Positions 1 through 64,000 of a stretch of 64,000 bases of DNA are shown in pieces. The notes beneath the pieces were generated by a model. That model was not told the origin of the DNA, made no database searches, and saw nothing but the letters and a program-made list of their open reading frames with translations. The DNA comes from Rummeliibacillus pycnus (GTDB taxonomy: Bacteria > Bacillota > Bacilli > Bacillales_A > Planococcaceae), in assembly GCF_002884495.1 (NCBI RefSeq), contig NZ_KZ614145.1, positions 992,001-1,056,000 on the forward strand. Direction: 5' to 3'. The position numbers and the translations under genes were made by a program. Within the stretch, counting starts at the first letter, position 1; each line of letters begins with the position of its first letter.

Positions 1-94
1 TCTTTGGTCCCTTTAAAGCATGGTAAATCGAAATAGGTGTGAGCATATCTCCTTGAATTGTCTTCATCTCATACATTCTCGTCTCTACTGTCAT
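1..94 (-). CDS. trpE: Anthranilate synthase component I, N-terminal fragment (cut by window edge)
   Basis: Only the first 31 codons are inside the window. The start is an ATG at 94 preceded by an AAAAGGAG ribosome binding site. The peptide contains DMLTPISIYHALKGPK, which matches the N-terminal tryptophan-binding segment of TrpE-type chorismate enzymes and closely resembles the LTPILIFQRLKGKRKF segment of the second TrpE in this window. It sits directly behind a T-box whose specifier is UGG, so its expression should respond to uncharged tRNA-Trp. That context favours TrpE over PabB. The partner amidotransferase gene (trpG/pabA) would be expected further left, outside the window. Family assignment rests on a short peptide plus the leader. 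Confidence 0.75.
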   Translation of the reverse strand, partial: MTVETRMYEMKTIQGDMLTPISIYHALKGPK

Positions 95-147
95 TTGTTT
101 AACTCCTTTTCTAAGCTCTTCTCAACTCAATCCAGCTCATTCCGCTA

Positions 148-380
148 CAATAAAAAAAGTCCTCCATAGAGAAACAACTCTATAAAGGACGGAATTCCGC
201 GGTACCACCTTACTTGTAGCATAAGCTACCTCTCACATATAACGGTATGTGCCGGATTACCCTACTATTTTCAAGTAATCACTCACAGGTCCATTCAATA
301 AGGAAATGGATCGACTTCCACTACCGTCGACTCTCTGTACCATTTTGGACTTATCTACTACTCCTGCTCAACGATTTCAA
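148..380 (-). promoter_or_regulatory. Tryptophan T-box leader
   Basis: On the minus strand the antiterminator T-box AAGGTGGTACCGCGG is at 211-197, followed by a terminator hairpin (GTCCT...AGGAC) with a run of T at about 187-150. The stem I region carries the AGAGAG and GTAGTG motifs and the specifier context GAATGGACCT, giving codon UGG (293-291), i.e. tRNA-Trp. This should allow read-through into trpE when tRNA-Trp is uncharged. Confidence 0.9.
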
Positions 381-404
381 TTTGAAATTGTAAGTATGTT
401 ACAT

Positions 405-433
405 ATTATAATAAAAGATGAAACAATATTCAA
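405..433 (-). promoter_or_regulatory. Sigma-A promoter of the left trpE T-box transcript
   Basis: Minus strand: -35 TTGAAT (433-428), 17-bp spacer, -10 TATAAT (410-405). It lies just upstream of T-box stem I and overlaps nothing but the region downstream of the neighbouring regulator gene. Confidence 0.7.
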
Positions 434-437
434 TAAA

Positions 438-1190
438 TTATTGTTCAACATGTATTCTTGTAAAAAACTTGAGCATATAGCGTAAATAACGACGAATAGT
501 CGTAATACGTTCTTCTAGTGATGCAGCGATTGTTCTGTAAAATGACACACCTTCATCAGTACCTCTTAAATTTCGAACTGTTCTCTTTTCATCTGGCCAA
601 GAACCCACTAAGTAACCTTGATCTTCAAGCTCCCATGCGATCTGATATAAATAGCCATTCGACGGACACCAACCAAATAAATCTTCTAATTGCTGGCCAA
701 CTTCAGCCATATAAAAACTAGAACGAGTTTGAGAAAGCTTTAATGCTAAATAACGGACTGCATCTTTTACTGAAATAAGTTTCGAAAAATAGCTTCGAAA
801 TTCTTCTGGTAATGGATATTCTGGTCTTGGTGGTTTCTCACCGTTCTTCGTTAATTCAAAATAGAAGCGGTCTAATACTAAAACAATTTCATGGAATCGC
901 TCAAAATAGAGTTCGTTGTACCGATTTAATCGATTTTTTCCAAGTTCTGTACTCGTATAAAGAACTTTTTTATGAATTTGTCTGGAAGATAGCGCTCCTT
1001 CTGCTTCTAACTGTTTTGCGATTCTTGCAACATATTCATAGCCAACTTTACGCCCGGGGAATTCATCTTGAAACTGTTGATGGATCTCTACAGAGTACTT
1101 TTCCGTATCTTGTGTTGCATAAAGCCAATAAAGTGCTAACGTATCCTTTACACTAAAGCCTACTGTTTGTTGAAAATTCTTTTCTTTCAT
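438..1190 (-). CDS. Two-domain PadR/winged-helix-like regulator
   Basis: A 250-residue soluble protein. Residues about 14-90 (from FSVKDTLALYWLY) look like a PadR-type winged helix: helix, YVARIAKQLEAEG recognition-like segment, wing, then a TELGKNRLNRY C-terminal helix. A second copy seems to begin near residue 140 (SVKDAVRYLALKL... GYLYQIAWELEDQGYL) with its own wing and terminal helix, so the protein looks like an internal duplication. The start is set by AAAGGAGG eight bases before the ATG at 1190; the longer frame start lacks such a site. DNA binding is inferred from fold resemblance; the target and ligand are unknown. It precedes the T-box-controlled trpE but has its own upstream region. 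Confidence 0.6.
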   Translation of the reverse strand: MKEKNFQQTVGFSVKDTLALYWLYATQDTEKYSVEIHQQFQDEFPGRKVGYEYVARIAKQLEAEGALSSRQIHKKVLYTSTELGKNRLNRYNELYFERFHEIVLVLDRFYFELTKNGEKPPRPEYPLPEEFRSYFSKLISVKDAVRYLALKLSQTRSSFYMAEVGQQLEDLFGWCPSNGYLYQIAWELEDQGYLVGSWPDEKRTVRNLRGTDEGVSFYRTIAASLEERITTIRRYLRYMLKFFTRIHVEQ

Positions 1191-1352
1191 AAGATGAACC
1201 TCCTTTTGGACTAATAACAATATTATACCAAATATATTGCTATATAGTGGAAATATACTACTTAAAGAACGAATTTATTTGAATCATATTTTACAAATAA
1301 TTCTTTAGGTTTAGAGATCACAAAAAAGTGAATCATTCAACTCTATAAAAAT

Positions 1353-1392
1353 AGGGTATCTTAAAAAGTGAAACTTTAAGATACCCTAACTA
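1353..1392 (-). terminator. Intrinsic terminator of the subtilase gene
   Basis: A 14-bp stem AGGGTATCTTAAAG / CTTTTTAAGATACCCT with a short loop, followed on the minus strand by ATTTTTAT. It begins at the subtilase stop codon. Confidence 0.85.
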
Positions 1393-3648
1393 TTAATGAA
1401 CTGTAATTTTCAAAGGCTTACTTTTAACCCCATTTTTATTTGTAACATAGACCGTTAAGATCGTATTTTTGGATTGGTTACCCATGTATAAGAAAAAATG
1501 CCCTTTTGTATCTACGCGATCAGAAGCTATTATTGTTCTGCCTTTATATAGAGAAATTTTGGAATTAAGCTCTGCTTCACCACGTAAATATTTGGTGGTG
1601 GTATAAACTTTATTGACAATTGGTTGAGCTGTTGTTTTCGATTGTTTGACAATGACCTCTTTCGCATTACTGATGTTCCCAACTGAATCTTCAGCCGTAA
1701 TTTTTAAGATAGAACCTACTGCTTGAAAAGGAAGCGTAATTCGGAAACTACCATCTTTCCCAGTTAAGCCTTTGACAATTGTTTTCGAGTCATTTTTAAC
1801 TGTTATGGTAGTATTAGCGGTTGCTTTTCCTGAAATAGTATGACTACTTGTTGTAACAGCAGTTACGGAAGGTGTTGCTATCTTTTTGGCTTTAGGTGTA
1901 TGAACCTTAGCTTCTATACCTTCAGACAAATTTCCGACGGCATCTTTAGTTTTTAGTTTGATTTGGTAATCTGTATCTGGTGTTAAATTTTTAAAAGAAT
2001 AATCGTCATTTTTTGTAGTGCCAACCAGTTGATTATTTACATAAAGTTGTACTCCAATAAAATCTTCATCATTTGGATTATTCCAGGTTAGTTTCAGAGA
2101 GTCGATTTTAAGGTCTTTTATTTTTAAATAATCAATATCACTAGGAGGTGTTACATCTTTTAACGTTTTAAATGTTTGTTGGATACCATCTGAACTATCA
2201 CCATTTGTATTAATTACTTTTAACAATACATTGTATTTCTGATTTGGATCTAAATTCTTTATGGTATAAGAAGAATGTGTCGTATATTTTATAATCTTGT
2301 CATTGATGATGATCGCCACTTTAGCAAAAGTTTTATCATCAGGAATTGTAAACGTGAGTGTAGCTTTATGATCTTTTATCTTCAAAATAGAAACATTCTT
2401 CAACTCTCTCGGTTTTGTAATAGAAAAACTCGGTAATTGTGCAACTCCATATCCGAATTTAATATCTTTCCCTTTTGTCCCTAAATCTAACGCGCTACTT
2501 CGTAATTTTTGAATTAGCTCACTTGATGTGCTAAATGGATATCGTTCTTTTAAAATAGCCAGTAATCCCGTTACATGAGGTGCAGCAAAAGAGGTACCCG
2601 ATGCATAGAATAACTCACCTTTACTATTTATTGTAAGAACATAATCACCAGGTGCTGCAAAGTCAACTGAAGTACCCGTATTAGAGAAGTTACTGCATTT
2701 TTTGTCTTTTCCAATCGAGCTAACAGCTATAACATTACTATATCGCGCAGGATAAGTAGGCTTATCTGAATTCCCATCATTACCTGCAGAAGCAACAATC
2801 ATAATACCTGCTTTGACAGCTTGATCAATGGCTTTTTTTAATGCTGGATCATCTTCATAAATACTAGAGGAGATATTGATCAAATCCATTTTGTGCTTAA
2901 TTGCCCAGTTTAATGCTTCAATTACTTCTGCAATACGACCATCTCTTGTCCCATCAGCATATTTTAAAGAATAAATCTGAACGCCAGGAGCGACACCAAT
3001 CACATCAGAAACTGAATAATTAAATGATGTTCCACCAATTTGAGCGCCTAAAACAGCCGCAACACTTGTACCATGTCCTTCTCCATAATTTCCTCTATCC
3101 AAAACATCCGATTCATCGATGTTTTTTGTTTTGGGATCATCCTTTACAAAAGACACTCGCTTCACGACATTTGGTAAATCCGGAATGGCATTTACACCCG
3201 TATCGATTAATGCAACTTTTACCCCTTTACCAAAATAACCTTTTTTCCAATAGGTCGGTGCCTTTACGTAATCCAAATTCCAATAGGATTTAAAGGTTGG
3301 AATTTGCTCTTTGGTACTCACGATTGATTCCGTTAATATGGTCATTTTTTTTGTGTTCTTATTGATAAATTCAATATTCCTATTCTTTTTCAGCTGTTCA
3401 AATTGTTTCTTCGTAATGGAAGCTCTAACCATTTCAACTTGAGATAAGACTTTATCTACTTTTTTGACATTTTTTAAGATAAATCTTTTTCCTATATCAT
3501 TTTTGTAGGATATCATTACATCTATAGTTTGATCAGTCGCAACTTTAGCACTTACATTCGAAGCTTGCAACAAAACAAAGCAACCAGTTAAACAGAGGGC
3601 AGATAGCAATTTTGTTTTTAGATTGTTCGATAAATGCCAATTAATCAA
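1393..3648 (-). CDS. Secreted subtilisin-family (S8) serine protease with FN3 and Ig-like domains
   Basis: About 751 residues from a TTG at 3648, chosen because GGAGAG lies 9 bases upstream and the product then begins with a clean signal peptide (basic start, LLSALCLTGCFVLLQA core, ASNVSA cleavage region). A propeptide-like segment (about 35-110) precedes the S8 domain (about 125-400) with the triad Asp149 (ALIDTGVN), His192 (GHGTSVAA), Ser353 (SGTSFAAPHV) and oxyanion Asn290 (SAGNDGN). Two fibronectin III-like domains (about 405-585) and two short Ig-like (Big_6-type) domains (about 590-751) follow. The same Ig-like type ends the corrinoid-operon barrel protein at 8064-9635. It is transcribed alone, between terminators. 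Probable role: extracellular protein degradation; the C-terminal modules may attach it to the cell surface. Confidence 0.9.
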   Translation of the reverse strand: MINWHLSNNLKTKLLSALCLTGCFVLLQASNVSAKVATDQTIDVMISYKNDIGKRFILKNVKKVDKVLSQVEMVRASITKKQFEQLKKNRNIEFINKNTKKMTILTESIVSTKEQIPTFKSYWNLDYVKAPTYWKKGYFGKGVKVALIDTGVNAIPDLPNVVKRVSFVKDDPKTKNIDESDVLDRGNYGEGHGTSVAAVLGAQIGGTSFNYSVSDVIGVAPGVQIYSLKYADGTRDGRIAEVIEALNWAIKHKMDLINISSSIYEDDPALKKAIDQAVKAGIMIVASAGNDGNSDKPTYPARYSNVIAVSSIGKDKKCSNFSNTGTSVDFAAPGDYVLTINSKGELFYASGTSFAAPHVTGLLAILKERYPFSTSSELIQKLRSSALDLGTKGKDIKFGYGVAQLPSFSITKPRELKNVSILKIKDHKATLTFTIPDDKTFAKVAIIINDKIIKYTTHSSYTIKNLDPNQKYNVLLKVINTNGDSSDGIQQTFKTLKDVTPPSDIDYLKIKDLKIDSLKLTWNNPNDEDFIGVQLYVNNQLVGTTKNDDYSFKNLTPDTDYQIKLKTKDAVGNLSEGIEAKVHTPKAKKIATPSVTAVTTSSHTISGKATANTTITVKNDSKTIVKGLTGKDGSFRITLPFQAVGSILKITAEDSVGNISNAKEVIVKQSKTTAQPIVNKVYTTTKYLRGEAELNSKISLYKGRTIIASDRVDTKGHFFLYMGNQSKNTILTVYVTNKNGVKSKPLKITVH

Positions 3649-3743
3649 ACCATCACTCTCCATTTCTATATAAACGATCACGTTAAACTTATATCAATAT
3701 AATAAAAGATCTATTTCTACTATATTATGCAACAAATTATAGA

Positions 3744-3790
3744 AAAAAGACTGTTTATATGTATTTCAACATAAAAAACAGTCTTTTTCT
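3744..3790 (-). terminator. Intrinsic terminator of the ECF/corrinoid operon
   Basis: Minus strand AGAAAAAGACTGTT ... AACAGTCTTTTTTC, placed 5 bases after the stop codon of the S-component gene. It closes the riboswitch-controlled operon that starts near 9985. Confidence 0.85.
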
Positions 3791-3794
3791 ACTA

Positions 3795-4520
3795 TTATTC
3801 TGAGATTCCATATTTTATTTTTATTCGAGTTAATTTTTCACCAATTGGTCTAGCGAGTAGGAGTAAAAAGAAAATATTTGATAGAGCATACATTGCTGTA
3901 AAGGGTAAGGATGTACCCATAGCAACAAAGTAACGGCGCCATGTAAAGGCACTTTCATACGATATAACTGTCCAAATATCCATGATCAATGAAAATAGAA
4001 TGCCACTAAAGAATCCGTATAGTATTAAAGGGATTTTATGATTCATCCATCCGCTCCGTCCAACTATTCCAGCAATATAACCTAATAGACCCCAAGTAAA
4101 CATTTGGAATGGAGTCCAAGGTCCTTGGCCAAATAGTACATTTGATGCAACAGCTGTAGATGCTCCTGTGAGAAATCCAGCAGCTGGTCCAAAGGCAAAA
4201 CCCGTTATTGCAACAATTGCGGTTACGGGTTTAAAAGCTGGTGCCCACACAAATGCAGCACGACCAGCTACGGCAATTGCAGACATAACTGCAATAATTA
4301 AAATTTCCCTAGGCATTGGTTTCTTACGCTCAAAAGAAATAAGAAAAGGGACACATGCAAAGATGACTATAATCAATGACAAAATATTATATCTTCGGTC
4401 TTCCCATAATGTAACCCCCATTAGTAAACAAAGCGGGATAATGAGTAAGACGATGATAGAAGTCAATATAAATTTCTTACTTACGATTTTATGAGCTGTT
4501 TTTTCTGTTGTCTCTTGCAC
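3795..4520 (-). CDS. ECF transporter substrate-binding (S) component, probable corrinoid specificity
   Basis: A 241-residue integral membrane protein with about six hydrophobic segments. The core ILIIAVMSAIAVAGRAAF and AFGPAAGFLTGASTAVASNVLFGQGPWTPFQM resembles the CbrT-like ECF S-component group. The S component gives an ECF importer its substrate specificity. It is the last gene of a cobalamin-riboswitch operon and overlaps the ATPase gene by 40 bp, so a cobalamin or cobinamide substrate is the natural inference; the sequence alone does not prove it. Start is a GTG with an AAGGATG site about 10 bases upstream. It lies next to its own EcfA and EcfT genes, so the module is dedicated rather than shared. 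Confidence 0.8.
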   Translation of the reverse strand: MQETTEKTAHKIVSKKFILTSIIVLLIIPLCLLMGVTLWEDRRYNILSLIIVIFACVPFLISFERKKPMPREILIIAVMSAIAVAGRAAFVWAPAFKPVTAIVAITGFAFGPAAGFLTGASTAVASNVLFGQGPWTPFQMFTWGLLGYIAGIVGRSGWMNHKIPLILYGFFSGILFSLIMDIWTVISYESAFTWRRYFVAMGTSLPFTAMYALSNIFFLLLLARPIGEKLTRIKIKYGISE

Positions 4521-6172
4521 AGTTCAATCACATCCTTACTGGTAATAGCATTTGAAAATAGGTGGCGGGACATTCGATGAGCAGCAGTTGTGTAAAAATG
4601 GTTTCCACTATAGAATGCTCTTGTATTATCTGAAGAAACAATATTGCCATCAAAAAATAGTGCACATCGATCCGAATTACTAGCAGAAAACTCAATATCA
4701 TGTGTCACCATTACAATCGCCACTTTTTGTTCTTTTAGACATCTTAAAATTTCTGCTAAAACCTCTTTTGAAGCTGCATCCATACCTTTCGTTGGTTCAT
4801 CTAAGAAAAGAATTCGGGGGTGCAATAGTAAAATTTTTGCAAGAGCAACCTTTTGCTGTTCTCCGCCACTTAAATCATACGGATGTTGTTCCAATAAATT
4901 TTCTAAATTGAAAGTGTGAATTATAGAATTGATTTCATCTATTACTTGTTGTTTTGTTATATTCAGTGTTTCGACCACTGATTCTAACTCTTGTTTCACA
5001 GTTTTTGAAACTAGAATCGTTTGTGGGTCTTGTGGTAAAACTGCTAAACATTCACGATATAACTTGCTATTAGAAATTTTCTTTAAAGGTTTACCATCAA
5101 GTAAAACCTTTCCCCTATACGGTTTATATAAACCTGACATGACGCCAAGTGAAGTCGTTTTCCCTGTTCCGTTCCCACCTAAAATACTTATTAATTCCCC
5201 TGGATAAACTTGTAAAGAAAAGCCTCTTAAAATATCTATTCCATTTTTTTCGTATCGGAACCAAGTATCATGGATATCAAGAACAGGTTTTCCAATATCC
5301 TCTTTAAATTCGCTTGGTAGAATTGGTTCTTGATCGGCTTTAAAATTCTCTGATAACCATCTTCGTCCATCACGAATCGTTAGGGGAGCCTCTTTTTGAC
5401 TTTTTAAAGCGTGATGAACACGAATTGGAGTTGGTAACCCTAGCAACATAGGATGATCTTGTGAAACATGCTGTAAATCATAGGCAACTTGTTTTGGCGT
5501 CCCATTACAAATAATTCCCCCTTGATCCATCACCACAATGCGATCAGCAATTGAATAGACTTCCTCTAATCGATGTTCGACCAAAATAATCGTTAAACCA
5601 AGATCCTTATTTAACTTATGTAAAGTTGAGATGAATTCACCAGCCGCAATTGGATCAAGTTGTGATGTTGGTTCATCTAAAATAAGTAATTTTGGTTGCA
5701 TGGCCATAATAGCTGCAAGATTTAGTAGTTGTTTCTGACCACCTGAAAGTTCCATAGTATTTTTTCTAAACCAATTTTGAATACCAAAGAAATTAGCCAT
5801 TTCAGCTACTTTTCTACGAATGGTCATGGTGTCATAACCTAGGTTTTCTAAACCAAAGGCTAATTCATGCCAAACTTTATCTGTGACAATTTGGTTTTCA
5901 GGGTTTTGCATAACGAAGCCAATCTCAGATGCAGCCACTCTTTCAGAAAGTTCGTTTAGTATGGTACCGTTATAATAGATTGCACCAGATGAAACACCAT
6001 GCGGGGTAATTTCTCTTTTTAAATGTTTTAATAAAGTACTTTTCCCACAGCCAGATGTACCACAAATCACAACGAATTCACCTGCTTCAATGGCTAAATC
6101 AATTTCTTTTAGCACAGGTTTTGGTGCAAGTGGATAGCTGAAGGTTAGTTGTTTGATATCAACAAACGCCAT
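4481..6172 (-). CDS. ECF transporter ATPase with two fused ABC domains (EcfA-EcfA')
   Basis: 563 residues made of two complete nucleotide-binding domains. Domain 1 (about 1-240) has Walker A GTSGCGKST, signature LSGGQKQ and Walker B LLILDEPTS. Domain 2 (about 285-545) has GGNGTGKTT, LSGGEQQ and ILFLDEPTK. ECF ATPases are usually two separate subunits; here they are fused, as in several cobalamin/thiamine-related ECF modules. It would energise uptake through the adjacent EcfT and S component. The ATG at 6172 is preferred because GGGAGG lies 7 bases upstream. It overlaps ecfT by 28 bp and the S gene by 40 bp, so translation is tightly coupled. Confidence 0.9.
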   Translation of the reverse strand: MAFVDIKQLTFSYPLAPKPVLKEIDLAIEAGEFVVICGTSGCGKSTLLKHLKREITPHGVSSGAIYYNGTILNELSERVAASEIGFVMQNPENQIVTDKVWHELAFGLENLGYDTMTIRRKVAEMANFFGIQNWFRKNTMELSGGQKQLLNLAAIMAMQPKLLILDEPTSQLDPIAAGEFISTLHKLNKDLGLTIILVEHRLEEVYSIADRIVVMDQGGIICNGTPKQVAYDLQHVSQDHPMLLGLPTPIRVHHALKSQKEAPLTIRDGRRWLSENFKADQEPILPSEFKEDIGKPVLDIHDTWFRYEKNGIDILRGFSLQVYPGELISILGGNGTGKTTSLGVMSGLYKPYRGKVLLDGKPLKKISNSKLYRECLAVLPQDPQTILVSKTVKQELESVVETLNITKQQVIDEINSIIHTFNLENLLEQHPYDLSGGEQQKVALAKILLLHPRILFLDEPTKGMDAASKEVLAEILRCLKEQKVAIVMVTHDIEFSASNSDRCALFFDGNIVSSDNTRAFYSGNHFYTTAAHRMSRHLFSNAITSKDVIELCKRQQKKQLIKS

Positions 6173-7026
6173 TTGAATGCCTCCCAAAGTTCAATGATGA
6201 TGGGTATCGCTAATAACAAAGTATAGGAACCATACAAAAGAATAGAAATCGGCTGAAATGTTAGTTCACTAAAAGTTGGATAAAAATAATAATTGTTATA
6301 TCCTAAGAAACTCCCCAATACACTTATCGCTGTAAGGAGTAGCAAGATTATTAACATAAATCCATCTCTCTTTTCAAAAGTAAACAATGAAAAAGTGGAA
6401 CGCCTTGGTAAACCGTAGCCTCTTGCTTTCATTGAATCAGCAGTTTCAATTGCATTTTCCAATGCCCATGTAATAAGTATTGAAATGATACGATTCCCAC
6501 ATTTAATACGATGGAACAAATTACCTGAGGTCACATCCATCCCAATTGTTTTTTGCGCATGTGCGATTACGCCTATTTGATGCTTAAAACGTGGAACTAA
6601 ACGTAATGTCAAAGAAATAATCAGCGCGAAAGCTGGTGAAATCTTTCCAAATAAATATAGAAACTTATCTGAACTCATCAAGACATTATAACAGCCAAAC
6701 CAAAAAATAACAGAGCAAATCATAATAGACATCGCAAACCCATATGTAATTGCTTCTATTGTAATAGGGTTATTATCAATATATAAAATGATTTTTTCCC
6801 CATCATGGCTAATTAAAGGATTAATAATGGCCGCGATAAAGATCATGGGGATAATCCATTTCAATCCTCTTAAAAAAGCTTTCTTGTTTACTTGTAAACT
6901 TAAAATAATAGACAGTAGTAGAGAAATCATTAAGTAGACGGGATGCATATAAAACATTGTCAATCCCACTGCTAAGATGAAATAACTAAAAAGAACAATC
7001 GGATGATAGTTTGCAAAAGCTTTCAA
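6145..7026 (-). CDS. ECF transporter transmembrane coupling subunit (EcfT)
   Basis: 293 residues, hydrophobic, with about five to six membrane segments. It shows the EcfT signature ADSMKARGYG (Ala-Arg-Gly motif) in the cytoplasmic helix that contacts the ATPase, and a second coupling-type region SKFLYLFGKISPAFA. The start is TTG at 7026 with AAAGGAGG nine bases upstream. It links the fused ATPase (next gene, overlapping) to the S component. Its upstream neighbour, 16 bases away, is the DUF4430 lipoprotein. Confidence 0.88.
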   Translation of the reverse strand: MKAFANYHPIVLFSYFILAVGLTMFYMHPVYLMISLLLSIILSLQVNKKAFLRGLKWIIPMIFIAAIINPLISHDGEKIILYIDNNPITIEAITYGFAMSIMICSVIFWFGCYNVLMSSDKFLYLFGKISPAFALIISLTLRLVPRFKHQIGVIAHAQKTIGMDVTSGNLFHRIKCGNRIISILITWALENAIETADSMKARGYGLPRRSTFSLFTFEKRDGFMLIILLLLTAISVLGSFLGYNNYYFYPTFSELTFQPISILLYGSYTLLLAIPIIIELWEAFKWRLLISNN

Positions 7027-7042
7027 TGTTTTCTTCCTCCTT

Positions 7043-7981
7043 TTACTTCAAACCGATGTCCTTACCTTCGTTTAGAGAGTACTGCCAAACAATTTGATCG
7101 CCATCTTTCACCTTATAACCGTCACAGCCAACTCCAGGATTTTTACCATTTACACTATACATCCAACCAGATAATGGTCCTGCATTTTTTTCATACAAAT
7201 GGTTGATTCCTTGAATATAAACCGATCCATATTTATTTGCTCCAGCCCCATCATATTCAAATTGAACGTGATGCTCTTTTAATGCTCGTAATGTAATACT
7301 CCACGCTGAATCATTATCACTACGTATTTCATATTTCGAGGTAGCGATAATTGTTCCACTTTTTGGTACATATTTTTCGTTCTGTAATGGTTTTTCAAGT
7401 TTAGCGTAATTTTCTTCTTTCAAAAGTGTATCTACCCGTACTGAAATCGTAACGTATTTTTTCTTTTCTTTAACGATTTTATTGTCGGTAGAATTTGAAC
7501 GATAGATTGATTTGGCAGAGTTGGCTTTCTTAGATGCTACTGTTTCTTTTTTTGATGGTGTTTCTGTTTTTTTGCTAATATTCTTACTAGAATTTTGCTC
7601 TTTTAATGTTAGATTTGTTGTTTTCTTTTCTTGATTCGTATCTTTGTTTGAAGTACGGATCTCTTTATTTGCTGTATGCAATTCTTTCTCTTGATTATTT
7701 GTTGATTTAGTTACTACTTGATTTGATTCATCCGATTTTTTGACAGTTTCTTTTGAATTTGTTTTTTGATCAACCTGTTGATCAGATTCAGTATTTTTCT
7801 TATTCGTCTGATGATCTTGCTTTTTTTTATCATTTACAGGAATAACTTTCTCACTTGAATCATCAACACTTTTTTCATCTGCATTTTGATTATTGTATTG
7901 TTCAACTGTTTGGATTTTACAACCAGCAAGGCAGAAAATCGCAATTATTAACGTAAGGATATAAAAATGTACTTTCTTCAC
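7043..7981 (-). CDS. DUF4430 (transcobalamin C-terminal-like) lipoprotein
   Basis: About 312 residues. It starts with a lipoprotein signal peptide (MKKVHFYILTLIIAIF) and lipobox LAGC, giving lipid-modified Cys21. Residues about 22-175 are a very polar Ser/Thr/Lys/Gln/Asn-rich linker, suited to spanning the wall. Residues about 180-312 match DUF4430, with the signature SGWMYSVNGK ... GYKVKDGDQIVWQY. That domain has the same fold class as the C-terminal beta domain of vertebrate transcobalamin and intrinsic factor (established family knowledge as I recall it). The start is GTG at 7981, eight bases after GGAGG; the GTG at 7990 overlaps that site. Genes on either side are the barrel protein and EcfT, all under a cobalamin riboswitch. 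Probable role: membrane-anchored corrinoid capture and handover to the importer (inference). Confidence 0.85.
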   Translation of the reverse strand: MKKVHFYILTLIIAIFCLAGCKIQTVEQYNNQNADEKSVDDSSEKVIPVNDKKKQDHQTNKKNTESDQQVDQKTNSKETVKKSDESNQVVTKSTNNQEKELHTANKEIRTSNKDTNQEKKTTNLTLKEQNSSKNISKKTETPSKKETVASKKANSAKSIYRSNSTDNKIVKEKKKYVTISVRVDTLLKEENYAKLEKPLQNEKYVPKSGTIIATSKYEIRSDNDSAWSITLRALKEHHVQFEYDGAGANKYGSVYIQGINHLYEKNAGPLSGWMYSVNGKNPGVGCDGYKVKDGDQIVWQYSLNEGKDIGLK

Positions 7982-8008
7982 TGATGACACCTCCGTATAG
8001 ATGGCAAT

Positions 8009-8037
8009 AGGGTGTTAGAAATTGGCTCTAACACCCT
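8009..8037 (-). other. Stem-loop between barrel-protein and DUF4430 genes
   Basis: An 11-bp perfect inverted repeat AGGGTGTTAGA / TCTAACACCCT with a 7-nt loop. On the minus strand it is followed by ATTGCCATC rather than a U-tract, so it is a poor terminator. It may instead stabilise the upstream message or partly attenuate the downstream genes. Confidence 0.6.
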
Positions 8038-8063
8038 GGGATAAAAGTTATGTTTGTGTGAAC

Positions 8064-9635
8064 TTATTTTGATTTAACAGTAATTGTTTTAATAGCACTT
8101 TTATTCTTAGCTGCATCTTTTACATAAACTGTTAGTTTTGTACCTGTTTTTTGCTTCTTGATAGATAAAGAAAATTTACCTTTAGATGAGACTTTACCTT
8201 TTTGTATTACTTTTTTATTTTTCACAACATAAACTGTAGAATGCGCTTCTGCTGTACCAATCAATTTCGTCGAATTTTTTGTTACTTTTTTAACAATTGG
8301 GGCCTTTGGAGCTGTTTTATCAACAACTTTTACGTATACAGTTTTACTGTTGTTTTTTCCTAGATCTGTTGCAACAATTTTTAAAGTTGTACCAGCTTTT
8401 TGTTTGTTGATTTTTACTGAATATTCACCTTTTAAATTTGCTTTCACACGACCAATTATTTTAGAACCGTTTTTCACTGTAATTGTCGCATATGATTCTG
8501 TTTTGCCAGTTACAGTAGTTTTGTTGTCCGCAATAGCTTTTACAGTTAGTTTTACAGGTGCTTTAGTGTCAAATGTAAGATTTTCTGCTTTAGCATCTGA
8601 CATATTATAAAATGATGTTTTTTTAAGTTCAAACCGATCATACATTGCTAATGCTCGGTTGCCTTGAGGTGTAGCATATGCAGGATCTACAGCTTTTTGA
8701 TTTGCACTCATCTTAAATCCACCAGATTTTGAATCGACTGCAGTGAGTAAGTTCTGAATCGTCCAATAACCACCTGTTTTCACAAATCCATCAACAGATT
8801 TAGGATCAGAATTCAATGCTAGAAGACTCATTATAACTTGTGAAATCGAAGCGGCATTTTCACCTTTTAGCCAATCAGAATAAATACCTGCTTTACCGTT
8901 CAATTGTTTTTGTAAATATGAAAGAGCTTTAGTAACAGAAGTTGATACTTTATCTTGTTTCATGTATGGGGCTAAAGCAGTCACAACCATTGCAGTTGTA
9001 TCAGGATCTGCATCTGCACCAATCGCCCATCCGTATCCATTATCCTTTGTTTGAGCAGTTAATAGTTCATCAATAATGGAATCTCTAGTTATATTTTTAT
9101 ATTTATCTTGATTTATTGTGTAATTATTTGCATCCAAAGCTAATAAAACAGCAGAAGTTTGAGTAAAAGTACGATAATCAGTTTTTGTTTCATTATAAGA
9201 GTCTAGCATTTTATCAACTAAATTGACCCCAGCAACATTTGTTGGATCTTTACCAATAGAGCTTAAAGCTAAAATAATATTGGCATAGTCAGAATAAGAT
9301 TTTCCGATATCTCCATTTTTTTCTTTAACGGTTTTTACGATATTATTGAAATATTGTTCATAATAATTCTTCGCTACTGGATAATGAGAACGTGCTAAGT
9401 TTGTAACGACATATTCATTACCTAATGTTGGATTAGGTGTGTTACTTAATAAAAATGCACTTGAATTCTTCAGAACATTTTTATAGCTAACATCTTGACC
9501 AACCATTTTGGATGTTGTTGTTTGTGCACTTTCCTCTGCATGAGCAACAAGGGATGCTGGAAGTTGAGATGCTACTAATAAGCTTGCTAATGAGAGTGGT
9601 ACTACCCATTTTTTTAATGATTTGTTTGTGTACAT
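8064..9635 (-). CDS. Secreted alpha/alpha-barrel (prenyltransferase/squalene-cyclase repeat) protein with two Ig-like domains; candidate corrinoid-binding protein
   Basis: 523 residues from the ATG at 9635 (GGAGG eight bases upstream; a longer frame to 9707 is non-coding leader). A signal peptide is cleaved after VAHA (about residue 33). Residues about 48-340 form helical repeats with DYANIILALSSIG, TQTSAVLLALDA, PDTTAMVVTALAPY and SQVIMSLLALN, typical of the terpenoid-cyclase/prenyltransferase alpha-alpha toroid. Intrinsic factor and transcobalamin use the same fold for their N-terminal domain, including a comparable DT.AM...AL helix. Residues about 360-438 and 441-523 are two Big_6-type Ig-like domains. 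It is the first gene after a cobalamin riboswitch and precedes the DUF4430 lipoprotein. No isoprenoid substrate is implied by context; corrinoid binding is inferred. Confidence 0.8.
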   Translation of the reverse strand: MYTNKSLKKWVVPLSLASLLVASQLPASLVAHAEESAQTTTSKMVGQDVSYKNVLKNSSAFLLSNTPNPTLGNEYVVTNLARSHYPVAKNYYEQYFNNIVKTVKEKNGDIGKSYSDYANIILALSSIGKDPTNVAGVNLVDKMLDSYNETKTDYRTFTQTSAVLLALDANNYTINQDKYKNITRDSIIDELLTAQTKDNGYGWAIGADADPDTTAMVVTALAPYMKQDKVSTSVTKALSYLQKQLNGKAGIYSDWLKGENAASISQVIMSLLALNSDPKSVDGFVKTGGYWTIQNLLTAVDSKSGGFKMSANQKAVDPAYATPQGNRALAMYDRFELKKTSFYNMSDAKAENLTFDTKAPVKLTVKAIADNKTTVTGKTESYATITVKNGSKIIGRVKANLKGEYSVKINKQKAGTTLKIVATDLGKNNSKTVYVKVVDKTAPKAPIVKKVTKNSTKLIGTAEAHSTVYVVKNKKVIQKGKVSSKGKFSLSIKKQKTGTKLTVYVKDAAKNKSAIKTITVKSK

Positions 9636-9641
9636 GAAAAA

Positions 9642-9693
9642 TACCTCCATTCTTTTGACAATCAGAGATGAACTGTCTTCTGGAATGGAGGTA
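9642..9693 (-). promoter_or_regulatory. Hairpin sequestering the ribosome binding site of the barrel-protein gene
   Basis: On the minus strand TACCTCCATTC (9693-9683) pairs perfectly over 11 bp with GAATGGAGGTA (9652-9642), which contains the GGAGG site of the gene starting at 9635. The enclosed sequence also holds a GACA/TGTC extension. This would block initiation when folded. Confidence 0.7.
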
Positions 9694-9703
9694 ATCGAAA
9701 TCA

Positions 9704-9738
9704 CCATAAAAAATCTTTACATAGATACCTATGTAAAG
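9704..9738 (-). terminator. Intrinsic terminator in the cobalamin-riboswitch leader
   Basis: Minus strand CTTTACATAG-GTAT-CTATGTAAAG (10-bp stem, 4-nt loop) followed by ATTTTTTATG. It lies between the riboswitch core and the first gene and is probably its transcriptional expression platform. Confidence 0.8.
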
Positions 9739-9821
9739 AGAGTGGACGAGAAATGTATGAATCAGTATATGTATGCATTTCAGTATTCCGCACCTCCCCC
9801 TCGAAGATCAGAAACGATTGA

Positions 9822-9985
9822 TAAAAGCAGGTCTCCTGGCTTATGTGTTTACGAATTTTCGTACCTTCCCAGCTAATTTATCAGCCAGTGGTCTTTACGA
9901 TTTCTACACACTTACAGTAGCGGGGCTGCATCGGATTTTCACCGATTTCCCTATTATCCCAAACAACGTATTGGGCACTTTTATC
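9822..9985 (-). promoter_or_regulatory. Cobalamin riboswitch controlling the barrel/DUF4430/ECF operon
   Basis: The minus strand carries the B12 box AGCCAGGAGACCTGC (9842-9828), the GGGAA and GATGCAGCCCCGCTACTG core segments, and a closing GTGCCC near 9976. This is the adenosylcobalamin-type architecture seen in the other two copies in this window. Binding should repress the downstream operon (8064-9635 to 3795-4520). Confidence 0.95.
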
Positions 9986-10082
9986 TTTTTATATGTAATT
10001 GTCATTTCCCATAGTATTTCATATTCAATCATACATGTAAATGATTTTTTTACTTTTCAAATAAATATTGATGTAAACGCAT

Positions 10083-10123
10083 AAAACCCCTACCAATCAG
10101 CAAATTTGATTAGTAGGGGTTTT
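10083..10123. terminator. Bidirectional intrinsic terminator
   Basis: AAAACCCCTACCAATCA ... TTAGTAGGGGTTTT stem with T-runs on both strands. It ends the small gene at 10144-10302 (minus strand). Confidence 0.8.
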
Positions 10124-10143
10124 ATAAGTGACTCGCGACGGCA

Positions 10144-10302
10144 TCAGTCATGTAGTTCTTCGCTCCCTTTTGAATATTCTTTAAATGCATTCAGTTGTTC
10201 CTCTGTTAAGTGGTTTATAAAAAAGTAAAAGTCTTTCGATTCTAAACCAAATTCTTCGCATGCATTGCAATATCGTTCATAACCTTCTCTATACATATCC
10301 AT
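10144..10302 (-). CDS. Small conserved-looking protein with a CxxC motif
   Basis: A 52-residue ORF with a strong GGAGGAG site 6-7 bases before the ATG and its own terminator immediately downstream, so it is very likely expressed. The sequence is acidic and helical: YERYCNACEEFGLESK, then DFYFFINHLTEEQL. The Cys-x-x-Cys in a short helix could bind metal or form a disulfide. No signal peptide is seen. I do not recognise the family; function unknown. Confidence 0.7.
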   Translation of the reverse strand: MDMYREGYERYCNACEEFGLESKDFYFFINHLTEEQLNAFKEYSKGSEELHD

Positions 10303-10480
10303 GAAAATCTCCTCCTGTTATATAACAAAATCATTTATTGATAATAATATATAACAGGTAAAACGGGATGTCAACTGAATTATCAGAAAAATTACTTAAA
10401 AATAAAATAGGAAAAATTAAGCATTTATGTAATAATAGTTACATTGAAAGGTTTCACTTAAAACAATGGAGGTAATTAAA

Positions 10481-10663
10481 ATAAGAAATTTATTAATTGG
10501 GGCTGTGTTATTCGTATTCCTTTTTCTTATTCTACACTTTTTAGGAATTAAATATTTCGTTATTTTCAATGGTATCGAATGGTTGACAAAATTTATTTTA
10601 CCTTGGATCTTTTTATATTGGTTAGTAAGAATGATAAAATTTTTTGAGAAGAAAAAGCAATAA
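10481..10663 (+). CDS. Small two-helix membrane protein, probable ATA start
   Basis: About 60 residues with two hydrophobic helices (LLIGAVLFVFLFLILHFLG and FILPWIFLYWLV) and a basic tail KFFEKKKQ. The only upstream ATG (10466) overlaps the GGAGG site itself and has no site of its own; the position eight bases after GGAGG is ATA at 10481, which gives a normal membrane-protein start. A 10711-10744 terminator lies downstream. Function unknown. One of five ORFs here with this unusual start arrangement. Confidence 0.6.
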   Translation: MRNLLIGAVLFVFLFLILHFLGIKYFVIFNGIEWLTKFILPWIFLYWLVRMIKFFEKKKQ

Positions 10664-10710
10664 ATGTGAAATTGAAATGATTCAGTTTTGTGAAGCAAAT
10701 TTAAAAATAA

Positions 10711-10744
10711 AACCTAAACTTCTTTAACACAGAAGTTTAGGTCT
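10711..10744. terminator. Bidirectional intrinsic terminator
   Basis: ACCTAAACTTCT / AGAAGTTTAGGT, 12-bp stem. It lies between the small membrane protein (plus) and panF (minus), with A/T runs on each side. Confidence 0.8.
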
Positions 10745-10748
10745 TTTA

Positions 10749-12197
10749 CTAAATGATATGCTTAAACTCTTTAAATTTGTGATGTGTTAATAAACTAATC
10801 ACCACATAACTAATTAGTGAAAATACGATTGGTAATGTCACTGTATGCATGCCAAAGACATTTGGCCACCATTGGTTGATCAAAATATAACTCGACAAAC
10901 CTACAATCATCGATGTAATTGCCCCATATTTGTTACCTTTTCTCCAGTATAAGCCAAAAATAACTGGCCATACGAATACAGATTCCAACCCACCAAAAGA
11001 GAATAAGTTAAGCCATACAAGTAAAGTTGGTGGCTTTAATGCCACGAAAATTACTGCGATTCCAATAAGTGCTGTAACAAGGAAACTAATTTTTTTAATT
11101 TCACTATCGCTAGCCTTTGGTTTAATGAAATTTAGATAAATATCTTTTACGATTGTTGAACTTACAAGCATTAACAATGCATTTACTGTTGACATAATAG
11201 CCGCCATTGGAGCAGCTAATACAATACCAGCCAAAAATGGCGGAAGTACTTTGAGTGTTAAAAGCGGCATCACTTTATCGCCAATTTTAATACCTGGTAA
11301 AACAGGATGAGCTAATACCCCAGTTAAGTGCATTCCAAACATGACTGTACCAATTGCTATTGTTCCAATAATAATGGCTGAATGCATACTTTTAGAATTT
11401 TTATATGCCATTGCACGAACTGCAATTTGCGGTAAACCAATAACACCAATGCCAATCAAAATCCAAAACGTTGATACATATAATGGTGTTAAACTGCCAT
11501 CTGCTCCAAAAGGTGAAACAAGCTTTGGATTTTCAGCTACTAGATCAGACATAATATTGGTAATACCACCACCAGCAATTATTGTTCCGATTAGTAAAAT
11601 GATACTACCTATTAACATAACTGAACCTTGAACGGCATCAGTTAATGCAACCGCTCTAAATCCACCGATAATTACATAAACAAGGACAACCACTGCAAAG
11701 ATAAATAGTGCAGTAGAATAATGTAATCCTGTCAATGACTCGATTAATCGAGCACCACCAATCCACTGTGCTGCCATTGAAGAAAATAAGAAAATAATAA
11801 TACTAAATGCAGATACGATAACAACCACATTACTTTGATAGCGTTCACGTAAAAAGTCTATCAATGTAATCGCTTTATATTTTCTTGCGATAATGGCAAA
11901 TTTCTTACCTAATACCATTAATACATAATAACCAGCAGGTAATTGTGCCATTGATAATAGCACCCATCCCAAACCAGTATTATATGCAACCCCAGGTCCA
12001 CCTATAAAGCTAGAAGCGCTACCATAAGTGGCCATCATTGTCATAGCAAGCAAGAAACCGCCCATTTCTCGTCCACCAAGAAAATACTCCTGCAAGAAAG
12101 AGTTAGACTGCATAACATGCTTATTTGCCCAAAATCCAATGACAAAGATAATAACTAGAAAAATAACCAGTGGTATAATGACATGCCAATGCATCAT
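10749..12197 (-). CDS. panF: Sodium/pantothenate symporter
   Basis: 482 residues with about 12-13 membrane segments, of the sodium:solute symporter family. Recognisable segments include FLLAMTMMATYGSASSFIGG in TM1/2 and VALTDAVQGSVMLIGSIILL. Pairing with the small DUF997 protein next door is the typical PanF-YhdT arrangement and is the main reason for choosing pantothenate over other substrates. The start ATG overlaps the stop of yhdT (ATGATG), implying translational coupling. It imports pantothenate with sodium for coenzyme A synthesis. Confidence 0.85.
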   Translation of the reverse strand: MMHWHVIIPLVIFLVIIFVIGFWANKHVMQSNSFLQEYFLGGREMGGFLLAMTMMATYGSASSFIGGPGVAYNTGLGWVLLSMAQLPAGYYVLMVLGKKFAIIARKYKAITLIDFLRERYQSNVVVIVSAFSIIIFLFSSMAAQWIGGARLIESLTGLHYSTALFIFAVVVLVYVIIGGFRAVALTDAVQGSVMLIGSIILLIGTIIAGGGITNIMSDLVAENPKLVSPFGADGSLTPLYVSTFWILIGIGVIGLPQIAVRAMAYKNSKSMHSAIIIGTIAIGTVMFGMHLTGVLAHPVLPGIKIGDKVMPLLTLKVLPPFLAGIVLAAPMAAIMSTVNALLMLVSSTIVKDIYLNFIKPKASDSEIKKISFLVTALIGIAVIFVALKPPTLLVWLNLFSFGGLESVFVWPVIFGLYWRKGNKYGAITSMIVGLSSYILINQWWPNVFGMHTVTLPIVFSLISYVVISLLTHHKFKEFKHII

Positions 12198-12463
12198 TTG
12201 TGTTCACCATCCTCTTCTTCATCAAACGGTACATCCTTAAAGAAGAATTTGATGACAACATAAATTAACAAAATCATAAATAATGTTCCAGCTATACAGC
12301 TATAAAAGAACCATGCTGGAAAGCCGAAAATATATGTATATTCTTTCGGATCCCCTGAGCCAAGTCCATACGCAAAGCCAAACCAAATTGCAAAATTAAT
12401 GATAACTAATACAATTCCAATCAATGCTTCACGATGAGCTATTTTAAAACGCTTATCGTTCAT
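12194..12463 (-). CDS. yhdT: YhdT/DUF997 small membrane protein, PanF partner
   Basis: 89 residues with two transmembrane helices (IGIVLVIINFAIWFGFAYG and FYSCIAGTLFMILLIYVVI), a GFPAWFFYSC motif between them and an acidic C-terminus DEEEDGEH. DUF997 proteins are normally encoded just before panF, as here with a 4-bp overlap. Their role may be assembly or regulation of the symporter. Preceded by a GGGGAG site. Confidence 0.85.
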   Translation of the reverse strand: MNDKRFKIAHREALIGIVLVIINFAIWFGFAYGLGSGDPKEYTYIFGFPAWFFYSCIAGTLFMILLIYVVIKFFFKDVPFDEEEDGEHK

Positions 12464-12657
12464 AATTACTCCCCTTCAATTAATTCGAATACCTATCTAT
12501 TTTACTTATTTCATAAAAAAAAGAAAAGTATCAAGGACGAATTACTTAATCTAAAATAATTAGTTTACATAATAAAATTATTTGTTTTTATTTCATTTTA
12601 GTTTTTCTTGAAAAAATTTGATATAATACCAATTAAATTGTAAAGGGAGTGAAAATT

Positions 12658-13533
12658 ATAAGTACATTAAATCATGTCTTACAAAAGATGAAATTGGAAA
12701 TAGAGTCTTACGAGATTCCACAAAACTCATATGGATCTGAAGTATATCTATTACACTTAAAAAATGGAGAAAATGCATACTTAAAAATCCCCTTTAATAA
12801 GGACAAATTATGGCGTGAGTATGAAATGTTACATCTACTTCAAAATAACGTACCTGTTCCGAAAATTCTTGATTTTTTACCTAGTGAGGCCAAATTTAAT
12901 GGTGCCCTTTTGTTAGCTGAACTACCTGGAAAACCCGCAACAGGAAAGATTGATGCTTCCCTAGCATTTGAAATCGGAAAATATCATGCTCTAATGCATT
13001 CACACACTTCAGATTATTATGGATTCAGGACTGAAAGTGGTTTTCAAAATATAAAGAATAATGATTGGCGTAGTTATATAAAAGAAAAATTCTATATTGC
13101 GCTTGAAAAATCTCTTCCCTTCTTGACTACCAAGCAAATTGATCTAGGTAATTACCAATTCGAAAACTTATATAACAGTTTACCATCTCCTGATGGACCC
13201 TGTGCCGTACATTTTGATTTTCGACCAGCAAATATCATCGTTACTGATGATCAAGTAAGTGGTTTCATTGATTTTGAAACATCTAAATTTGCTTCTACAG
13301 AGCTTGATTTTGTAAAAATTGAGCAACAACTGTGGAATATTCAGCCTTCTACAAAAGAAAGTTATATCGAGGGGTATGAAAGTATTCGTCCTATTATTGA
13401 TTTGGAAACGGTCCAACCTTTCTATAGTTTATATCATGCGATACTTTCGATTGCTTGGTGTGTGGACAGAGGATTAGAAAAACATTATGATTTTTATCGA
13501 GAAAATCAAGAAACATTGAATTCATTTACATAA
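12658..13533 (+). CDS. Phosphotransferase-family (APH-fold) small-molecule kinase
   Basis: About 291 residues. The kinase-like fold shows the catalytic loop HFDFRPANIIV (H-x-D-x5-N) and metal-binding GFIDFETSKF, as in aminoglycoside/choline/homoserine kinase-type enzymes. The N-lobe has YLKIPFNKDKL with the ATP lysine. Substrate cannot be read from sequence; no resistance context is present. A GTG at 12649 sits inside the AAAGGGAG site and is a poor start; eight bases after the site lies ATA at 12658, giving [M]STLNHVLQKMK. It is monocistronic, ended by the hairpin at 13540-13576. Confidence 0.75.
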   Translation: MSTLNHVLQKMKLEIESYEIPQNSYGSEVYLLHLKNGENAYLKIPFNKDKLWREYEMLHLLQNNVPVPKILDFLPSEAKFNGALLLAELPGKPATGKIDASLAFEIGKYHALMHSHTSDYYGFRTESGFQNIKNNDWRSYIKEKFYIALEKSLPFLTTKQIDLGNYQFENLYNSLPSPDGPCAVHFDFRPANIIVTDDQVSGFIDFETSKFASTELDFVKIEQQLWNIQPSTKESYIEGYESIRPIIDLETVQPFYSLYHAILSIAWCVDRGLEKHYDFYRENQETLNSFT

Positions 13534-13539
13534 AGTATA

Positions 13540-13576
13540 AAAAGAATGCATTTTCTCGAAAAAAATGCATTCTTTT
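13540..13576. terminator. Bidirectional intrinsic terminator
   Basis: AAAAGAATGCATTTT / AAAATGCATTCTTTT 15-bp stem between convergent genes (kinase, plus; chrA, minus). Confidence 0.85.
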
Positions 13577-13589
13577 ACTATCTTTAAAA

Positions 13590-14792
13590 CTAAAAAACTA
13601 GCAGTTCTCCCCCAAATACACCTAAGAGAACAATAACCCAAGGTGGTAACTTCCAGTAGACTAACAAACTAAACAAGATTGCAACAAATGCAAAGTCAAT
13701 TGGCGTAAAAACAGCACTCGTCCAAATAGGTTGATAAAATGCAGAAATTAAAATACCAACCACCGCAGCATTTACCGCCATTAGTGCACCATTCATCTTT
13801 TCGTTATTTCGAAGAGTATTCCAAAATGGTAGTGTTCCAAGAATAAGAAGAAATGCAGGTAAAAATATAGCTACTGTTGCAATTAGACCTCCGATCCAAC
13901 CATTCATAACTGCTCCTAAGTAAGCAGCAAATGTAAATAACGGTCCAGGAACTGCTTGAGCTGCTCCATATCCTGCTAAAAACGCCTCTTTATTTACCCA
14001 TCCAGTTGCTACAATTTCGCTCTCCAACAATGGTAGAACAACGTGTCCTCCCCCGAAAACTAATGACCCAGATCTATAAAAACTATCAAACATCGCAACC
14101 CATTGGATAGATGTTGCTTGTTTTATTAAAGGTAGAAGAAACAGTAATCCAAAAAATAAAGATAAACAAATAAGTGCAAATCCTTTTGAAATAGGAAAAT
14201 TAACTATTGAACGCTGATTTCCATGGTTTGTTTTAAAAATAAAGAAGCCAAAAATTGCAGCAATGAAAATGATCATTACTTGAGTATATACATTTGTCCA
14301 TAATAAGGTTAATACTAAAGAGAATAATGCAATCGCTTTGCGTGCTAAATCTGGTGTTAAGTTCTTAGCCATTCCTAAGATAGCCTGAGCAACAACAGCT
14401 ACTGCTACTATTTTTAAACCATGTATCCATCCTGCGTTAGCTATATTTAGCCCTTTTAGCATTAATGCAAAAACAATAAGAGCAACTACAGATGGTAATG
14501 TAAATCCAAGAAATACGATGATACCGCCCAATATACCAGCACGTATTACCCCTATACCAATTCCAACTTGGCTACTTGAAGGACCAGGTAAGAATTGGCA
14601 TAAAGCCACTAAATCGGCATAAGACTTCTCATCAATCCATTTCTTTTTGCGTACATACTCTTCGTGAAAATAGCCTAAGTGAGCGATTGGGCCTCCAAAA
14701 GATGTTAAGCCAAGTTTTGTAGATAACAGTAACAGTTGAAACAATGATCTTACGGTTTCTCTATCCTTATTTTTGAATGATACAATCGACAT
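13590..14792 (-). CDS. chrA: Chromate transporter family protein (two CHR domains)
   Basis: 400 residues. The N-terminal CHR domain shows GLTSFGGPIAHLGYFHEEYV and QFLPGPSSSQVG; the C-terminal one shows LVFGGGHVVLPLLESEIV and QAVPGPLFTFAAY. This is the long-chain ChrA form with both halves fused. The family exports chromate, probably by proton antiport; physiological substrate in this organism is unknown. GGAGG precedes the ATG. No chrB-type regulator is adjacent. Confidence 0.85.
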   Translation of the reverse strand: MSIVSFKNKDRETVRSLFQLLLLSTKLGLTSFGGPIAHLGYFHEEYVRKKKWIDEKSYADLVALCQFLPGPSSSQVGIGIGVIRAGILGGIIVFLGFTLPSVVALIVFALMLKGLNIANAGWIHGLKIVAVAVVAQAILGMAKNLTPDLARKAIALFSLVLTLLWTNVYTQVMIIFIAAIFGFFIFKTNHGNQRSIVNFPISKGFALICLSLFFGLLFLLPLIKQATSIQWVAMFDSFYRSGSLVFGGGHVVLPLLESEIVATGWVNKEAFLAGYGAAQAVPGPLFTFAAYLGAVMNGWIGGLIATVAIFLPAFLLILGTLPFWNTLRNNEKMNGALMAVNAAVVGILISAFYQPIWTSAVFTPIDFAFVAILFSLLVYWKLPPWVIVLLGVFGGELLVF

Positions 14793-15047
14793 ATTAATTT
14801 TCCTCCAAATAAAAGATCTTGATACTTTTTAACTGAATGTCTATAAATATATGAAAAGAATATCAGATGCTTTTATTGAATTTTTCACTTTTACAAAATC
14901 TTAACTTCTATTTTAAGTATTCTATTATTAACTTTAATCATCTATTTACATTTTACTTTACATAATATAATTATAATTAACAAATACACCAAAAATAATA
15001 GAAAGATTTGAATTATCTGAAATAAAAAACAACTCATTTCTTTTGAC

Positions 15048-15079
15048 ATTCTCTATAATAGGCAACAATTCTCTACAAT
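15048..15079 (+). repeat. Direct repeat upstream of the EIIC promoter
   Basis: ATTCTCTATAAT (15048-15059) is repeated as ATTCTCTACAAT (15068-15079), 20 bp apart, i.e. about two helical turns and same face. It lies about 35 bp before the -35 box of the EIIC gene, a position suited to a dimeric regulator. The rest of the 14793-15180 gap is AT-rich with nothing else recognised. Confidence 0.45.
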
Positions 15080-15114
15080 GTGACACCTGCGTGTAATTAT
15101 TAGAAAATTCATTA

Positions 15115-15143
15115 TTGACTGAAACTTAAATTGTACATATAAT
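15115..15143 (+). promoter_or_regulatory. Sigma-A promoter of the EIIC gene
   Basis: TTGACT (15115-15120), 17-bp spacer, TATAAT (15138-15143), about 38 bases before the start codon. Confidence 0.8.
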
Positions 15144-15180
15144 TTAGGACAATTACTCACTTGATTGGAGATTGATAGAT

Positions 15181-16218
15181 ATGAAAGACTATTTCAATAA
15201 GTTGCTAACAGGTATGAGTTTAGGAATTATCGTAGCCCTTATTCCAAATGCATTGGTTGGCGAAATTTTAAAACTAATTATTCCATATGTTCCATTCTTA
15301 CAACATATTTTAGATATTTCAGTTTTAGCAATGAGTCTTCTTCCTGTTATTACAGGTGTTATGGTCGGATTAACATTTAAATTAACACCCATTCAAACAG
15401 CTAGCGTTGGTTTAGCAGCAATGGTTGGAAGTGGTGTTTGGACGATGGGAACTGGTGGTGCAATCACGTTACAAGGTATAGGGGTTGTGATCAATACAGG
15501 TCTTACAGCAGGTTTGGCCGTATTATTTGTACAATTTATAGGTGATCGTTTAAAAGATTATACGATTTTGTTAATGCCAGCTTTATCATTATTCATCCCA
15601 GGTGGCATTGGTATGATTACACTACCATATGTAAGAACTGGTGCAGGGTATGTAGGTGTAGTTATTGACAACGTTACAAATTTACAACCAATAGTAATGG
15701 GTGCTTTAATCGCAGTTATCTTCAGTATTTTAATTCTTTCCCCTTTATCAACTATCGGGGTGGCTACTGTTATCATGCTTTCAGGAATTGGTGCTGGTAC
15801 AGCAAATCTAGGTGTCGTTGCATCTGGTGTAGGAATGTGTATCGCGAGTTACAAAGCGAATAACCTAGGAACTGCTTTGGCTCATGTTATGGGTTCACCA
15901 AAAATTCAAATGCGAAACTTCTTTATGAAACCTAGAATCGCATTCCCTATGATTATCACTGCAGCTATTCTAGGAGCTTTAGGTGGTATGTTCCACATTA
16001 CTGGAACACCTTACAGTGCAGGCTTTGGACTTGCAGGACTCATTGGGCCATTGAATTATGTTAATCTCGCAGCTGGTGGATGGAATTTCCACAACGTAAT
16101 GGTTATGCTAATCATGTTCTTTGCTTTACCAATCATTTTGAATACTGTACTACTTCGATTATTTGAACGTAAATTTAAAATGATTAAGGCTGAAGATTAT
16201 TCAGTCAACTATCAATAA
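15181..16218 (+). CDS. PTS EIIC-like membrane protein (EIIC_2/PF13303 type), orphan
   Basis: 345 residues, highly hydrophobic, with about nine membrane segments and repeated glycine-rich loops (AAMVGSGVWTMGTGGAITLQG, cut here: MVGSGVWTMGTGG). It resembles the EIIC_2 family of PTS sugar permeases that occur without EIIA/EIIB partners; none is encoded nearby. Substrate is unknown, and PTS-dependent phosphorylation cannot be assumed. The ATG at 15181 follows GGAG by 10 bases. A strong promoter precedes it and a terminator follows at 16263-16306. Confidence 0.7.
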   Translation: MKDYFNKLLTGMSLGIIVALIPNALVGEILKLIIPYVPFLQHILDISVLAMSLLPVITGVMVGLTFKLTPIQTASVGLAAMVGSGVWTMGTGGAITLQGIGVVINTGLTAGLAVLFVQFIGDRLKDYTILLMPALSLFIPGGIGMITLPYVRTGAGYVGVVIDNVTNLQPIVMGALIAVIFSILILSPLSTIGVATVIMLSGIGAGTANLGVVASGVGMCIASYKANNLGTALAHVMGSPKIQMRNFFMKPRIAFPMIITAAILGALGGMFHITGTPYSAGFGLAGLIGPLNYVNLAAGGWNFHNVMVMLIMFFALPIILNTVLLRLFERKFKMIKAEDYSVNYQ

Positions 16219-16262
16219 TCATAAAAACAAAATATTCTACTATTCAGTAGAGAATTTATAAA

Positions 16263-16306
16263 AAATAGAAGCTAACCCAATGATAAATTTGAGTTAGCTT
16301 CTATTT
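16263..16306. terminator. Intrinsic terminator shared by convergent genes
   Basis: AAAATAGAAGCTAAC ... GTTAGCTTCTATTTT stem after the EIIC gene. The right arm also contains the stop codon of the minus-strand gene at 16301-16678. Confidence 0.8.
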
Positions 16307-16678
16307 TTCTATTTTAATTACCTGATAACCAGAGATGAATGCAATTCCATATCCAATAAAAACGAAAAATACGAATAAATTTAACGGGTTAAAGCTAAAT
16401 CTAATGACGAAAAGTAGTAGAATGATAATCCCTATGGTTAGATAGAGCAACTTAGTTGTTATCCTAAATCTAATATTAATAGTAGATTCAATCACTTTTT
16501 TAAATAATTTTGCTAGTGAAAAATAAAAACCAATAAAAAATAGTCCGACAAATGGAAATAGAACTGATTGGTACGTATTATTGAACGTTACATTTTGTAT
16601 ATCATATAAAAACTTTATGATTAAGAATAAGCCTGTTAGATAAAAAATAATACATGATCCATAAATTATAGATTTCAT
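16301..16678 (-). CDS. Four-helix membrane protein of unknown function
   Basis: About 125 residues with four hydrophobic segments (IIYGSCIIFYLTGLFLII, YQSVLFPFVGLFFIGFYF, LYLTIGIIILLLFVI, LFVFFVFIGYGIAFISGY). The ATG at 16678 follows GAGGAG; an upstream TTG overlaps that site. I do not recognise the family. The stop codon lies inside the converging terminator arm. No operon partner. Confidence 0.6.
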   Translation of the reverse strand: MKSIIYGSCIIFYLTGLFLIIKFLYDIQNVTFNNTYQSVLFPFVGLFFIGFYFSLAKLFKKVIESTINIRFRITTKLLYLTIGIIILLLFVIRFSFNPLNLFVFFVFIGYGIAFISGYQVIKIEK

Positions 16679-16885
16679 ATATCTCCTCAATTCTTAAAAT
16701 TAATCAATTCAAAGATATATAGATAGTCATTGAAATATTAGTTGCTTGTACCTTTTTATTGATCTTTAGAGATTAATTTCACCATAAAAATCCTATTTTT
16801 ACACTTAATTAATTATTGTGAAACTTTCTTATATAAGCGAACGCTTTTGGACTATATTTAGTTTACATAATAATATTATTATAAA

Positions 16886-17836
16886 TTATATATTGAATGG
16901 ATTATTTTCGATTACTCGTTGAATTTCTTTATTTTCCACATGCGTATAAATTTGAGTTGTAGATACATTCGAATGTCCAAGTATTTGTTGAAGACTTCGG
17001 ATATCTGCACCACTTTTGTACATCATTGTTGCTGATGTATGTCTTAGTTTGTGCGGAGACAGTTTCTTCTTATCTAAACCAGATAAATGATTAATTTGCT
17101 TGACAATTTTAGCCACTCGTTGTCTGGTTAGTCGCGTACCTTTTTGCGAAAGAAACAGTGCTTGATTTTCGGAAGCATTTTTAACATATGGCCTTTCGTT
17201 TTCTAAATATGCTTTCAATGCAGCAATACAAGCATCATTAAGATAAACAGTTCTTTCTTTATCCCCTTTCCCTCTTACTGTCATAAATCGTTCTTGTATT
17301 GAATCCATATTCAAATTACATAGTTCACTTACTCGAATACCTAAATTTAAGAAAAAGGTCATCATGCAATAGTCCCGATCGTGGTGTGTTTTCGATTGGA
17401 TTCCGGTCATAAATGTCTTTGCCTCATCGAAGCTCAAATAGATTGGTTGTCTTTTACTTACTTTTGGTGTTTCGAGTTCTTCAGCTGGATTTTCTTCTAT
17501 TATATGTCGTTTCGATTTTAAGTATTTAAAAAACGATTTTAATGTGGCAACTTTTCGTGCTCTTGTATATGCAGAATTATTCCTTCTTTCTTCACAATAT
17601 TCCAAGAACATATACATATCCTCTAATGATATTTCTTTGAAAAAATCCTGCCCAATCTCATGAATATCGATTGTCTCCATCTTTTCAAAATCTAAATCAT
17701 CTTGTATTGCTTTTATAAATTTGATAAATAACGTTAAATCATAATCGTACTCATCTCTTGTACGCTTCGATTTTCCTTTGATTGCGGTTAAATAGATCAG
17801 AAAATCACGTAAAATCTTTGGTTTTTGTTGTTTCAT
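16886..17836 (-). CDS. XerC/D-like tyrosine recombinase
   Basis: 316 residues from the ATG at 17836 (GAGGTGG site). An N-terminal SAM-like core-binding domain (about 1-120) is followed by a catalytic domain with Arg in LGIRVSELCNL, Lys in GKGDKERTVYL, His-x-x-Arg in HKLRHTSATMMY, His in ILGHSNVSTTQIYTHV and the nucleophilic Tyr in the last motif. All catalytic residues are present. Length and architecture fit chromosomal Xer-type enzymes, but no att site, prophage or integron-like array is adjacent, so its substrate is unknown. A terminator hairpin lies only about 25 bases upstream of its ribosome binding site. Confidence 0.85.
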   Translation of the reverse strand: MKQQKPKILRDFLIYLTAIKGKSKRTRDEYDYDLTLFIKFIKAIQDDLDFEKMETIDIHEIGQDFFKEISLEDMYMFLEYCEERRNNSAYTRARKVATLKSFFKYLKSKRHIIEENPAEELETPKVSKRQPIYLSFDEAKTFMTGIQSKTHHDRDYCMMTFFLNLGIRVSELCNLNMDSIQERFMTVRGKGDKERTVYLNDACIAALKAYLENERPYVKNASENQALFLSQKGTRLTRQRVAKIVKQINHLSGLDKKKLSPHKLRHTSATMMYKSGADIRSLQQILGHSNVSTTQIYTHVENKEIQRVIENNPFNI

Positions 17837-17871
17837 ATGTATAACCACCTCTATTACGTATATTTTAGCAC

Positions 17872-17910
17872 AAAAAAGGTTCCCAAATATACATTTGGGA
17901 ACCTTTTTTA
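17872..17910. terminator. Intrinsic terminator upstream of the recombinase gene
   Basis: AAAAAAGGTTCCCAAAT / ATTTGGGAACCTTTTTT, 17-bp stem with T-runs on both strands. Because it directly precedes the recombinase ribosome binding site, the recombinase promoter must overlap it or transcripts must read through it. Confidence 0.75.
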
Positions 17911-17930
17911 AAATCAATATCATTCATAAG

Positions 17931-17970
17931 AAAAAGGATTGAATTCTAATAAAAAAATTCAATCCTTTTG
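17931..17970. terminator. Intrinsic terminator downstream of the MerR-family gene
   Basis: AAAAGGATTGAATT / AATTCAATCCTTTT stem with flanking A/T runs. It is the second of two adjacent hairpins; the remaining 17971-18120 sequence is AT-rich with nothing recognised. Confidence 0.7.
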
Positions 17971-18120
17971 TTTATCTATCCATTTCAAAATTGATATTTA
18001 TTAACCAAGTATGCGTAACCACTTTAAAAATATCGTTATTTAGCGAATTCTAAAAATAACAGAAATTATAAGATGATAAGTAGAAATATTCAGCTTTAAA
18101 TAGTATTTTTTGACTGCAAT

Positions 18121-18951
18121 TCAATCTTCTTTAGTTTCAACTTGAATCATGATTTTCGTTACATAATTCTCTTCCCCGTTTACGGAAATTTCATCAAATA
18201 TAAATTCTTCATACGAAAAGTCTTTCATGACTAAGTGATGTTCTTTCATGAAATCAAAAATTCTTATGTAGGATGTTGCGATGTTTGCATCATCCCCTTT
18301 ATGAAATCCAATCACATAGGTTCCCGCAGGCTGAACAATTGTCGATGGACTAAAGTAATCTTCAGGCATCATTGTATAAAGGTAACTATAATTATCAAAT
18401 TGATTTTTTTTCATTTCTTCTTTAGAAAGAATGGCACCGATTGGATGACCCGTATACAACTCATTTCTATTACAAAGATCGATGAAATCTGAAACAGCAT
18501 TCAAATATTCTTTATCAGTTGCATTTAAAATATTATTACTAATTAACAAAACACTTTCTTTAACGTTTTCTATTCTTATTCCTTCTATTTCGACATTCAA
18601 TGCATTCTGTATATTTTCCATTTTTGTTTTGACAATTTTCTTTGTATGATTTAGTTTTTGAATTTTATTGTCAATTTGTGTTAATTGATTTTGTAATAAT
18701 TGAACAGCTTGTTCAGGTGTTTTATTACTTAAAAAATTCCTTATATCTTTTAAAGGCATATTTAAATCCTTTAATAATTCAATTACGATAAAAACTTCGT
18801 ATTGCTGATAAGAATAATATCGATAACCATTCTCCTTTTTTACTTCAGGTCGAAGCAAGCCGATTTCATCATAATGAAATAGTGTTTGTTTTTTAACATG
18901 ACATATTTTAGCGAATTCACCAGTAGTGAAGAATTTATTCATCGACTCCAT
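18121..18951 (-). CDS. MerR-family regulator with GyrI-like effector domain (BmrR/BltR type)
   Basis: 276 residues. An N-terminal MerR helix-turn-helix (FFTTGEFAKICHVKKQTLFHYDEIGLL, shortened: TGEFAKICHVKKQTLFHYDE) and wing GYRYYSYQQYE occupy about residues 5-75. A coiled-coil dimerisation helix spans about 80-120 (LLQNQLTQIDNKIQKL). A GyrI-like ligand-binding domain spans about 125-276, the arrangement of multidrug-sensing activators. It is divergent from a MATE efflux gene whose promoter has the long spacer MerR proteins act on, so it very likely activates that pump upon binding a drug-like ligand. GAGGTG lies eight bases before the ATG. Confidence 0.88.
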   Translation of the reverse strand: MESMNKFFTTGEFAKICHVKKQTLFHYDEIGLLRPEVKKENGYRYYSYQQYEVFIVIELLKDLNMPLKDIRNFLSNKTPEQAVQLLQNQLTQIDNKIQKLNHTKKIVKTKMENIQNALNVEIEGIRIENVKESVLLISNNILNATDKEYLNAVSDFIDLCNRNELYTGHPIGAILSKEEMKKNQFDNYSYLYTMMPEDYFSPSTIVQPAGTYVIGFHKGDDANIATSYIRIFDFMKEHHLVMKDFSYEEFIFDEISVNGEENYVTKIMIQVETKED

Positions 18952-18994
18952 TATTTTTTCACCTCATTATTTACAATTCATTACATGATCTTGG

Positions 18995-19025
18995 TTGACT
19001 GTATGGTAACCGTATACTATAGAAT
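18995..19025 (+). promoter_or_regulatory. MerR-type promoter/operator of the MATE gene
   Basis: TTGACT (18995-19000) and TAGAAT (19020-19025) are separated by 19 bp, the overlong spacer typical of MerR-activated promoters. The spacer holds a dyad centred on GGTAACC (GTATGGTAACCGTATAC). Confidence 0.7.
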
Positions 19026-19067
19026 TTAATTAGAACCTAAATTGTAAGTAAAAGAAAGGACGTGTTG

Positions 19068-19080
19068 CTCCGAAACGGAG
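19068..19080 (+). promoter_or_regulatory. Short hairpin over the MATE ribosome binding site
   Basis: CTCCG-AAA-CGGAG, a perfect 5-bp stem whose 3' arm is the CGGAG site for the ATG at 19087. It could lower translation initiation. Confidence 0.5.
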
Positions 19081-19086
19081 AATATG

Positions 19087-20460
19087 ATGAGCGAAACGAA
19101 TATTAAATTACAAGAAACGCCTATTCACAAGTTGTTTATTTCTTATTTATTTCCATCATTGTTTGGTATGATTTTAATGGCTGTCAATATTTTGGTGGAT
19201 GGCATTTTTGTTAGTAATGGTGTAGGTGCATTAGCCCTTGCAGGTATTAATATTGCAGTTCCTATTTTCTCTATTTTACTTTCCATCTCTTTATGGATTG
19301 GAATAGGCGGTGCGACTTTGTATTCAATCGAAATGGGAAAAGGCAATATTGAAAAAGCAAGATCTATTTTTACGCAAAGTATTATGATGACTGTTTTAAT
19401 TGTTGGTTTTTTGGTTGTTCTTTGTCTTTGGAAGCAAGAACAAATAGCGTATTTATTTGGCGCAAGTTCAAAAGTATTGCCATATGTTGCAGATTATTTA
19501 CATGTAATCCTACTTTTTGGTCTTGTTTATGTATTAGAAAATATCTTAAGTATTTTTGTGCGGAATGATGGTAATCCAAAACTAGCTATGATTGGATTGA
19601 TCACTACTTCAATACTGAATATTATCTTGAATTATGTATTCATTTTTAAGATGAACATGGGCGTAAAAGGAGCTGCATATGCAACTGCTTTATCTACTAT
19701 CGTAGGATTGCTGGTACTACTTGTTCATTTTATCAATAAGAATAGTAATTTGAAATTTACACATTTACATTTTAACATAACCACTTGCTCGGAAATACTT
19801 AAAATAGGTTCTCCAAGTTTTATAACTGAAGGTTCAGCTGCAATTGTTGTTATAGGTTATAATATTACTTTTAGCCATTTTGCCGGTGAAATAGGTGTCT
19901 CATCTTATGCTATTGTAAACTATTTACATGCAGTTTTCATAATGATCTTCATTGGTATAGGTGCCGCAATTCAACCCATTGTAAGCTTTAACTTTGGGGC
20001 TCGTTTAAAAGAGCGAATTGAACAGGTATTAAAGTTAGGGTTAAAAACCGGGATTACTTTTGGCGCGTTAATTTTAGCTGTAGGTTGGGGTTTTGGAAAG
20101 CAACTAATCGCTCTATTTGGTGTTACAGATCCAGATGTAATTGCCTATGCTCAAAATGGCATTTACCTATTTTTTATAGGCTATTTATTTTTGAGTTTTA
20201 ATTTAATCCATGCAGAATACTATCAAGCCATTAAGAAAATAAGACTTTCTATGATGATAATTGTCATGAGAAGTTTAGTGATTTTTTTACCACTACTTTA
20301 TATTTTACCTTCAATGTTTAATAGTAAATCTATTTGGTTGGCATTCCCGATTGCAGAAGGATTAACTGCCTTAGGAATTATCATTTTCAAATGGTCAACA
20401 AATGTCTCAGTCTCCACAAATTCAGCATCAATAGAAGAAAAACAATCTGTCATACATTAA
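19087..20460 (+). CDS. MATE-family multidrug efflux transporter
   Basis: 457 residues with 12 predicted membrane segments in two homologous halves, typical of MatE proteins (MepA/DinF-like branch): PLFKLFISYLFPSL-type start, ISLWIGIGGATLYSIEMGKG, then a second-half IGIGAAIQPIVSFNFGAR. Such pumps export cationic drugs or metabolites using sodium or proton gradients. Divergent MerR/GyrI regulator and a 19-bp-spacer promoter argue for inducible multidrug export. Two ATGs are adjacent (19084, 19087); the second has the better spacing from CGGAG. Confidence 0.88.
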   Translation: MSETNIKLQETPIHKLFISYLFPSLFGMILMAVNILVDGIFVSNGVGALALAGINIAVPIFSILLSISLWIGIGGATLYSIEMGKGNIEKARSIFTQSIMMTVLIVGFLVVLCLWKQEQIAYLFGASSKVLPYVADYLHVILLFGLVYVLENILSIFVRNDGNPKLAMIGLITTSILNIILNYVFIFKMNMGVKGAAYATALSTIVGLLVLLVHFINKNSNLKFTHLHFNITTCSEILKIGSPSFITEGSAAIVVIGYNITFSHFAGEIGVSSYAIVNYLHAVFIMIFIGIGAAIQPIVSFNFGARLKERIEQVLKLGLKTGITFGALILAVGWGFGKQLIALFGVTDPDVIAYAQNGIYLFFIGYLFLSFNLIHAEYYQAIKKIRLSMMIIVMRSLVIFLPLLYILPSMFNSKSIWLAFPIAEGLTALGIIIFKWSTNVSVSTNSASIEEKQSVIH

Positions 20461-20572
20461 CTATTTACTCGTTAAAACATTAAATTGCTTTTTTGATTTA
20501 TTTGTAATACAATTTACTTATAAATCTCATATCATGCAATAAAAAGCAAGTATCTTTTTCTAATTTCATAAA

Positions 20573-20608
20573 AAATCCACTATTCATTTTATAATGGAAG
20601 TGGATTCT
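20573..20608 (+). terminator. Intrinsic terminator after the MATE gene
   Basis: AATCCACT ... AGTGGATT stem with an extended imperfect loop and following T-rich sequence. Confidence 0.6.
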
Positions 20609-20712
20609 TTACTTTAAGAAGAAAAAATTATACATAAAATAGAAAAATAATTATTTTTTCTAAAAAAACGTTGCTATTTTTGTCAAATTTGAATATTATT
20701 ATTTCAAGGGTT

Positions 20713-20728
20713 TTGGAAGCACTTCCAA
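20713..20728 (+). promoter_or_regulatory. Palindrome upstream of the DUF485/ActP operon (possible operator)
   Basis: TTGGAAG-CA-CTTCCAA, 7-bp arms with a 2-bp centre, 30 bp before the start codon. It resembles but does not match the catabolite-responsive element consensus (at least three mismatches), so a CcpA site is only a possibility. The rest of 20461-20757 is AT-rich with no further feature seen. Confidence 0.4.
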
Positions 20729-20757
20729 GACCGAAAAAAGAAAAAGGGGGATTTGGT

Positions 20758-21162
20758 ATGAGTCAAGATCTATCGAGTGCATTAGAGAAAGATCATGCAT
20801 TGGGACAAGAACATGCTAAAAAGAATTCTGCTAAGAGGGCAAAACAAGATTTTACAGCAGAAGAATATGTAATAATTTCAGAAAGTTCTGAATATAAAGC
20901 GCTTGTGAAAAAGAAAAGTGGATTTATAGTACCTATTTCAATTTTATTTTTAGCCCTATATATTTTACTTCCAATTTTAACTTCATTTACATCTGCTTTA
21001 GATGGTAAAGCAATTGGAGATATTACATGGGTATGGCTTTATTCTTTAGGTCTATTCATCATGACATGGGTTTTATGTATGACTTATGTTAAAAAGGCAA
21101 ATTCATTTGATGAAGATGCATCTAAAATCATTGAAAAGGCTAAGGATGGTGGATATAAATGA
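20758..21162 (+). CDS. DUF485-family small membrane protein, symporter partner
   Basis: 134 residues from the ATG at 20758, which follows AAAAGGGGG; an earlier frame start adds only leader sequence. Residues 1-45 are charged, then VLVKKKSGFIVPISILF-type entry and two membrane helices (about 62-85 and 100-120), the DUF485 layout. These proteins are encoded immediately before acetate/solute symporters; here the stop overlaps the next start by 4 bp. Probable accessory subunit of ActP. Confidence 0.8.
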   Translation: MSQDLSSALEKDHALGQEHAKKNSAKRAKQDFTAEEYVIISESSEYKALVKKKSGFIVPISILFLALYILLPILTSFTSALDGKAIGDITWVWLYSLGLFIMTWVLCMTYVKKANSFDEDASKIIEKAKDGGYK

Positions 21163-22691
21163 GTACAATTGGAATTATTTTTTTCGTATCGATCGTAGGT
21201 TTAACTTTAGTTGTAACTTACATTGCCTCAAAACGTACTAATTCTGCAAGTGAGTTCTATACTGCAGGTGGCGGACTTACTGGATGGCAAAACGGTATTG
21301 CAATTGCAGGTGATTACCTATCTGCAGCATCATTTTTAGGTATTGCAGGTGCTATTGCATTATTTGGATTTGACGGTTTCTTCTATAGTATTGGTTATTT
21401 AGTTGCTTACTTAGTAGTTTTATATATTGTGGCTGAACCATTACGTAATCTAGGTCGTTACACGCTAGCAGATATGATTACTTCTCGTTTTGATCAAAAG
21501 AAAGTACGTGGTACTGCAGCAGTTAGTACAATTGTTATTGTATTATTTTATATGATTGCACAATTAGTTGGTGCAGGCGCACTTATTCAATTATTATTAG
21601 GTATTCCTTATTGGGTAGCTGTTTTAATCGTTGGGATCATGATGACTATTTACGTTCTTTGGGGTGGTATGGCTGCAACAAGTTGGGTTCAAATTATTAA
21701 AGCGGTCTTATTGATGATTGGTACTGTTATTATTTCATTCCTTGTATTATTAAAATTCAATTTCAACATTCTTGAAATGTTCTCGTCTGTTAAAACTGCA
21801 ACCCCTCATGGTGAAGCTTATTTGAATGCAGGCGTCAAGTATACAAATGGTTTAGATACTTTATCAATGATGATTGCATTAGTATTAGGTACTGCTGGTC
21901 TTCCTCACATCTTAATGCGTTTCTTCACTGTTAAAGATGCTAAAACTGCTCGTAGCTCAGTAGTTACGGCTACATGGATTGTAGGTATCTTCTATATCTT
22001 AACAATTTTCTTAGGATTTGGTGCAGCAAAATTTGTTGGTGCTGAAAAAATTGTTGCAGCAAACGCTGCTGGTAACATGGCTGCACCTCTACTTGCTGAT
22101 GCTTTAGGCGGAGATTTATTAATGTCATTCGTTTGTGCGGTTGCGTTTGCAACAATTCTTGCGGTAGTAGCAGGTCTTGTATTATCAGGAGCTTCAGCAT
22201 TTGCACATGATATCTATGGACAAATTATTAAAAAAGGTAATATCACTGAAAAACAACAAATGAAAGCAGCCCGCTTTGCATCACTTGGTGTAGCAGTATT
22301 CTCTATCATCTTAGCACTAGGAGCTCAAACTTTAAACGTAGCATTCTTAGTTTCTCTAGCATTCTGTATTGCTGCAAGTGCAAACTTACCAGTAATTATT
22401 TACACAATTTACTATAAAAAATTCAATACGACTGGTGCAGTAGCTGCAATGGTAACTGGTTTAGTCACTGCTTTAATACTTGTAATTGTAAGTCCAAACA
22501 TTTGGAATCCAGAAGGAACAGCTATTCTAACAGGTAAAGCATTATTCCCACTTACTAATCCGGCGATTGTTTCAGTACCACTTGGGTTCTTAGCTGGTTG
22601 GATTGGTTCATTAGTAGGTCAAAAAGCTGATGCGAAAAAATATGCTGAAGTTGAAGTTAAAGCAAATACAGGTTTAAAACCTAACTTATAA
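21159..22691 (+). CDS. Cation/acetate symporter (ActP-like, SSF family)
   Basis: 510 residues, about 13 membrane segments, sodium:solute symporter family. N-terminal EFYTAGGGLTGWQNGIAIAG and DYLSAASFLGIAG segments are typical of ActP/monocarboxylate symporters; the DUF485 partner upstream is characteristic of that subgroup. It would import acetate or another short carboxylate. The exact substrate is inferred from family. The codon usage is unusually regular and the gene looks highly expressed (few rare codons), unlike the accessory genes at 56-62 kb. Confidence 0.8.
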   Translation: MSTIGIIFFVSIVGLTLVVTYIASKRTNSASEFYTAGGGLTGWQNGIAIAGDYLSAASFLGIAGAIALFGFDGFFYSIGYLVAYLVVLYIVAEPLRNLGRYTLADMITSRFDQKKVRGTAAVSTIVIVLFYMIAQLVGAGALIQLLLGIPYWVAVLIVGIMMTIYVLWGGMAATSWVQIIKAVLLMIGTVIISFLVLLKFNFNILEMFSSVKTATPHGEAYLNAGVKYTNGLDTLSMMIALVLGTAGLPHILMRFFTVKDAKTARSSVVTATWIVGIFYILTIFLGFGAAKFVGAEKIVAANAAGNMAAPLLADALGGDLLMSFVCAVAFATILAVVAGLVLSGASAFAHDIYGQIIKKGNITEKQQMKAARFASLGVAVFSIILALGAQTLNVAFLVSLAFCIAASANLPVIIYTIYYKKFNTTGAVAAMVTGLVTALILVIVSPNIWNPEGTAILTGKALFPLTNPAIVSVPLGFLAGWIGSLVGQKADAKKYAEVEVKANTGLKPNL

Positions 22692-22712
22692 AATAGCTTT
22701 TTATAAATTATT

Positions 22713-22758
22713 AAAGCAGTTGGCTGTGAAAGTATCTTTCCCTTCCAACTGCTTTTTA
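22713..22758 (+). terminator. Intrinsic terminator after the ActP gene
   Basis: AAAGCAGTTGG / CCAACTGCTTTTT stem with a 21-nt loop and T-run. Confidence 0.8.
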
Positions 22759-22822
22759 ATGTTCCTTTCTTTTCACGATTCTGTCATAATGATAGTGTAA
22801 GTTTGGAAAGGATCTGATTCGA

Positions 22823-23890
22823 ATAAATTTAGATTTCAAAGCTATTGTAAAAACAGCACTGATTGGTATAGTCGGTGTAATTATTTTTAAATTAATTCAT
22901 GCTCCAGTTCCATATTTACTTGGTCCAATGCTAGGCGTATTATTAGCGAATCGAATTTTTCATGTTAACTTATTTTGGCCTAAACAGCTACAAATTGCAG
23001 GACTTATTGTAATTGGATATTCACTTGGAATCACTTTTAATAAAGAAATCTTGAAAGCGATGCTTATAGATATCCCTCTTATGTTTATTGTAACGTCCAT
23101 TTTGTGTGCATTTAGCTGTATTTTTGCATTCCTTATTTCAAAATATGGGAAAATTGATTATCCAACAGCATTAACGAGTAGTGTACCTGGTGGGTTAACT
23201 CAAATCGTCATTTTTGCTCAAGATATGGAAGGAGTCAATCTTTCTACCGTTACTTTTTTTCATACTATTCGAGTAATTATGGTTGTAATATTGGTTCCGT
23301 TTATTGTTCATCTGCCTTTTTTATCTTCAAATGGTAGCCCAACAGCATCTACCATACATACGACTTTAGAAACATTAAATTGGCGTCATTTCCTAATTTA
23401 TATAGTTCTGTGTACGATTGCCGCACTTTTTGGTAAAAAAGTAAAGTTACCAGCTGCATATTTACTAGGTCCCATCATCATTACTATATTATTAAATCTA
23501 ACTTTATTACCGGCTTCTTCAATGCCTCCTGGATTACTAAATATAAGTCAATTTGTTGTTGGAATCCATATTGGTCTACTGTTGCATCCTGAGTCATTAA
23601 ATGATAAAAAGAAACAACTTGTTTTTGCCTTCTTAAGCAGTATGGTATTAATTTTAGTCTCTTTTATAATGAGTATATTGATTATGAGAAACTTAGAACA
23701 TACTTCTATTATTACCGGCTTCCTATCTCTAGCTCCAGGCGGTATGGACCAAATGGGTATTATTGGGCATGAAGTTCATGCTGATGTTGCCACAATCACA
23801 ATCTACCAGTTATTTAGAATTCTTTATATTTATCTCTTTATTCCACCTGTGTTAACAGTTGTTAATAAGAGATATCAAAAAAGAGTGTAG
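22823..23890 (+). CDS. AbrB-type membrane protein (putative ammonia monooxygenase/AbrB duplication family), probable ATA start
   Basis: About 355 residues, ten or so membrane segments in two repeats: first VPYLLGPMLGVLLANRIF, second LPAAYLLGPIIITILL, each followed by a GGMDQ/GGLTQ motif (VPGGLTQIVIF, APGGMDQMGII) typical of the membrane AbrB family. Function of the family is unclear. The first canonical ATG (22928) would delete most of the first repeat. The open frame reaches 22796, and between there and 22928 contains no ATG, GTG or TTG. AAAGGA (807-812 in 22.8 kb) is 10 bases before ATA at 22823, giving [M]NLDFKAIVKTALIG. This is the clearest non-canonical start in the window. Confidence 0.75.
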   Translation: MNLDFKAIVKTALIGIVGVIIFKLIHAPVPYLLGPMLGVLLANRIFHVNLFWPKQLQIAGLIVIGYSLGITFNKEILKAMLIDIPLMFIVTSILCAFSCIFAFLISKYGKIDYPTALTSSVPGGLTQIVIFAQDMEGVNLSTVTFFHTIRVIMVVILVPFIVHLPFLSSNGSPTASTIHTTLETLNWRHFLIYIVLCTIAALFGKKVKLPAAYLLGPIIITILLNLTLLPASSMPPGLLNISQFVVGIHIGLLLHPESLNDKKKQLVFAFLSSMVLILVSFIMSILIMRNLEHTSIITGFLSLAPGGMDQMGIIGHEVHADVATITIYQLFRILYIYLFIPPVLTVVNKRYQKRV

Positions 23891-23917
23891 AATGTTCCCG
23901 GATAATATGGTTATATA

Positions 23918-23953
23918 AAAGATGGTATGAAATGAAATTCATACCATCTTTTT
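23918..23953. terminator. Bidirectional intrinsic terminator
   Basis: AAAGATGGTATGAA / TTCATACCATCTTT stem between convergent genes (AbrB-type, plus; MocR, minus). Confidence 0.85.
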
Positions 23954-23976
23954 GTTATTTCTAATATGCAATGGAT

Positions 23977-25362
23977 TCAACTATTCATTTTATCAAAACA
24001 ACTACCTATAATCATTATTCCCTTTAAAATTTCTTCATTCGGTAGCCCACCAAAACCAAGCATTAAATAGGACATTTCATCAGAATCAATCCAATGTTTT
24101 TTGGGAGAATATATTTTGACACCAGCAATCTTAGCACGTTCTATTAGTTGATCTACATCTGCATGCTTAAATTTTAATAATATATGTAATCCGCCTTGTT
24201 GACCTATTATTTCAACTTCATCCTTAAATTGCTCTTTAATTGCTTGTACTAGTGTTTGTTGCTTCTTTTGATAGGTTGTTTTCATTCTTCTTACATGCTT
24301 TTGAAAATAACCATCCCTCATAAAAATAGCAATTGCCCTTTGTAAAATGGGAGAACAGTTTTGTGTTTGTTGATGAATCATCTTTTGTGCATTTTCGATA
24401 AGAGAATCAGGAAGAATCATATAACAACATCTAACAGCTGGAAGTAAACTTTTTGAGAATGTTCCTAGATAAATAACCTTATCTAACTTATCTAATGATT
24501 TTAAAGATGGAATCGGTTTTCCTGTATATCGGAATTCACTATTATAGTCATCTTCAATAATATAGGTATTTTGATTTTTCGCCCACTTTAATAGATCCAA
24601 CCGTTTCTGTATAGGTAAAATCATACCTAATGGAAATTGATGTGAAGGCGTAACATATGCAACTTTTGCTTGCCCATTATAGATGGTATTTAGATTAATT
24701 CCATCAGACTCTATAGGTACGGGTAGGATGTCACACTGCCACTTTTCAAGGATATTTCGAACTTCATTATATCCAGGATTTTCAAAATACACTGGTTGTT
24801 TCATTAAATTTAATAACTGTACAATAAATGACACTGCTTGTTGAGTACCATTACAAATAAATATTTGCTTTTCGCTACATGTTATTCCACGCGATTGAGC
24901 TACATACTTTCTAATTTCTCCCCTTAATAAGAAATCTCCTTGAGGTACTCCATATTGTAAAATAGCTAACTCTTCCTCCATCGCTAATTTGATACATTTA
25001 CCCCAAGTACTTAAAGGAAACTTTTCCAAATCTATGGAGCCATAATGGAAATCAATCGTATTATTTATGTCGGTTGAACAAATGGCTGTAGTGTTCCCGT
25101 TTTCTTTAGAGATTGAAAATTCTTCAATGGGCAATACATATAATCCACTACGAGGCACACTTTTTATATAACCTTCTGCAATTAATTGTTGATAGGAAGC
25201 ATCAATTGTATGCTTACTTAAATTTAGTTCCTGTGCCAAATAACGGATTGATGGAAGTTTTTCTCCAGCAACTAAGTCATGAGAAATAATTTTTTCTTTT
25301 AGTTGCTCATATAATTGTATGTATTTTGGTATTTTATCTTCCGCATTCAAAAACACTTCCAT
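23977..25362 (-). CDS. MocR/GntR-family PLP-dependent transcriptional regulator
   Basis: 461 residues. An N-terminal GntR winged helix (about 5-75: YIQLYEQLKEKI ... LPSIRYLAQELNLSKHTIDASYQQL) is fused to an aminotransferase fold type I domain (about 100-455) with IEDDYNSEFRY and the PLP-lysine segment YLGTFSKSLLPAVR. MocR proteins sense PLP or amino compounds and often regulate a divergent neighbour. The divergent gene here is a PNPOx-fold flavoprotein, so a role in vitamin B6 or amino-compound metabolism is plausible. GGGGG lies 7 bases before the ATG. Confidence 0.85.
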   Translation of the reverse strand: MEVFLNAEDKIPKYIQLYEQLKEKIISHDLVAGEKLPSIRYLAQELNLSKHTIDASYQQLIAEGYIKSVPRSGLYVLPIEEFSISKENGNTTAICSTDINNTIDFHYGSIDLEKFPLSTWGKCIKLAMEEELAILQYGVPQGDFLLRGEIRKYVAQSRGITCSEKQIFICNGTQQAVSFIVQLLNLMKQPVYFENPGYNEVRNILEKWQCDILPVPIESDGINLNTIYNGQAKVAYVTPSHQFPLGMILPIQKRLDLLKWAKNQNTYIIEDDYNSEFRYTGKPIPSLKSLDKLDKVIYLGTFSKSLLPAVRCCYMILPDSLIENAQKMIHQQTQNCSPILQRAIAIFMRDGYFQKHVRRMKTTYQKKQQTLVQAIKEQFKDEVEIIGQQGGLHILLKFKHADVDQLIERAKIAGVKIYSPKKHWIDSDEMSYLMLGFGGLPNEEILKGIMIIGSCFDKMNS

Positions 25363-25474
25363 CTTAGTTCCCCCTAATTAAATCTGTCCTGTATAAATTG
25401 TTATAAACTGTCTATTTTGGATAGGTCAAAGTTTTGGTTAAATAAACTATATCATAACTATAGGAGGGATATAT

Positions 25475-26008
25475 ATGCGAATGAAATCAAGAATTTGTCA
25501 AGACGCACAAAAAATAGAACAATTTTTATTGAAGGCAGATACAGGATTTCTTGGATTAGCTTTAAACAATGAACCTTATATTGTTCCATTAAATTATGTA
25601 TGGTTTGAAGGAAGTGTTTATTTACATGGAGCTTCTGAGGGAAAAAAAGTAAACTTCATCAAGGAAAATAAAAATGCTACTTTTGTAATTAGTAAGAGTG
25701 AAGGAACAATGGTATCACCTATCCCTGCAGAAACAGATACAGCTTACTTAAGTATTATGCTGTTTGGTGAAATTCAAATTGTAAATGATTTAAGGGAAGC
25801 AACTAAAGCGATGCAAGCATTATTAGACAAATATGTAACAGGCTATTATAATTCTCCGCTTTCGTTAAAACATGTGGAGCGATATCGTTCTTCTCTTGGG
25901 AGTACGACTTGTATTTTTAAGCTAAGGCCAAATGAAATCACTGCAAAAGAAAATATAATAATTAATGACCAATTATATTATCCTGGAAGAAATGTATCAA
26001 CAGAATAA
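25475..26008 (+). CDS. Pyridoxamine 5'-phosphate oxidase-like flavin-binding protein
   Basis: 177 residues with the split-barrel FMN-binding fold: LGLALNNEPYIVPLNYVWF, then LYLHGASEGKK (shown as YLHGASEGKKVNFI), and TYLSIMLFGEI-type strands. The NimA/PNPOx-like group binds FMN or F420 and reduces small molecules; the specific substrate is unknown. It is divergent from a MocR regulator and begins after GGAGGG. A terminator follows at 26032-26076. Confidence 0.75.
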   Translation: MRMKSRICQDAQKIEQFLLKADTGFLGLALNNEPYIVPLNYVWFEGSVYLHGASEGKKVNFIKENKNATFVISKSEGTMVSPIPAETDTAYLSIMLFGEIQIVNDLREATKAMQALLDKYVTGYYNSPLSLKHVERYRSSLGSTTCIFKLRPNEITAKENIIINDQLYYPGRNVSTE

Positions 26009-26031
26009 TAAAATAGTAAATACTTGGAATT

Positions 26032-26080
26032 AAAGCCCCTGATTTTTCAACTCTAAACAGAAGAAGCAGGGGTTTTATAA
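26032..26080 (+). terminator. Intrinsic terminator after the PNPOx-like gene
   Basis: AAAGCCCCTG ... CAGGGGTTTTAT with a 25-nt loop. Confidence 0.65.
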
Positions 26081-26211
26081 AGATCTATTGATTTCAAATA
26101 TTAGTTTCCAAATAATATAATATTAGATATACAAATGAACTAAAACATGTTATTTGCATAATATAAATATTGTAGTGAAATATTTATAAAAAGGATGATA
26201 TAAAAAATGTC

Positions 26212-26364
26212 ATGGAAGAAATTATGAGTATTTCAATAATAAGTACAATTCCCCTTAGTGGAGAAGAAAAACCTGATGTCTGGGATGATTATGGATGGGA
26301 CATTGATCGTTGGGAGAATGACGGTGGTAGAAGTCTAGGCAAAAGTAATGATTGCTTGGGATAG
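26212..26364 (+). CDS. Possible small ORF of unknown function
   Basis: A 50-codon ORF, rich in Asp/Trp/Gly in its middle (PDVWDDYGWDIDRWENDGG). A weak AAGGATG site lies about 14 bases upstream. It is isolated, between the PNPOx-like gene and a repeat element. No family recognised; it may be a remnant or a chance ORF. Confidence 0.25.
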   Translation: MEEIMSISIISTIPLSGEEKPDVWDDYGWDIDRWENDGGRSLGKSNDCLG

Positions 26365-26430
26365 TTTGTGATATTACCATCTCATAATTTTGAGATTGAG
26401 AAGGAGTCAACCAATTTTCCTTTTTAGAAT

Positions 26431-26862
26431 AAAAGAGGCTGGGACAGAACAAAATTAGCCCCCCAAAGCCGAATAATTGAACTTAATAGAATCAATATCA
26501 TAAAGCATCTTTCTTTGAGAAAATACGATTATTAGATGATGAACATCATATCGAATGGTGTGAAGTGGAGGACGGCGACTCCTGCGGGAATAGCTTGAGC
26601 TGAAAGCCCCGCAGGAACGTAGTGACGAGGAGATTGAAGCCAAGCCCGCGGAAAGCGCCGTCTGAAACGGAACACAAAACTGAATGTTACGAAAAATATA
26701 TATTAAATGTTCATGCTTTTTGTACAAATTCTTTATTATGAAATGGATTCAATAGAATAATAATAAAAAGAAAAATCCGAACAAATGTGAAATTTTAAAT
26801 AGAATTTCACATTATAATTCGGATTTTTCATTAGCTAAAATTCTTTTGTCCCAACCTCTTTT
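26431..26862. repeat. Inverted-repeat-bounded structured element (MITE-like or dispersed repeat)
   Basis: Bounded by AAAAGAGGCTGGGACAGAA (from 26431) and its near-complement TTTTGTCCCAACCTCTTTT (to 26862). The core at 26566-26682 is much more GC-rich than its surroundings and folds as nested stems: GACGGCG (26571-26577) with CGCCGTC (26656-26662), and TCCTGCGGG (26580-26588) with CCCCGCAGGA (26607-26616). Similar GGACGGCGACTCCTGCGGG modules are dispersed in Bacillales genomes (from memory). No transposase and no convincing ORF. Copy number elsewhere in this genome cannot be judged from this window. Confidence 0.7.
26770..26835 (-). terminator. Terminator of the cobalamin operon, inside the repeat element's right end
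   Basis: Nested stem GAAAAATCCGAA / TTCGGATTTTTC enclosing TGTGAAATT / AATTTCACA. On the minus strand it is followed by CTTTTTATTATT. It is the first good terminator after cobQ. Confidence 0.7.
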
Positions 26863-26897
26863 ATTGAAATTGTTATGTGTAACCACAACTTTTTTTT

Positions 26898-28415
26898 CTA
26901 AATTGATTGAATAGGCGTCTGAAGCATCTTATACACTTTTTTCATATCAATATTTTGTCTCACATGATCAGCTAATAATTGATAGGCTGCCTCTCTTCTT
27001 TCTGTATCAGTCTTTACTTTCTGATCAATTGGTGTAAGGCCCTTTTTAACTCTCAGCGCGTTCACTATTTTTCGTGTAAATTCTCGATTATTAAATATCC
27101 CATGAACATACGTTCCAATCACTTGTCCATTCAATGCAATTGCACCATCATAACGACCATCAGATAATTCCAAAAATGGCGAACAACTATCGTCTTCTAT
27201 TACTGTTTTACCTAAATGAATTTCATAACCAGTTAATGATATGGAATCAAACATATTTGTCATTATTTGACCTGTCATTTGAACCGTTTTCTTCTCTTTA
27301 TTAAAAGTAGTTGTTACAGGTAATAGTGAAAGTCCTTCTGCGCTTCTTCCATCACCTTCAACAGCATCAGGATCCTGAAGGGAACGACCTAGGATTTGAA
27401 ACCCTCCGCAAATTCCGAAAATACGCGTTCCTTTATCTACAAGTGTTTGAATGACTTGTTCAAATCCTTCATCCTTTAACCATTGTAAATCCTCAATGGT
27501 ATTTTTTGTTCCAGGTATAATGAGTAAATCAGGATTGCCAAGTTCTTTTACATTACGAACAAGACGCACTCCTACTTCTGGTTCATCAAAAAAAGGATCT
27601 ACATCTGTAAAATTTGAAATACGAGGTAAGCAAATCATCGCAACATCAATTGAAAACTCACCTTGTTTTGGTTTTTTAAATCGTAGTGATGATAAAGCCA
27701 ATGAATCTTCAGCTTCAATATTAATATCTATATATGGAATGACGCCAATAACAGGAATCCCTGTTTCTTTTTCAAGCCATTCTATCCCATCATCTAACAG
27801 CTCACGCATCCCTCGAAACTTATTAATAATGATTCCTTTCACTCTAGCTCTTTCTGAATCATTAAGGAGTGCTAATGTACCAATAATTGAGGCAAACATT
27901 CCACCTCGGTCAATATCGGCAACTAATAGAACAGCCGCATCGGTAGCGTGAGCCATCCGCATATTGGCAATATCGCGATCTTTTAGATTAATCTCTGCAG
28001 GACTTCCAGCACCTTCTAATACGATCACTTCAAATTCATCTTGGAGTTTATGTATTGATTTTTGTACTATAGGCATCGCTTGTTGTACAAAATTATTACG
28101 ATAGCTCATTGCCCCCATGTCCATAAAGTGTTTACCATGTACAATAACTTCTGAGACCATATCTTGTTTTGGTTTCAGTAAAATGGGATTCATATCTGTA
28201 GTCGCGATGACTCTAGCAGCTTCAGCTTGTACACCTTGAGCTCTGCCAATTTCTCCGCCATCCATCGTAACAAAAGAGTTCAATGCCATATTTTGTGATT
28301 TAAAAGGGACAACTTTCAACCCATCATCTGAAAAAATGCGGCAAAATGCAGTACAGATCATACTTTTTCCAACATCTGAAGCAGTACCTTGAATCATAAT
28401 TGCTTTAGCTGTCAT
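26898..28415 (-). CDS. cobQ: Adenosylcobyric acid synthase (cobyric acid synthase)
   Basis: About 505 residues. An N-terminal P-loop-like ATPase (GTASDVGKSMICTAFC) is joined to a C-terminal class I glutamine amidotransferase with nucleophile Cys in RIFGICGGFQILG and a late His in GTYVHGIF. It amidates carboxylates b, d, e and g of adenosylcobyrinate a,c-diamide using glutamine. It is the last gene of the operon, overlapping btuR's stop region. The ATG at 28415 with GGGG five bases upstream gives the usual N-terminus; an ATG at 28433 overlaps the btuR stop and is also possible. Also called CbiP. Confidence 0.92.
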   Translation of the reverse strand: MTAKAIMIQGTASDVGKSMICTAFCRIFSDDGLKVVPFKSQNMALNSFVTMDGGEIGRAQGVQAEAARVIATTDMNPILLKPKQDMVSEVIVHGKHFMDMGAMSYRNNFVQQAMPIVQKSIHKLQDEFEVIVLEGAGSPAEINLKDRDIANMRMAHATDAAVLLVADIDRGGMFASIIGTLALLNDSERARVKGIIINKFRGMRELLDDGIEWLEKETGIPVIGVIPYIDINIEAEDSLALSSLRFKKPKQGEFSIDVAMICLPRISNFTDVDPFFDEPEVGVRLVRNVKELGNPDLLIIPGTKNTIEDLQWLKDEGFEQVIQTLVDKGTRIFGICGGFQILGRSLQDPDAVEGDGRSAEGLSLLPVTTTFNKEKKTVQMTGQIMTNMFDSISLTGYEIHLGKTVIEDDSCSPFLELSDGRYDGAIALNGQVIGTYVHGIFNNREFTRKIVNALRVKKGLTPIDQKVKTDTERREAAYQLLADHVRQNIDMKKVYKMLQTPIQSI

Positions 28416-28432
28416 ATGCTCCCCTTCTTCCA

Positions 28433-28969
28433 TTAAAATTCTAAACCTTTTACTGCAGGAATTCCTCTTTCATAGTAATGCTTTGTCGCATCAATCGTTG
28501 ATACTAAATCAGCCAAATCCATCAATTCCTGTCTTGCATTTCGACCAGTAATGACAAGATGCATAGTTGTAGGGCGATTTTGAATAGCCTCTATTACTTC
28601 TTGTAGCGGGAGAACATCATCGATTGGAAATTTATCAATCGATAAAGCATTATTTAATTCATCAAGAACTAATAAGTCAATTGAAGGATCTGCAAGTGCC
28701 TTTTTTGCTTTTTGCCAAGCTAATCGTAAAGCTTCACGATGTTCTTCTGGTATTTTTGTCCAAGTAAAACCAATGCCCATTTGTTCCATTTCTACGCCTA
28801 ATTTTCGTAGGGCTAATGCTTCTCCATATGTACGTTCAGGTGATTTGATAAATTGCATATATTTCACATGTAAACCTCTCCCGATTGCTCGAAGGGTTAC
28901 ACCTAGTGATGCCGTTGTTTTTCCTTTTCCCTCTCCAGTATAGATCAAAAATAAGCCTTGTTGTGCCAT
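28433..28969 (-). CDS. btuR: Cob(I)yrinic acid a,c-diamide adenosyltransferase
   Basis: 178 residues with the P-loop GEGKGKTTASLG and the Walker-B-like LLVLDELNNAL of the CobA/BtuR/CobO family, plus ITGRNA and the HYYERGIPAVKGLEF C-terminus. It transfers adenosyl from ATP to cobalt(I) corrinoids. Its position between cbiY and cobQ matches the order of the B. megaterium cobI operon. Named btuR here to avoid confusion with the SUMT gene cobA. Confidence 0.93.
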   Translation of the reverse strand: MAQQGLFLIYTGEGKGKTTASLGVTLRAIGRGLHVKYMQFIKSPERTYGEALALRKLGVEMEQMGIGFTWTKIPEEHREALRLAWQKAKKALADPSIDLLVLDELNNALSIDKFPIDDVLPLQEVIEAIQNRPTTMHLVITGRNARQELMDLADLVSTIDATKHYYERGIPAVKGLEF

Positions 28970-28984
28970 TTTTCTATCTCCCCT

Positions 28985-29548
28985 TTATAACCACGTCGTT
29001 TTTTCATCAAATGGAATTCTTGTAGTTGCGGGAACTTCTGTACCTTCTTCAGGATAACCGATGAAGATTGTTCCAATTACTTTTTCATTTTCTGGTGAAC
29101 CGATAAAGTGATGCATACGTTCGTCATGGACTAACCCTACGCCTCGAGTTCTCCATACAAATCCTAAACCTAACTCTTGTGCGGCTAACCACATGGAATG
29201 GATTGCACAGCAAGTTGCAAAAATATTATCATCAGAATCATCTGGTTTATCTGGAATTAACGCTGATGTAACAATAATGGCTACTGGTGTAATTGTTACA
29301 ACTTTTAAAGAACTTTCTACTAAATGTGGTTTTGTTGGGAACCGTTGTTGTAAGTATTCGGTCGCCATTTCTTCATAGCGCTTCATCGCCTCACCTTGGA
29401 TCACGTAGAAATGCCATGGTTGACGTAATCGATCATTTGGTGCATAAGTAGCTATTTCCAATAATTTTTTAATCTTTTCTTTCTCAACAGGGCGATCTGC
29501 ATAATTTCGGATTGCTCTTCGTTCTTTAATCGCTTCAATAATCGTCAT
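28985..29548 (-). CDS. cbiY: Nitroreductase-family flavoprotein CbiY
   Basis: 187 residues: RRAIRNYADRPVEKEKI, APNDRLRQPWHFYVI and GLGFVWRTRGVG are nitroreductase/FMN-binding motifs. The same gene in the same operon position is called cbiY in B. megaterium; its role in corrin synthesis is not established. BluB, which makes the lower ligand DMB, belongs to the same fold, but I cannot tell from the sequence whether this protein does that or reduces cobalt or another intermediate. GAGGAG precedes the ATG. Confidence 0.8.
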   Translation of the reverse strand: MTIIEAIKERRAIRNYADRPVEKEKIKKLLEIATYAPNDRLRQPWHFYVIQGEAMKRYEEMATEYLQQRFPTKPHLVESSLKVVTITPVAIIVTSALIPDKPDDSDDNIFATCCAIHSMWLAAQELGLGFVWRTRGVGLVHDERMHHFIGSPENEKVIGTIFIGYPEEGTEVPATTRIPFDEKTTWL

Positions 29549-29558
29549 TACTTTCTCC

Positions 29559-30323
29559 TCAAATCAAAACAGTTTGATTTTCAAACCATTGAATTTTATC
29601 TCTTAGTTGAACAACTTCCCCCACTAATACCATCGATGGGTTATGAAATTTTTCTTGGATTACTAAATCATGAATGGTTTCTAATGTACCTGTTATTGTA
29701 CGTTGATGTTCTGTTGTTCCCCATTCAATTACCGCTACAGGGGTAGTCGCACGTTTACCATTTTCAATAAGCTTTTTGCTAATATACGCAAGATTTCCAA
29801 CACTCATATAAAATGCGATGGTATCAATACCATTAGCTAATGCATACCAGTTTAAGTGATCTTGTCCTTTTTCTTCTCGCCCATGACCAGTCACAATCGC
29901 AAAACTTGAAGCAAACTCTCTATGCGTAACAGGAATTCCTGCATAGGCTGGTGCTGCGATTCCTGCTGTAATTCCTGGAACAATTTCATATTCAATGCCA
30001 TGTTCAACAAGTACTTCTGCTTCCTCTGCACCACGGCCAAAAACGCATGGATCGCCACCTTTTAGGCGTGTAACAACTTTACCTTCAAGTGCCTTTTCTA
30101 CTAATAATTCATGAATTTGCTCCTGTATGAAATGATGTTTACCTGGGGATTTACCGCAAAAAATAAGTTCTGCATCTCCCTTTGCATGTACCAAAAGAGA
30201 TGGATTTACGAGACGATCATATGCAATGACATCTGCTTTTTGAATGCATTCTAGGCCATATACCGTTATTAATTTTGGATCACCTGGGCCTGCACCTACT
30301 AAATAGACTTTTCCTGGAGTCAT
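29559..30323 (-). CDS. cobA: Uroporphyrinogen-III C-methyltransferase (SUMT)
   Basis: 254 residues, the class III SAM methyltransferase fold: VGAGPGDPKLITVYG near the N-terminus, LKGGDPCVFGRGAEE, and VPGITAGIAAPAYAGIP. It methylates uroporphyrinogen III at C2 and C7 to give precorrin-2, feeding both siroheme and cobalamin. Start overlaps the sirC stop by 4 bp. It is a stand-alone SUMT, not the fused CysG. Confidence 0.93.
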   Translation of the reverse strand: MTPGKVYLVGAGPGDPKLITVYGLECIQKADVIAYDRLVNPSLLVHAKGDAELIFCGKSPGKHHFIQEQIHELLVEKALEGKVVTRLKGGDPCVFGRGAEEAEVLVEHGIEYEIVPGITAGIAAPAYAGIPVTHREFASSFAIVTGHGREEKGQDHLNWYALANGIDTIAFYMSVGNLAYISKKLIENGKRATTPVAVIEWGTTEHQRTITGTLETIHDLVIQEKFHNPSMVLVGEVVQLRDKIQWFENQTVLI

Positions 30324-30961
30324 TGAATCGTCCCCTTTTTCAACAATTTTTCAAATAGTTGTTCACGTTCTTTTAATTGTTTTGTTTTTGTTAATGTTAG
30401 AAACTGTGAATCGAGTAATTCTTGTAAGAGATAACTTTTTTGCTTCGAATCTTTTACTTCATCAATAATTTGACGTCTTGCTTTTTGTAAGAATTCTATA
30501 TAATCTTCATATGAATCGTCATATTGAGCTTCTAATTCTTTTTTAATTTCTTTTGCGAGTTTTGGATTTGCACCTGATGTCGAGACAGCAATTGTTAATG
30601 GCCCACGTTGCACCACTGAAGGGACAATAAATTGACTGAGCTCTTCACAATCTACAATATTACAAAGCTGTTGTTTGCTTGCATATTGAGCTACCTGTTC
30701 ATTCGTTTTAGAAGAATTGGTAGCTGCAATGATCAAAAATGCATCGTTTAAATCATCTGGCGTAAAGCATTTCTTTTTCCATTGAATAGTGTCTTCTTCC
30801 GCTAATTGTTTTAGTTCTGGTGAAAGTTCTGGGCTAATTACTGTTACTTGAGCTTGGGCTTTTAATAAACTCGTTACTTTACGTGTTGCAACTGCACCCC
30901 CACCAACAACTAGAGCCGCTCGACCTTCTATATTCAACATCATTGGATAATAATTAGCCAT
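30320..30961 (-). CDS. sirC: Precorrin-2 dehydrogenase (CysG-B/SirC type)
   Basis: 213 residues from the ATG at 30961, which overlaps the cbiA stop (ATGGCTAA). The NAD-binding motif AALVVGGGAVATRKV is near the N-terminus, followed by the CysG-N dimerisation region (VVQRGPLTIAVSTSGANPKLAK). It oxidises precorrin-2 to sirohydrochlorin. The ferrochelatase-like ability of full CysG proteins is not needed here because CbiX inserts cobalt. Known in B. megaterium as cysG(B). An earlier in-frame start at 31015 lies inside cbiA and has no ribosome binding site. Confidence 0.88.
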   Translation of the reverse strand: MANYYPMMLNIEGRAALVVGGGAVATRKVTSLLKAQAQVTVISPELSPELKQLAEEDTIQWKKKCFTPDDLNDAFLIIAATNSSKTNEQVAQYASKQQLCNIVDCEELSQFIVPSVVQRGPLTIAVSTSGANPKLAKEIKKELEAQYDDSYEDYIEFLQKARRQIIDEVKDSKQKSYLLQELLDSQFLTLTKTKQLKEREQLFEKLLKKGTIQ

Positions 30962-32342
30962 TTGTATGCACAGCTTTCTTCTGATATTTTTTACATTGTT
31001 CAATCCATTGAACAACTAGCTGTGGGTTAGATGCAAAATGAAAGTGTGTATACCCAGCAATTAAATTGTCATGCATATAACCTTCCCCTTGCTTCTTAAA
31101 ACGGCTCTTCGTTTCATAGGCATAATTGCTTTTTTCTGGTTGTGAGTAAGTTGAATAGTGGAATTCATGCCCTTTTGCTTCTTGACCTTCTCCAATTAAA
31201 AAGTTACCTTTTACTCCGAAAATTTCCCGGTATCCTAATGCAACTAGATTAGTTTGCATCTCAATAGTTCCTGGTATAGCTCCTACCATTTCATAGCGTT
31301 TTCCATCAGTAGTGAAAATAGACTCCGTTAGGTACATAAAACCGCCACATTCAGCTAATGTTGGAATACCTTTAGAAATTGCATGATGAATAGATTCTTT
31401 CACTGCAGTTTGTTGTGATAGTTCGTCCGCAAATTCTTCTGGAAAACCGCCACCAATATACAATCCATCTGCATCAGGAGGTACTACTTCGCCATTTAAA
31501 GGTGCAAAATACTCGATTGCTACCCCATTAGCTTGAAGTAATTCCAGATTTTCTTGATAGTAAAAATTAAATGCTGCGTCTTTCGCCACTGCAATTTTCA
31601 CTTGTTGATCTGCTTTTTTCTCGAATATACTTGGGTGAATCGATGAAAGTTCACTAGAAGCGGATAACTGATAAATTTTTTCTAGATCAACAGTTTCACT
31701 AATTACTTCGCCTAATTGTTGAAAGAATGGTTGTAATTCACCGCGTTCAATCGCAGGAATTAATCCCAAATGTCGACTTGGCATATAAATATTTTTTTCT
31801 TTTTTTAAGTAACCAACTACTGGTATACTACATTCTTTCTCAATAGCAGCTTTTACAATTTTATAATGCCCTTCACTTCCTACTTGATTGGCAATGACAC
31901 CTACTATATTGACGTTTTCATTTAATAATTGGAAACCTTTAACAATGGCTGCTGAACTACGTGCAATACTGCTACAATTTACAATAAGTAATACAGGACT
32001 TTTCGTTAATATGCTAATTTCAGCAGTAGAACCTCGATCTTCTAATGGAGATTTTCCATCATAGAACCCCATTACCCCTTCAATAATTGAAATATCTACA
32101 TCTCTGCTGTTTCTCTCCAAGATATCTATAACCGTTCCTTCTTCAAACATCCAACTATCTAAATTTCGGGAAGGTCTGCCAGTTACTGCCGTATGGAAGG
32201 TAGGATCAATATAATCTGGTCCACATTTAAATCCTTGTACTAGGTAACCTTTTTGTTGTAGTGCAGCCATTAGTCCAATTGTAAAGGTTGTTTTGCCGAC
32301 ACCACTACCTGTTCCAGCAATCACCAATCTATTTGATGACAT
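30954..32342 (-). CDS. cbiA: Cobyrinate a,c-diamide synthase
   Basis: 462 residues. N-terminal ATPase domain with GTGSGVGKTTFTIGL and a KCGPDYIDPTFH segment, C-terminal amidotransferase with nucleophile Cys in TLAECGGFMYL and late HFHFASNP. It amidates the a and c side chains of cobyrinate using glutamine and ATP. It follows cbiG by 12 bases and overlaps sirC by 8. Confidence 0.93.
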   Translation of the reverse strand: MSSNRLVIAGTGSGVGKTTFTIGLMAALQQKGYLVQGFKCGPDYIDPTFHTAVTGRPSRNLDSWMFEEGTVIDILERNSRDVDISIIEGVMGFYDGKSPLEDRGSTAEISILTKSPVLLIVNCSSIARSSAAIVKGFQLLNENVNIVGVIANQVGSEGHYKIVKAAIEKECSIPVVGYLKKEKNIYMPSRHLGLIPAIERGELQPFFQQLGEVISETVDLEKIYQLSASSELSSIHPSIFEKKADQQVKIAVAKDAAFNFYYQENLELLQANGVAIEYFAPLNGEVVPPDADGLYIGGGFPEEFADELSQQTAVKESIHHAISKGIPTLAECGGFMYLTESIFTTDGKRYEMVGAIPGTIEMQTNLVALGYREIFGVKGNFLIGEGQEAKGHEFHYSTYSQPEKSNYAYETKSRFKKQGEGYMHDNLIAGYTHFHFASNPQLVVQWIEQCKKYQKKAVHTNG

Positions 32343-32354
32343 CGTAATTTCCTC

Positions 32355-33479
32355 CTAAACATTTTCTATTAATGCAACAGATATTGTTGTATTGCCTGAT
32401 TTTTTCTTCACTAGCTCTAGGTTTTCTGCACCAGTGTAAAGTCTTACGGCAGGTTCACTTACTCCGTATACACCTATATATTTAAATACAGTATCTGAAG
32501 GTGCTTCGATTTTCTGTGCATTTAATTCCTCTGGTTTATAATAGACAAACTCCCAGCCATATTTTGAAACAACTTCTAAAAAACCTACTTCATCTTTTTT
32601 CAAATCAATTGTGCAGAGAGCTCTAACACTCTTTATCGAAATTTGAAGTTCATTTAGTGTATCTTGTACAACTTGTTCAATTTCTTTTGCGGAAGTTCCA
32701 CGATTACATCCCATACCAATTACAACATTTTTAGGACGGTAAAGTACACCATTTTCAAGAATTTGTTCCTCATCTTTTGTTAAATTTCGATGTGTAATAA
32801 CAAGAGCGGCGTTTGGCTGTGCGTTGATGGCATCTTGAATGCTCGGATAGATTTTTAAATTTTCGGGCATTGGGCTATCTAAATGCCACCAATTTTTTTC
32901 TCCAGACTCTTGAACAATTGCAACATGTTCTTCATTTACAACGGAAGCACTTACGGGTGTTAGTTTCTCAGCAGAATCCCATTGCCAACCAAACCGTGAT
33001 CCAAATAGATCCACAGGAATTGTTTTTTGCACATCAGAAGCAGTAGTAATGATAGCTCGAGCGTCTAAAGCAAGTGCTACTTCCTGTGTAAGTTGGTTCG
33101 CTCCCCCTAGATGACCAGAAAGTACACTTATGACATTTTCTCCACGATCGTCGATCACCACAACAGCTGGATCTGTTTTCTTATCTTTAAGAATTGGTGC
33201 GATCATCCGAACAACTGCACCAAGAGAGATAATTAAAATGATCCCCTTATATTTTTTAAAAAGAGCTGGAAGAAGCATCCGCACACTACCTGTAAATAAT
33301 TGAATGTGCTTTACTTCTTCATCTCCTTGTTTAAATTTACTCATATAATACACATCTGAATGAATAAAGGAACTATGTAGTTTACGTGCTAGTTGTACGC
33401 CATGCTTTGTAATGGCAACAATTGCATATGGATTTTGCTGGTCAATTTCAGGTAGGACTCCTTCTTGTAAATCGATCAT
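32355..33479 (-). CDS. cbiG: Cobalt-precorrin-5A hydrolase
   Basis: 374 residues, three-part CbiG: an N-terminal domain (AIVAITKHGVQLARKL), a middle segment (ISLGAVVRMIAPILKDKKTDPAVVV region) and a C-terminal domain with VVIGMGCNRGTSAKEIEQV. It opens the delta-lactone of cobalt-precorrin-5A, releasing acetaldehyde and contracting the ring. The start ATG overlaps the cbiF stop by 4 bp. Confidence 0.92.
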   Translation of the reverse strand: MIDLQEGVLPEIDQQNPYAIVAITKHGVQLARKLHSSFIHSDVYYMSKFKQGDEEVKHIQLFTGSVRMLLPALFKKYKGIILIISLGAVVRMIAPILKDKKTDPAVVVIDDRGENVISVLSGHLGGANQLTQEVALALDARAIITTASDVQKTIPVDLFGSRFGWQWDSAEKLTPVSASVVNEEHVAIVQESGEKNWWHLDSPMPENLKIYPSIQDAINAQPNAALVITHRNLTKDEEQILENGVLYRPKNVVIGMGCNRGTSAKEIEQVVQDTLNELQISIKSVRALCTIDLKKDEVGFLEVVSKYGWEFVYYKPEELNAQKIEAPSDTVFKYIGVYGVSEPAVRLYTGAENLELVKKKSGNTTISVALIENV

Positions 33480-34258
33480 TGTGGTTTCACGCCTTTTCTA
33501 AAACCATGTGTAAATGTAGCATCATATAATTTTGAACGATACGCATCATTGTTATGAATAGCTGGGTCTAGCGCCCATCCCGCTAATATCATTGCATGTT
33601 TGCGTATACCATTTTTACGCATATCTTCATCTAAATTTACTAACGTTGTTCGAACGATTTTCTGATCGGGCCAGGATGCTCTTTGGACTACAGCTACAGG
33701 TGTATCATCTGTCCAACCAGCAGCTTGTAACTCTTTCACAATTTTCTTCGTTAGAGTAGCACTTAAAAATAGGGCAATTGTACAATGATGGCTCGCTAAA
33801 TCGCGTAATTTTTCGTATTCTGGTACAGGTGTACGTCCTTCTGCACGCGTAAGAATTAATGTTTGCGTTAAATCCGGAATGGTTAATTCAGCACCGACTG
33901 CAGCAGCAGAAGCAAATACTGAGCTAACTCCTGGAATAATTTCCGCTTCGATATCTGCCTTTTTTAATAGGGCCATTTGTTCCATGATTGCGCCGTACAT
34001 GGCTGGATCTCCAGTATGAATACGTGCAACAGATTTTCCTGCCTCAACACGATCAATAATAATTTCTACCATTTCTTCTAAGTGCATACCTGCTGTTTTT
34101 AGAACTTCTGCATCAGGCTTTGCTTTGGCAATTAATTCTTCATTTACTAACGAATCTGTATACATCACAACGTCAGCAGTTTGTAAAATATGTAATCCTT
34201 TCACTGTGATTAAATCTGGGTCTCCAGGTCCTGCACCAACGATATAAATTTTCTTCAT
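33476..34258 (-). CDS. cbiF: Cobalt-precorrin-4 C11-methyltransferase
   Basis: 260 residues, class III SAM methyltransferase fold: VGAGPGDPDLITVKG, ARIHTGDPAMYGAI, and IPGVSSVFASAAAVGAELT. The HTGDP motif and length fit CbiF/CobM. One-base overlap with cbiL shows tight coupling. Confidence 0.92.
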   Translation of the reverse strand: MKKIYIVGAGPGDPDLITVKGLHILQTADVVMYTDSLVNEELIAKAKPDAEVLKTAGMHLEEMVEIIIDRVEAGKSVARIHTGDPAMYGAIMEQMALLKKADIEAEIIPGVSSVFASAAAVGAELTIPDLTQTLILTRAEGRTPVPEYEKLRDLASHHCTIALFLSATLTKKIVKELQAAGWTDDTPVAVVQRASWPDQKIVRTTLVNLDEDMRKNGIRKHAMILAGWALDPAIHNNDAYRSKLYDATFTHGFRKGVKPQ

Positions 34259-34965
34259 TATTTACGCACCACCATTAATGTTAAATATTCTAGTTCTGCT
34301 CCATCTAATTCATCCATTGACCAAATTACTTCTTCATCAGAAGTAACCTTAGTAACGACAGAAGCTTTGTCTAGTAGATGCAAATCTCTTAATACTTCAA
34401 TCATTAAATCTATCACTTTTGCAACTTTTATAAATACAACTGCATCATGATCTTCAATTGCTTTACGCATTTCCTCATAGTCATCACGTGCTGGTATGAT
34501 GGCAACATGGTCATCACCATCTGCTAACGCAATACCTAATCTAGAAGCAGAACCATTAAAGCTTGAAATTCCTGGAACAGTTCTTACTTCAACATGTGGA
34601 TGAAGTTCTTGCATTAATTTCATCATATGAATAAAAGTACTGTATAAAAGAGGATCTCCTTCTGTTACAAAGGCTACATCTTTTCCCTCTTGCAATTTGT
34701 CATAAACAATATCGACTGTTTTACGCCACTCAGCATCTAAAATAGCTTGATCTTTTGTCATTGGGAAAACTAAACCGAGCATTTCTTTTTCGCCAGGCTT
34801 GATATAAACATCAACAATTCGTTGTGCGTAGCTTTTACTTCCTTTTCTTTTTCGAGGATAGGCAATTACAGGTGTTTCTTGAATAACGCGAAAAGCCTTT
34901 ACTGTGATTAACTCTGGATCTCCAGGACCTACACCAAGGCCATATAATGTACCGATATTAGTCAT
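34258..34965 (-). CDS. cbiL: Cobalt-factor II C20-methyltransferase
   Basis: 235 residues: [45 protein letters not shown]. The EGDP motif and N-terminal [11 protein letters not shown] identify CbiL/CobI, which methylates C20 of cobalt-factor II. Overlaps cbiET by 8 bp. Confidence 0.92.
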
Positions 34966-36178
34966 CGTTTTCTCCCTTTCTTGTGGCAGTAATAATATAA
35001 ATTGGATTGAGTGGTGTAAAACGGTTCATTCCTAAAATGGGTTTATTATGAGCTAATTGTGCATGCAGAATACTTGTGTTAAATTTCAATTCTTTAAAAC
35101 ATTCAAGAGCCTTATATAAATTTTCAATGGTAGCAGCATTTAAAACAATTCGTCCATCTTCTTTTAATCGATCACAACAAATTTGCAGTAAATCTTTCAT
35201 ATTACCGCCAGTCCCACCGATGAAAATAGCATCTGGATTTGGAAATCGTTCTAATCCTTCGGGTGCTTTACCATGGATGGCAGTAATATCTGTACGGAAT
35301 TTATGTTGATTTTCAATACAGTTTGCAAGGTCACCTTCATTTTTTTCGATTGCAAATACTTGTCCTTCCCGTGCAATTTTTGCAGCTTCAATTGCCATAG
35401 AACCTGTGCATGTTCCGATATCCCAAACAATACTATCTTTCTCCAAATTTAATGCTTGAAGGCTAAGTACCCGAATTTCTTTTTTAGTGATTAATCCTTT
35501 ATCAGGACGCCGCTGAGCAAATTCATCATCTGCAATACCTAGTGTCCAATTTGGTGAAGGTGCAGTACGTTTTAAAATGACTACATTTAAAGGTGAAAAA
35601 ATTCCTTTTCTCATTTCTTCTAATGAATACCATCCTGTTTTTTCCTGCTCACCTTGTAAATTTTCAGCAACAAAAGCTCTATACTCCGTCATACCAAACT
35701 GGATTAAATAGTCAGCGATTGCACTAGGGTTATTGTCTGCATCTGTTAATAATGCAATTTTGTCATAGCCATCAATTTTCTGAATTAGCCCTTTCATGGA
35801 TCGACCATGTACACTTGTGATATAGGCATCTTGCCAGCTCTCTCCAATCTTAGAAAATGCTAATTGAATTGAACTTACATGAGGATATACTTCAATTTCT
35901 AGTTTTTTTGACAAATAACCACCAAGTCCGTAGAACAAAGGATCTCCCGAAGCTAAAATGACAACATTTCTGGTTTCCTTTTGTATAATATCGACAAGAT
36001 TTTTTAAACCGCTTTTTACCGCTATTTTCTCACCTTTATAATAAGGAAAGAACTCTAGCAATCTTTCGCCACCAATAAGCACTTCACTTTCTTCGATCCA
36101 TTTTGCATATTGAGGTAATAAACTTGCTAGTCCACTATCTCCAATACCGATTAATTTAATCGATTGTGTCAATTCCAT
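34958..36178 (-). CDS. cbiET: Bifunctional cobalt-precorrin-7 C5- / precorrin-6B C15-methyltransferase (decarboxylating)
   Basis: 406 residues. N-terminal CbiE half (about 1-205) has [12 protein letters not shown] and [16 protein letters not shown]-terminal CbiT half (about 215-406) has the SAM-binding [16 protein letters not shown] and [14 protein letters not shown]. The fused form does C5 and C15 methylation with decarboxylation of the C12 acetate; CobL is the aerobic counterpart. It overlaps cbiD by 23 bp. Confidence 0.93.
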
Positions 36179-37262
36179 CAGCCCTTCCTAATAATTCACC
36201 CTTCATCGAATAGATGGCAGTATCCATTACAAGTCCGCCTTTCACATGGTTTAATGAAGACGTACAGCAAGCTTCACATAAATGATTAAAAAATCGTGAG
36301 TTTCCAGTCATAATGTCACCCACATGCGAGGCTGTGTTTGCTTGTGATACTTGTTGTACAATATCATCGGGTGCATCAACATCTTTTGCTAATTGTGCTA
36401 AAAATTCAAAGTTAATGGGAGCACTCTTGGAATGGACCATCATCACACCTTGTGCAACTTTTGAAAACTTCCCCATCATTCCAACAAGCGAAACTCTTTT
36501 GATGCCTAATCTTTTACAATGTTTTAAAGAGAACCCTACAAAGTCGCCCATTTCGATAAAGGCTTCCTCAGGTAATCCTTCATATTGTTGCATGGCGTAT
36601 TTCTCACTTCTTCCACCTGTAGTCAAGACTACATGATCATTGCCAGTCGCATGTGCAACGCTAATTGCTTCTACAATACTCGCCATGTAGGCTGAACTTG
36701 AAAATGGTACAACGGTTCCTCTTGTTCCTAATATTGAAATGCCTCCGATAATGCCCAGCCTACCATTGAGTGTATTCTTTGCAATTTCCTCTCCATCGGG
36801 TACTGAGATAATCACTTTAACACCTCGGGTTATTTTAAACTCAGATAATGTTTCTTCTACTGTTGAATAGAGCATTTTACGAGGAACGGGGTTAATCGCT
36901 GCTTCACCAACTGCTACGGGAAGACCTGGTTTTGTCACACGACCTACACCAATTCCACCGTCCAAACAAATTCCAGGATCCTCCTGCCAACTAACAGTCG
37001 AAACAATCAATGCACCATGTGTAGCATCTGGATCATCTCCACCGTCTTTTATGGTTGAGCAGCTCACTGTTGTTTCATTAATAGAATTATTTTCAATGGT
37101 AAATGTTACATCTCGCCCAATTGGTAAATGAATCGTAGCTGTTTCTTGTGCTTCACCAGTAATGAGGGCTATTAAAGCCGCTTTTGTAACGGCTGTCGCA
37201 CAAGCGCCTGTAGTATAGCCATGACGCATTTGCGATGGGTCTTTTTTATTCTTTTTTTCCAT
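36156..37262 (-). CDS. cbiD: Cobalt-precorrin-5B C1-methyltransferase
   Basis: 368 residues: [18 protein letters not shown] at the N-terminus and [20 protein letters not shown] in the middle are CbiD hallmarks. It methylates C1, a step specific to the anaerobic (early cobalt) pathway; its presence with CbiG and CbiX sets the pathway type. One-base overlap with cbiC. Confidence 0.93.
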
Positions 37263-37912
37263 TAAGCGTGGTCTGCTAAGATAGAAATGGCATTTAAAGC
37301 TGCTACTGTTACGGTACTACCACCTTTTCGACCAACGTTTGTGATAAACGGTACCTCGGTAACTTTTGCCAATTCTTCTTTTGACTCAGCAGCTGAAACG
37401 AAGCCCACAGGCATACCAATGATTAAATCAGGTTTTGCTTCGCCTTCTTTAATTAATCGAATAAGTTCTAGAAGTGCAGTAGGTGCGTTACCAATTGCAT
37501 ATATGCCTCCCTCATGTAAATGAGTTGCTTTTTGCATAGACATAATAGCTCGAGTAGCTCCTGCTTCTTTTGCTGCTTTTGAAACGTCAGGATCTGAAAT
37601 ATAACAGTGCACATCACCGCCGTATTTTTGGAAACGCTTATGTCCTGTACCCACTTGAATCATTTGAACATCTGCAATTACTGGTTTTCCAGCACGGATG
37701 GCTTTTATCCCAGCTGAAATAGCATCTGGATGAATGATTACACTTCTTCCTAAATCAAAATCAGCTGAAGCATGAATAATACGACGAATTACTTTCCACT
37801 CATCTTCTGTAAAATCATGTGGACCGTATTCTTCTGCAATTGTTGCAAAGCTATGTTCATAAATTTTATCTGGGTCAACTGTTAGTGGTTTAAAATCTGT
37901 TTTAAAATCCAT
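37262..37912 (-). CDS. cbiC: Cobalt-precorrin-8 methylmutase
   Basis: 216 residues with the CbiC/CobH signature IIHASADFDLGRSVI containing the catalytic His, and IGMPVGFVSAAESKE near the C-terminus. It moves the C11 methyl to C12, producing cobyrinate. Follows cbiJ by 12 bases. Confidence 0.93.
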   Translation of the reverse strand: MDFKTDFKPLTVDPDKIYEHSFATIAEEYGPHDFTEDEWKVIRRIIHASADFDLGRSVIIHPDAISAGIKAIRAGKPVIADVQMIQVGTGHKRFQKYGGDVHCYISDPDVSKAAKEAGATRAIMSMQKATHLHEGGIYAIGNAPTALLELIRLIKEGEAKPDLIIGMPVGFVSAAESKEELAKVTEVPFITNVGRKGGSTVTVAALNAISILADHA

Positions 37913-37924
37913 TTCGATTTCCTC

Positions 37925-38692
37925 CTAGTTCATCAGTTTTGAAGCTAAATCTTCTAAAACGCCTTCAAAACTTGAATGCATATTGTCATATTGTATTTTG
38001 GGTCTTGCAATCATAATTGTTTCAATTTCGCACTCTAAGGCTGCCTCTAATTTTTCATCAACTGATCCTACTTTTCCACTTTCTTTTGTAATCATTAATG
38101 TGACATCGTATTGTTGAATCAGTGCAATGTTTAGTTCTTTTGAAAATGGTCCTTGCATGGCAATAATGTCTTTTTGTTCGATACCTAATGCTTGGCATTT
38201 TTCCATATTATCGAGTCTTGGTAGCATTCGAGCAATTATTCGCGTTTTTTCTAAACCTACTAAATGCTTTGCGAAAATCCCTAATGTTTTACTACCTGTT
38301 GTTAACATGATAACGCCACGTTTTTTTGCTGCTAGTGTTGCTGCTTCCTCGTAGTTTTGAACCAACGTTATGAGTGGATGATTGAAAGTTTGACTTATTC
38401 TTTCATAGCGAATATATGGAATACCTGACGCTTCTGCAGCAGTAAGTGCATTTTTTGAAGCTTCTTCAGCAAACGGATGACTAGCATCGACGATTGCTTG
38501 AAATTGATTTTTGTTGATAAAATCGATCATTTGCGCTGAAGTTAATCGACCAATTTTTGTCTGAATCCCCGCTTCATTTAAGCTTTTGGATGCAGATTCA
38601 GTAACAACGGTTGCAACTACTTCCCAACCGCTTTTTTTAATCTGAATGGCTAATTCTCTGGCATCACTTGTCCCAGCTAACATGAAAATCAT
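37925..38692 (-). CDS. cbiJ: Cobalt-precorrin-6A reductase
   Basis: 255 residues: N-terminal MLAGTSDARELA nucleotide-binding motif, VDASHPFAEEASKNA, and TGSKTLGIF are typical of CbiJ/CobK. It reduces cobalt-precorrin-6A with NAD(P)H. Starts inside the cbiX stop (4-bp overlap). Confidence 0.9.
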   Translation of the reverse strand: MIFMLAGTSDARELAIQIKKSGWEVVATVVTESASKSLNEAGIQTKIGRLTSAQMIDFINKNQFQAIVDASHPFAEEASKNALTAAEASGIPYIRYERISQTFNHPLITLVQNYEEAATLAAKKRGVIMLTTGSKTLGIFAKHLVGLEKTRIIARMLPRLDNMEKCQALGIEQKDIIAMQGPFSKELNIALIQQYDVTLMITKESGKVGSVDEKLEAALECEIETIMIARPKIQYDNMHSSFEGVLEDLASKLMN

Positions 38693-39597
38693 TTGTCAAC
38701 ACCAACTAAATTTTCATGGTGATGATCATGGTGATCATGATCGTGATGATGCCCATGCTCATGATCGTGTTCATGATGATGATGGTGCTCTACAAATGCA
38801 GCGGCGTTTAAACGATATTCACATGTATCGCAATTCATCTTCACTTCACCTTTCAAAGATTCTTCAATCCGATCTTTTAGGACAGTTTTAAGCGTTGGAT
38901 GGTAACCAAAGTAGGTTGCTAATTTTACTTCTACATTTGTATCGTTAGAAGCAAATCTCTCACGCATCTCTTGCATTCTTTCCATCAAAATACCTGTAAA
39001 CAAGAAGTAAGGAAGCATGATGATTTTTTTTGCACCTAGTTTGACACAACGTTCCATACCTTCATCCACTGTAGGATAAGTTACACCCATAAATGCACAT
39101 TCAACCGTTAACACATCTAATTGTTCCCAAAGCATTCGAGAGATTTTGTAGAAGTCACTGTTTGCATCTACGTCACTACCACCTCGACCGATTAACAATA
39201 TTGCAGTATCATCATTTTTTTCTTCAATAACAAACTCTGTTTCGATGAGTCGTTCTTTCAAGATTTCAAAAATACCTTCATGGACTCCAAGAGGTCTAGC
39301 ATAAACGATGTTGATATTTGGATATTTTCGTTTTCCTTCATCAATAGCTGCAGGAATATGTATTTTTGAATGACCTGCTTGTAATAAAATGATGGGAACA
39401 ACATGAATTTCAGTTGCACCTTTTGCCACACAATTATCAATTCCTTGAGCAATGTCTGGTGTAGCAAATTCTAAGAAACAACTTTCAACTAGTAGATTTT
39501 GATTTAATGTAGGTTTAATCTGTTCAACAAAATTGATAACTTCCTCGTTTCCTTCTGCTAATCTACTCCCATGTCCTACAAATAAAATGGCTTTCAT
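38689..39597 (-). CDS. cbiX: Sirohydrochlorin cobaltochelatase CbiX (long form) with Fe-S motif and His-rich tail
   Basis: 302 residues from the ATG at 39597, set by GAGGAGG six bases upstream; an ATG at 39612 overlaps the previous stop. Two chelatase-like halves: N-terminal ILFVGHGSR with likely metal-handling histidines (GHGSR, LLQAGHSKIHI) and a second half starting at LLIGRGGSD. The C-terminal region has MNCDTCEYR (the MxCxxC Fe-S type motif known from B. megaterium CbiX) followed by a tail with about 17 His among Glu/Asp/Gly in 30 residues, suited to cobalt or nickel storage. It inserts cobalt into sirohydrochlorin, the committed step of the anaerobic route. Confidence 0.93.
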   Translation of the reverse strand: MKAILFVGHGSRLAEGNEEVINFVEQIKPTLNQNLLVESCFLEFATPDIAQGIDNCVAKGATEIHVVPIILLQAGHSKIHIPAAIDEGKRKYPNINIVYARPLGVHEGIFEILKERLIETEFVIEEKNDDTAILLIGRGGSDVDANSDFYKISRMLWEQLDVLTVECAFMGVTYPTVDEGMERCVKLGAKKIIMLPYFLFTGILMERMQEMRERFASNDTNVEVKLATYFGYHPTLKTVLKDRIEESLKGEVKMNCDTCEYRLNAAAFVEHHHHHEHDHEHGHHHDHDHHDHHHENLVGVDK

Positions 39598-39611
39598 ACT
39601 TTTCCTCCTCA

Positions 39612-41282
39612 TTAATCACCACAAGGTGCTGGTTCAATGTTAATCTTTGGTGCGATATCTTTGTAGACAAACCCTCGAATTTGTTTGACTCTTTTAAAAT
39701 ATTTAAATAGTCGTTCATTTGGATGTGCGTTTTCTTTATATTCCTGAATAATATTTGTAATAACTTCTACAATTTTATCTGGTTCAATACCTTCTGCTAC
39801 AGCTTGTCCAGGGTGAGCAGTTCTTCCAACTGGCTTAGCTCCTAAGAATAAATCAAATTTTCCTTTTCGGTATATAATGCCAATATCATCGGTTACAGCT
39901 TTATAACAAGCCATGCCACAGCCATTAAAACCAATTTGTAACTCTTTCGGTAATTGCATGCCACCTAATTTTTCTTGAATTTCTTCTGCATATGGAATAC
40001 CACCCGTTTTTTCACCGTCACAGAAATCACAAGCTTTTAAAGTTAGTACGTCTCCAACTGGTGATAGTAAAAAACCAACACCCTGTAATTTTGTTGTAAT
40101 GGTATCTGGATTTGTAGTAGGAATTTTCAATACGATTTGATGATTAGGCGTATATTCCATCGTACCTTTTTCACCCACAACCATTGCTAACGTCATCATT
40201 TGTTCAGGGGTAAACTTCTTATTTGCTACTCCCGGACTTACTGCTAATTCAAAAATTTCTTCAAAATCTTGTTGTACGTACTGTGTAGTTTTTGGTTGTT
40301 CACCTGAAACACGTTTTAATGCTTCCAATGCCATATCATATGAACTTACTTTAGTTGGTTCTTGATGAATCGCTTCAATCTTTTGAACATTCGGAATACT
40401 ATCTAGTACAGCTACAGAAGAATGTACTCTCTGAACACCCGTATTTTGATCCATTGCCCAAGGTTCAGCTTCTTCCCTCAAACGTTGATGTGGTTTTAAG
40501 GCTTGTTTTTCAGTATTTAATGTATATTTTCGTTGATAACCACGAGGCGTTATCATTTTATCATCATAAAGAAAAGTTGAAGAATTTCCGATAATCACTG
40601 TCGTTAACATACCTATATCATGATCCAACATTTCACTAAGATTTGTCATAATTATATGTTGGCGTTCACGATATGCACTTTTTACAAGACCAACCGGTGT
40701 ATCAGGAGATCTATATTCAAGAAGGATACGCTGTGCCTCTACAATTTGGCGCGTTCTTCTTCCACTGCGTGGATTATAGAGTGCAATAACAAAATCAGCC
40801 ATTGCTGCAGCTTCCAATCTTTTAGCGATTAAATTCCAAGGTGTAAGATGATCACTTAAACTAATTGTGCAAGAATCATGCATAATGGGTGCTCCAAGTA
40901 ATGATCCACATGAGTTAATAGCTGAAATACCGGGTATAATTTCAACAGGAACACCGTTTGCCTCAGTCCAACCTTTTTCGATTAGGACCTCATATACTAA
41001 TCCCGCCATTCCATATACACCAGCATCTCCACTGGAAATAACGGCAACTTTTTTTCCGGATTCTGCTTGTCGAACAGCTTCCTGAGCTCTCGATACTTCC
41101 TCTGTCATTCCAGTGCTGATTACTGATGTTTCATTTGTGATTAAATCTTGAATCAACTCTACATATGTCTTATAACCGATGATAAAGTCACTGTCTTGAA
41201 GCGCTTCCACGGCTCTTGTCGTAATATGTTTAAAATCCCCAGGACCAAAACCAACGACATATAGTTTTCCTTGATGAGTCAT
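39612..41282 (-). CDS. cbiH60: Cobalt-factor III methyltransferase CbiH60 (C17-methyltransferase fused to Fe-S reductase-like domain)
   Basis: 556 residues. Residues about 1-245 form the CobJ/CbiH methyltransferase: VVGFGPGDFKHITTRA, AVISSGDAGVYGMAG. Residues about 345-535 resemble the sulfite/nitrite reductase ferredoxin-like domain, with cysteines in LKACDFCDGEKTGG and GFNGCGMACYKA that can hold a 4Fe-4S cluster. This is the architecture of B. megaterium CbiH60, which converts cobalt-factor III to cobalt-precorrin-4 by C17 methylation and ring contraction. The Fe-S domain probably supplies reduction. AAAGGAG precedes the ATG. Usual CbiH is about half this length. Confidence 0.93.
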   Translation of the reverse strand: MTHQGKLYVVGFGPGDFKHITTRAVEALQDSDFIIGYKTYVELIQDLITNETSVISTGMTEEVSRAQEAVRQAESGKKVAVISSGDAGVYGMAGLVYEVLIEKGWTEANGVPVEIIPGISAINSCGSLLGAPIMHDSCTISLSDHLTPWNLIAKRLEAAAMADFVIALYNPRSGRRTRQIVEAQRILLEYRSPDTPVGLVKSAYRERQHIIMTNLSEMLDHDIGMLTTVIIGNSSTFLYDDKMITPRGYQRKYTLNTEKQALKPHQRLREEAEPWAMDQNTGVQRVHSSVAVLDSIPNVQKIEAIHQEPTKVSSYDMALEALKRVSGEQPKTTQYVQQDFEEIFELAVSPGVANKKFTPEQMMTLAMVVGEKGTMEYTPNHQIVLKIPTTNPDTITTKLQGVGFLLSPVGDVLTLKACDFCDGEKTGGIPYAEEIQEKLGGMQLPKELQIGFNGCGMACYKAVTDDIGIIYRKGKFDLFLGAKPVGRTAHPGQAVAEGIEPDKIVEVITNIIQEYKENAHPNERLFKYFKRVKQIRGFVYKDIAPKINIEPAPCGD

Positions 41283-41302
41283 GCTATCTCTCCTTTACAA
41301 GA

Positions 41303-41668
41303 TTACTTGTTCTTATCAATTCCGGTAGTGGATGCGACTTCTGAATTTAACATCATATTTCCATTTATTGTTCGGTAGATTGTATGTTGGATATTTTGCT
41401 GTTCAATACAATCGCGAACTATTTCGCGACCAATTTCCGCCGAAGATGCTTTGTACCAACTTCCTTGTGGATAAGCTATTACTATACAGGCATCTTTACA
41501 ACGTCCGTTGCAACGCGTTCTTGTTGTATGAATCTGTTCATCCATACCGAGTTCTGCTATTTCATCACGAATTGCTAGTGTAATATTTTCTGCTCCTTTA
41601 CGCATACATGAACTACCATTACAAATGAATAAATGACTTTTCATCCCAGATAAATTCCAAGTGGTCAT
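41303..41668 (-). CDS. cbiW: 2Fe-2S ferredoxin-like protein CbiW
   Basis: 121 residues. A thioredoxin-like ferredoxin with cysteines in HLFICNGSSCMRKG and TRCNGRCKDACIVI, matching the (2Fe-2S) ferredoxin family. It is the first gene of the operon, as cbiW is in B. megaterium. It probably feeds electrons to a step in the pathway, perhaps CbiH60, but the partner is not established. GGAGGG six bases before the ATG. The C-terminus (about 95-121) is extra and not conserved-looking. Confidence 0.82.
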   Translation of the reverse strand: MTTWNLSGMKSHLFICNGSSCMRKGAENITLAIRDEIAELGMDEQIHTTRTRCNGRCKDACIVIAYPQGSWYKASSAEIGREIVRDCIEQQNIQHTIYRTINGNMMLNSEVASTTGIDKNK

Positions 41669-41770
41669 ATATACCCTCCAATCAATAATTTGAAACTTCT
41701 ATCAATAGATAGTTTCTTACTGCCCTTTAATTTGGGACAAAAATAAGGAGGAGATAAAAGGCAAATAAAA

Positions 41771-41797
41771 AAACCTTAATTCAAAGAATCAAGGTTT
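41771..41797 (-). terminator. Intrinsic terminator in the cob-operon leader
   Basis: Minus strand AAACCTTGATT-CTTTG-AATTAAGGTTT followed by TTTTATTTG. It lies between the riboswitch and cbiW and is the likely off-switch. Confidence 0.8.
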
Positions 41798-41897
41798 AAA
41801 AACTAGATAATTCAGAAAATACCCAAATGCAAAAAACAAATGGCATTCTTCATTTACAGTCTTTACCTTTCCCTCCGAAAAGTATCGTACTTCCATT

Positions 41898-42064
41898 TTT
41901 AAAAGCAGGTTTCCTGGCTCACACTTCATTTTACTCTGATCTCTTCCCAGTCACTTATGACCAGTGAGTAAGTATCATTTCATCCATGTTACAGTAGCGG
42001 GGGCTGCATCGGATTCTAACCGATTTCCCTATTATCCCAATGTAATGTTACAAGGGCACTTTTA
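41898..42064 (-). promoter_or_regulatory. Cobalamin riboswitch controlling the cbiW-cobQ operon
   Basis: Minus strand B12 box AGCCAGGAAACCTGC (41919-41905), core segments GGGAAATCGG and GATGCAGCCCCCGCTACTG, closing GTGCCC near 42060. The promoter should lie in 42065-42140, where I see only weak candidates. Confidence 0.95.
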
Positions 42065-42275
42065 AAAAATATGTAATTGTATAATATAGTAAAATTTTAA
42101 ACTGACATAATCATATACTATTTTCTTCTAATTTAAAATAATTTTTTTATAAATGACTCATTCTAAAATACAGAAGTTTTTAATTTTCGATCGTTTTTGC
42201 TACTTATTTCACAAAATTCACTCTCTTTCTGCAATCTTTTATTTCAAAAATTTTTTTGTTAAAAATATAGTAGTA

Positions 42276-42304
42276 TTGAAAATATAACCATGGTACACTA
42301 GATT
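42276..42304 (+). promoter_or_regulatory. Possible sigma-A promoter of the cbiM transcript
   Basis: TTGAAA (42276-42281), 17-bp spacer, TAGATT (42299-42304), about 27 bases before the riboswitch core. Confidence 0.5.
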
Positions 42305-42330
42305 CGTATTCTAACAATTCAATAAACTTT

Positions 42331-42485
42331 ATGGTGCTAAATTATTTTATTTAGCTGAAAAGGGAAGTTTGTGAAAATCAAACGCGGTCCCGCCACTGTA
42401 AAGACGAGTTATGCTTTTAGATGCCACTGTCAATGATGGGAAGGCAAAGCATAATGATGACGCTAAGCCAGGAGACCTGCCATAT
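42331..42485 (+). promoter_or_regulatory. Cobalamin riboswitch controlling cbiMNQO
   Basis: GCGGTCCCGCCACTGT core, GATGGGAAGGC segment, ACGCTAAGCCAGGAGACCTGCC B12-box region (42461-42481; shown conserved part AGCCAGGAGACCTGC). Plus strand, divergent from the cob-operon riboswitch about 270 bp away. Confidence 0.95.
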
Positions 42486-42562
42486 TGTGTGAATTATTAT
42501 CAGCCTACGAGGATAGGTGTGAGAATAGCTATGCTTTGATCGCATTGTTTTACTATTCGTCT

Positions 42563-42595
42563 ACACTTCTTCAGTTGGAAGAGGTGTTTTTTTAT
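42563..42595 (+). terminator. Intrinsic terminator of the cbiM riboswitch
   Basis: ACACTTCTTC-AGTT-GGAAGAGGTGT followed by TTTTTTTAT; it is the probable expression platform. Confidence 0.85.
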
Positions 42596-42668
42596 GTCCT
42601 GTTTGGTTATTTGGAGGTGTATGAAGTCTATTAAACAACAATTGAATATAAAAAGGAGAAGAGAAAGA

Positions 42669-43430
42669 ATGTATAGGGTTAAGAAATTGATAAATTGGAA
42701 ATTATTATATTTCCTAGTTGTTATTTTAATCGTGCCAAAGCCTGCTTTTGCAATGCATATTATGGAAGGATTTTTACCAATAGAATGGTGTATTTTTTGG
42801 TGGGCACTTACGATTCCATTTTTAATCATTGGATTCCGTTCAATACGCAAGACAATTGCAGAAAACCCTGAAACAAAAATGATGTTAGGCTTATCAGGCG
42901 CTTTTGCATTTGTATTATCAGCATTGAAAATTCCATCTGTTACAGGGAGCTGTTCACATCCGACAGGTGTAGGTCTAGGTACAGTATTATTTGGGCCATT
43001 CGCAATGAGTATTGTAGGGTTTATCGTTCTTTTATTCCAAGCCTTGTTGTTAGCACATGGCGGTTTAACAACTTTAGGTGCTAATGCTTTTTCAATGGCA
43101 ATAGTAGGTCCTCTTATATCGTATGGTATTTTGAAAGGAACGACTAAATTGGGGTTATCCTTTTCTTGGGCAGTATTTTTAGCGGCTGCACTAGGTGATT
43201 TGGGTACATATGTTGTAACTTCTATGCAACTCGCACTTGCTTTCCCGTCTCAAGTTGGTGGTTTCTTTGCCTCATTTACTAAATTTAGTAGTATTTTTGC
43301 CATTACACAAATTCCTTTAGCCGTTAGTGAAGGTATTCTTACAATTGTTATTATGAACTTTTTACAAAAATACAATTTAGCAGAGCTACAAGCACTGAAA
43401 GTATTGAAGAAAGGTGCTGAACAATCATGA
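42669..43430 (+). CDS. cbiM: Cobalt ECF transporter S component
   Basis: About 253 residues from the ATG at 42669 (AAAGGAG ten bases upstream). A cleavable signal-like segment ([16 protein letters not shown]) is followed by MHIMEGFLP, the metal-binding N-terminus of mature CbiM, then six membrane segments with [12 protein letters not shown] and [14 protein letters not shown]. It binds cobalt(II) for import. First gene of cbiMNQO and controlled by the upstream riboswitch. Confidence 0.93.
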
Positions 43431-43735
43431 AAAAAAATATTTTTTTAATCATTTTGGTGGTCATTTTAGCAATTCTACCTTTATTTTTCCAAAAAGGCGC
43501 TGAATTTGGTGGATCAGATGACCAAGCAGAAGCAGCTATTACAAAAATTGATGCTTCCTATAAGCCATGGTTTTCTAGCATCTGGGAGCCACCAAGTGGT
43601 GAAATTGAAAGTCTATTATTCTGTTTACAAGCTGCGATAGGTGCTGGTTTTATTGGTTATTTTATAGGATTCTCTAGAGGAAAACAGAAAAAAGTAGAAA
43701 GTAAAGAAGGCAAGGGTAAGCATGTTACTCATTGA
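43427..43735 (+). CDS. cbiN: Cobalt transporter accessory subunit
   Basis: 102 residues with two membrane helices (about 5-20 and 58-78) separated by an extracytoplasmic loop containing [12 protein letters not shown] and [15 protein letters not shown], the CbiN signature. It loads cobalt onto CbiM. Overlaps cbiM (4 bp) and cbiQ (14 bp). Confidence 0.93.
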
Positions 43736-44543
43736 CCAATATGCTTATATCAATCGCTTAGCCAAGACTCATCCAGTAGAAAAAATGGTGTTAGCCTTTT
43801 TTCTCTTATTATTTTCATTAACAGTAAAAGATATGCTGATATCACTCATCACATTTTTTGTGATGAGTTTTCTTACAGTGGTGATTGCTAAAATCCCATG
43901 GCTATACTATTTGAAATTGTTATCTATCCCAGGTGTTTTTTTAATCAGTAGTATGATTGGCATTTTACTATCATTTACTACACACCCTGATCTCATTCAT
44001 CGTTCAATTTGGCAATATCAAATATTCAATTGGACTGTTTATATTTCTTCACAAAGTGTCAATACCAGTGTTCAATTATTCTTTTCTGTGTTAAGCAGTA
44101 TAAGTTGTTTATATTTCTTAACGTTAACAACACCTGTTCATGATATCATGCAGGTTTTAAAAAAATGCAAAGTACCTGAATTATTGATTGAATTAATTGA
44201 ACTTACTTACCGTTTTATATTCGTTTTTTTAGAGAAATCGGTACAAATTTACCAGTCACAAAATTCACGTCTTGGATATCTCTCTGTAAAGAAAGGGTTG
44301 CATTCATTAGGATTGCTTATTTCATCGTTATTTGTTCATGTATTTCAGCGTTCTAAGGAATTATCAATGGCCATGAATTCTCGTTGTTATGATCATACAA
44401 TGGTATATCTTGAAGATTCCTATCAATATTCTGCTAAAAACTGGGCGATTATTCTTATGATCTTTTTGGTGATCGTTGTTATTTATTTTCAGTTTGGAGG
44501 CATTCTCTTTTGGATGAATTATTCTTTGATATTCAGCATTTAA
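43722..44543 (+). CDS. cbiQ: Cobalt ECF transporter transmembrane coupling subunit
   Basis: 273 residues with about five membrane helices. The coupling motif appears as SMAMNSRCYDH, where the usual ARG is SRC; the Arg is kept but the Gly is replaced by Cys. It joins CbiM to the ATPase CbiO. Overlaps cbiO by 34 bp. Confidence 0.9.
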   Translation: MLLIDQYAYINRLAKTHPVEKMVLAFFLLLFSLTVKDMLISLITFFVMSFLTVVIAKIPWLYYLKLLSIPGVFLISSMIGILLSFTTHPDLIHRSIWQYQIFNWTVYISSQSVNTSVQLFFSVLSSISCLYFLTLTTPVHDIMQVLKKCKVPELLIELIELTYRFIFVFLEKSVQIYQSQNSRLGYLSVKKGLHSLGLLISSLFVHVFQRSKELSMAMNSRCYDHTMVYLEDSYQYSAKNWAIILMIFLVIVVIYFQFGGILFWMNYSLIFSI

Positions 44544-45340
44544 CACACCGATATGCTGATGGAACCGTCGCATTAAATCAAGTAAATTTGAAGATAGCTA
44601 AAGGAAAAAAGATTGCTTTACTAGGTAATAATGGAGCTGGAAAATCTACATTCTTTCAGCATTTAAATGGCCTTCTTCAACCATCTTCAGGTCAAATTCA
44701 CTTTCAAAATCAACCGATGAAATATAATCGAAAAGCTTTACTAAATTTACGCTCACATGTAGGAATTGTGTTTCAAGATCCTGATTCGCAGCTTTTTGCT
44801 GGTAATGTACGTCAAGATATATCCTTCGGCCCATTAAATCTTGGGTGGTCTATAGATAAAGTGACAGAAATGGTGGAATGGGCGATGTCTGAAACTGAAG
44901 TGACCTATTTACAAAATAAACCCATACACTTCTTAAGTATTGGTCAAAAAAAGAGAGTAGCCATTGCAGGAGTGCTGGCCATGAATCCAGATATATTGAT
45001 CTTGGATGAGCCGTCAGCAGGATTAGACCCTTATTACTCAAAACAAATTTTACAATTGCTAACGAAAATACATTCTTTTGATAAAACCATTATTCTTTCT
45101 ACTCATGATGTAGATTTTGCCTATGAGTGGGCAGATGAAATAATCGTCTTGAATGATGGCGAAGTAATCTATGATGGAAATCCTTTTGATATCTTCGAAC
45201 AAGAACATTTATTAGTAAAAGCACATTTACAAAAGCCATGGGTTTTTGAAATAGCTCAAGTGTTACAATCCAAAAATGTAATCAATCATACGAACGATTT
45301 TCCTAGAAATAAAGAACAATTAGTTCCATACTTGAGATAA
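44510..45340 (+). CDS. cbiO: Cobalt ECF transporter ATPase
   Basis: 276 residues, one ABC domain: Walker A GNNGAGKST, signature LSIGQKKR, Walker B ILILDEPSAGL, switch STHDVDFAY. TTG start with GGAGG nine bases upstream, inside cbiQ. In contrast to the corrinoid ECF module, the ATPase is a single domain that must dimerise. Confidence 0.93.
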   Translation: MDELFFDIQHLTHRYADGTVALNQVNLKIAKGKKIALLGNNGAGKSTFFQHLNGLLQPSSGQIHFQNQPMKYNRKALLNLRSHVGIVFQDPDSQLFAGNVRQDISFGPLNLGWSIDKVTEMVEWAMSETEVTYLQNKPIHFLSIGQKKRVAIAGVLAMNPDILILDEPSAGLDPYYSKQILQLLTKIHSFDKTIILSTHDVDFAYEWADEIIVLNDGEVIYDGNPFDIFEQEHLLVKAHLQKPWVFEIAQVLQSKNVINHTNDFPRNKEQLVPYLR

Positions 45341-45376
45341 AAAATAATCCCAATAGCTTTCATTTCAAGTAAAAAT

Positions 45377-45419
45377 GGACTGATCATAAAGTGAGATTAC
45401 CTTACTTTATGATCAGTCC
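45377..45419. terminator. Bidirectional terminator between cbiO and trpA
   Basis: GGACTGATCATAAAGT / ACTTTATGATCAGTCC, 16-bp stem with A-run on the left and T-run on the right, separating convergent operons. Confidence 0.9.
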
Positions 45420-45441
45420 TTAACTATTTTTCTAAAAACAA

Positions 45442-46224
45442 TTATTCTCCAACAGTTACTTTTGGTAATAATTCTTTAATAGATGCTTCATTCCCTTCAT
45501 GAAATGCTTTTACAATGGCACTTCCTACAATAACTCCATCTGCCATTGCGCCAATCTCTTCAACTTGTTCAGGTGTTGAAATACCAAAACCAGCTAAAAC
45601 AGGTATATCACTAATCTCTTTTAGATTTTGTAAATGGTCTTCTAAGGATTGGCCAAAGTCATTGCGAACACCTGTAATTCCATTTACAGTCACAGCATAT
45701 ATAAATCCTTCTGCTGCCTTCGCGATTCGTTCAATACGATCTTTTGGGCTTGTTAATGAAATCAGTTGGACGAGTGCGATTGATGAATTGACAAGTTTGG
45801 ATTGAATAATCTCTGCTTCTTCAAGTGGTAAATCAGGAATGATTAAACCACTTATCCCTATTTTTTCACATGTCTCTACGAATTTTTCAATACCATAAGC
45901 TAAAATGGGGTTAAGGTAACTCATTATGATTAAAGGTACTTGAACTTCATTTTTAAATGCAGCAATTTCATCTAATATTACCTTTAAATTCGCGCCTTCT
46001 GTTAGCGCACGAATCCCAGCATCTTGAATAACTGGACCATCTGCTACAGGATCTGTGAATGGAATACCTAATTCAATCGCTGTCACACCGGCTTGTTGCA
46101 AGAAAAGTATTTGTTTTCGGATTGCTTTAAGTCCTCCATCTCCTGCCATAATGTAGGGTACAAATGCTTTTTGCCCTGTTTTAAGCTTATCTTCTATTGC
46201 TAGTTGTAATGATTTAGTCGTCAT
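45442..46224 (-). CDS. trpA: Tryptophan synthase alpha subunit
   Basis: 260 residues, TIM barrel: catalytic Glu in [16 protein letters not shown] with Asp in the same loop, and VNGITGVR and [10 protein letters not shown] phosphate-site loops. It cleaves indole-3-glycerol phosphate to indole, channelled to TrpB. Overlaps trpB by 11 bp; last gene of the trp operon. Confidence 0.95.
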
Positions 46225-47422
46225 TTTTTTCGCCTCCTAAAGCAGCTCTTACAGTTTCAACATCTTTATCTCCACGACCAGATAAGCAAATGACTAAAAT
46301 TTCATCCGGTTTCATATCTTTTGCAATCTCAGCAGCTCGATAAATAGCATGAGCACTTTCCAGCGCTGGAATAATTCCTTCTGCACGTGACAATAATTTC
46401 AAGCCTTCTAATGCTTCATCATCTGTAACAGAAGAATATTTGACACGGCCAATATCATGTAAGTAGCAATGTTCAGGTCCTACAGCTGGATAATCAAGTC
46501 CAGCAGAAATGGAATGTGCTTCTTGTATAAAACCATTCTCGTCTTGTAATAAATACATATACGCTCCATGTAAAACGCCCTCTTTTAATTCAGCAAATGC
46601 TGCGGCATGAAGTCCAGTTTGTATTCCTTTCCCAGCAGCTTCAACCCCATATAGTTTTACAGATTGATCTTCAACAAATGGGTGGAACATACCTATTGCA
46701 TTACTACCACCACCAAGACATGCTACAATGGCATCTGGTAGTCTGCCCTCTTTTTCTACTATCTGTTTTCTAGTTTCAACGCCAATGATTCTTTGAAAAT
46801 CTCGTACAATTCTTGGGAATGGATGTGGTCCAAGTGCAGATCCCAAAATATAGTGAGTATCTTCAACATTGGTTACCCAATAACGAAGCGCTTCATTGAC
46901 CGCATCCTTTAATGTACCCCCACCTTGATCGACAGAGACGACAGTTGCTCCTAATAATTCCATTCGAAATACATTTAACGCTTGTCTTTTAACATCTTCT
47001 TTCCCCATAAAGACTATACATTCTAAATCAAACAATGCACAAACTGTTGCTGTTGCAACACCGTGTTGACCTGCACCTGTTTCTGCAACAACTTTCTTTT
47101 TCCCCATTCTTATGGCAAGTAGTGCTTGCCCTAGGGCGTTGTTAATCTTATGTGCTCCCGTATGATTTAAGTCTTCACGCTTTAAGTAAATTTTTGCTCC
47201 GCCTAATTGTTCCGTTAAATGTTCTGCAAAATATAGTGGATTTTCCCGACCTACGTAATCTTTTAAATAATATTGTAGTTCTTTGTGAAACTCAGGATCG
47301 ACAATTGCTTCATCATAAGCCTTTTCTAATTCAGTTAATGCTTTCATCAATGTTTCAGGGACGAACTGACCACCAAATTTACCATATCTTCCTGTTTTCT
47401 GTTCATTAAGTTGTTTTACCAT
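46214..47422 (-). CDS. trpB: Tryptophan synthase beta subunit
   Basis: 402 residues of the TrpB1 type: PLP lysine in [16 protein letters not shown], Glu in [13 protein letters not shown], phosphate loop LGGGSNAIG. It joins indole and serine to make tryptophan. Follows trpF by 2 bases. Confidence 0.95.
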
Positions 47423-47424
47423 AT

Positions 47425-48039
47425 TTAAGACACTCCTTTTTTTACAGCATCTATAAAACTAGTTATAAGATGATTATCTTTTTGTCCATTATTTTCTACA
47501 CCACTAGATACATCAACCATATAAGGCTCTGCAATCTCTACTGCATTTACAACATTTGATGGATTTAATCCTCCAGCTAGAATCACTTTCCGTTCTTTTA
47601 GTTTTGGATGATCTAATAATCCCCAATCGAATGTTTGACCACTACCACCTGCAAATTGGATTCCAGGAGCATCTAGCAATAAATAGTCAGTTTCATAAGT
47701 CAATGCTCTTTCTATATCTTCTTGGTTTTTAATAGAACACGCTTTAATCGTTGGGACACCGATTTTCTGAATCTCTTCATTTGTTTCATGTCCGTGTAAT
47801 TGAACAAAATCTAATGGCACTTCCTTGTATGCTTGTAAAATTGTTTCAATAGGTGCATCAACAAAAACACCGATTTTCAATATCCCCATTGGAATATGTT
47901 TTGCTAATTGTTGAGCTCTCTCAATTGACACTTCTCTCTTACTTTTGGCAAAAACAAAACCAATTGCATCTGCTCCTGATTCTACGGCAGTTTTGACATT
48001 TTCTTCTTTCATCAATCCACATATCTTTACTTTGGTCAT
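47425..48039 (-). CDS. trpF: Phosphoribosylanthranilate isomerase
   Basis: 204 residues: catalytic Cys in [19 protein letters not shown], and VDVSSGVE phosphate-binding end. TIM barrel, third step of the pathway. Overlaps trpC by 4 bp. Confidence 0.94.
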
Positions 48040-48827
48040 GAATTTACAGCATCCTTTTGAATTTGAAATGAATGTAAAGTGGCTTCAATATTGCCACTAC
48101 GCATTAATGTTTCTCCTACTAGAATTGCACTTGCACCAAGGCTAGCCACAAATTTAGCATCTTTAGCTGTTTGAATCCCGCTTTCACTGATCAACACACG
48201 ATTTTCATGAAACGGAAAGTGCTTGGCAATTGTTTGTGTATGTTGTAAATCTACTTCAAATGTTTTTAAATTCCGATTGTTGATCCCTATGATTTTGGCA
48301 TCTATTTCCAATGCTATTTGAAGCTCTTGTTCATCATGTACCTCAACTAAAATTTCTAGTTCTTGTTCACTGGCATATTGATACAAAGAACGTAATTTGT
48401 CTTTTGAAAGTGCTGCAACAATTAATAAGATGACTGATGCTCCATTCGCTTTTGCATAATCAATTTGGATTTCATCAATGATAAAATCTTTGCAGAGTAC
48501 AGGGGTTTGAACCACTTGCGTCACTTCTTTTAAATCTTCAAACGTTCCTTTAAAAAAAGGAGTATCCGTTAAAACTGATATGCATGCAGCACCAGCCTTT
48601 TCGTACTGTAATGCCTGATCGACTGGGTTTACACCATTATTGATAATTCCTTTTGAAGGTGATGCTCTCTTAATCTCTGAAATAATTTGTAACTGAGTAG
48701 CACTTTTAAGCTTTTCAAAAAGTGAAGGTCTCTTTTCTGGATTAAAGCTTTGTTGTAGAGTCAATTCTTTTAATCGTTGAATCTCATTTTCTTTTTCTGC
48801 TATGATTTTATCCAAAATTGTTGTCAT
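48036..48827 (-). CDS. trpC: Indole-3-glycerol phosphate synthase
   Basis: 263 residues: ISEIKRASPSKG with catalytic Lys/Glu, VLCKDFIIDEIQI, GINNRNLKTFEVD, ISESGIQT. Stand-alone TrpC. Overlaps trpD by 4 bp. Confidence 0.95.
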   Translation of the reverse strand: MTTILDKIIAEKENEIQRLKELTLQQSFNPEKRPSLFEKLKSATQLQIISEIKRASPSKGIINNGVNPVDQALQYEKAGAACISVLTDTPFFKGTFEDLKEVTQVVQTPVLCKDFIIDEIQIDYAKANGASVILLIVAALSKDKLRSLYQYASEQELEILVEVHDEQELQIALEIDAKIIGINNRNLKTFEVDLQHTQTIAKHFPFHENRVLISESGIQTAKDAKFVASLGASAILVGETLMRSGNIEATLHSFQIQKDAVNS

Positions 48828-49852
48828 GAGATTTTCTCCTTTCGATGTGCATTACTAAATGCAATAACTGCCTCTAATTTTTCAAGTGCTTTACCTGAAA
48901 GAATCGTATCGATTGCAAGTTCTACCCCATCTTGGATTTTGTCTACTTTCCCATAAGAGAACAGCCCAATTCCTGTATTTAACGCAACTGCGTCAAAATA
49001 GGCATCTTGTTTACCTTTTAATAAATTTCTTAAGATAATCGCATTCTCATCTGGATTACCGCCCCGAATTGCTTCAAGTGGTGCTTCTTTCAAACCAACA
49101 TCTTCAGGTCTTAGTGAAAATGGGATCAAGTCATCATGATCAACAAGGACAAATTGGTTTTGTCCTGCAAGTGAAGCTTCATCCATTCCACCTGCACCAG
49201 TTACGACAATTCCTCTTTTACGACCAAGCATTTTCATCACAGTCGCATACTCCATTAGAAAATCTTGACGATAAATTCCCGTAAATTGAGTTTCTAAATC
49301 AACTGGATTTGTTAAAGGCCCAACTAAATTAAATATGGTTGGTTTTCCAATTTTTCTTCTCACTTGCCCAATTCTTTTTAATTTTGGATGTACATTTGGT
49401 GCGTATAGGAATGTCACATTTTCCTTTTCCAATAAATCAAGTGTTTCTGAAATCGTGAAATCTGTATGAATGCCTAATGCTTCTAATACATCTGAACTTC
49501 CGGCTGCACTTGAAATTTTACGGTTACCATGTTTGGTCACTTTAGCTCCTGCAGCAGCTAATACAATTGCTGAAGTTGTACTTATGTTAAAGCTATTACA
49601 TCCATCTCCTCCTGTTCCACAATTATCCATATAGCTATCGAATGGTGCCGGTACCTCTAACGCAAAAGATTTCATCACAGTCGCAAGAGCTGCAACTTCT
49701 TGAGCTGTCTCACCTTTTTTAGATAAAGCAATTAAAAACGCTTCGATTTCTTCAAGGGGTGTTTCTTCTTGAAATATTTTTTTTGAAGCATCTAACATTT
49801 CCTCATAATATAGATGCTTATTATTTTTCACTTTCTCAATTGCTAGTTTCAT
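48824..49852 (-). CDS. trpD: Anthranilate phosphoribosyltransferase
   Basis: 342 residues from the ATG at 49852 (AGGAG eight bases upstream). PRPP site NCGTGGDG, KHGNRKISS, NLVGPLTNP. The usual SSxSGSADVLEALG segment reads SSAAGSSDVLEALG. No amidotransferase domain is fused, so TrpG must be supplied elsewhere. Confidence 0.94.
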   Translation of the reverse strand: MKLAIEKVKNNKHLYYEEMLDASKKIFQEETPLEEIEAFLIALSKKGETAQEVAALATVMKSFALEVPAPFDSYMDNCGTGGDGCNSFNISTTSAIVLAAAGAKVTKHGNRKISSAAGSSDVLEALGIHTDFTISETLDLLEKENVTFLYAPNVHPKLKRIGQVRRKIGKPTIFNLVGPLTNPVDLETQFTGIYRQDFLMEYATVMKMLGRKRGIVVTGAGGMDEASLAGQNQFVLVDHDDLIPFSLRPEDVGLKEAPLEAIRGGNPDENAIILRNLLKGKQDAYFDAVALNTGIGLFSYGKVDKIQDGVELAIDTILSGKALEKLEAVIAFSNAHRKEKIS

Positions 49853-49881
49853 TCTCAACTCTCCTATCTTTAATCTCGTCT

Positions 49882-51258
49882 CTACTCAACACTTGACAAA
49901 GCAGTCAAAGAATTTGTCTTTTCAATTGTTTCCTCAAATTCTCTTTCTGCATTGGATTCTTCCACAACAGCTGCACCTGATTGGATGTGTGCAATCCCGT
50001 CCTTTAAAAGCATTGAACGTATAGTGATGGCGAAATCGATATTACCGTTAAACCCTATATAGCCAATTGCACCACCATAAATATTACGATGAGATGTTTC
50101 AATCTCGTCAATTAGCTCTATTGCCTTTCTTTTAGGTAGTCCTGTCGTCGCCCCTGCAGGAAATGCAGACATCAAAACATCTAACGAATGATAAATAGGT
50201 GAGAGCTTCCCTTGGATAGTAGATACTAAATGCATGACATGCTCAAATCGTTCTAGTTTCATATATTGCTTCACCTGCAAAGTTCCAGGTTTTGTTACAT
50301 CTAATAAATCCTGTTTTGCAATATCTACTAGCATCGTATGTTCTTGTTGCTCTTTTGAACTATTGAGAAGATCCTTTGCTAAAAGTTGATCTTCTTCTTC
50401 CGTTGCCCCTCTTTTTCTAGTCCCTCCTATTGGATTAATCGAAATGACATCATCCGTTACTTTAATAAGACTTTCAGGAGAAGTACCTAAAATGATATGG
50501 TCATCAAATTCCATATAATACATATACGGTGAGGGGTTTTGTTTTCTTAATTTTCTGTATATAGAAAATGGATTTCCAGTATAACTAGCTTGTTGAGGCC
50601 TTGATATGACAATTTGATCGAGCTTGCGATCTTTACTATCATTCTGAGCCCTTATAATTTGTTCAATAAACAAATCTTTTGACACCTTACTTGAAAACTG
50701 TGATAGCTGATAATCTTCATCTTCAAAATTAGTTGTTTGGGTTTGTATTTCTTTAATAATCAAATCTAAATCTATTTTTTGTTGTTCAGGATTCACTTCC
50801 GTATGAATAATTGTCACTTCATCCTTCATATGATCAAAAACCATTATGGTTTCGTAGATATAGAATTGCACACTTGGTATTTGCAATGTGTTTTGATGTC
50901 TTGATTTTACTGCTGAACTATAAGAAATATATCCAACTGCTCCACCTGTAAAAGGAAATTCTTCTGGACCTGTAATTCTTGGCATTACTCGCTTTAATAG
51001 TGTCAATAAATCTCCGTCGTAGCGATATTCTTTTCCAGTATTGAACTGTTTTTCGATTAATGTATTGTCATTACCACTATAAGATTTTATGGGATTTACA
51101 CCAATCATTGAATATCTTCCTGAATCTTTGAATTTAGAATCTGATTCAAGTAAAAATTTCCGTTTGCCTTTTAATCGTTGAAAAATCAAAATAGGTGTCA
51201 ATGAATCACCATTAATCTTCTTAATTGTTGTACGGAAACTGGTTTGTTCTACCATCAA
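49882..51258 (-). CDS. trpE: Anthranilate synthase component I, divergent paralogue
   Basis: 458 residues. Tryptophan-binding motifs are kept: LTPILIF ... LLES (36-39 region) and NPSPYMYYM (241-249). The catalytic C-terminal half has GTRKRG (279-284), EHTMLVD with the Mg-binding Glu, ITIRSM and a late EFEETI. Several signatures deviate from ordinary TrpE: AGDIFQ is replaced by KDRKLDQ (209-215), ARNDxGRV by AKQDLLDV (314-321), AGTLxGAPK by AGATTGLPK (368-376). No trpG is adjacent. It heads the trp operon behind a T-box, and a second trpE begins at the left window edge. It may be active or have become a partial or regulatory paralogue. Confidence 0.85.
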   Translation of the reverse strand: MMVEQTSFRTTIKKINGDSLTPILIFQRLKGKRKFLLESDSKFKDSGRYSMIGVNPIKSYSGNDNTLIEKQFNTGKEYRYDGDLLTLLKRVMPRITGPEEFPFTGGAVGYISYSSAVKSRHQNTLQIPSVQFYIYETIMVFDHMKDEVTIIHTEVNPEQQKIDLDLIIKEIQTQTTNFEDEDYQLSQFSSKVSKDLFIEQIIRAQNDSKDRKLDQIVISRPQQASYTGNPFSIYRKLRKQNPSPYMYYMEFDDHIILGTSPESLIKVTDDVISINPIGGTRKRGATEEEDQLLAKDLLNSSKEQQEHTMLVDIAKQDLLDVTKPGTLQVKQYMKLERFEHVMHLVSTIQGKLSPIYHSLDVLMSAFPAGATTGLPKRKAIELIDEIETSHRNIYGGAIGYIGFNGNIDFAITIRSMLLKDGIAHIQSGAAVVEESNAEREFEETIEKTNSLTALSSVE

Positions 51259-51370
51259 TTAATCATCTCCTATTTTGGTCGATTGTTGAGAAAATCTGCT
51301 CTATACAATTTTTTTAAAAAGTTGAGGATTTAATGTATTGTAACTAAGAGCCAAACTTTTCACTATAAAT

Positions 51371-51690
51371 AAAAAAGTCCCCATGAAAGAAAATTCTTTC
51401 ATGAGGACGATATAGACCGCGTTGCCACCTCAAGTTGAAGTTTAAAAAACTTCCGCTTAACTATCCGTAACGAGGATTAAACGTCATCCGCTACTAACAG
51501 TGTGTTGACGGATGCTCTCATAAGTCCATTCACATATTCCATTGATCAGCTCGCACCATCCGCTGACTCTCTTAGCAATGATCAATATGCTACTACTCTT
51601 ATTCTTCAATTTCTCGGCTATGCTCATCATTTCTAATCTCAACTCATAAGGCCAACTTCGCTACCGAAGCTGCTACCTCTTCGAACCATT
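51371..51690 (-). promoter_or_regulatory. Tryptophan T-box leader of the trp operon
   Basis: Minus strand antiterminator AGGTGGCAACGCGG (51430-51417), terminator GTCCTCATGAAAG / CTTTCATGGGGAC plus T-run (51407-51371), AGAGAG in stem I and specifier context GAATGGACTT giving UGG (51528-51526) for tRNA-Trp. Leader length is about 320 nt before trpE. Confidence 0.92.
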
Positions 51691-51701
51691 TATTTACTGT
51701 A

Positions 51702-51730
51702 ATCTTAAAGATAAAGATTACAATTGTCAA
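51702..51730 (-). promoter_or_regulatory. Sigma-A promoter of the trp operon
   Basis: Minus strand TTGACA (51730-51725), 17-bp spacer, TAAGAT (51707-51702), just upstream of T-box stem I. Confidence 0.8.
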
Positions 51731-51758
51731 CTATTTTTTTACAAATAGTTTTTATTTC

Positions 51759-52547
51759 TTAATTTGTTTGATCATCAGTGAGTGGCAAAACAATCCATCC
51801 TTGAACATAATCATTATGAACCTTTGCCCAATTCACCTTTTTCACCATCACTGTTTTTTCAATCTGTAATTCTATCCCCGCAGGAATTGTTGCAACAACT
51901 TCTTCGCTATCATTTGCATTAGGATAAAGATCTGTATCTTCATCTAAAATAATACGATCAAAAGTAGTTGAAGAATCTTCTTTTTTGGGTGGATTAGTAT
52001 TTACTTTTTTTAAGTAAGCATATGAAATCCATCCTTTTTGTCCATTGTAACTAGCAAATGCCCATTTGACATAGTTGATTGATTTAATCTTAGTAACCGT
52101 TACAATTGCATCTTTTGGTAATGTTGACTGTATTGTGGCTTTCATTGAAGCTGATTTTCGCATATTGACATTTGCTGTTGTTGTATATTTTTCTTTGACA
52201 TTCTCAATCGTAACCTTCTGTTGAGTTGTCGTTTGTTTAGCTTGACTGCCTTTTAAATAATTTGATGAAATCCATCCAATTGTTTGGTTCCATTTTACTT
52301 TCGCCCATTTCACATTATTAACTTTTTGTGTAGTAACTAAAGTAACTTTATTTCCTTTTTTTAAAGTAGTGATAAGTTCCTGATCAACGCCGGGTCCCTT
52401 TCTCAAGTTCACCTTATCTGTTGTAACATAGACTGCAGATGCTGCTTTTGCATGAAGAGATACATTTTCAAAATGGCCGACAAAAGAAAATGCTGAAAAT
52501 GCAATACTCCCTGCAACTATTGTCTTCATTAGTTTATCTAAAAACAT
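51759..52547 (-). CDS. Secreted protein with three SH3b domains
   Basis: 262 residues. Signal peptide ends near LHAKAASA (about residue 36). Three bacterial SH3 repeats: VNLRKGPGVDQELITTL (about 42-100), VNMRKSASMKATIQSTL (about 122-180) and a weaker third starting TDLYPNANDSEEVVATI (about 205-258), each ending in a GWISS/GWISYAYL/GWIVLPL strand. Such domains bind peptidoglycan. No catalytic domain is present, so it is a wall-associated protein of unknown role. GGAGG precedes the ATG. Confidence 0.8.
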   Translation of the reverse strand: MFLDKLMKTIVAGSIAFSAFSFVGHFENVSLHAKAASAVYVTTDKVNLRKGPGVDQELITTLKKGNKVTLVTTQKVNNVKWAKVKWNQTIGWISSNYLKGSQAKQTTTQQKVTIENVKEKYTTTANVNMRKSASMKATIQSTLPKDAIVTVTKIKSINYVKWAFASYNGQKGWISYAYLKKVNTNPPKKEDSSTTFDRIILDEDTDLYPNANDSEEVVATIPAGIELQIEKTVMVKKVNWAKVHNDYVQGWIVLPLTDDQTN

Positions 52548-52697
52548 CGCAATAACTTCCTCCTAAAACCTTATAAATCTCTTATAAATGATATTATAGC
52601 ACTATAATCGTACAAGTATATGTATTTAACTATTATCTTTGTAGTAGTTTTGTTTAATTAACTCTTATAAGAAAACTTTATGTTACTTTTCTATAAT

Positions 52698-52740
52698 TTA
52701 AAAAAGCGTATTCGTGTTTAAATTCGAATACGCTTTTTTT
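52698..52740. terminator. Intrinsic terminator after the esterase gene
   Basis: AAAAAAGCGTATTCG / CGAATACGCTTTTTTT stem, T-runs on both strands. Nothing else recognised in 52548-52812. Confidence 0.8.
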
Positions 52741-52812
52741 ATTCGAGCTCCTAAATACTCAAGATTTAGAATGATTAAATTCATCTTAAAATTATTTTTT
52801 AGAAGTCCGTCA

Positions 52813-53454
52813 CTACATATGTTCTTTTAAAAATGCGATGAATGCTTGATGTACTTCAGGTGTCACGCCATGTCCGTCTTCAAAAGATTTAAATGTTACA
52901 TTTGCACCTTGTTTTGTAAAGAAATCACGACTAGCTTCTCCCCATTGATATGGCAGCGCGATATCCATTGTGCCGTGTGAGATGAAAATAGGCATCTCCT
53001 CAACTGAATGTTTTTGGTATTCATTTTTGACAAAATCAGGCGTATAACCGCTTAAGGCAACAATTCCTGCTATTTTTTCTTTACCCATTGCTACAGCTAA
53101 AGATTTTGATAATATAGCACCTTGACTAAAGCCCATCAAAAAGATTTTCTCTGCATCAATTGGGTATTCGGTGATGGCTTCTTCGATAAAATTCATAATA
53201 TGAATAACGACTTGGTCAAATACATTTCGATGTGGTTTACCAAATTCTTCAATTGTAAAAAATGCATAGCCTGGTGCTTGAATAATTGGACCTTGTAGGC
53301 TGAAAATATGGCATTGATCTTTAATTTCATCAAGTAATCCTGGTAAATCTTGTTCATTACTTCCCATACCATGCATAAGAAAAACAGCTGGATATAATTT
53401 TCCATGCTCCATATTTTTAGGAGCTGAATGTATAAATGTAAATGGAGAATTCAT
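52813..53454 (-). CDS. Carboxylesterase/phospholipase-family alpha/beta hydrolase
   Basis: 213 residues: nucleophile Ser in GFSQGAILS, Asp in HGTMDIALP, His in DGHGVTPEV, the triad of the YpfH/phospholipase-carboxylesterase (Abhydrolase_2) family, plus an N-terminal FLMHGMGSNEQDL oxyanion region. Cytoplasmic (no signal). Substrate unknown; short esters or acyl-glycerols are typical. AAAGGAAG lies about 11 bases before the ATG. Confidence 0.82.
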   Translation of the reverse strand: MNSPFTFIHSAPKNMEHGKLYPAVFLMHGMGSNEQDLPGLLDEIKDQCHIFSLQGPIIQAPGYAFFTIEEFGKPHRNVFDQVVIHIMNFIEEAITEYPIDAEKIFLMGFSQGAILSKSLAVAMGKEKIAGIVALSGYTPDFVKNEYQKHSVEEMPIFISHGTMDIALPYQWGEASRDFFTKQGANVTFKSFEDGHGVTPEVHQAFIAFLKEHM

Positions 53455-53612
53455 TAAATCAATATCTTCCTTTCGAGATAAATTAATTTTATAATACCAT
53501 ACAATTTTCTAAAGTCCCAACATGCTTTCTTAGATTCGACATTTTCTGCCTTTTCATAGAAAAAAAGTAGGAATTAGATGTATGATAAATATAGAGAAAT
53601 GGAGGCGTTAAT

Positions 53613-54764
53613 ATGGAAAGTTTTATTCGTACAGAAAAACAACGTAAACTATTAGCTAAAATAGAACAATTGATTCCTATTTTTCAAAAACGTGAGCCAG
53701 AATTAGATGCTCCTGGATCATTCCCCTATAAAAACATTGAAGATTTGATAAACATTAATTATACCAAACTAACATTACCTACTAAATTTGGTGGTCAAGG
53801 TCTAGGTTTATACGATTATATTTTAGCTCAAGAAGCAATCGCTGTAGGATGCGGTTCTACAGCTTTGTCCATCGGCTGGACGAACGGTACGATTTTAGAA
53901 TATGTGGAAAGTCAGCATTGGAATCAAGAAGCTGCAAAAGTTTTATTAGAAGCAATTGCAAATGGAGGGCTAGTTAATACGGCTTCTTCCGAAAACAATG
54001 CTGGTAGCCCCACACGTGGAGCACTTCCAAGAACAACTGTTTTACGAGACGGTGAAGAACTTGTCATCACTGGTGAGAAAATTTTTACAACTGCTGCTCC
54101 AGCACTCACTCATTTTATTATTACTGCAACAAATGAAAACAAGGAAGTTGAAATGATATTAGTTCCGAGTGAAACAAAAGGTATTTCACTAAAAGATTCA
54201 TGGGATTCTTTAGCAATGAGAGGTACAGCTAGTCAAACGGTGATTTTAGATCATGTTCGTGTGCCAAGCAGATACCTATTGCAAACAAAATCACCTCAAC
54301 TTAAAGCAGCAAAAGGTTGGTTATTGCATATTCCAGCTTGTTACATTGGCATTGCAAAAGCCGCAAGAAACTATGCTTTAAAATTTGCGACATCCTACAT
54401 CCCATCATCACTTGGTAAGCCAATCGCTGAAGCTCAGAACATTAAACAGTTAATCGGTGAGATGGAACTTACATTAGCAACTGCAAGACACATGCTATAT
54501 GGAATCGTTGAGCGCTATGAACAATGTGAGGACAAAACGGCATTTAAAGAACCTCTCGATGTAACAAAAATCGAAGTAACAAATGCGGCCATGAAAGTAG
54601 TTGATCTTGCAATGAGAATTGTAGGCGCAAGAGCATTATTAGAGTCAAACCCAATGCATCGTTACTATCTAAATGTTAGAGCCGGTCTATATAACCCACC
54701 AATGTCTGACGTAATTCAAACAAAATTAGCGAATGAAGCGATTGAAAAGTTTTTGGAGAAATAG
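53613..54764 (+). CDS. Acyl-CoA dehydrogenase-family flavoprotein
   Basis: 383 residues with the three-domain ACAD fold: N-terminal helical part with LPTKFGGQGLGLYDYILAQE, middle beta domain (ASSENNAGSPTRGALPRTTV, shown part; ITGEKIFTTAAP; DSWDSLAMRGTASQTVIL) and C-terminal helices (RIVGARALLESNPMHRYYL). FAD-dependent; substrate not deducible, and the subgroup could equally be a DszC/acyl-CoA-oxidase-like enzyme. Monocistronic with GGAGG before the ATG. Convergent with the quinone oxidoreductase gene. Confidence 0.8.
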   Translation: MESFIRTEKQRKLLAKIEQLIPIFQKREPELDAPGSFPYKNIEDLININYTKLTLPTKFGGQGLGLYDYILAQEAIAVGCGSTALSIGWTNGTILEYVESQHWNQEAAKVLLEAIANGGLVNTASSENNAGSPTRGALPRTTVLRDGEELVITGEKIFTTAAPALTHFIITATNENKEVEMILVPSETKGISLKDSWDSLAMRGTASQTVILDHVRVPSRYLLQTKSPQLKAAKGWLLHIPACYIGIAKAARNYALKFATSYIPSSLGKPIAEAQNIKQLIGEMELTLATARHMLYGIVERYEQCEDKTAFKEPLDVTKIEVTNAAMKVVDLAMRIVGARALLESNPMHRYYLNVRAGLYNPPMSDVIQTKLANEAIEKFLEK

Positions 54765-54777
54765 GATCAATTTTTAA

Positions 54778-54880
54778 ATTGGATAAAATTCGAGAAAACG
54801 TGAATAAATATCTAAATTTCGCGGATATATTGTATGATATCGCGGATATTAGCTCTAAAATCACGGATATTATAAAAAAG
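54778..54880. repeat. 21-bp-period tandem repeat in the intergenic region
   Basis: Five units of exactly 21 bp start at 54778, 54799, 54820, 54841 and 54862. The last three begin CGCGGATAT, CGCGGATAT and CACGGATAT; the first two are decayed (ATTGGATAA, CGTGAATAA). The rest of each unit is AT-rich and variable. Confidence 0.65.
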
Positions 54881-54920
54881 GAGTACATGAACTATATTTT
54901 TAGTTCATGGACTCCTTTTA
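54876..54920. terminator. Bidirectional intrinsic terminator
   Basis: AAAAGGAGTACATGAACT / AGTTCATGGACTCCTTTT, one mismatch, between convergent genes. Confidence 0.85.
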
Positions 54921-54927
54921 ACATTAC

Positions 54928-55896
54928 TTACTCTACTTTTAACAAAATCTTACCTTGATAATTTCTACTCTCCATCAAATCATGTGCTTTTGCTGCATCA
55001 CTTAGGTCAAATACTTGTGCAATTGGAAGTCTTAATTGTCCTTCAGCAAATAATTTACATACTTTTTCTGCTATTGGCGCTAATCGTTTCGGATCGTGTT
55101 TTCTTGTTGTACCTAAGCTAAACCCTTTTACATTTCGACAACTTGAATGTACATCGCTCGTTTTAAATTGACCAGCTTTCCCACTACTATTTCCAAATTG
55201 CACTAAAGTTCCATATAATGCTAAACACTCTAAACTTTGACCCGTTACTTCACCAGCAACTGAATCAAAAATAACATTCGCACCTTTACCATCTGTCAAT
55301 CTTAATACGGTATCGATAAAAGTATCATATGTAACAACTTCATCCGCTCCAAGTTCCTTCACATAATTAGCTTTTGAGATATCACCTACAACACCTATTA
55401 TTTGCTTTACTTTGGCCAACTTTGCTAATTGTACCAGCATTGAGCCAACGCCACCTGCTGCGCTATAGATAACGATGGTATCCGATTCTTTCACTTGTCC
55501 AATTTCATGAATTAAAAGATAGGATAAAATCGCTACTGTCGGAAATGATGCAGCATCTTCAAAAGATAAAGAATCAGGAATTTTATAAACAAGATCTTCT
55601 TTTGCAACCGCATATTCTGCGTAAGAACCGTTTTTAGGGAAAGCAATTACACGATCTCCAATTAAAAAAGGACTGTTTTCATTCACCTCTACAATAGTTC
55701 CTGCCATATCTAAGCCGAGTATCATCGGAAAATTGACTTTTGCTTTATTGCCTGAGCGATTTTTTATGTCTGCATAATTTACACTTGTAAAAGCTGTGCG
55801 AATTAGAACCTCATGTTCATCAATTATCGGTTCATCTACATTTGTATATTGTAAAACACTAGATTTTCCAAACTCATTTTGAATAACAGCCTTCAT
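54928..55896 (-). CDS. Zinc-independent quinone oxidoreductase (MDR family)
   Basis: 322 residues from the ATG at 55896 (AAAGGAGG upstream; earlier frame start has none). GroES-like N-terminus (VIQNEFGKSSVLQYTNVDE), then Rossmann NAD(P)H site SAAGGVGSMLVQLAKLA. It lacks catalytic-zinc cysteines, as in QOR-type enzymes. It likely reduces quinones or enones with NADPH. Monocistronic. Confidence 0.85.
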   Translation of the reverse strand: MKAVIQNEFGKSSVLQYTNVDEPIIDEHEVLIRTAFTSVNYADIKNRSGNKAKVNFPMILGLDMAGTIVEVNENSPFLIGDRVIAFPKNGSYAEYAVAKEDLVYKIPDSLSFEDAASFPTVAILSYLLIHEIGQVKESDTIVIYSAAGGVGSMLVQLAKLAKVKQIIGVVGDISKANYVKELGADEVVTYDTFIDTVLRLTDGKGANVIFDSVAGEVTGQSLECLALYGTLVQFGNSSGKAGQFKTSDVHSSCRNVKGFSLGTTRKHDPKRLAPIAEKVCKLFAEGQLRLPIAQVFDLSDAAKAHDLMESRNYQGKILLKVE

Positions 55897-55951
55897 AGAA
55901 AGTTCCTCCTTTATATAAACAAAAAATGGGTTCAATCTTCAATAACTAAAT

Positions 55952-56395
55952 TTACTCAAAATTCTTTTGAAGAAGGATCTTACGTATGCCTTTACGATTA
56001 ACTTGTGTTTCAACAATATCAAATCCGCTTTTTATATTTACTATCAGCATACTTCTCCATTTATTCATTGTTTTCGTCTGAACAGATCGATAACCGGATT
56101 CTTTTAAAAATAAATGCTGTTTTTCCATCAATGTTGTGGCTATTCCTTGATTTCGATAATCTTTAGCTACCCCACCTAGCCAACTATAAAAGATATCCTG
56201 ATTCAATTCATAACCCAATTTATATCCAATAACATTGTCTCCATCTAGAGCAACTATCGTTAAAAGTTTTGGTTTGCTTGTTAAAATACTTTTTAGTTTT
56301 TCATCTTCTCCAAAAATTTTAGTATGTAATCCAAAAATGTTATCTAACATAGTTCCTTTAGGTATTGATGTGAAAATTACATAGTCAAATTCCAA
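55952..56395 (-). CDS. GNAT-family N-acetyltransferase
   Basis: 147 residues: acetyl-CoA loop DYRNQGIATTLMEKQHLFL with the R/Q-x-x-G-x-A motif, SWLGGVAKDYR strand, C-terminal GFDIVETQVNRKGIRKILL. TTG start eight bases after AAAGGAG. Substrate unknown. It is the only intact GNAT of three in this stretch. Confidence 0.8.
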   Translation of the reverse strand: MEFDYVIFTSIPKGTMLDNIFGLHTKIFGEDEKLKSILTSKPKLLTIVALDGDNVIGYKLGYELNQDIFYSWLGGVAKDYRNQGIATTLMEKQHLFLKESGYRSVQTKTMNKWRSMLIVNIKSGFDIVETQVNRKGIRKILLQKNFE

Positions 56396-56497
56396 AACTT
56401 ATACTCCTTTTACCAAGAAATTTTATTGAGTTGAGAGATAGAAAAGAATTATGCTTAAGTAATTTTTTTTTATCAATTAGTTCTCTTGAAGAATTTT

Positions 56498-56631
56498 CTA
56501 CTTCAAGTATTTTATAACAGACATTTCTTTTCCAAAACGGTCACCATGATCTACGAATCCTAGACTCCTATATAAGTAATGTGCACTGTGTTCTTAAACT
56601 TATCAACAATCAAATAGTTAACAAATGCCAT
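56498..56631 (-). pseudogene. GNAT acetyltransferase remnant (frameshifted, internally deleted)
   Basis: AAGGGGG precedes an ATG at 56631 that opens a 23-codon frame (MAFVNYLIVDKFKNT). After a frame change the sequence reads AHYLYRSLGFVDHGDRFGKE and MSVIKYLK before a stop at 56498, a typical GNAT C-terminus (Y..LGF). The central acetyl-CoA-binding part is missing. The remaining 56632-56750 holds no gene. Confidence 0.6.
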
Positions 56632-56750
56632 GGTGAAAGCCCCCTTTAAAATTGATTGAATAATTTTTATTATACTAGTAAATCCATATATTTTTCATAA
56701 TTGTAATAAGAAACTATAATTCTTTTTTTTGGAACTATAAAAGTATATGA

Positions 56751-57140
56751 TTATTTATTAAGTAAATCTGTACCATAAGAATTATCTATCGCACAGAGCC
56801 ATTCTCCACTCAAATTCTTTCTAAACACATAAGTTGCTCTTCTATCCATGGAGTATCCTGAATCCTTTTTATCGGAATCTAACAATGTTTGTGAAATAAC
56901 TAGTGCAGTATCTTCTGCTTCTAAAATAATCATGTCTCCTTGTGATGGTTCTATACTATTATTGAAATAGTTTGCTATTGCGATAAAAGCTTTTCTAATT
57001 TCTTCTTTTCCTTTAGCAATCATTCCTGGCTTAACGACCAGAATAGCATCTTCAGTGTAGTAATTCATTAGCAAATCAAAATCTGCGTTCTTAATCGCTA
57101 AATCACATTTCTTGATGATCTCTTTGATTTCATGAGTCAT
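56751..57140 (-). CDS. NTF2-like (SnoaL/DUF4440) protein
   Basis: 129 residues from the ATG at 57140 (GGAGG eight bases upstream). NTF2-like cone fold: [59 protein letters not shown]. Members may be enzymes or binding proteins for small molecules; often annotated SgcJ/EcaC oxidoreductase-like. No context clue. Confidence 0.7.
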
Positions 57141-57167
57141 TTTATAAACCTCCAAACTTGATATTAT

Positions 57168-57653
57168 CTATAATTTTTTCAAAAATATTTCTCCTGGTAA
57201 TCCATCAATTTCGCATTCTTTTTTAGATAAAAATCCTAGTTTGATTAAAATTTTCCTAGATGGTATATGATTTGGATCAATAATTGCAGTAAGTTTGCTT
57301 AATTTAGCTCTCTTTGCTTTTTGTACTAAGACTGAGGCAATTATACTCCCATACCCTTAACCCCAATAGCTTGGTAACAACATATAACCTATTTCCGCTT
57401 CATCTAATCTTTTTTCGTTAACCTTAAGATTTCCTGAGCCCAAAATTTCACCTGTATCGCTATCATAAACTTTATAATTACCAAAGTGCTCAAACTGTTC
57501 ATTTCGAATTACAAAATGGTTAAAGTTTCTTTTAGCTTCTTCAAATGAAAGTGCTCTCTCAGTAATCATGGCCATCACTTGTTCATTAGAAACCAGGCTA
57601 TAATAATCGTTAAAATCTTGTTTTGTGAATTTAACGAGTTTTATGTTAGGCAT
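57168..57653 (-). pseudogene. GNAT acetyltransferase with in-frame stop in the acetyl-CoA loop
   Basis: The frame from the ATG at 57653 (GGAG upstream) reads 98 codons to SYWG, then TAA (57359-57357), then continues in the same frame as GYGSIIASVLVQKAKRAKL ... PSRKILIKLGFL ... to a stop at 57168. The TAA sits exactly where ribosomal-protein-type GNATs have Lys or Arg in YWGKGYG, so a single base change (AAA to TAA) explains it. Full length would be about 161 residues, normal for the family. N-terminal 98 residues alone lack the acetyl-CoA loop and cannot be active as an acetyltransferase. Confidence 0.8.
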
Positions 57654-57728
57654 TTGATCACTCCAAAATTAAAATAAAAAGAAACACATTATCAGTATTT
57701 CTTCATTTTCTTTATAAAATGCTTATAA

Positions 57729-58091
57729 TTATTGAAACTCTAAAATTTCAATAAAGTTTCCAAAAGGATCTTTAATTACATTAAATATACCAGGTGGACA
57801 TTTTTGAGGCTCTTCAAATAATAACTCAATCTCGTTATCCTTTAGTTCTTTCATTTCAGTTAGTAAATTCTTCGTTTTCAACCCCAAAATAATCTGTGAA
57901 TGATCGGAATAATTTAACCTATTCAGGTCCGATACTTCTTCTATGATAATTGGTAGATCATCTATATTAAGCTCAACTAGTTGATTACCATAGGCTTTTT
58001 TAAATTGAAATCCTAATTTTTTACAATAAAATTGTTTAGCTTTTTCGATATCAGTTACCTTTATAGAAATCATACACATTGAAAGATTCAT
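57729..58091 (-). CDS. Glyoxalase/bleomycin-resistance (VOC) family protein
   Basis: 120 residues from the ATG at 58091 (GGAG nine bases upstream). One VOC module pair: ISIKVTDIEKAKQFYCKKLGF at the N-terminus and GIFNVIKDPFGNFIEILEF at the C-terminus. Dioxygenase, isomerase or binding roles are possible; substrate unknown. Confidence 0.8.
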   Translation of the reverse strand: MNLSMCMISIKVTDIEKAKQFYCKKLGFQFKKAYGNQLVELNIDDLPIIIEEVSDLNRLNYSDHSQIILGLKTKNLLTEMKELKDNEIELLFEEPQKCPPGIFNVIKDPFGNFIEILEFQ

Positions 58092-58161
58092 GAATTCACT
58101 CTCCAAATTATTATTGCATTTAAATAATCAAATAATCTCCTCTTCAATTCTCCAAGCGAAA

Positions 58162-58641
58162 TTATTCCTTTAGTTGTTTATATTGAAAATCCCTCTGATC
58201 TATACTCAAAACTGAATAATTGTTAGTTTTTGAACAACTGGATACGAAATACTCTACTTTTCCCTGTCCGTTCGTTTTCTTCTCCATCTTTGTGCATTTA
58301 ACCTTATTTATTTCTTTAGTACCGTATGCATCATTAGAGTTGTCATTGATATACTCTATAGTTTCTCCATCATAATCTAAATCAATAAAGATTGGATCAC
58401 CTTCGATGGTATAGCTAGTTATTCTAACTTTATCTGTTTTCTTCTTATGATAATTAGTTATAAATTGGTTAAATCGATCAAAATTGTAAACTGTAATACC
58501 AATTTGAACTACATCACCTCTCTTAATGGCTTCTTTTGATTCATAGGGTATTTGAGAAATAGTTTCAGATTTGCCTTGTTTGCATCCATAACAACCAATT
58601 ACAATGACCAGTAAAATATAGATCATGTAAATATTCCTCAA
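58162..58641 (-). CDS. DUF4362 lipoprotein
   Basis: About 159 residues from a TTG at 58641, seven bases after AGGGGG. Lipoprotein-like signal (IYMIYILLVIVIGC). The remainder (KRGDVVQIGITVYNFDRFNQF ... RITSYTIEGDPIFIDLDYDG ... CTKMEKKTNGQG) matches the DUF4362 pattern of small Bacillales lipoproteins of unknown function, with two cysteines likely paired. An upstream frame start lacks a ribosome binding site. Confidence 0.75.
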   Translation of the reverse strand: MRNIYMIYILLVIVIGCYGCKQGKSETISQIPYESKEAIKRGDVVQIGITVYNFDRFNQFITNYHKKKTDKVRITSYTIEGDPIFIDLDYDGETIEYINDNSNDAYGTKEINKVKCTKMEKKTNGQGKVEYFVSSCSKTNNYSVLSIDQRDFQYKQLKE

Positions 58642-58726
58642 ATTTTTGCCCCCTTGTAATGTGTTTAGTAATCTAATTATAAATAAAATTGGTATTATAT
58701 ACAATTTTTCCTATGTTATTCAAATA

Positions 58727-58762
58727 AAAAGACAGCTTCAATTTTGTATAGCTGTCTTTTAG
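58727..58762 (-). terminator. Intrinsic terminator after the small secreted protein gene
   Basis: AAAAGACAGCT / AGCTGTCTTTT, 11-bp stem with flanking A/T runs. Confidence 0.75.
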
Positions 58763-58854
58763 AAAATCTAATTTTATTCTTTTTACGAAAATCATTGTTT
58801 ATATTTTCAACTACTCTGCATCCCAATGATAAATTTCGATGTTTCACCAAAAAT

Positions 58855-59145
58855 CTAATCCTCAAGAATTGAAGGAATAAAAAAGATATTGTTGTTAGAA
58901 ATGCTATTAGGTTTAAGGTCAACATCAATCAAAGACTTCCCTAAATCTTTTTCTAAATCCTTATATGCAGTCACTATCATTTTTTTACGTTCAGTTATGC
59001 TTGCATTTTTATATTCTTTGTAAATACTATCATCCGTTAAATAGGTGTACAAATGATCATTTGGTTGATTTTTGGCAAGAGCAACTGGAGCTATGAAAAT
59101 CAGAAATAGACTCGTTAATATGATTACTTGTATTTTTTTATTCAT
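58855..59145 (-). CDS. Small secreted protein of unknown function
   Basis: 96 residues with a signal peptide (KKIQVIILTSLFLIFIAPVALA) and a mature part of about 70 residues, polar and helical (HLYTYLTDDSIYKEYKNAS, TERKKMIVTAYKDLEKDLG). No family recognised. Preceded by an AGGTGGTGG site. Downstream terminator present. Confidence 0.6.
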   Translation of the reverse strand: MNKKIQVIILTSLFLIFIAPVALAKNQPNDHLYTYLTDDSIYKEYKNASITERKKMIVTAYKDLEKDLGKSLIDVDLKPNSISNNNIFFIPSILED

Positions 59146-59361
59146 GGATTAATTCCACCACCTTTGAACATAGTATTTCCTCCTTAAAAGACTTCATACT
59201 AGGAGTCAATTAAAATTTCTTTTAGAGGTATTTACTTTCCTTATTGTAATGTTTCTTTTTTTATATATAGACTATCGAGGACTATAAATTTTATACTTAT
59301 GTATAAAAATCCTGTATTGATTTATCCTATCAATAAATAAACAGTATAAGGATGATTTAAA

Positions 59362-59889
59362 ATGAAAAAATTATTTATAACTATTTTTTCCTTTTTATTG
59401 TTTCTCCACATAAATGTCAATTTTGTAAACGCTGCGAGTAATGATTTTGAAAAGTACTATTACGATATAGGGTATAAAGATATTTCTAATGCTTTAATAG
59501 AGAGCAATGAGCTTTTCAAAACAAACGTTGCACTCCCCTCTCAGCTACCAGCCTTACGTTTCACACATGCTTTTGGAAAACTTAACGATTTAGACGGCGA
59601 AGAAAATGACGAATTAGAATTCGAATTTATCAATGAAAAATCACCGAACAACCATTACAAAATAAACATTAGACCAGTTGCTTATAAAGTAATATTTGAA
59701 GAAAAAGACATTGATCAAAAAGTGAAACTGAACGATGGAAGTGAAGCGATTTTTAGTAAAACATTTACAGACTATAATACTTTAGCTTTCGAAAAGAATG
59801 GATTGCAGTACATTTTAAGTGTGGATCAGAAAAGCGATAAAAAAATTAGTATGAAAAATTTAATTGCAATTGCGAATTCAGTAAGATAA
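59362..59889 (+). CDS. Secreted protein of unknown function
   Basis: 175 residues with signal peptide ending NFVNAA (about 25). The mature part (LPSQLPALRFTHAFGKLND ... KVKLNDGSEAIFSKTF ... GLQYILSVDQ) reads like a small beta-rich domain of the DUF4367 sort found in anti-sigma-like or secreted Bacillales proteins; that match is tentative. GGATG precedes the ATG. Confidence 0.6.
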   Translation: MKKLFITIFSFLLFLHINVNFVNAASNDFEKYYYDIGYKDISNALIESNELFKTNVALPSQLPALRFTHAFGKLNDLDGEENDELEFEFINEKSPNNHYKINIRPVAYKVIFEEKDIDQKVKLNDGSEAIFSKTFTDYNTLAFEKNGLQYILSVDQKSDKKISMKNLIAIANSVR

Positions 59890-59977
59890 TTTATATGAAA
59901 GCTATTTGACGTAAACCAATTACCTTTTTGCTCTAAGTTCCTGAACTCTCATCATTTAATTAAAAGGAGAAATCAAT

Positions 59978-60382
59978 TTGAAACATGTTTTTCGACAGTT
60001 ATTTCTTTTCTTGATCATTATTTTTTCAAGCTCATTAATTGCACATGCAGAACAAACTGATCTGAAGCAAGGGGAAGAAGATGGAGGACTTGTTGTTTAT
60101 CATGTCAAATATGATTATAATGCAATTTTTCAATACTTAGGATTGAGTCGAAATCAATTTGAACAGTATTGGAAAGAGGGTTTTTCTATATCTGATATGG
60201 CCGAAAAACAAGGAATCTCACGAAGAGAAATAGAAAGTTATTTTTACGAATTCCATTATAATGAAATGCAAAAATGGAGGGCTAAAGGAGTTCTTTCAGA
60301 AAAACATTATTACCATTGTGTTTATATGTTAGCGGACGAAATCGAAGAATTCATTGACCGCAATCCCAATCGTATAGAATAG
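59978..60382 (+). CDS. Secreted protein with a helix-turn-helix-like core
   Basis: 134 residues from a TTG eight bases after AAAGGAG. Signal peptide ends SLIAHA (about 24). The mature part contains YLGLSRNQFEQYWKEGFSIS-type sequence (key part LSRNQFEQYWKEG, SISDMAEKQGISRREIESY), resembling DUF2680-type helices rather than a DNA-binding domain, given the export signal. Terminator at 60397-60463. Function unknown. Confidence 0.6.
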   Translation: MKHVFRQLFLFLIIIFSSSLIAHAEQTDLKQGEEDGGLVVYHVKYDYNAIFQYLGLSRNQFEQYWKEGFSISDMAEKQGISRREIESYFYEFHYNEMQKWRAKGVLSEKHYYHCVYMLADEIEEFIDRNPNRIE

Positions 60383-60396
60383 CCAACAAATAAATA

Positions 60397-60465
60397 AAAA
60401 AAGTCAGCAGTTTTTTTGAGACCACTAAAAAATGTAGTGACACAAAACTTTTGCTGACTTTTTAC
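60397..60465. terminator. Intrinsic terminator with nested stem
   Basis: AAAAAGTCAGCA / TGCTGACTTTTT outer stem and an inner CACT / TAGTG hairpin. Confidence 0.7.
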
Positions 60466-60502
60466 GTATTTTCAGAAATTCATTTTATTCAATTTCATTA
60501 AC

Positions 60503-60646
60503 CTAAAATAACCAATACATATACTCTACGCAAAGTGATGCACATAAAATACCTAATGGCAGCATTGTCCGCATTAATAGACGAATAGATGTTACTTTGC
60601 TCATTAGATGATTTGGAATAGTTTGTTGGATAAGCGTTATATTTAT
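60503..60646 (-). pseudogene. MFS transporter C-terminal remnant
   Basis: The minus-strand frame reads INITLIQQTIPNHLMSKV, then TSIRLLMRTMLPLGILCAS and ends LCVEYMYWLF at a stop. The QQ.IP..LM.KV.SI ... PLG pattern is that of the TM10-11 region in MFS efflux proteins. There is a stop upstream and no start, so this is a decayed fragment of about 47 codons. Confidence 0.45.
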
Positions 60647-60674
60647 CTAAATGCACCAAATTTAAAAGACTTTC

Positions 60675-61154
60675 TTATTTAATCTTTTTTAGAATAGACA
60701 TCACAAATTTCGTCTTATCCTTTGCATATTGATGTTTATCATTTTTATTCTTATGTGAAAGCTTTAGTTTCAGATTTTCATATTCAATTCTTGCAGTTTC
60801 GTTGTCTCTTAAAAAGTTTCTAAACTGTACTTGCTCCATTAAGTATTTACTACCGCTTTCATACATATGAATTTGATGAGTTCTTGGTTCTCCTTTATTG
60901 AAATAATGTCTTTCAGGCAATACACCAGTTCCTCTGTACTTATAACCTAGTGTTTCTAAGCATGAAATACATGCTAAACCATCATCAAATTTATTCACTT
61001 CGATAGCTATGTCAATAATTGGTTTAGCACTCAAGTGTGGTACAGACGTACTACCAATATGATGAATCGCTAAAATATGATGACCAATTAAGTCTTCTAT
61101 CTTTCTTTTTTCTGCTAAAAATTCTTCTTCCCATTCACTAGTCCATGGAATTAT
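60675..61154 (-). CDS. GrpB-family nucleotidyltransferase-like protein, probable ATA start
   Basis: About 159 residues: AIHHIGSTSVPHLSAKPIID (GS plus Asp motif of the polymerase-beta fold), VLPERHYFNKGEPRTHQIHM, FRNFLRDNETARIEYENLK. GrpB/UPF0157 proteins are small nucleotidyltransferase-like enzymes with unknown substrates. GrpB proteins normally begin just before the conserved P.W...F segment, here IPWTSEWEEEF. That point is an ATA at 61154, eight bases after AGAGGAG; the in-frame GTG overlaps the site, and an upstream GTG (61193) has none. Confidence 0.75.
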   Translation of the reverse strand: MIPWTSEWEEEFLAEKRKIEDLIGHHILAIHHIGSTSVPHLSAKPIIDIAIEVNKFDDGLACISCLETLGYKYRGTGVLPERHYFNKGEPRTHQIHMYESGSKYLMEQVQFRNFLRDNETARIEYENLKLKLSHKNKNDKHQYAKDKTKFVMSILKKIK

Positions 61155-61247
61155 AAATACCACTCCTCTTGGTAGTCCGAGCAATAATAACACCTACCTT
61201 CTGTACAAAAATAATATATTACTTTGCTGTTTCTTTTCATCCCTCTG

Positions 61248-61631
61248 TTAATTTGTAATATTTCTTTTCTTTTCTTTTCCTTTACATTGAACAATCAGTA
61301 CATCATTTCTCTCATTAGTAGAATATATCTTACTTCCAATAGGCAATTTAGTAGCCATTCTATTTTTAAAAGGCTCATCTGATTTTATGGAATATTGAGT
61401 TTCAATTTTCCCAATCAATTTCTTTTTTGTAAGACTTAATTGATTTACCCAATCAATATTTGTTTTATAAACAGTATTGTCTAACAAAAAAATATCCACA
61501 TTTTGATCTTGTTTTAATTCTTCAGCAACAGTTGGCGCATGACTCATAACAGTAGTCTTATCATTGTGTCCACATCCAACTAAAAGGCTAAATACGATGA
61601 ACATATATATTGTGATTTTTTTTAATTGCAT
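61248..61631 (-). CDS. Small lipoprotein of unknown function
   Basis: 127 residues with a lipoprotein signal (KKITIYMFIVFSLLVGC, lipobox LVGC). The mature part (IFLLDNTVYKTNIDWVNQL, KLIGKIETQYS, RMATKLPIGSKIYSTNERND) looks like a small beta-rich domain. Similar sequences occur as hypothetical lipoproteins in Bacillales (from memory). GGTGAAG precedes the ATG. Confidence 0.65.
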   Translation of the reverse strand: MQLKKITIYMFIVFSLLVGCGHNDKTTVMSHAPTVAEELKQDQNVDIFLLDNTVYKTNIDWVNQLSLTKKKLIGKIETQYSIKSDEPFKNRMATKLPIGSKIYSTNERNDVLIVQCKGKEKKRNITN

Positions 61632-61686
61632 TACTTTACTTCACCTCACCTCTGATTCACTATTCAATAACGATTCACTCCGAAAA

Positions 61687-61869
61687 TTATTTCTTATTGA
61701 GATTATTCGCCCTATTTACACAAAGGAACAATAAAATTATTTCAAGAACAACAAATTCAACCCAAAAGTCATTTCTTTTAACAGCTAAAATAATTGCGAT
61801 AATCCCAAATAAAATCGATATGAAAAAACCTAATACTATTTTTAAGTCCTTTAATACTGGATAATTAAT
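61687..61869 (-). CDS. Small two-helix membrane protein, probable ATT start
   Basis: An open frame from a stop at 61885-61887 contains no ATG/GTG/TTG, but CAGGAG (61881-61876) is six bases before ATT at 61869. The product would be 60 residues: [M]NYPVLKDLKIV, two hydrophobic segments (LGFFISILFGIIAIILAV, FVVLEIILLFLCV) and a polar tail NRANNLNKK. Good membrane-protein composition argues it is real; function unknown. Nothing else recognised in 61870-62093. Confidence 0.4.
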   Translation of the reverse strand: MNYPVLKDLKIVLGFFISILFGIIAIILAVKRNDFWVEFVVLEIILLFLCVNRANNLNKK

Positions 61870-62093
61870 GATTAACTCCTGCCTTTATTATTTGATAGAC
61901 ATTGCCTCAATTCTAGTATGAAATGATCTCAAGAAAAATATAACCTTGATGATGGATACAGAAGAAAATTATTCCATCTATAATTATATTCTTATCAACT
62001 ATATTATTCCATATTTCATTTCATATGGTATTTATATCAAGTGATTATTAAACATAACAGAGAAATCCGATGCATAAAAAAATACTTCCAAAC

Positions 62094-62136
62094 AACAAAA
62101 GACACTACTCCGACTAAAGAGTAGTGTCTTTGTTAT
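62094..62136. terminator. Intrinsic terminator of the SNF2 gene
   Basis: AAAGACACTACTC / GAGTAGTGTCTTT stem with T-rich flank. Confidence 0.85.
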
Positions 62137-62151
62137 TTTCAAAAATAGTAT

Positions 62152-64000
62152 TTAAATCTGTAAAATTTCTCTTATATCATCTTCAGTAAGTTTTGATGCT
62201 GCGCTTTCCGATGAATCTAGAATATCAGCAATAAGCTCTTTCTTCTTTTCCTGGAGCTCGTTCATTTTTTCTTCAATTGTTCCTTTTGCAACGAGTTTTA
62301 TTACCTGTACCTCATTTCTTTGACCAAATCGATGTGCGCGATCAGTGGCTTGCTGTTCAACTGCAGGATTCCACCAAAGATCATATAGGATAACTGTATC
62401 TGCACCTGAAAGGTTTAAACCTGTCCCACCTGCTTTTAGGGAAATAAGGAACAAATCACGTTCACCAGAATTGAATCGATCACAAATCTCTACTCTTTTT
62501 TCTGAGGGGGTTTGTCCATCAAGATAGAAAAACAGTTGCCCTCTTATTGTAAGCTCCTTACCAATTAACCCAAGCATTTTGGTAAATTGAGAGAATATTA
62601 GTACCTTTTTTCCAGAAAGCTTTGATTCCTCTACTATTTTTAACAACTGTTCGAATTTTGCCGAGCTTCCTTTATATCCCTCAACAAATAAAGCAGGATG
62701 ACAACATATTTGTCTTAACCTTGTTAATCCAGCTAAAATTTTAATCCGATTTTTGCGAATAGTCTCCTGATCAAGATGTTTTAAAGTCTTATGTCGGAGT
62801 TTCGCTAAATAAGCTGCATAAAGTTTCTTCTGTTCAGGTAATAGCTCTGATAATTCAAGTGATTCAACTTTTTGTGGCAACTCTGCTAGCACGTCTTGTT
62901 TTAATCTTCGTAATAAAAACGGACGAACCCTTCTAGCCACAGCTTTTCTAGATAGATAACTGAATTCTCTTAATCCTTGAAGTAATTCTGGGAAAACAAT
63001 ATGGTATATGGACCAGAGTTCTTCGAGTGAATTTTCAATCGGTGTACCAGTAAGACCGAAACGATGATTTGCTTTTATTTTTTTAGCGGCTCTTGCAGTT
63101 TGTGTTGTCGGATTTTTAAATGCCTGTGCCTCGTCAAAGAATACAGAACGGAATGTTTGGTTTTCATACCACTTAATATCATGTCGAAGTAACGAGTAAG
63201 ATGTAATAATAACATCTACACCTTCAATATCCTTTTGAAGTTGTTCTCGCTCCACTTTATTGCCGTCCATCACAATTACTTGAATTTCAGGCCCAAATTT
63301 TACGATTTCGTGCAACCAATTGTATGTTAGAGATGAAGGACAAACAATCAATACAGGCTGCTTCATCATACGTATGTTTGAAAGTTCGGATACAATAAAT
63401 GTAATACTTTGAACTGTTTTTCCAAGTCCCATATCATCTGCTAGAATTCCACCAAACCCGTAGTTAGCAAGTGTCTTCAACCATTTATATCCGTCTTTTT
63501 GATAGTCTCTTAATAGATTATTTAAACTTTGAGGCACTTCTATTTCTAGTAAACTTGGGTGAATTAACTGACCAATGAACTGGCGAAAAGATTCCTCTAC
63601 CGTGAAAATTTTACTTTCAAGCCTATCAAGGAATTTAAGGCCATGAATAAGTGGCATATGAAGGCTTTCTTCAAAACCATCATCCTGAGTAGGAACTTCA
63701 CTTAGAAAGCGATGGAGTTCTTCCATTTCCTTTGTTTCAAGTGAAAGGAGTGAACCGTCACGAAGTCGATAATATTTGCGTTTTTCCTCAAGTGCCTCTA
63801 ATATTTCTCGTATCTGATCATCAGGAATACCATTCATCTCAAATGTAAACTCCAACCAATTCATTCGATCTTTTTGGTGCTTGACTCTTATTTTAGGAAA
63901 AGCATTTTTTGTCATAATACGATTTCGAACAGCAGTTGTTGCATAAATCTGTACTAACTGTTGAAGCTTTGGAACAATATGATATAAAAATTCATACTCC
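62152..64000 (-). CDS. SNF2/Rad54-family helicase (N-terminus beyond window)
   Basis: The frame stays open to the right edge, so about 615 C-terminal residues are visible; the ATG at 63915 is internal. Helicase motifs in order: LADDMGLGKTVQSI (Walker A), VCPSSLTYNWLHEI, FFDEAQAFKNP (DEAQ box), GLTGTPIENSLEELW, then the C-terminal lobe with VLIFSQFTKML, GTGLNLSGADTVILYD, WWNPAVEQQATDRAHRFGQ. Bacterial SNF2 proteins of this kind translocate on double-stranded DNA; they often also have SWIM and SNF2_N-associated domains, which would be in the missing part. Role in repair or transcription recycling is inferred. Confidence 0.9.
   Translation of the reverse strand, partial: EYEFLYHIVPKLQQLVQIYATTAVRNRIMTKNAFPKIRVKHQKDRMNWLEFTFEMNGIPDDQIREILEALEEKRKYYRLRDGSLLSLETKEMEELHRFLSEVPTQDDGFEESLHMPLIHGLKFLDRLESKIFTVEESFRQFIGQLIHPSLLEIEVPQSLNNLLRDYQKDGYKWLKTLANYGFGGILADDMGLGKTVQSITFIVSELSNIRMMKQPVLIVCPSSLTYNWLHEIVKFGPEIQVIVMDGNKVEREQLQKDIEGVDVIITSYSLLRHDIKWYENQTFRSVFFDEAQAFKNPTTQTARAAKKIKANHRFGLTGTPIENSLEELWSIYHIVFPELLQGLREFSYLSRKAVARRVRPFLLRRLKQDVLAELPQKVESLELSELLPEQKKLYAAYLAKLRHKTLKHLDQETIRKNRIKILAGLTRLRQICCHPALFVEGYKGSSAKFEQLLKIVEESKLSGKKVLIFSQFTKMLGLIGKELTIRGQLFFYLDGQTPSEKRVEICDRFNSGERDLFLISLKAGGTGLNLSGADTVILYDLWWNPAVEQQATDRAHRFGQRNEVQVIKLVAKGTIEEKMNELQEKKKELIADILDSSESAASKLTEDDIREILQI

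What the first reader, a model, noticed from the sequence alone, without database searches (positions are those of the whole stretch)
3795..9985. Candidate split intrinsic-factor/transcobalamin-like corrinoid capture system with its own ECF importer
One cobalamin-riboswitch operon encodes, in order: a secreted alpha/alpha-toroid protein, a membrane-anchored lipoprotein ending in a DUF4430 domain, EcfT, a fused EcfAA', and an S component. Vertebrate intrinsic factor and transcobalamin are a single chain of alpha6/alpha6 barrel plus a DUF4430-like beta domain that clamp cobalamin between them. Here the two halves are separate, one soluble or wall-bound through Ig-like domains and one lipid-anchored by a long polar tether. 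A testable model is that the two halves meet around a corrinoid at the cell surface and pass it to the ECF transporter. Fold assignments and riboswitch are seen; the clamp model is inference.
Basis: partly seen in the sequence, partly recalled or inferred. Interest (0 to 1): 0.85.

Follow-up and report, generated by a model that had tools for sequence, protein, structure and literature searches.

The report
Split transcobalamin-like B12 capture operon
A bacterium seems to make, as two separate surface proteins, the two halves that in animals form one vitamin B12 carrier, and to feed what they catch into a B12 importer encoded by the same B12-controlled operon; the parts list is solid, the clamp itself is untested.

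Summary
On the minus strand a cobalamin riboswitch (9809-9997) precedes a secreted alpha/alpha-toroid protein, a DUF4430 lipoprotein, EcfT, fused EcfAA' and an S component. The S component is related to CbrT, a proven cobalamin/cobinamide S component (6FNP, E=8.5e-20). The barrel model is a toroid like transcobalamin/intrinsic factor (Z about 19), though cyclases (Z 23) and some sugar enzymes (Z 20) score higher; the cyclase DXDD motif is in 0 of 55 relatives. The DUF4430 profile's best PDB hit is transcobalamin-1 (E=0.0028, weak). In 101 genomes, all 24 with a strong barrel match have DUF4430; 36 of 42 DUF4430 clusters follow a cobalamin riboswitch. Elsewhere both halves are one chain in the same operon slot; two such fusions have the two genes of one split locus as next-nearest relatives. 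Human transcobalamin made as two pieces assembles only with cobalamin (PMC5599065). Toroid plus transcobalamin-like domains in CbiO/CbiQ operons were predicted as B12 scavengers in 2007 (PMC1796856): this is a two-chain variant, not a new kind, in a host that also has B12 synthesis genes.

The parts
9809..9997 (-). Cobalamin riboswitch aptamer (RF00174)
   Evidence: 126.7 bits, E=1.8e-31, full model
9714..9739 (-). stem-loop followed by T-run, possible terminator of the riboswitch expression platform
   Evidence: sites of this type not above chance: 5 against 4.7; fold z=-3.65, segment picked by eye; function inferred
8064..9635 (-). secreted alpha/alpha-toroid protein, 523 aa: signal-peptide-like N-terminus, toroid about residues 48-338, two Big_6 Ig-like domains about 370-523
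8601..9524 (-). toroid domain as delimited by the iterated profile
8009..8037 (-). 12-bp stem-loop between barrel and DUF4430 genes, no T-run (possible processing or differential-expression hairpin)
   Evidence: z=-2.89 for 7985-8064, segment picked by eye
7043..7981 (-). lipoprotein, 312 aa: lipobox, about 149-residue K/N/S/T-rich stretch, C-terminal DUF4430 (transcobalamin-like beta-grasp) domain
7049..7387 (-). DUF4430 domain
6145..7026 (-). EcfT (CbiQ family)
   Evidence: PF02361 2e-8
4481..6187 (-). fused EcfA-EcfA' ATPase, 568 aa; overlaps both neighbours
   Evidence: TIGR04520 8.1e-113
3795..4520 (-). ECF S component, CbrT relative, with an extra N-terminal pair of predicted TM helices (18-36, 45-63)
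3739..3792 (-). strong stem-loop after the S component, likely end of the operon
   Evidence: z=-4.63 for 3715-3800, segment picked by eye

Best explanation
A surface capture and import system for corrinoids, switched on when cell cobalamin is low (riboswitch; inferred from family knowledge). The secreted toroid protein and the tethered DUF4430 lipoprotein each offer one face of a corrinoid site and close on it from both sides, as the two domains of transcobalamin do; the lipoprotein, held near the membrane, passes the corrinoid to the CbrT-like S component, and EcfT/EcfAA' drive import. Shown: genes, riboswitch, folds, homology of the S component to a proven cobalamin carrier, linkage of the two halves. 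Inferred: corrinoid binding, two-chain clamping, hand-over.
For: Riboswitch and gene order. S-component profile hits 6fnp_A at 8.5e-20, next family 0.011; 6FNP is the ECF-CbrT deposit, and ECF-CbrT transports cobalamin and cobinamide (PMC5997447, passages); the chain is labelled only 'Membrane protein' and I take it to be CbrT. Barrel model against PDB: intrinsic factor 3kq4 Z 19.2, transcobalamin 7qbg Z 19.1, haptocorrin 4kki Z 18.8; transcobalamin is the first toroid-bearing chain among the 50 Foldseek rows shown. A natural barrel-DUF4430 fusion from a relative (L035) gives transcobalamin, intrinsic factor and haptocorrin as the first 15 of the 50 rows shown, E 5.1e-10 to 4.8e-8, then 1.6e-5 for cyclases. 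Linkage: strong barrel match (E below 1e-15) in 24 of 101 genomes, all 24 with DUF4430, Fisher p 2e-19 uncorrected for kinship; 61 of 66 strong barrel places lie within 6 kb of a DUF4430 place. 36 of 42 DUF4430 clusters have a same-strand riboswitch within 8.2 kb upstream. Separate barrel and DUF4430 genes within 700 bases of each other in 56 of 80 named loci, EcfT in 76 of 80 (found with the DUF4430 domain as query). One-chain barrel-DUF4430 proteins lie just upstream of EcfT in L119, L143, L145; apart from each other, both domains of L119 and L143 have the two separate genes of locus L111 as nearest rows. Separately made human transcobalamin alpha and beta domains co-elute only with cyanocobalamin, and intrinsic factor is said to behave alike (PMC5599065, passages).
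Against: No binding or complex data; no complex model could be run. The fused model does not superpose on holo-transcobalamin as a whole (Foldseek rmsd about 20 A, TMq 0.36-0.42), so it does not show the closed clamp, and its 50 VIA rows hold cyclases, sugar enzymes and prenyltransferases but no transcobalamin. By Z the window barrel is nearer to squalene-hopene cyclase (23.2), cellobiose 2-epimerase (20.2) and glucuronyl hydrolase (20.0) than to transcobalamin, and the barrel sequence profile finds cyclases, not transcobalamin. The DUF4430 hit to transcobalamin-1 is weak. Five of 66 strong barrel places have no DUF4430 within 6 kb; four of these (G008, G043, G044, G059) stand 260-360 bases behind a cobalamin riboswitch, so the toroid may act without a neighbouring DUF4430. 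DUF4430 occurs without barrel or nearby riboswitch in 4 of 28 genomes, and no barrel was seen in 14 of 80 named loci (some contigs are short). The host has B12 synthesis genes in this window and a BtuFCD-like operon with CbiZ elsewhere, so the need for a second importer is not obvious.
Confidence: 0.62

Rival explanations
1. Relay rather than clamp: the toroid protein and the DUF4430 lipoprotein each bind corrinoid on their own and pass it along (outer scavenger to membrane-near receptor to S component) without closing on one molecule together.
For: Human transcobalamin beta domain alone was crystallised with cobalamin and cobinamide (PMC5599065). Barrel genes without a nearby DUF4430 stand behind cobalamin riboswitches at four places. 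In the 14 system genomes that have chains with both domains, DUF4430 proteins without a barrel occur as well; stand-alone DUF4430 domains directly before EcfT are largely clustered apart from the others (13 changes against a shuffled mean of 52.3; few columns, poorly resolved). DUF4430 beside a short S-like protein without barrel in L031, L039, L066, L067.
Against: Separate barrel and DUF4430 genes lie side by side in 56 of 80 loci and are found as one chain in the same slot in others.
Confidence: 0.28
2. The main cargo is not finished cobalamin but an incomplete or foreign corrinoid (cobinamide, pseudo-B12) for remodelling by this B12 producer. This can be true together with clamp or relay.
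For: Host carries CbiD and CbiC (window), and elsewhere CobT, a BtuD-type ATPase fused to CbiZ, and CbiB. ECF-CbrT also carries cobinamide and transcobalamin beta binds it. 7 of the 10 system genomes without a two-domain chain have CbiD, 0 of the 14 with one (the 10 are kin in three genera).
Against: Nothing in the sequences tested here separates these cargoes.
Confidence: 0.3
3. The toroid protein is a secreted enzyme (terpene-cyclase-like or sugar-active) unrelated to capture.
For: Best structural Z and sequence-profile hits are squalene-hopene/drimenyl cyclases, and sugar enzymes score as high as transcobalamin.
Against: DXDD in 0 of 55 barrels; the fourth position is mostly Met or Ile. Riboswitch control and DUF4430 linkage. 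Sugar-enzyme active sites were not checked.
Confidence: 0.05
4. The toroid protein is an adhesin or biofilm protein; the operon link is incidental.
For: Big_6 repeats and hits to a biofilm-associated protein.
Against: The sequence hits cover only the Ig-like tail (query 349-508); toroid and riboswitch linkage is conserved.
Confidence: 0.03

Closest known systems
Vertebrate transcobalamin / intrinsic factor / haptocorrin
   Same: alpha/alpha toroid plus transcobalamin-type beta-grasp (DUF4430/SLBB) domain; fold similarity found for the barrel and, in a fused relative, for a chain with both domains
   Different: two separate chains, one lipid-anchored; Ig-like tail; beside an ECF importer instead of endocytosis; corrinoid binding untested
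Bacterial transcobalamin-like SLBB proteins of Burroughs et al. 2007 (PMC1796856; section 7 part 1 and passages read)
   Same: extracellular SLBB with toroids, operons with CbiO-like ATPase and CbiQ-like protein, proposed B12 scavenging and surface complexes
   Different: there the toroid is described as fused to SLBB; here no chain holds both; this host has B12 synthesis genes, whereas hosts there usually lacked key ones; S component and riboswitch are not mentioned in the parts I read
ECF-CbrT (Lactobacillus delbrueckii, PMC5997447; passages read)
   Same: CbrT-type S component with EcfT and two ATPase halves
   Different: own ECF genes in the operon, ATPases fused, S component with an extra N-terminal TM pair, dedicated surface proteins; CbrT there shares a module with other S components
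BtuFCD
   Same: corrinoid import under a cobalamin riboswitch; a BtuFCD-like operon with CbiZ lies elsewhere in this genome
   Different: unrelated binder (Peripla_BP_2) and permease (FecCD)

Membership tests
Transcobalamin / intrinsic factor / haptocorrin | alpha/alpha toroid domain | tested here: met
   AF2 model pLDDT 85.4; Z 19 to IF/TC. Which toroid class is nearest is inconclusive: cyclases score Z 23, some sugar enzymes Z 20
Transcobalamin / intrinsic factor / haptocorrin | transcobalamin-type beta domain | tested here: met
   PF14478 E=1e-16; profile of 69 domains has transcobalamin-1 4kki as best PDB hit, E=0.0028 (weak)
Transcobalamin / intrinsic factor / haptocorrin | both domains in one chain | tested here: not met
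   two genes, 8064-9635 and 7043-7981
Transcobalamin / intrinsic factor / haptocorrin | binds cobalamin between the domains | not testable with these tools
   no complex modelling or assay
Bacterial transcobalamin-like SLBB scavengers (2007 prediction) | extracellular DUF4430/SLBB protein in an operon with CbiO-like and CbiQ-like genes | tested here: met
Bacterial transcobalamin-like SLBB scavengers (2007 prediction) | toroid partner | tested here: met
   separate gene
Bacterial transcobalamin-like SLBB scavengers (2007 prediction) | host usually lacks key B12 synthesis genes (a tendency, not a definition) | tested here: not met
   CbiD, CbiC and CbiM in the window, CobT and CbiB elsewhere
ECF transporter with dedicated module (group I) | EcfT, EcfA, EcfA' and S component in one operon | tested here: met
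CbrT S components | sequence relationship to CbrT | tested here: met
   6fnp_A E=8.5e-20; next PDB family 4hzu 0.011
CbrT S components | transports cobalamin/cobinamide | not testable with these tools
   needs uptake assay
Class II terpene cyclases | DXDD motif (motif recalled, not from a call) | tested here: not met
   0 of 55 barrels

The most novel reading that the evidence does not exclude
A naturally two-chain transcobalamin whose halves meet only around a corrinoid, so that assembly itself is the signal to dock on a modified CbrT S component (its extra N-terminal TM pair being the docking site); fusion and fission of the two halves across Bacillota then replay the origin of the animal carrier.
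Probability: 0.3. Interest if true: 0.82.

Novelty: new variant of a known kind. Interest (0 to 1): 0.6.

Why it matters
How Gram-positive bacteria catch corrinoids at the surface for ECF importers is not settled in the papers I saw. If true, this gives a bacterial, genetically tractable two-chain version of intrinsic factor, a test of how a clamp that in transcobalamin holds cobalamin at sub-picomolar strength (PMC5599065) could release it for import, and a handle on the proposed bacterial origin of the animal carriers (PMC1796856).

Tried and rejected
Disfavoured: enzyme reading of the toroid (no DXDD); adhesin reading (sequence matches only in the Ig-like tail). The barrel sequence profile did not list transcobalamin even at E up to 5, so the toroid-transcobalamin link rests on structure. 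The VIA list of the fused model shows no transcobalamin within its 50 rows while Foldseek ranks them first; the closed two-domain arrangement was not reproduced.

Side lead, not adopted: a secreted subtilase with fn3 and Big_6 repeats (1393-3681, -) follows the S component in 10 of 12 testable loci of the type without two-domain chains (L063's contig ends before it, absent in L060 and L065). Since the animal carriers are said to release B12 only after proteolysis (PMC11107200, passage), a release protease was considered. Against: the next gene (438-1181) is conserved beside it; in G046 (K. massiliensis) and G026 (V. soli) protease and that gene lie on other contigs than the operon; and the same-genus genome G003, with no DUF4430 and no barrel match genome-wide and none of the operon's genes between symporter and protease, keeps a protease ORF without the Ig-like tail. 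So family synteny may explain most of it.

Literature searches in the held library: DUF4430 (6 papers), transcobalamin-like with bacteria (3), CbrT with ECF transporter and cobalamin (8), animal carriers (1), riboswitch with ECF and salvage (0), Rummeliibacillus with cobalamin (0), prenyltransferase/DUF4430/cobalamin (47, 8 listed), transcobalamin/ECF/SLBB (2), intrinsic factor with bacterial homologues (6). Nothing in the listings or passages that I saw describes a two-chain toroid/DUF4430 system; the library is partial and I read few texts, so this is not proof that none is in print. Papers: PMC1796856 section 7 part 1 and passages; PMC5997447, PMC5599065, PMC11107200, PMC4350170, PMC2667541, PMC1949818 passages only; the rest search listings.

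Counts: barrel alignment A3 holds 55 of 57 matches (two L048 fragments dropped), DUF4430 alignment A4 69 of 81 (short matches dropped). The riboswitch linkage used 146 of 148 listed places (one below cut-off and one on an unrelated contig left out) and 42 clusters that I merged by hand; distance is to the first DUF4430 domain. One search used 66 of 69 barrel places (three weak ones, E about 1e-6, dropped). Gene calls in relatives are mechanical ORFs. Hairpin segments were picked by eye.
Full report
WHAT IS THERE. The window lies in a 3.85 Mb genome. Its genus is most likely Rummeliibacillus: the same-genus genome G002 has a contig of the same length (2,980,184) and the same locus as NZ_VCBL01000001.1, Rummeliibacillus suwonensis. 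The minus strand carries a full cobalamin riboswitch (9809-9997), a stem-loop with T-run (9714-9739; sites of this type are not above chance in the stretch, 5 against 4.7), the barrel gene, a short gap with a 12-bp hairpin without T-run (8009-8037), the DUF4430 lipoprotein gene, EcfT, fused EcfAA' and the S component, the last three overlapping. A strong hairpin follows the S component (3739-3792).

THE TWO HALVES. The barrel protein (523 aa) matches only Big_6 in Pfam. An AlphaFold2 model from nine relatives has mean pLDDT 85.4, helices from 51 to 336 and strands from 374 to 519. VIA-align gives squalene-hopene cyclase 2sqc Z 23.2 (265 residues, 3.3 A), cellobiose 2-epimerase Z 20.2, glucuronyl hydrolase Z 20.0, intrinsic factor 3kq4 Z 19.2 (249, 3.3 A), transcobalamin 7qbg Z 19.1 (256, 3.3 A), haptocorrin Z 18.8, Rab prenyltransferase Z 18.7: a toroid, with the animal carriers among its near relatives but not alone or first. 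In Foldseek, which also weighs sequence, transcobalamin is the first toroid-bearing chain of the 50 rows shown. It is unlikely to be a class II cyclase: DXDD is present in 0 of 55 aligned barrels, while Asp 212 and Thr 214 are each conserved in 54 of 55. The DUF4430 protein has a lipobox, a polar stretch of about 149 residues and the domain at its end. A profile of 69 such domains has transcobalamin-1 as best PDB hit, E=0.0028, with transcobalamin-2 further down: weak alone, but in line with the published placement of this domain (PMC1796856).

THE NATURAL FUSION. Relatives carry chains with barrel and DUF4430 close together. One such unit (L035, 447 aa, 16 residues between the two matches) was modelled (pLDDT 84.0, pTM 0.67). 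The first 15 PDB rows by Foldseek are all transcobalamin, intrinsic factor or haptocorrin (E 5.1e-10 to 4.8e-8), followed by cyclases from 1.6e-5. The alignments are 435 to 468 columns long, but rmsd near 20 A shows that the mutual placing of the domains differs from the ligand-closed crystal form. VIA-align, which weighs geometry, lists no animal carrier within its 50 rows for this model. So the domain pairing is transcobalamin's; the closed clamp is not shown.

THE IMPORTER. The S-component profile (21 sequences) hits 6fnp_A at 8.5e-20 and the next family only at 0.011. 6FNP is the ECF-CbrT deposit; that complex moved radiolabelled cobalamin and cobinamide in liposomes (PMC5997447, passages). 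The chain is labelled only 'Membrane protein'; I take it to be CbrT. The match starts at profile position 59 and at residue 8 of the PDB chain; the extra N-terminal stretch, with two predicted TM helices in the window protein (18-36, 45-63), is present in all 21 aligned S components and has no counterpart in that chain. It may be where the surface proteins dock (inference).

LINKAGE. DUF4430 is found in 28 of 101 genomes (window genome and 100 relatives). The barrel profile finds 24 at E below 1e-15, all among the 28, plus three weak hits (E about 1e-6) in genomes without DUF4430. The four with DUF4430 but no barrel (G063, G075, G086, G095) have no nearby cobalamin riboswitch; in them DUF4430 lies by a shorter S-like protein. 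Of 42 DUF4430 clusters 36 have a same-strand riboswitch within 8.2 kb upstream; the six misses are those four, one cluster of G044 and one of G059 near a contig end. Of 66 strong barrel places 61 lie within 6 kb of a DUF4430 place. The five others cut both ways: four (G008:C18, G043:C11, G044:C1, G059:C27) stand 260-360 bases behind a cobalamin riboswitch, which ties the toroid itself to corrinoids but shows it without a DUF4430 neighbour; the fifth (G062:C1:4975464) has neither nearby. Ten of the 24 system genomes have no chain holding both domains; 14 have at least one. In the named set of 80 loci (best 80 of 559 confirmed, scan limited; found with the DUF4430 domain, so not neutral), 56 show separate barrel and DUF4430 genes within 700 bases of each other (6 of them with a two-domain chain besides), 9 only two-domain chains, 1 a non-adjacent pair, 14 no barrel; 76 of 80 have EcfT. 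Titles include Kurthia, Viridibacillus, Lysinibacillus, Solibacillus, Sporosarcina and many Clostridia.

ONE CHAIN OR TWO IN THE SAME SLOT. In L119, L143 and L145 a single barrel-DUF4430 protein, with hydrophobic stretches between the domains as read from the sequence, sits just before EcfT; L033 has a DUF4430-barrel chain there, and L131 has a barrel-DUF4430 chain elsewhere in its locus. In quick trees the barrel and the DUF4430 domain of L119 and L143 have each other and then the two separate genes of L111 as nearest rows; the four chains L119, L143, L145, L131 (labelled by hand) need two changes on the barrel tree, and starred branches force two. This is the best genomic evidence that the separate genes act together. 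The DUF4430 tree has few columns and is poorly resolved.

WHY A TWO-CHAIN CLAMP IS PLAUSIBLE. Human transcobalamin domains made separately co-elute only when cyanocobalamin is present, and the paper says the same of intrinsic factor (PMC5599065, passages).

PRODUCER OR SCAVENGER. This window itself holds CbiD, CbiC and, behind a riboswitch of its own, CbiM with three genes that read like CbiN, CbiQ and CbiO (not scanned); two more cobalamin riboswitches lie there. The genome's other three riboswitches precede CobT; a Peripla_BP_2/FecCD/ABC-CbiZ/CbiB operon with genes that read like further cob genes (not scanned); and a ribonucleotide reductase large-chain gene. So the host can probably make corrinoids and also import them by a BtuFCD-like route; completeness of the pathway was not checked. 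Among system genomes CbiD is found in 7 of the 10 without a two-domain chain and in 0 of the 14 with one (Fisher p 3.5e-4). The ten are kin in three genera, so the p value overstates it, yet the pattern suggests that the plain two-chain form suits producers and the large two-domain proteins suit auxotrophs.

VERDICT. Corrinoid capture and import: very likely (about 0.9, my estimate). Membership in the transcobalamin family as a single-chain carrier: not met; it may work like one, in two chains.

Noticed in passing
window 1393-3681 (-): Secreted S8 subtilase with fn3 and Big_6 repeats like the barrel's tail follows the operon in 10 of 12 testable loci of this type; in same-genus G003, where none of the operon's genes lies between the symporter and the protease (L151), a 408-aa protease ORF persists without the Ig-like tail.
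   Followed up: partly
window 3795-4520 (-), first ~65 residues: CbrT-like S component carries an extra N-terminal stretch with two predicted TM helices, present in 21 of 21 aligned homologues and lacking in 6fnp_A.
   Followed up: partly
G008:C18:188219-189106, G043:C11:59302-60189, G059:C27:422-1498 (all -), G044:C1:369122-370165 (+): Barrel genes without a DUF4430 place within 6 kb, each 260-360 bases behind a cobalamin riboswitch.
   Followed up: partly
window 41887-42078 (-) and 42315-42498 (+): Two divergent cobalamin riboswitches, one before the corrin synthesis genes, one before CbiM and neighbours.
   Followed up: no
L150 (G000:C1:2624000-2633000), riboswitch at 2632464-2632642: Cobalamin riboswitch upstream of a ribonucleotide reductase large-chain gene (Ribonuc_red_lgC) and a 346-aa gene that reads like the small chain.
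   Followed up: no
L149:5027-6502 (-): BtuD-type ATPase fused to CbiZ (adenosylcobinamide amidohydrolase) in the host's BtuFCD-like operon.
   Followed up: no
L031, L039, L066, L067: Small DUF4430 proteins beside a short S-like ECF protein without barrel or nearby cobalamin riboswitch; cargo unknown.
   Followed up: partly
L048:11084-12879 (Kurthia senegalensis): Barrel gene lies in two overlapping ORFs, apparently frameshifted, and the DUF4430 ORF is short at its start.
   Followed up: no
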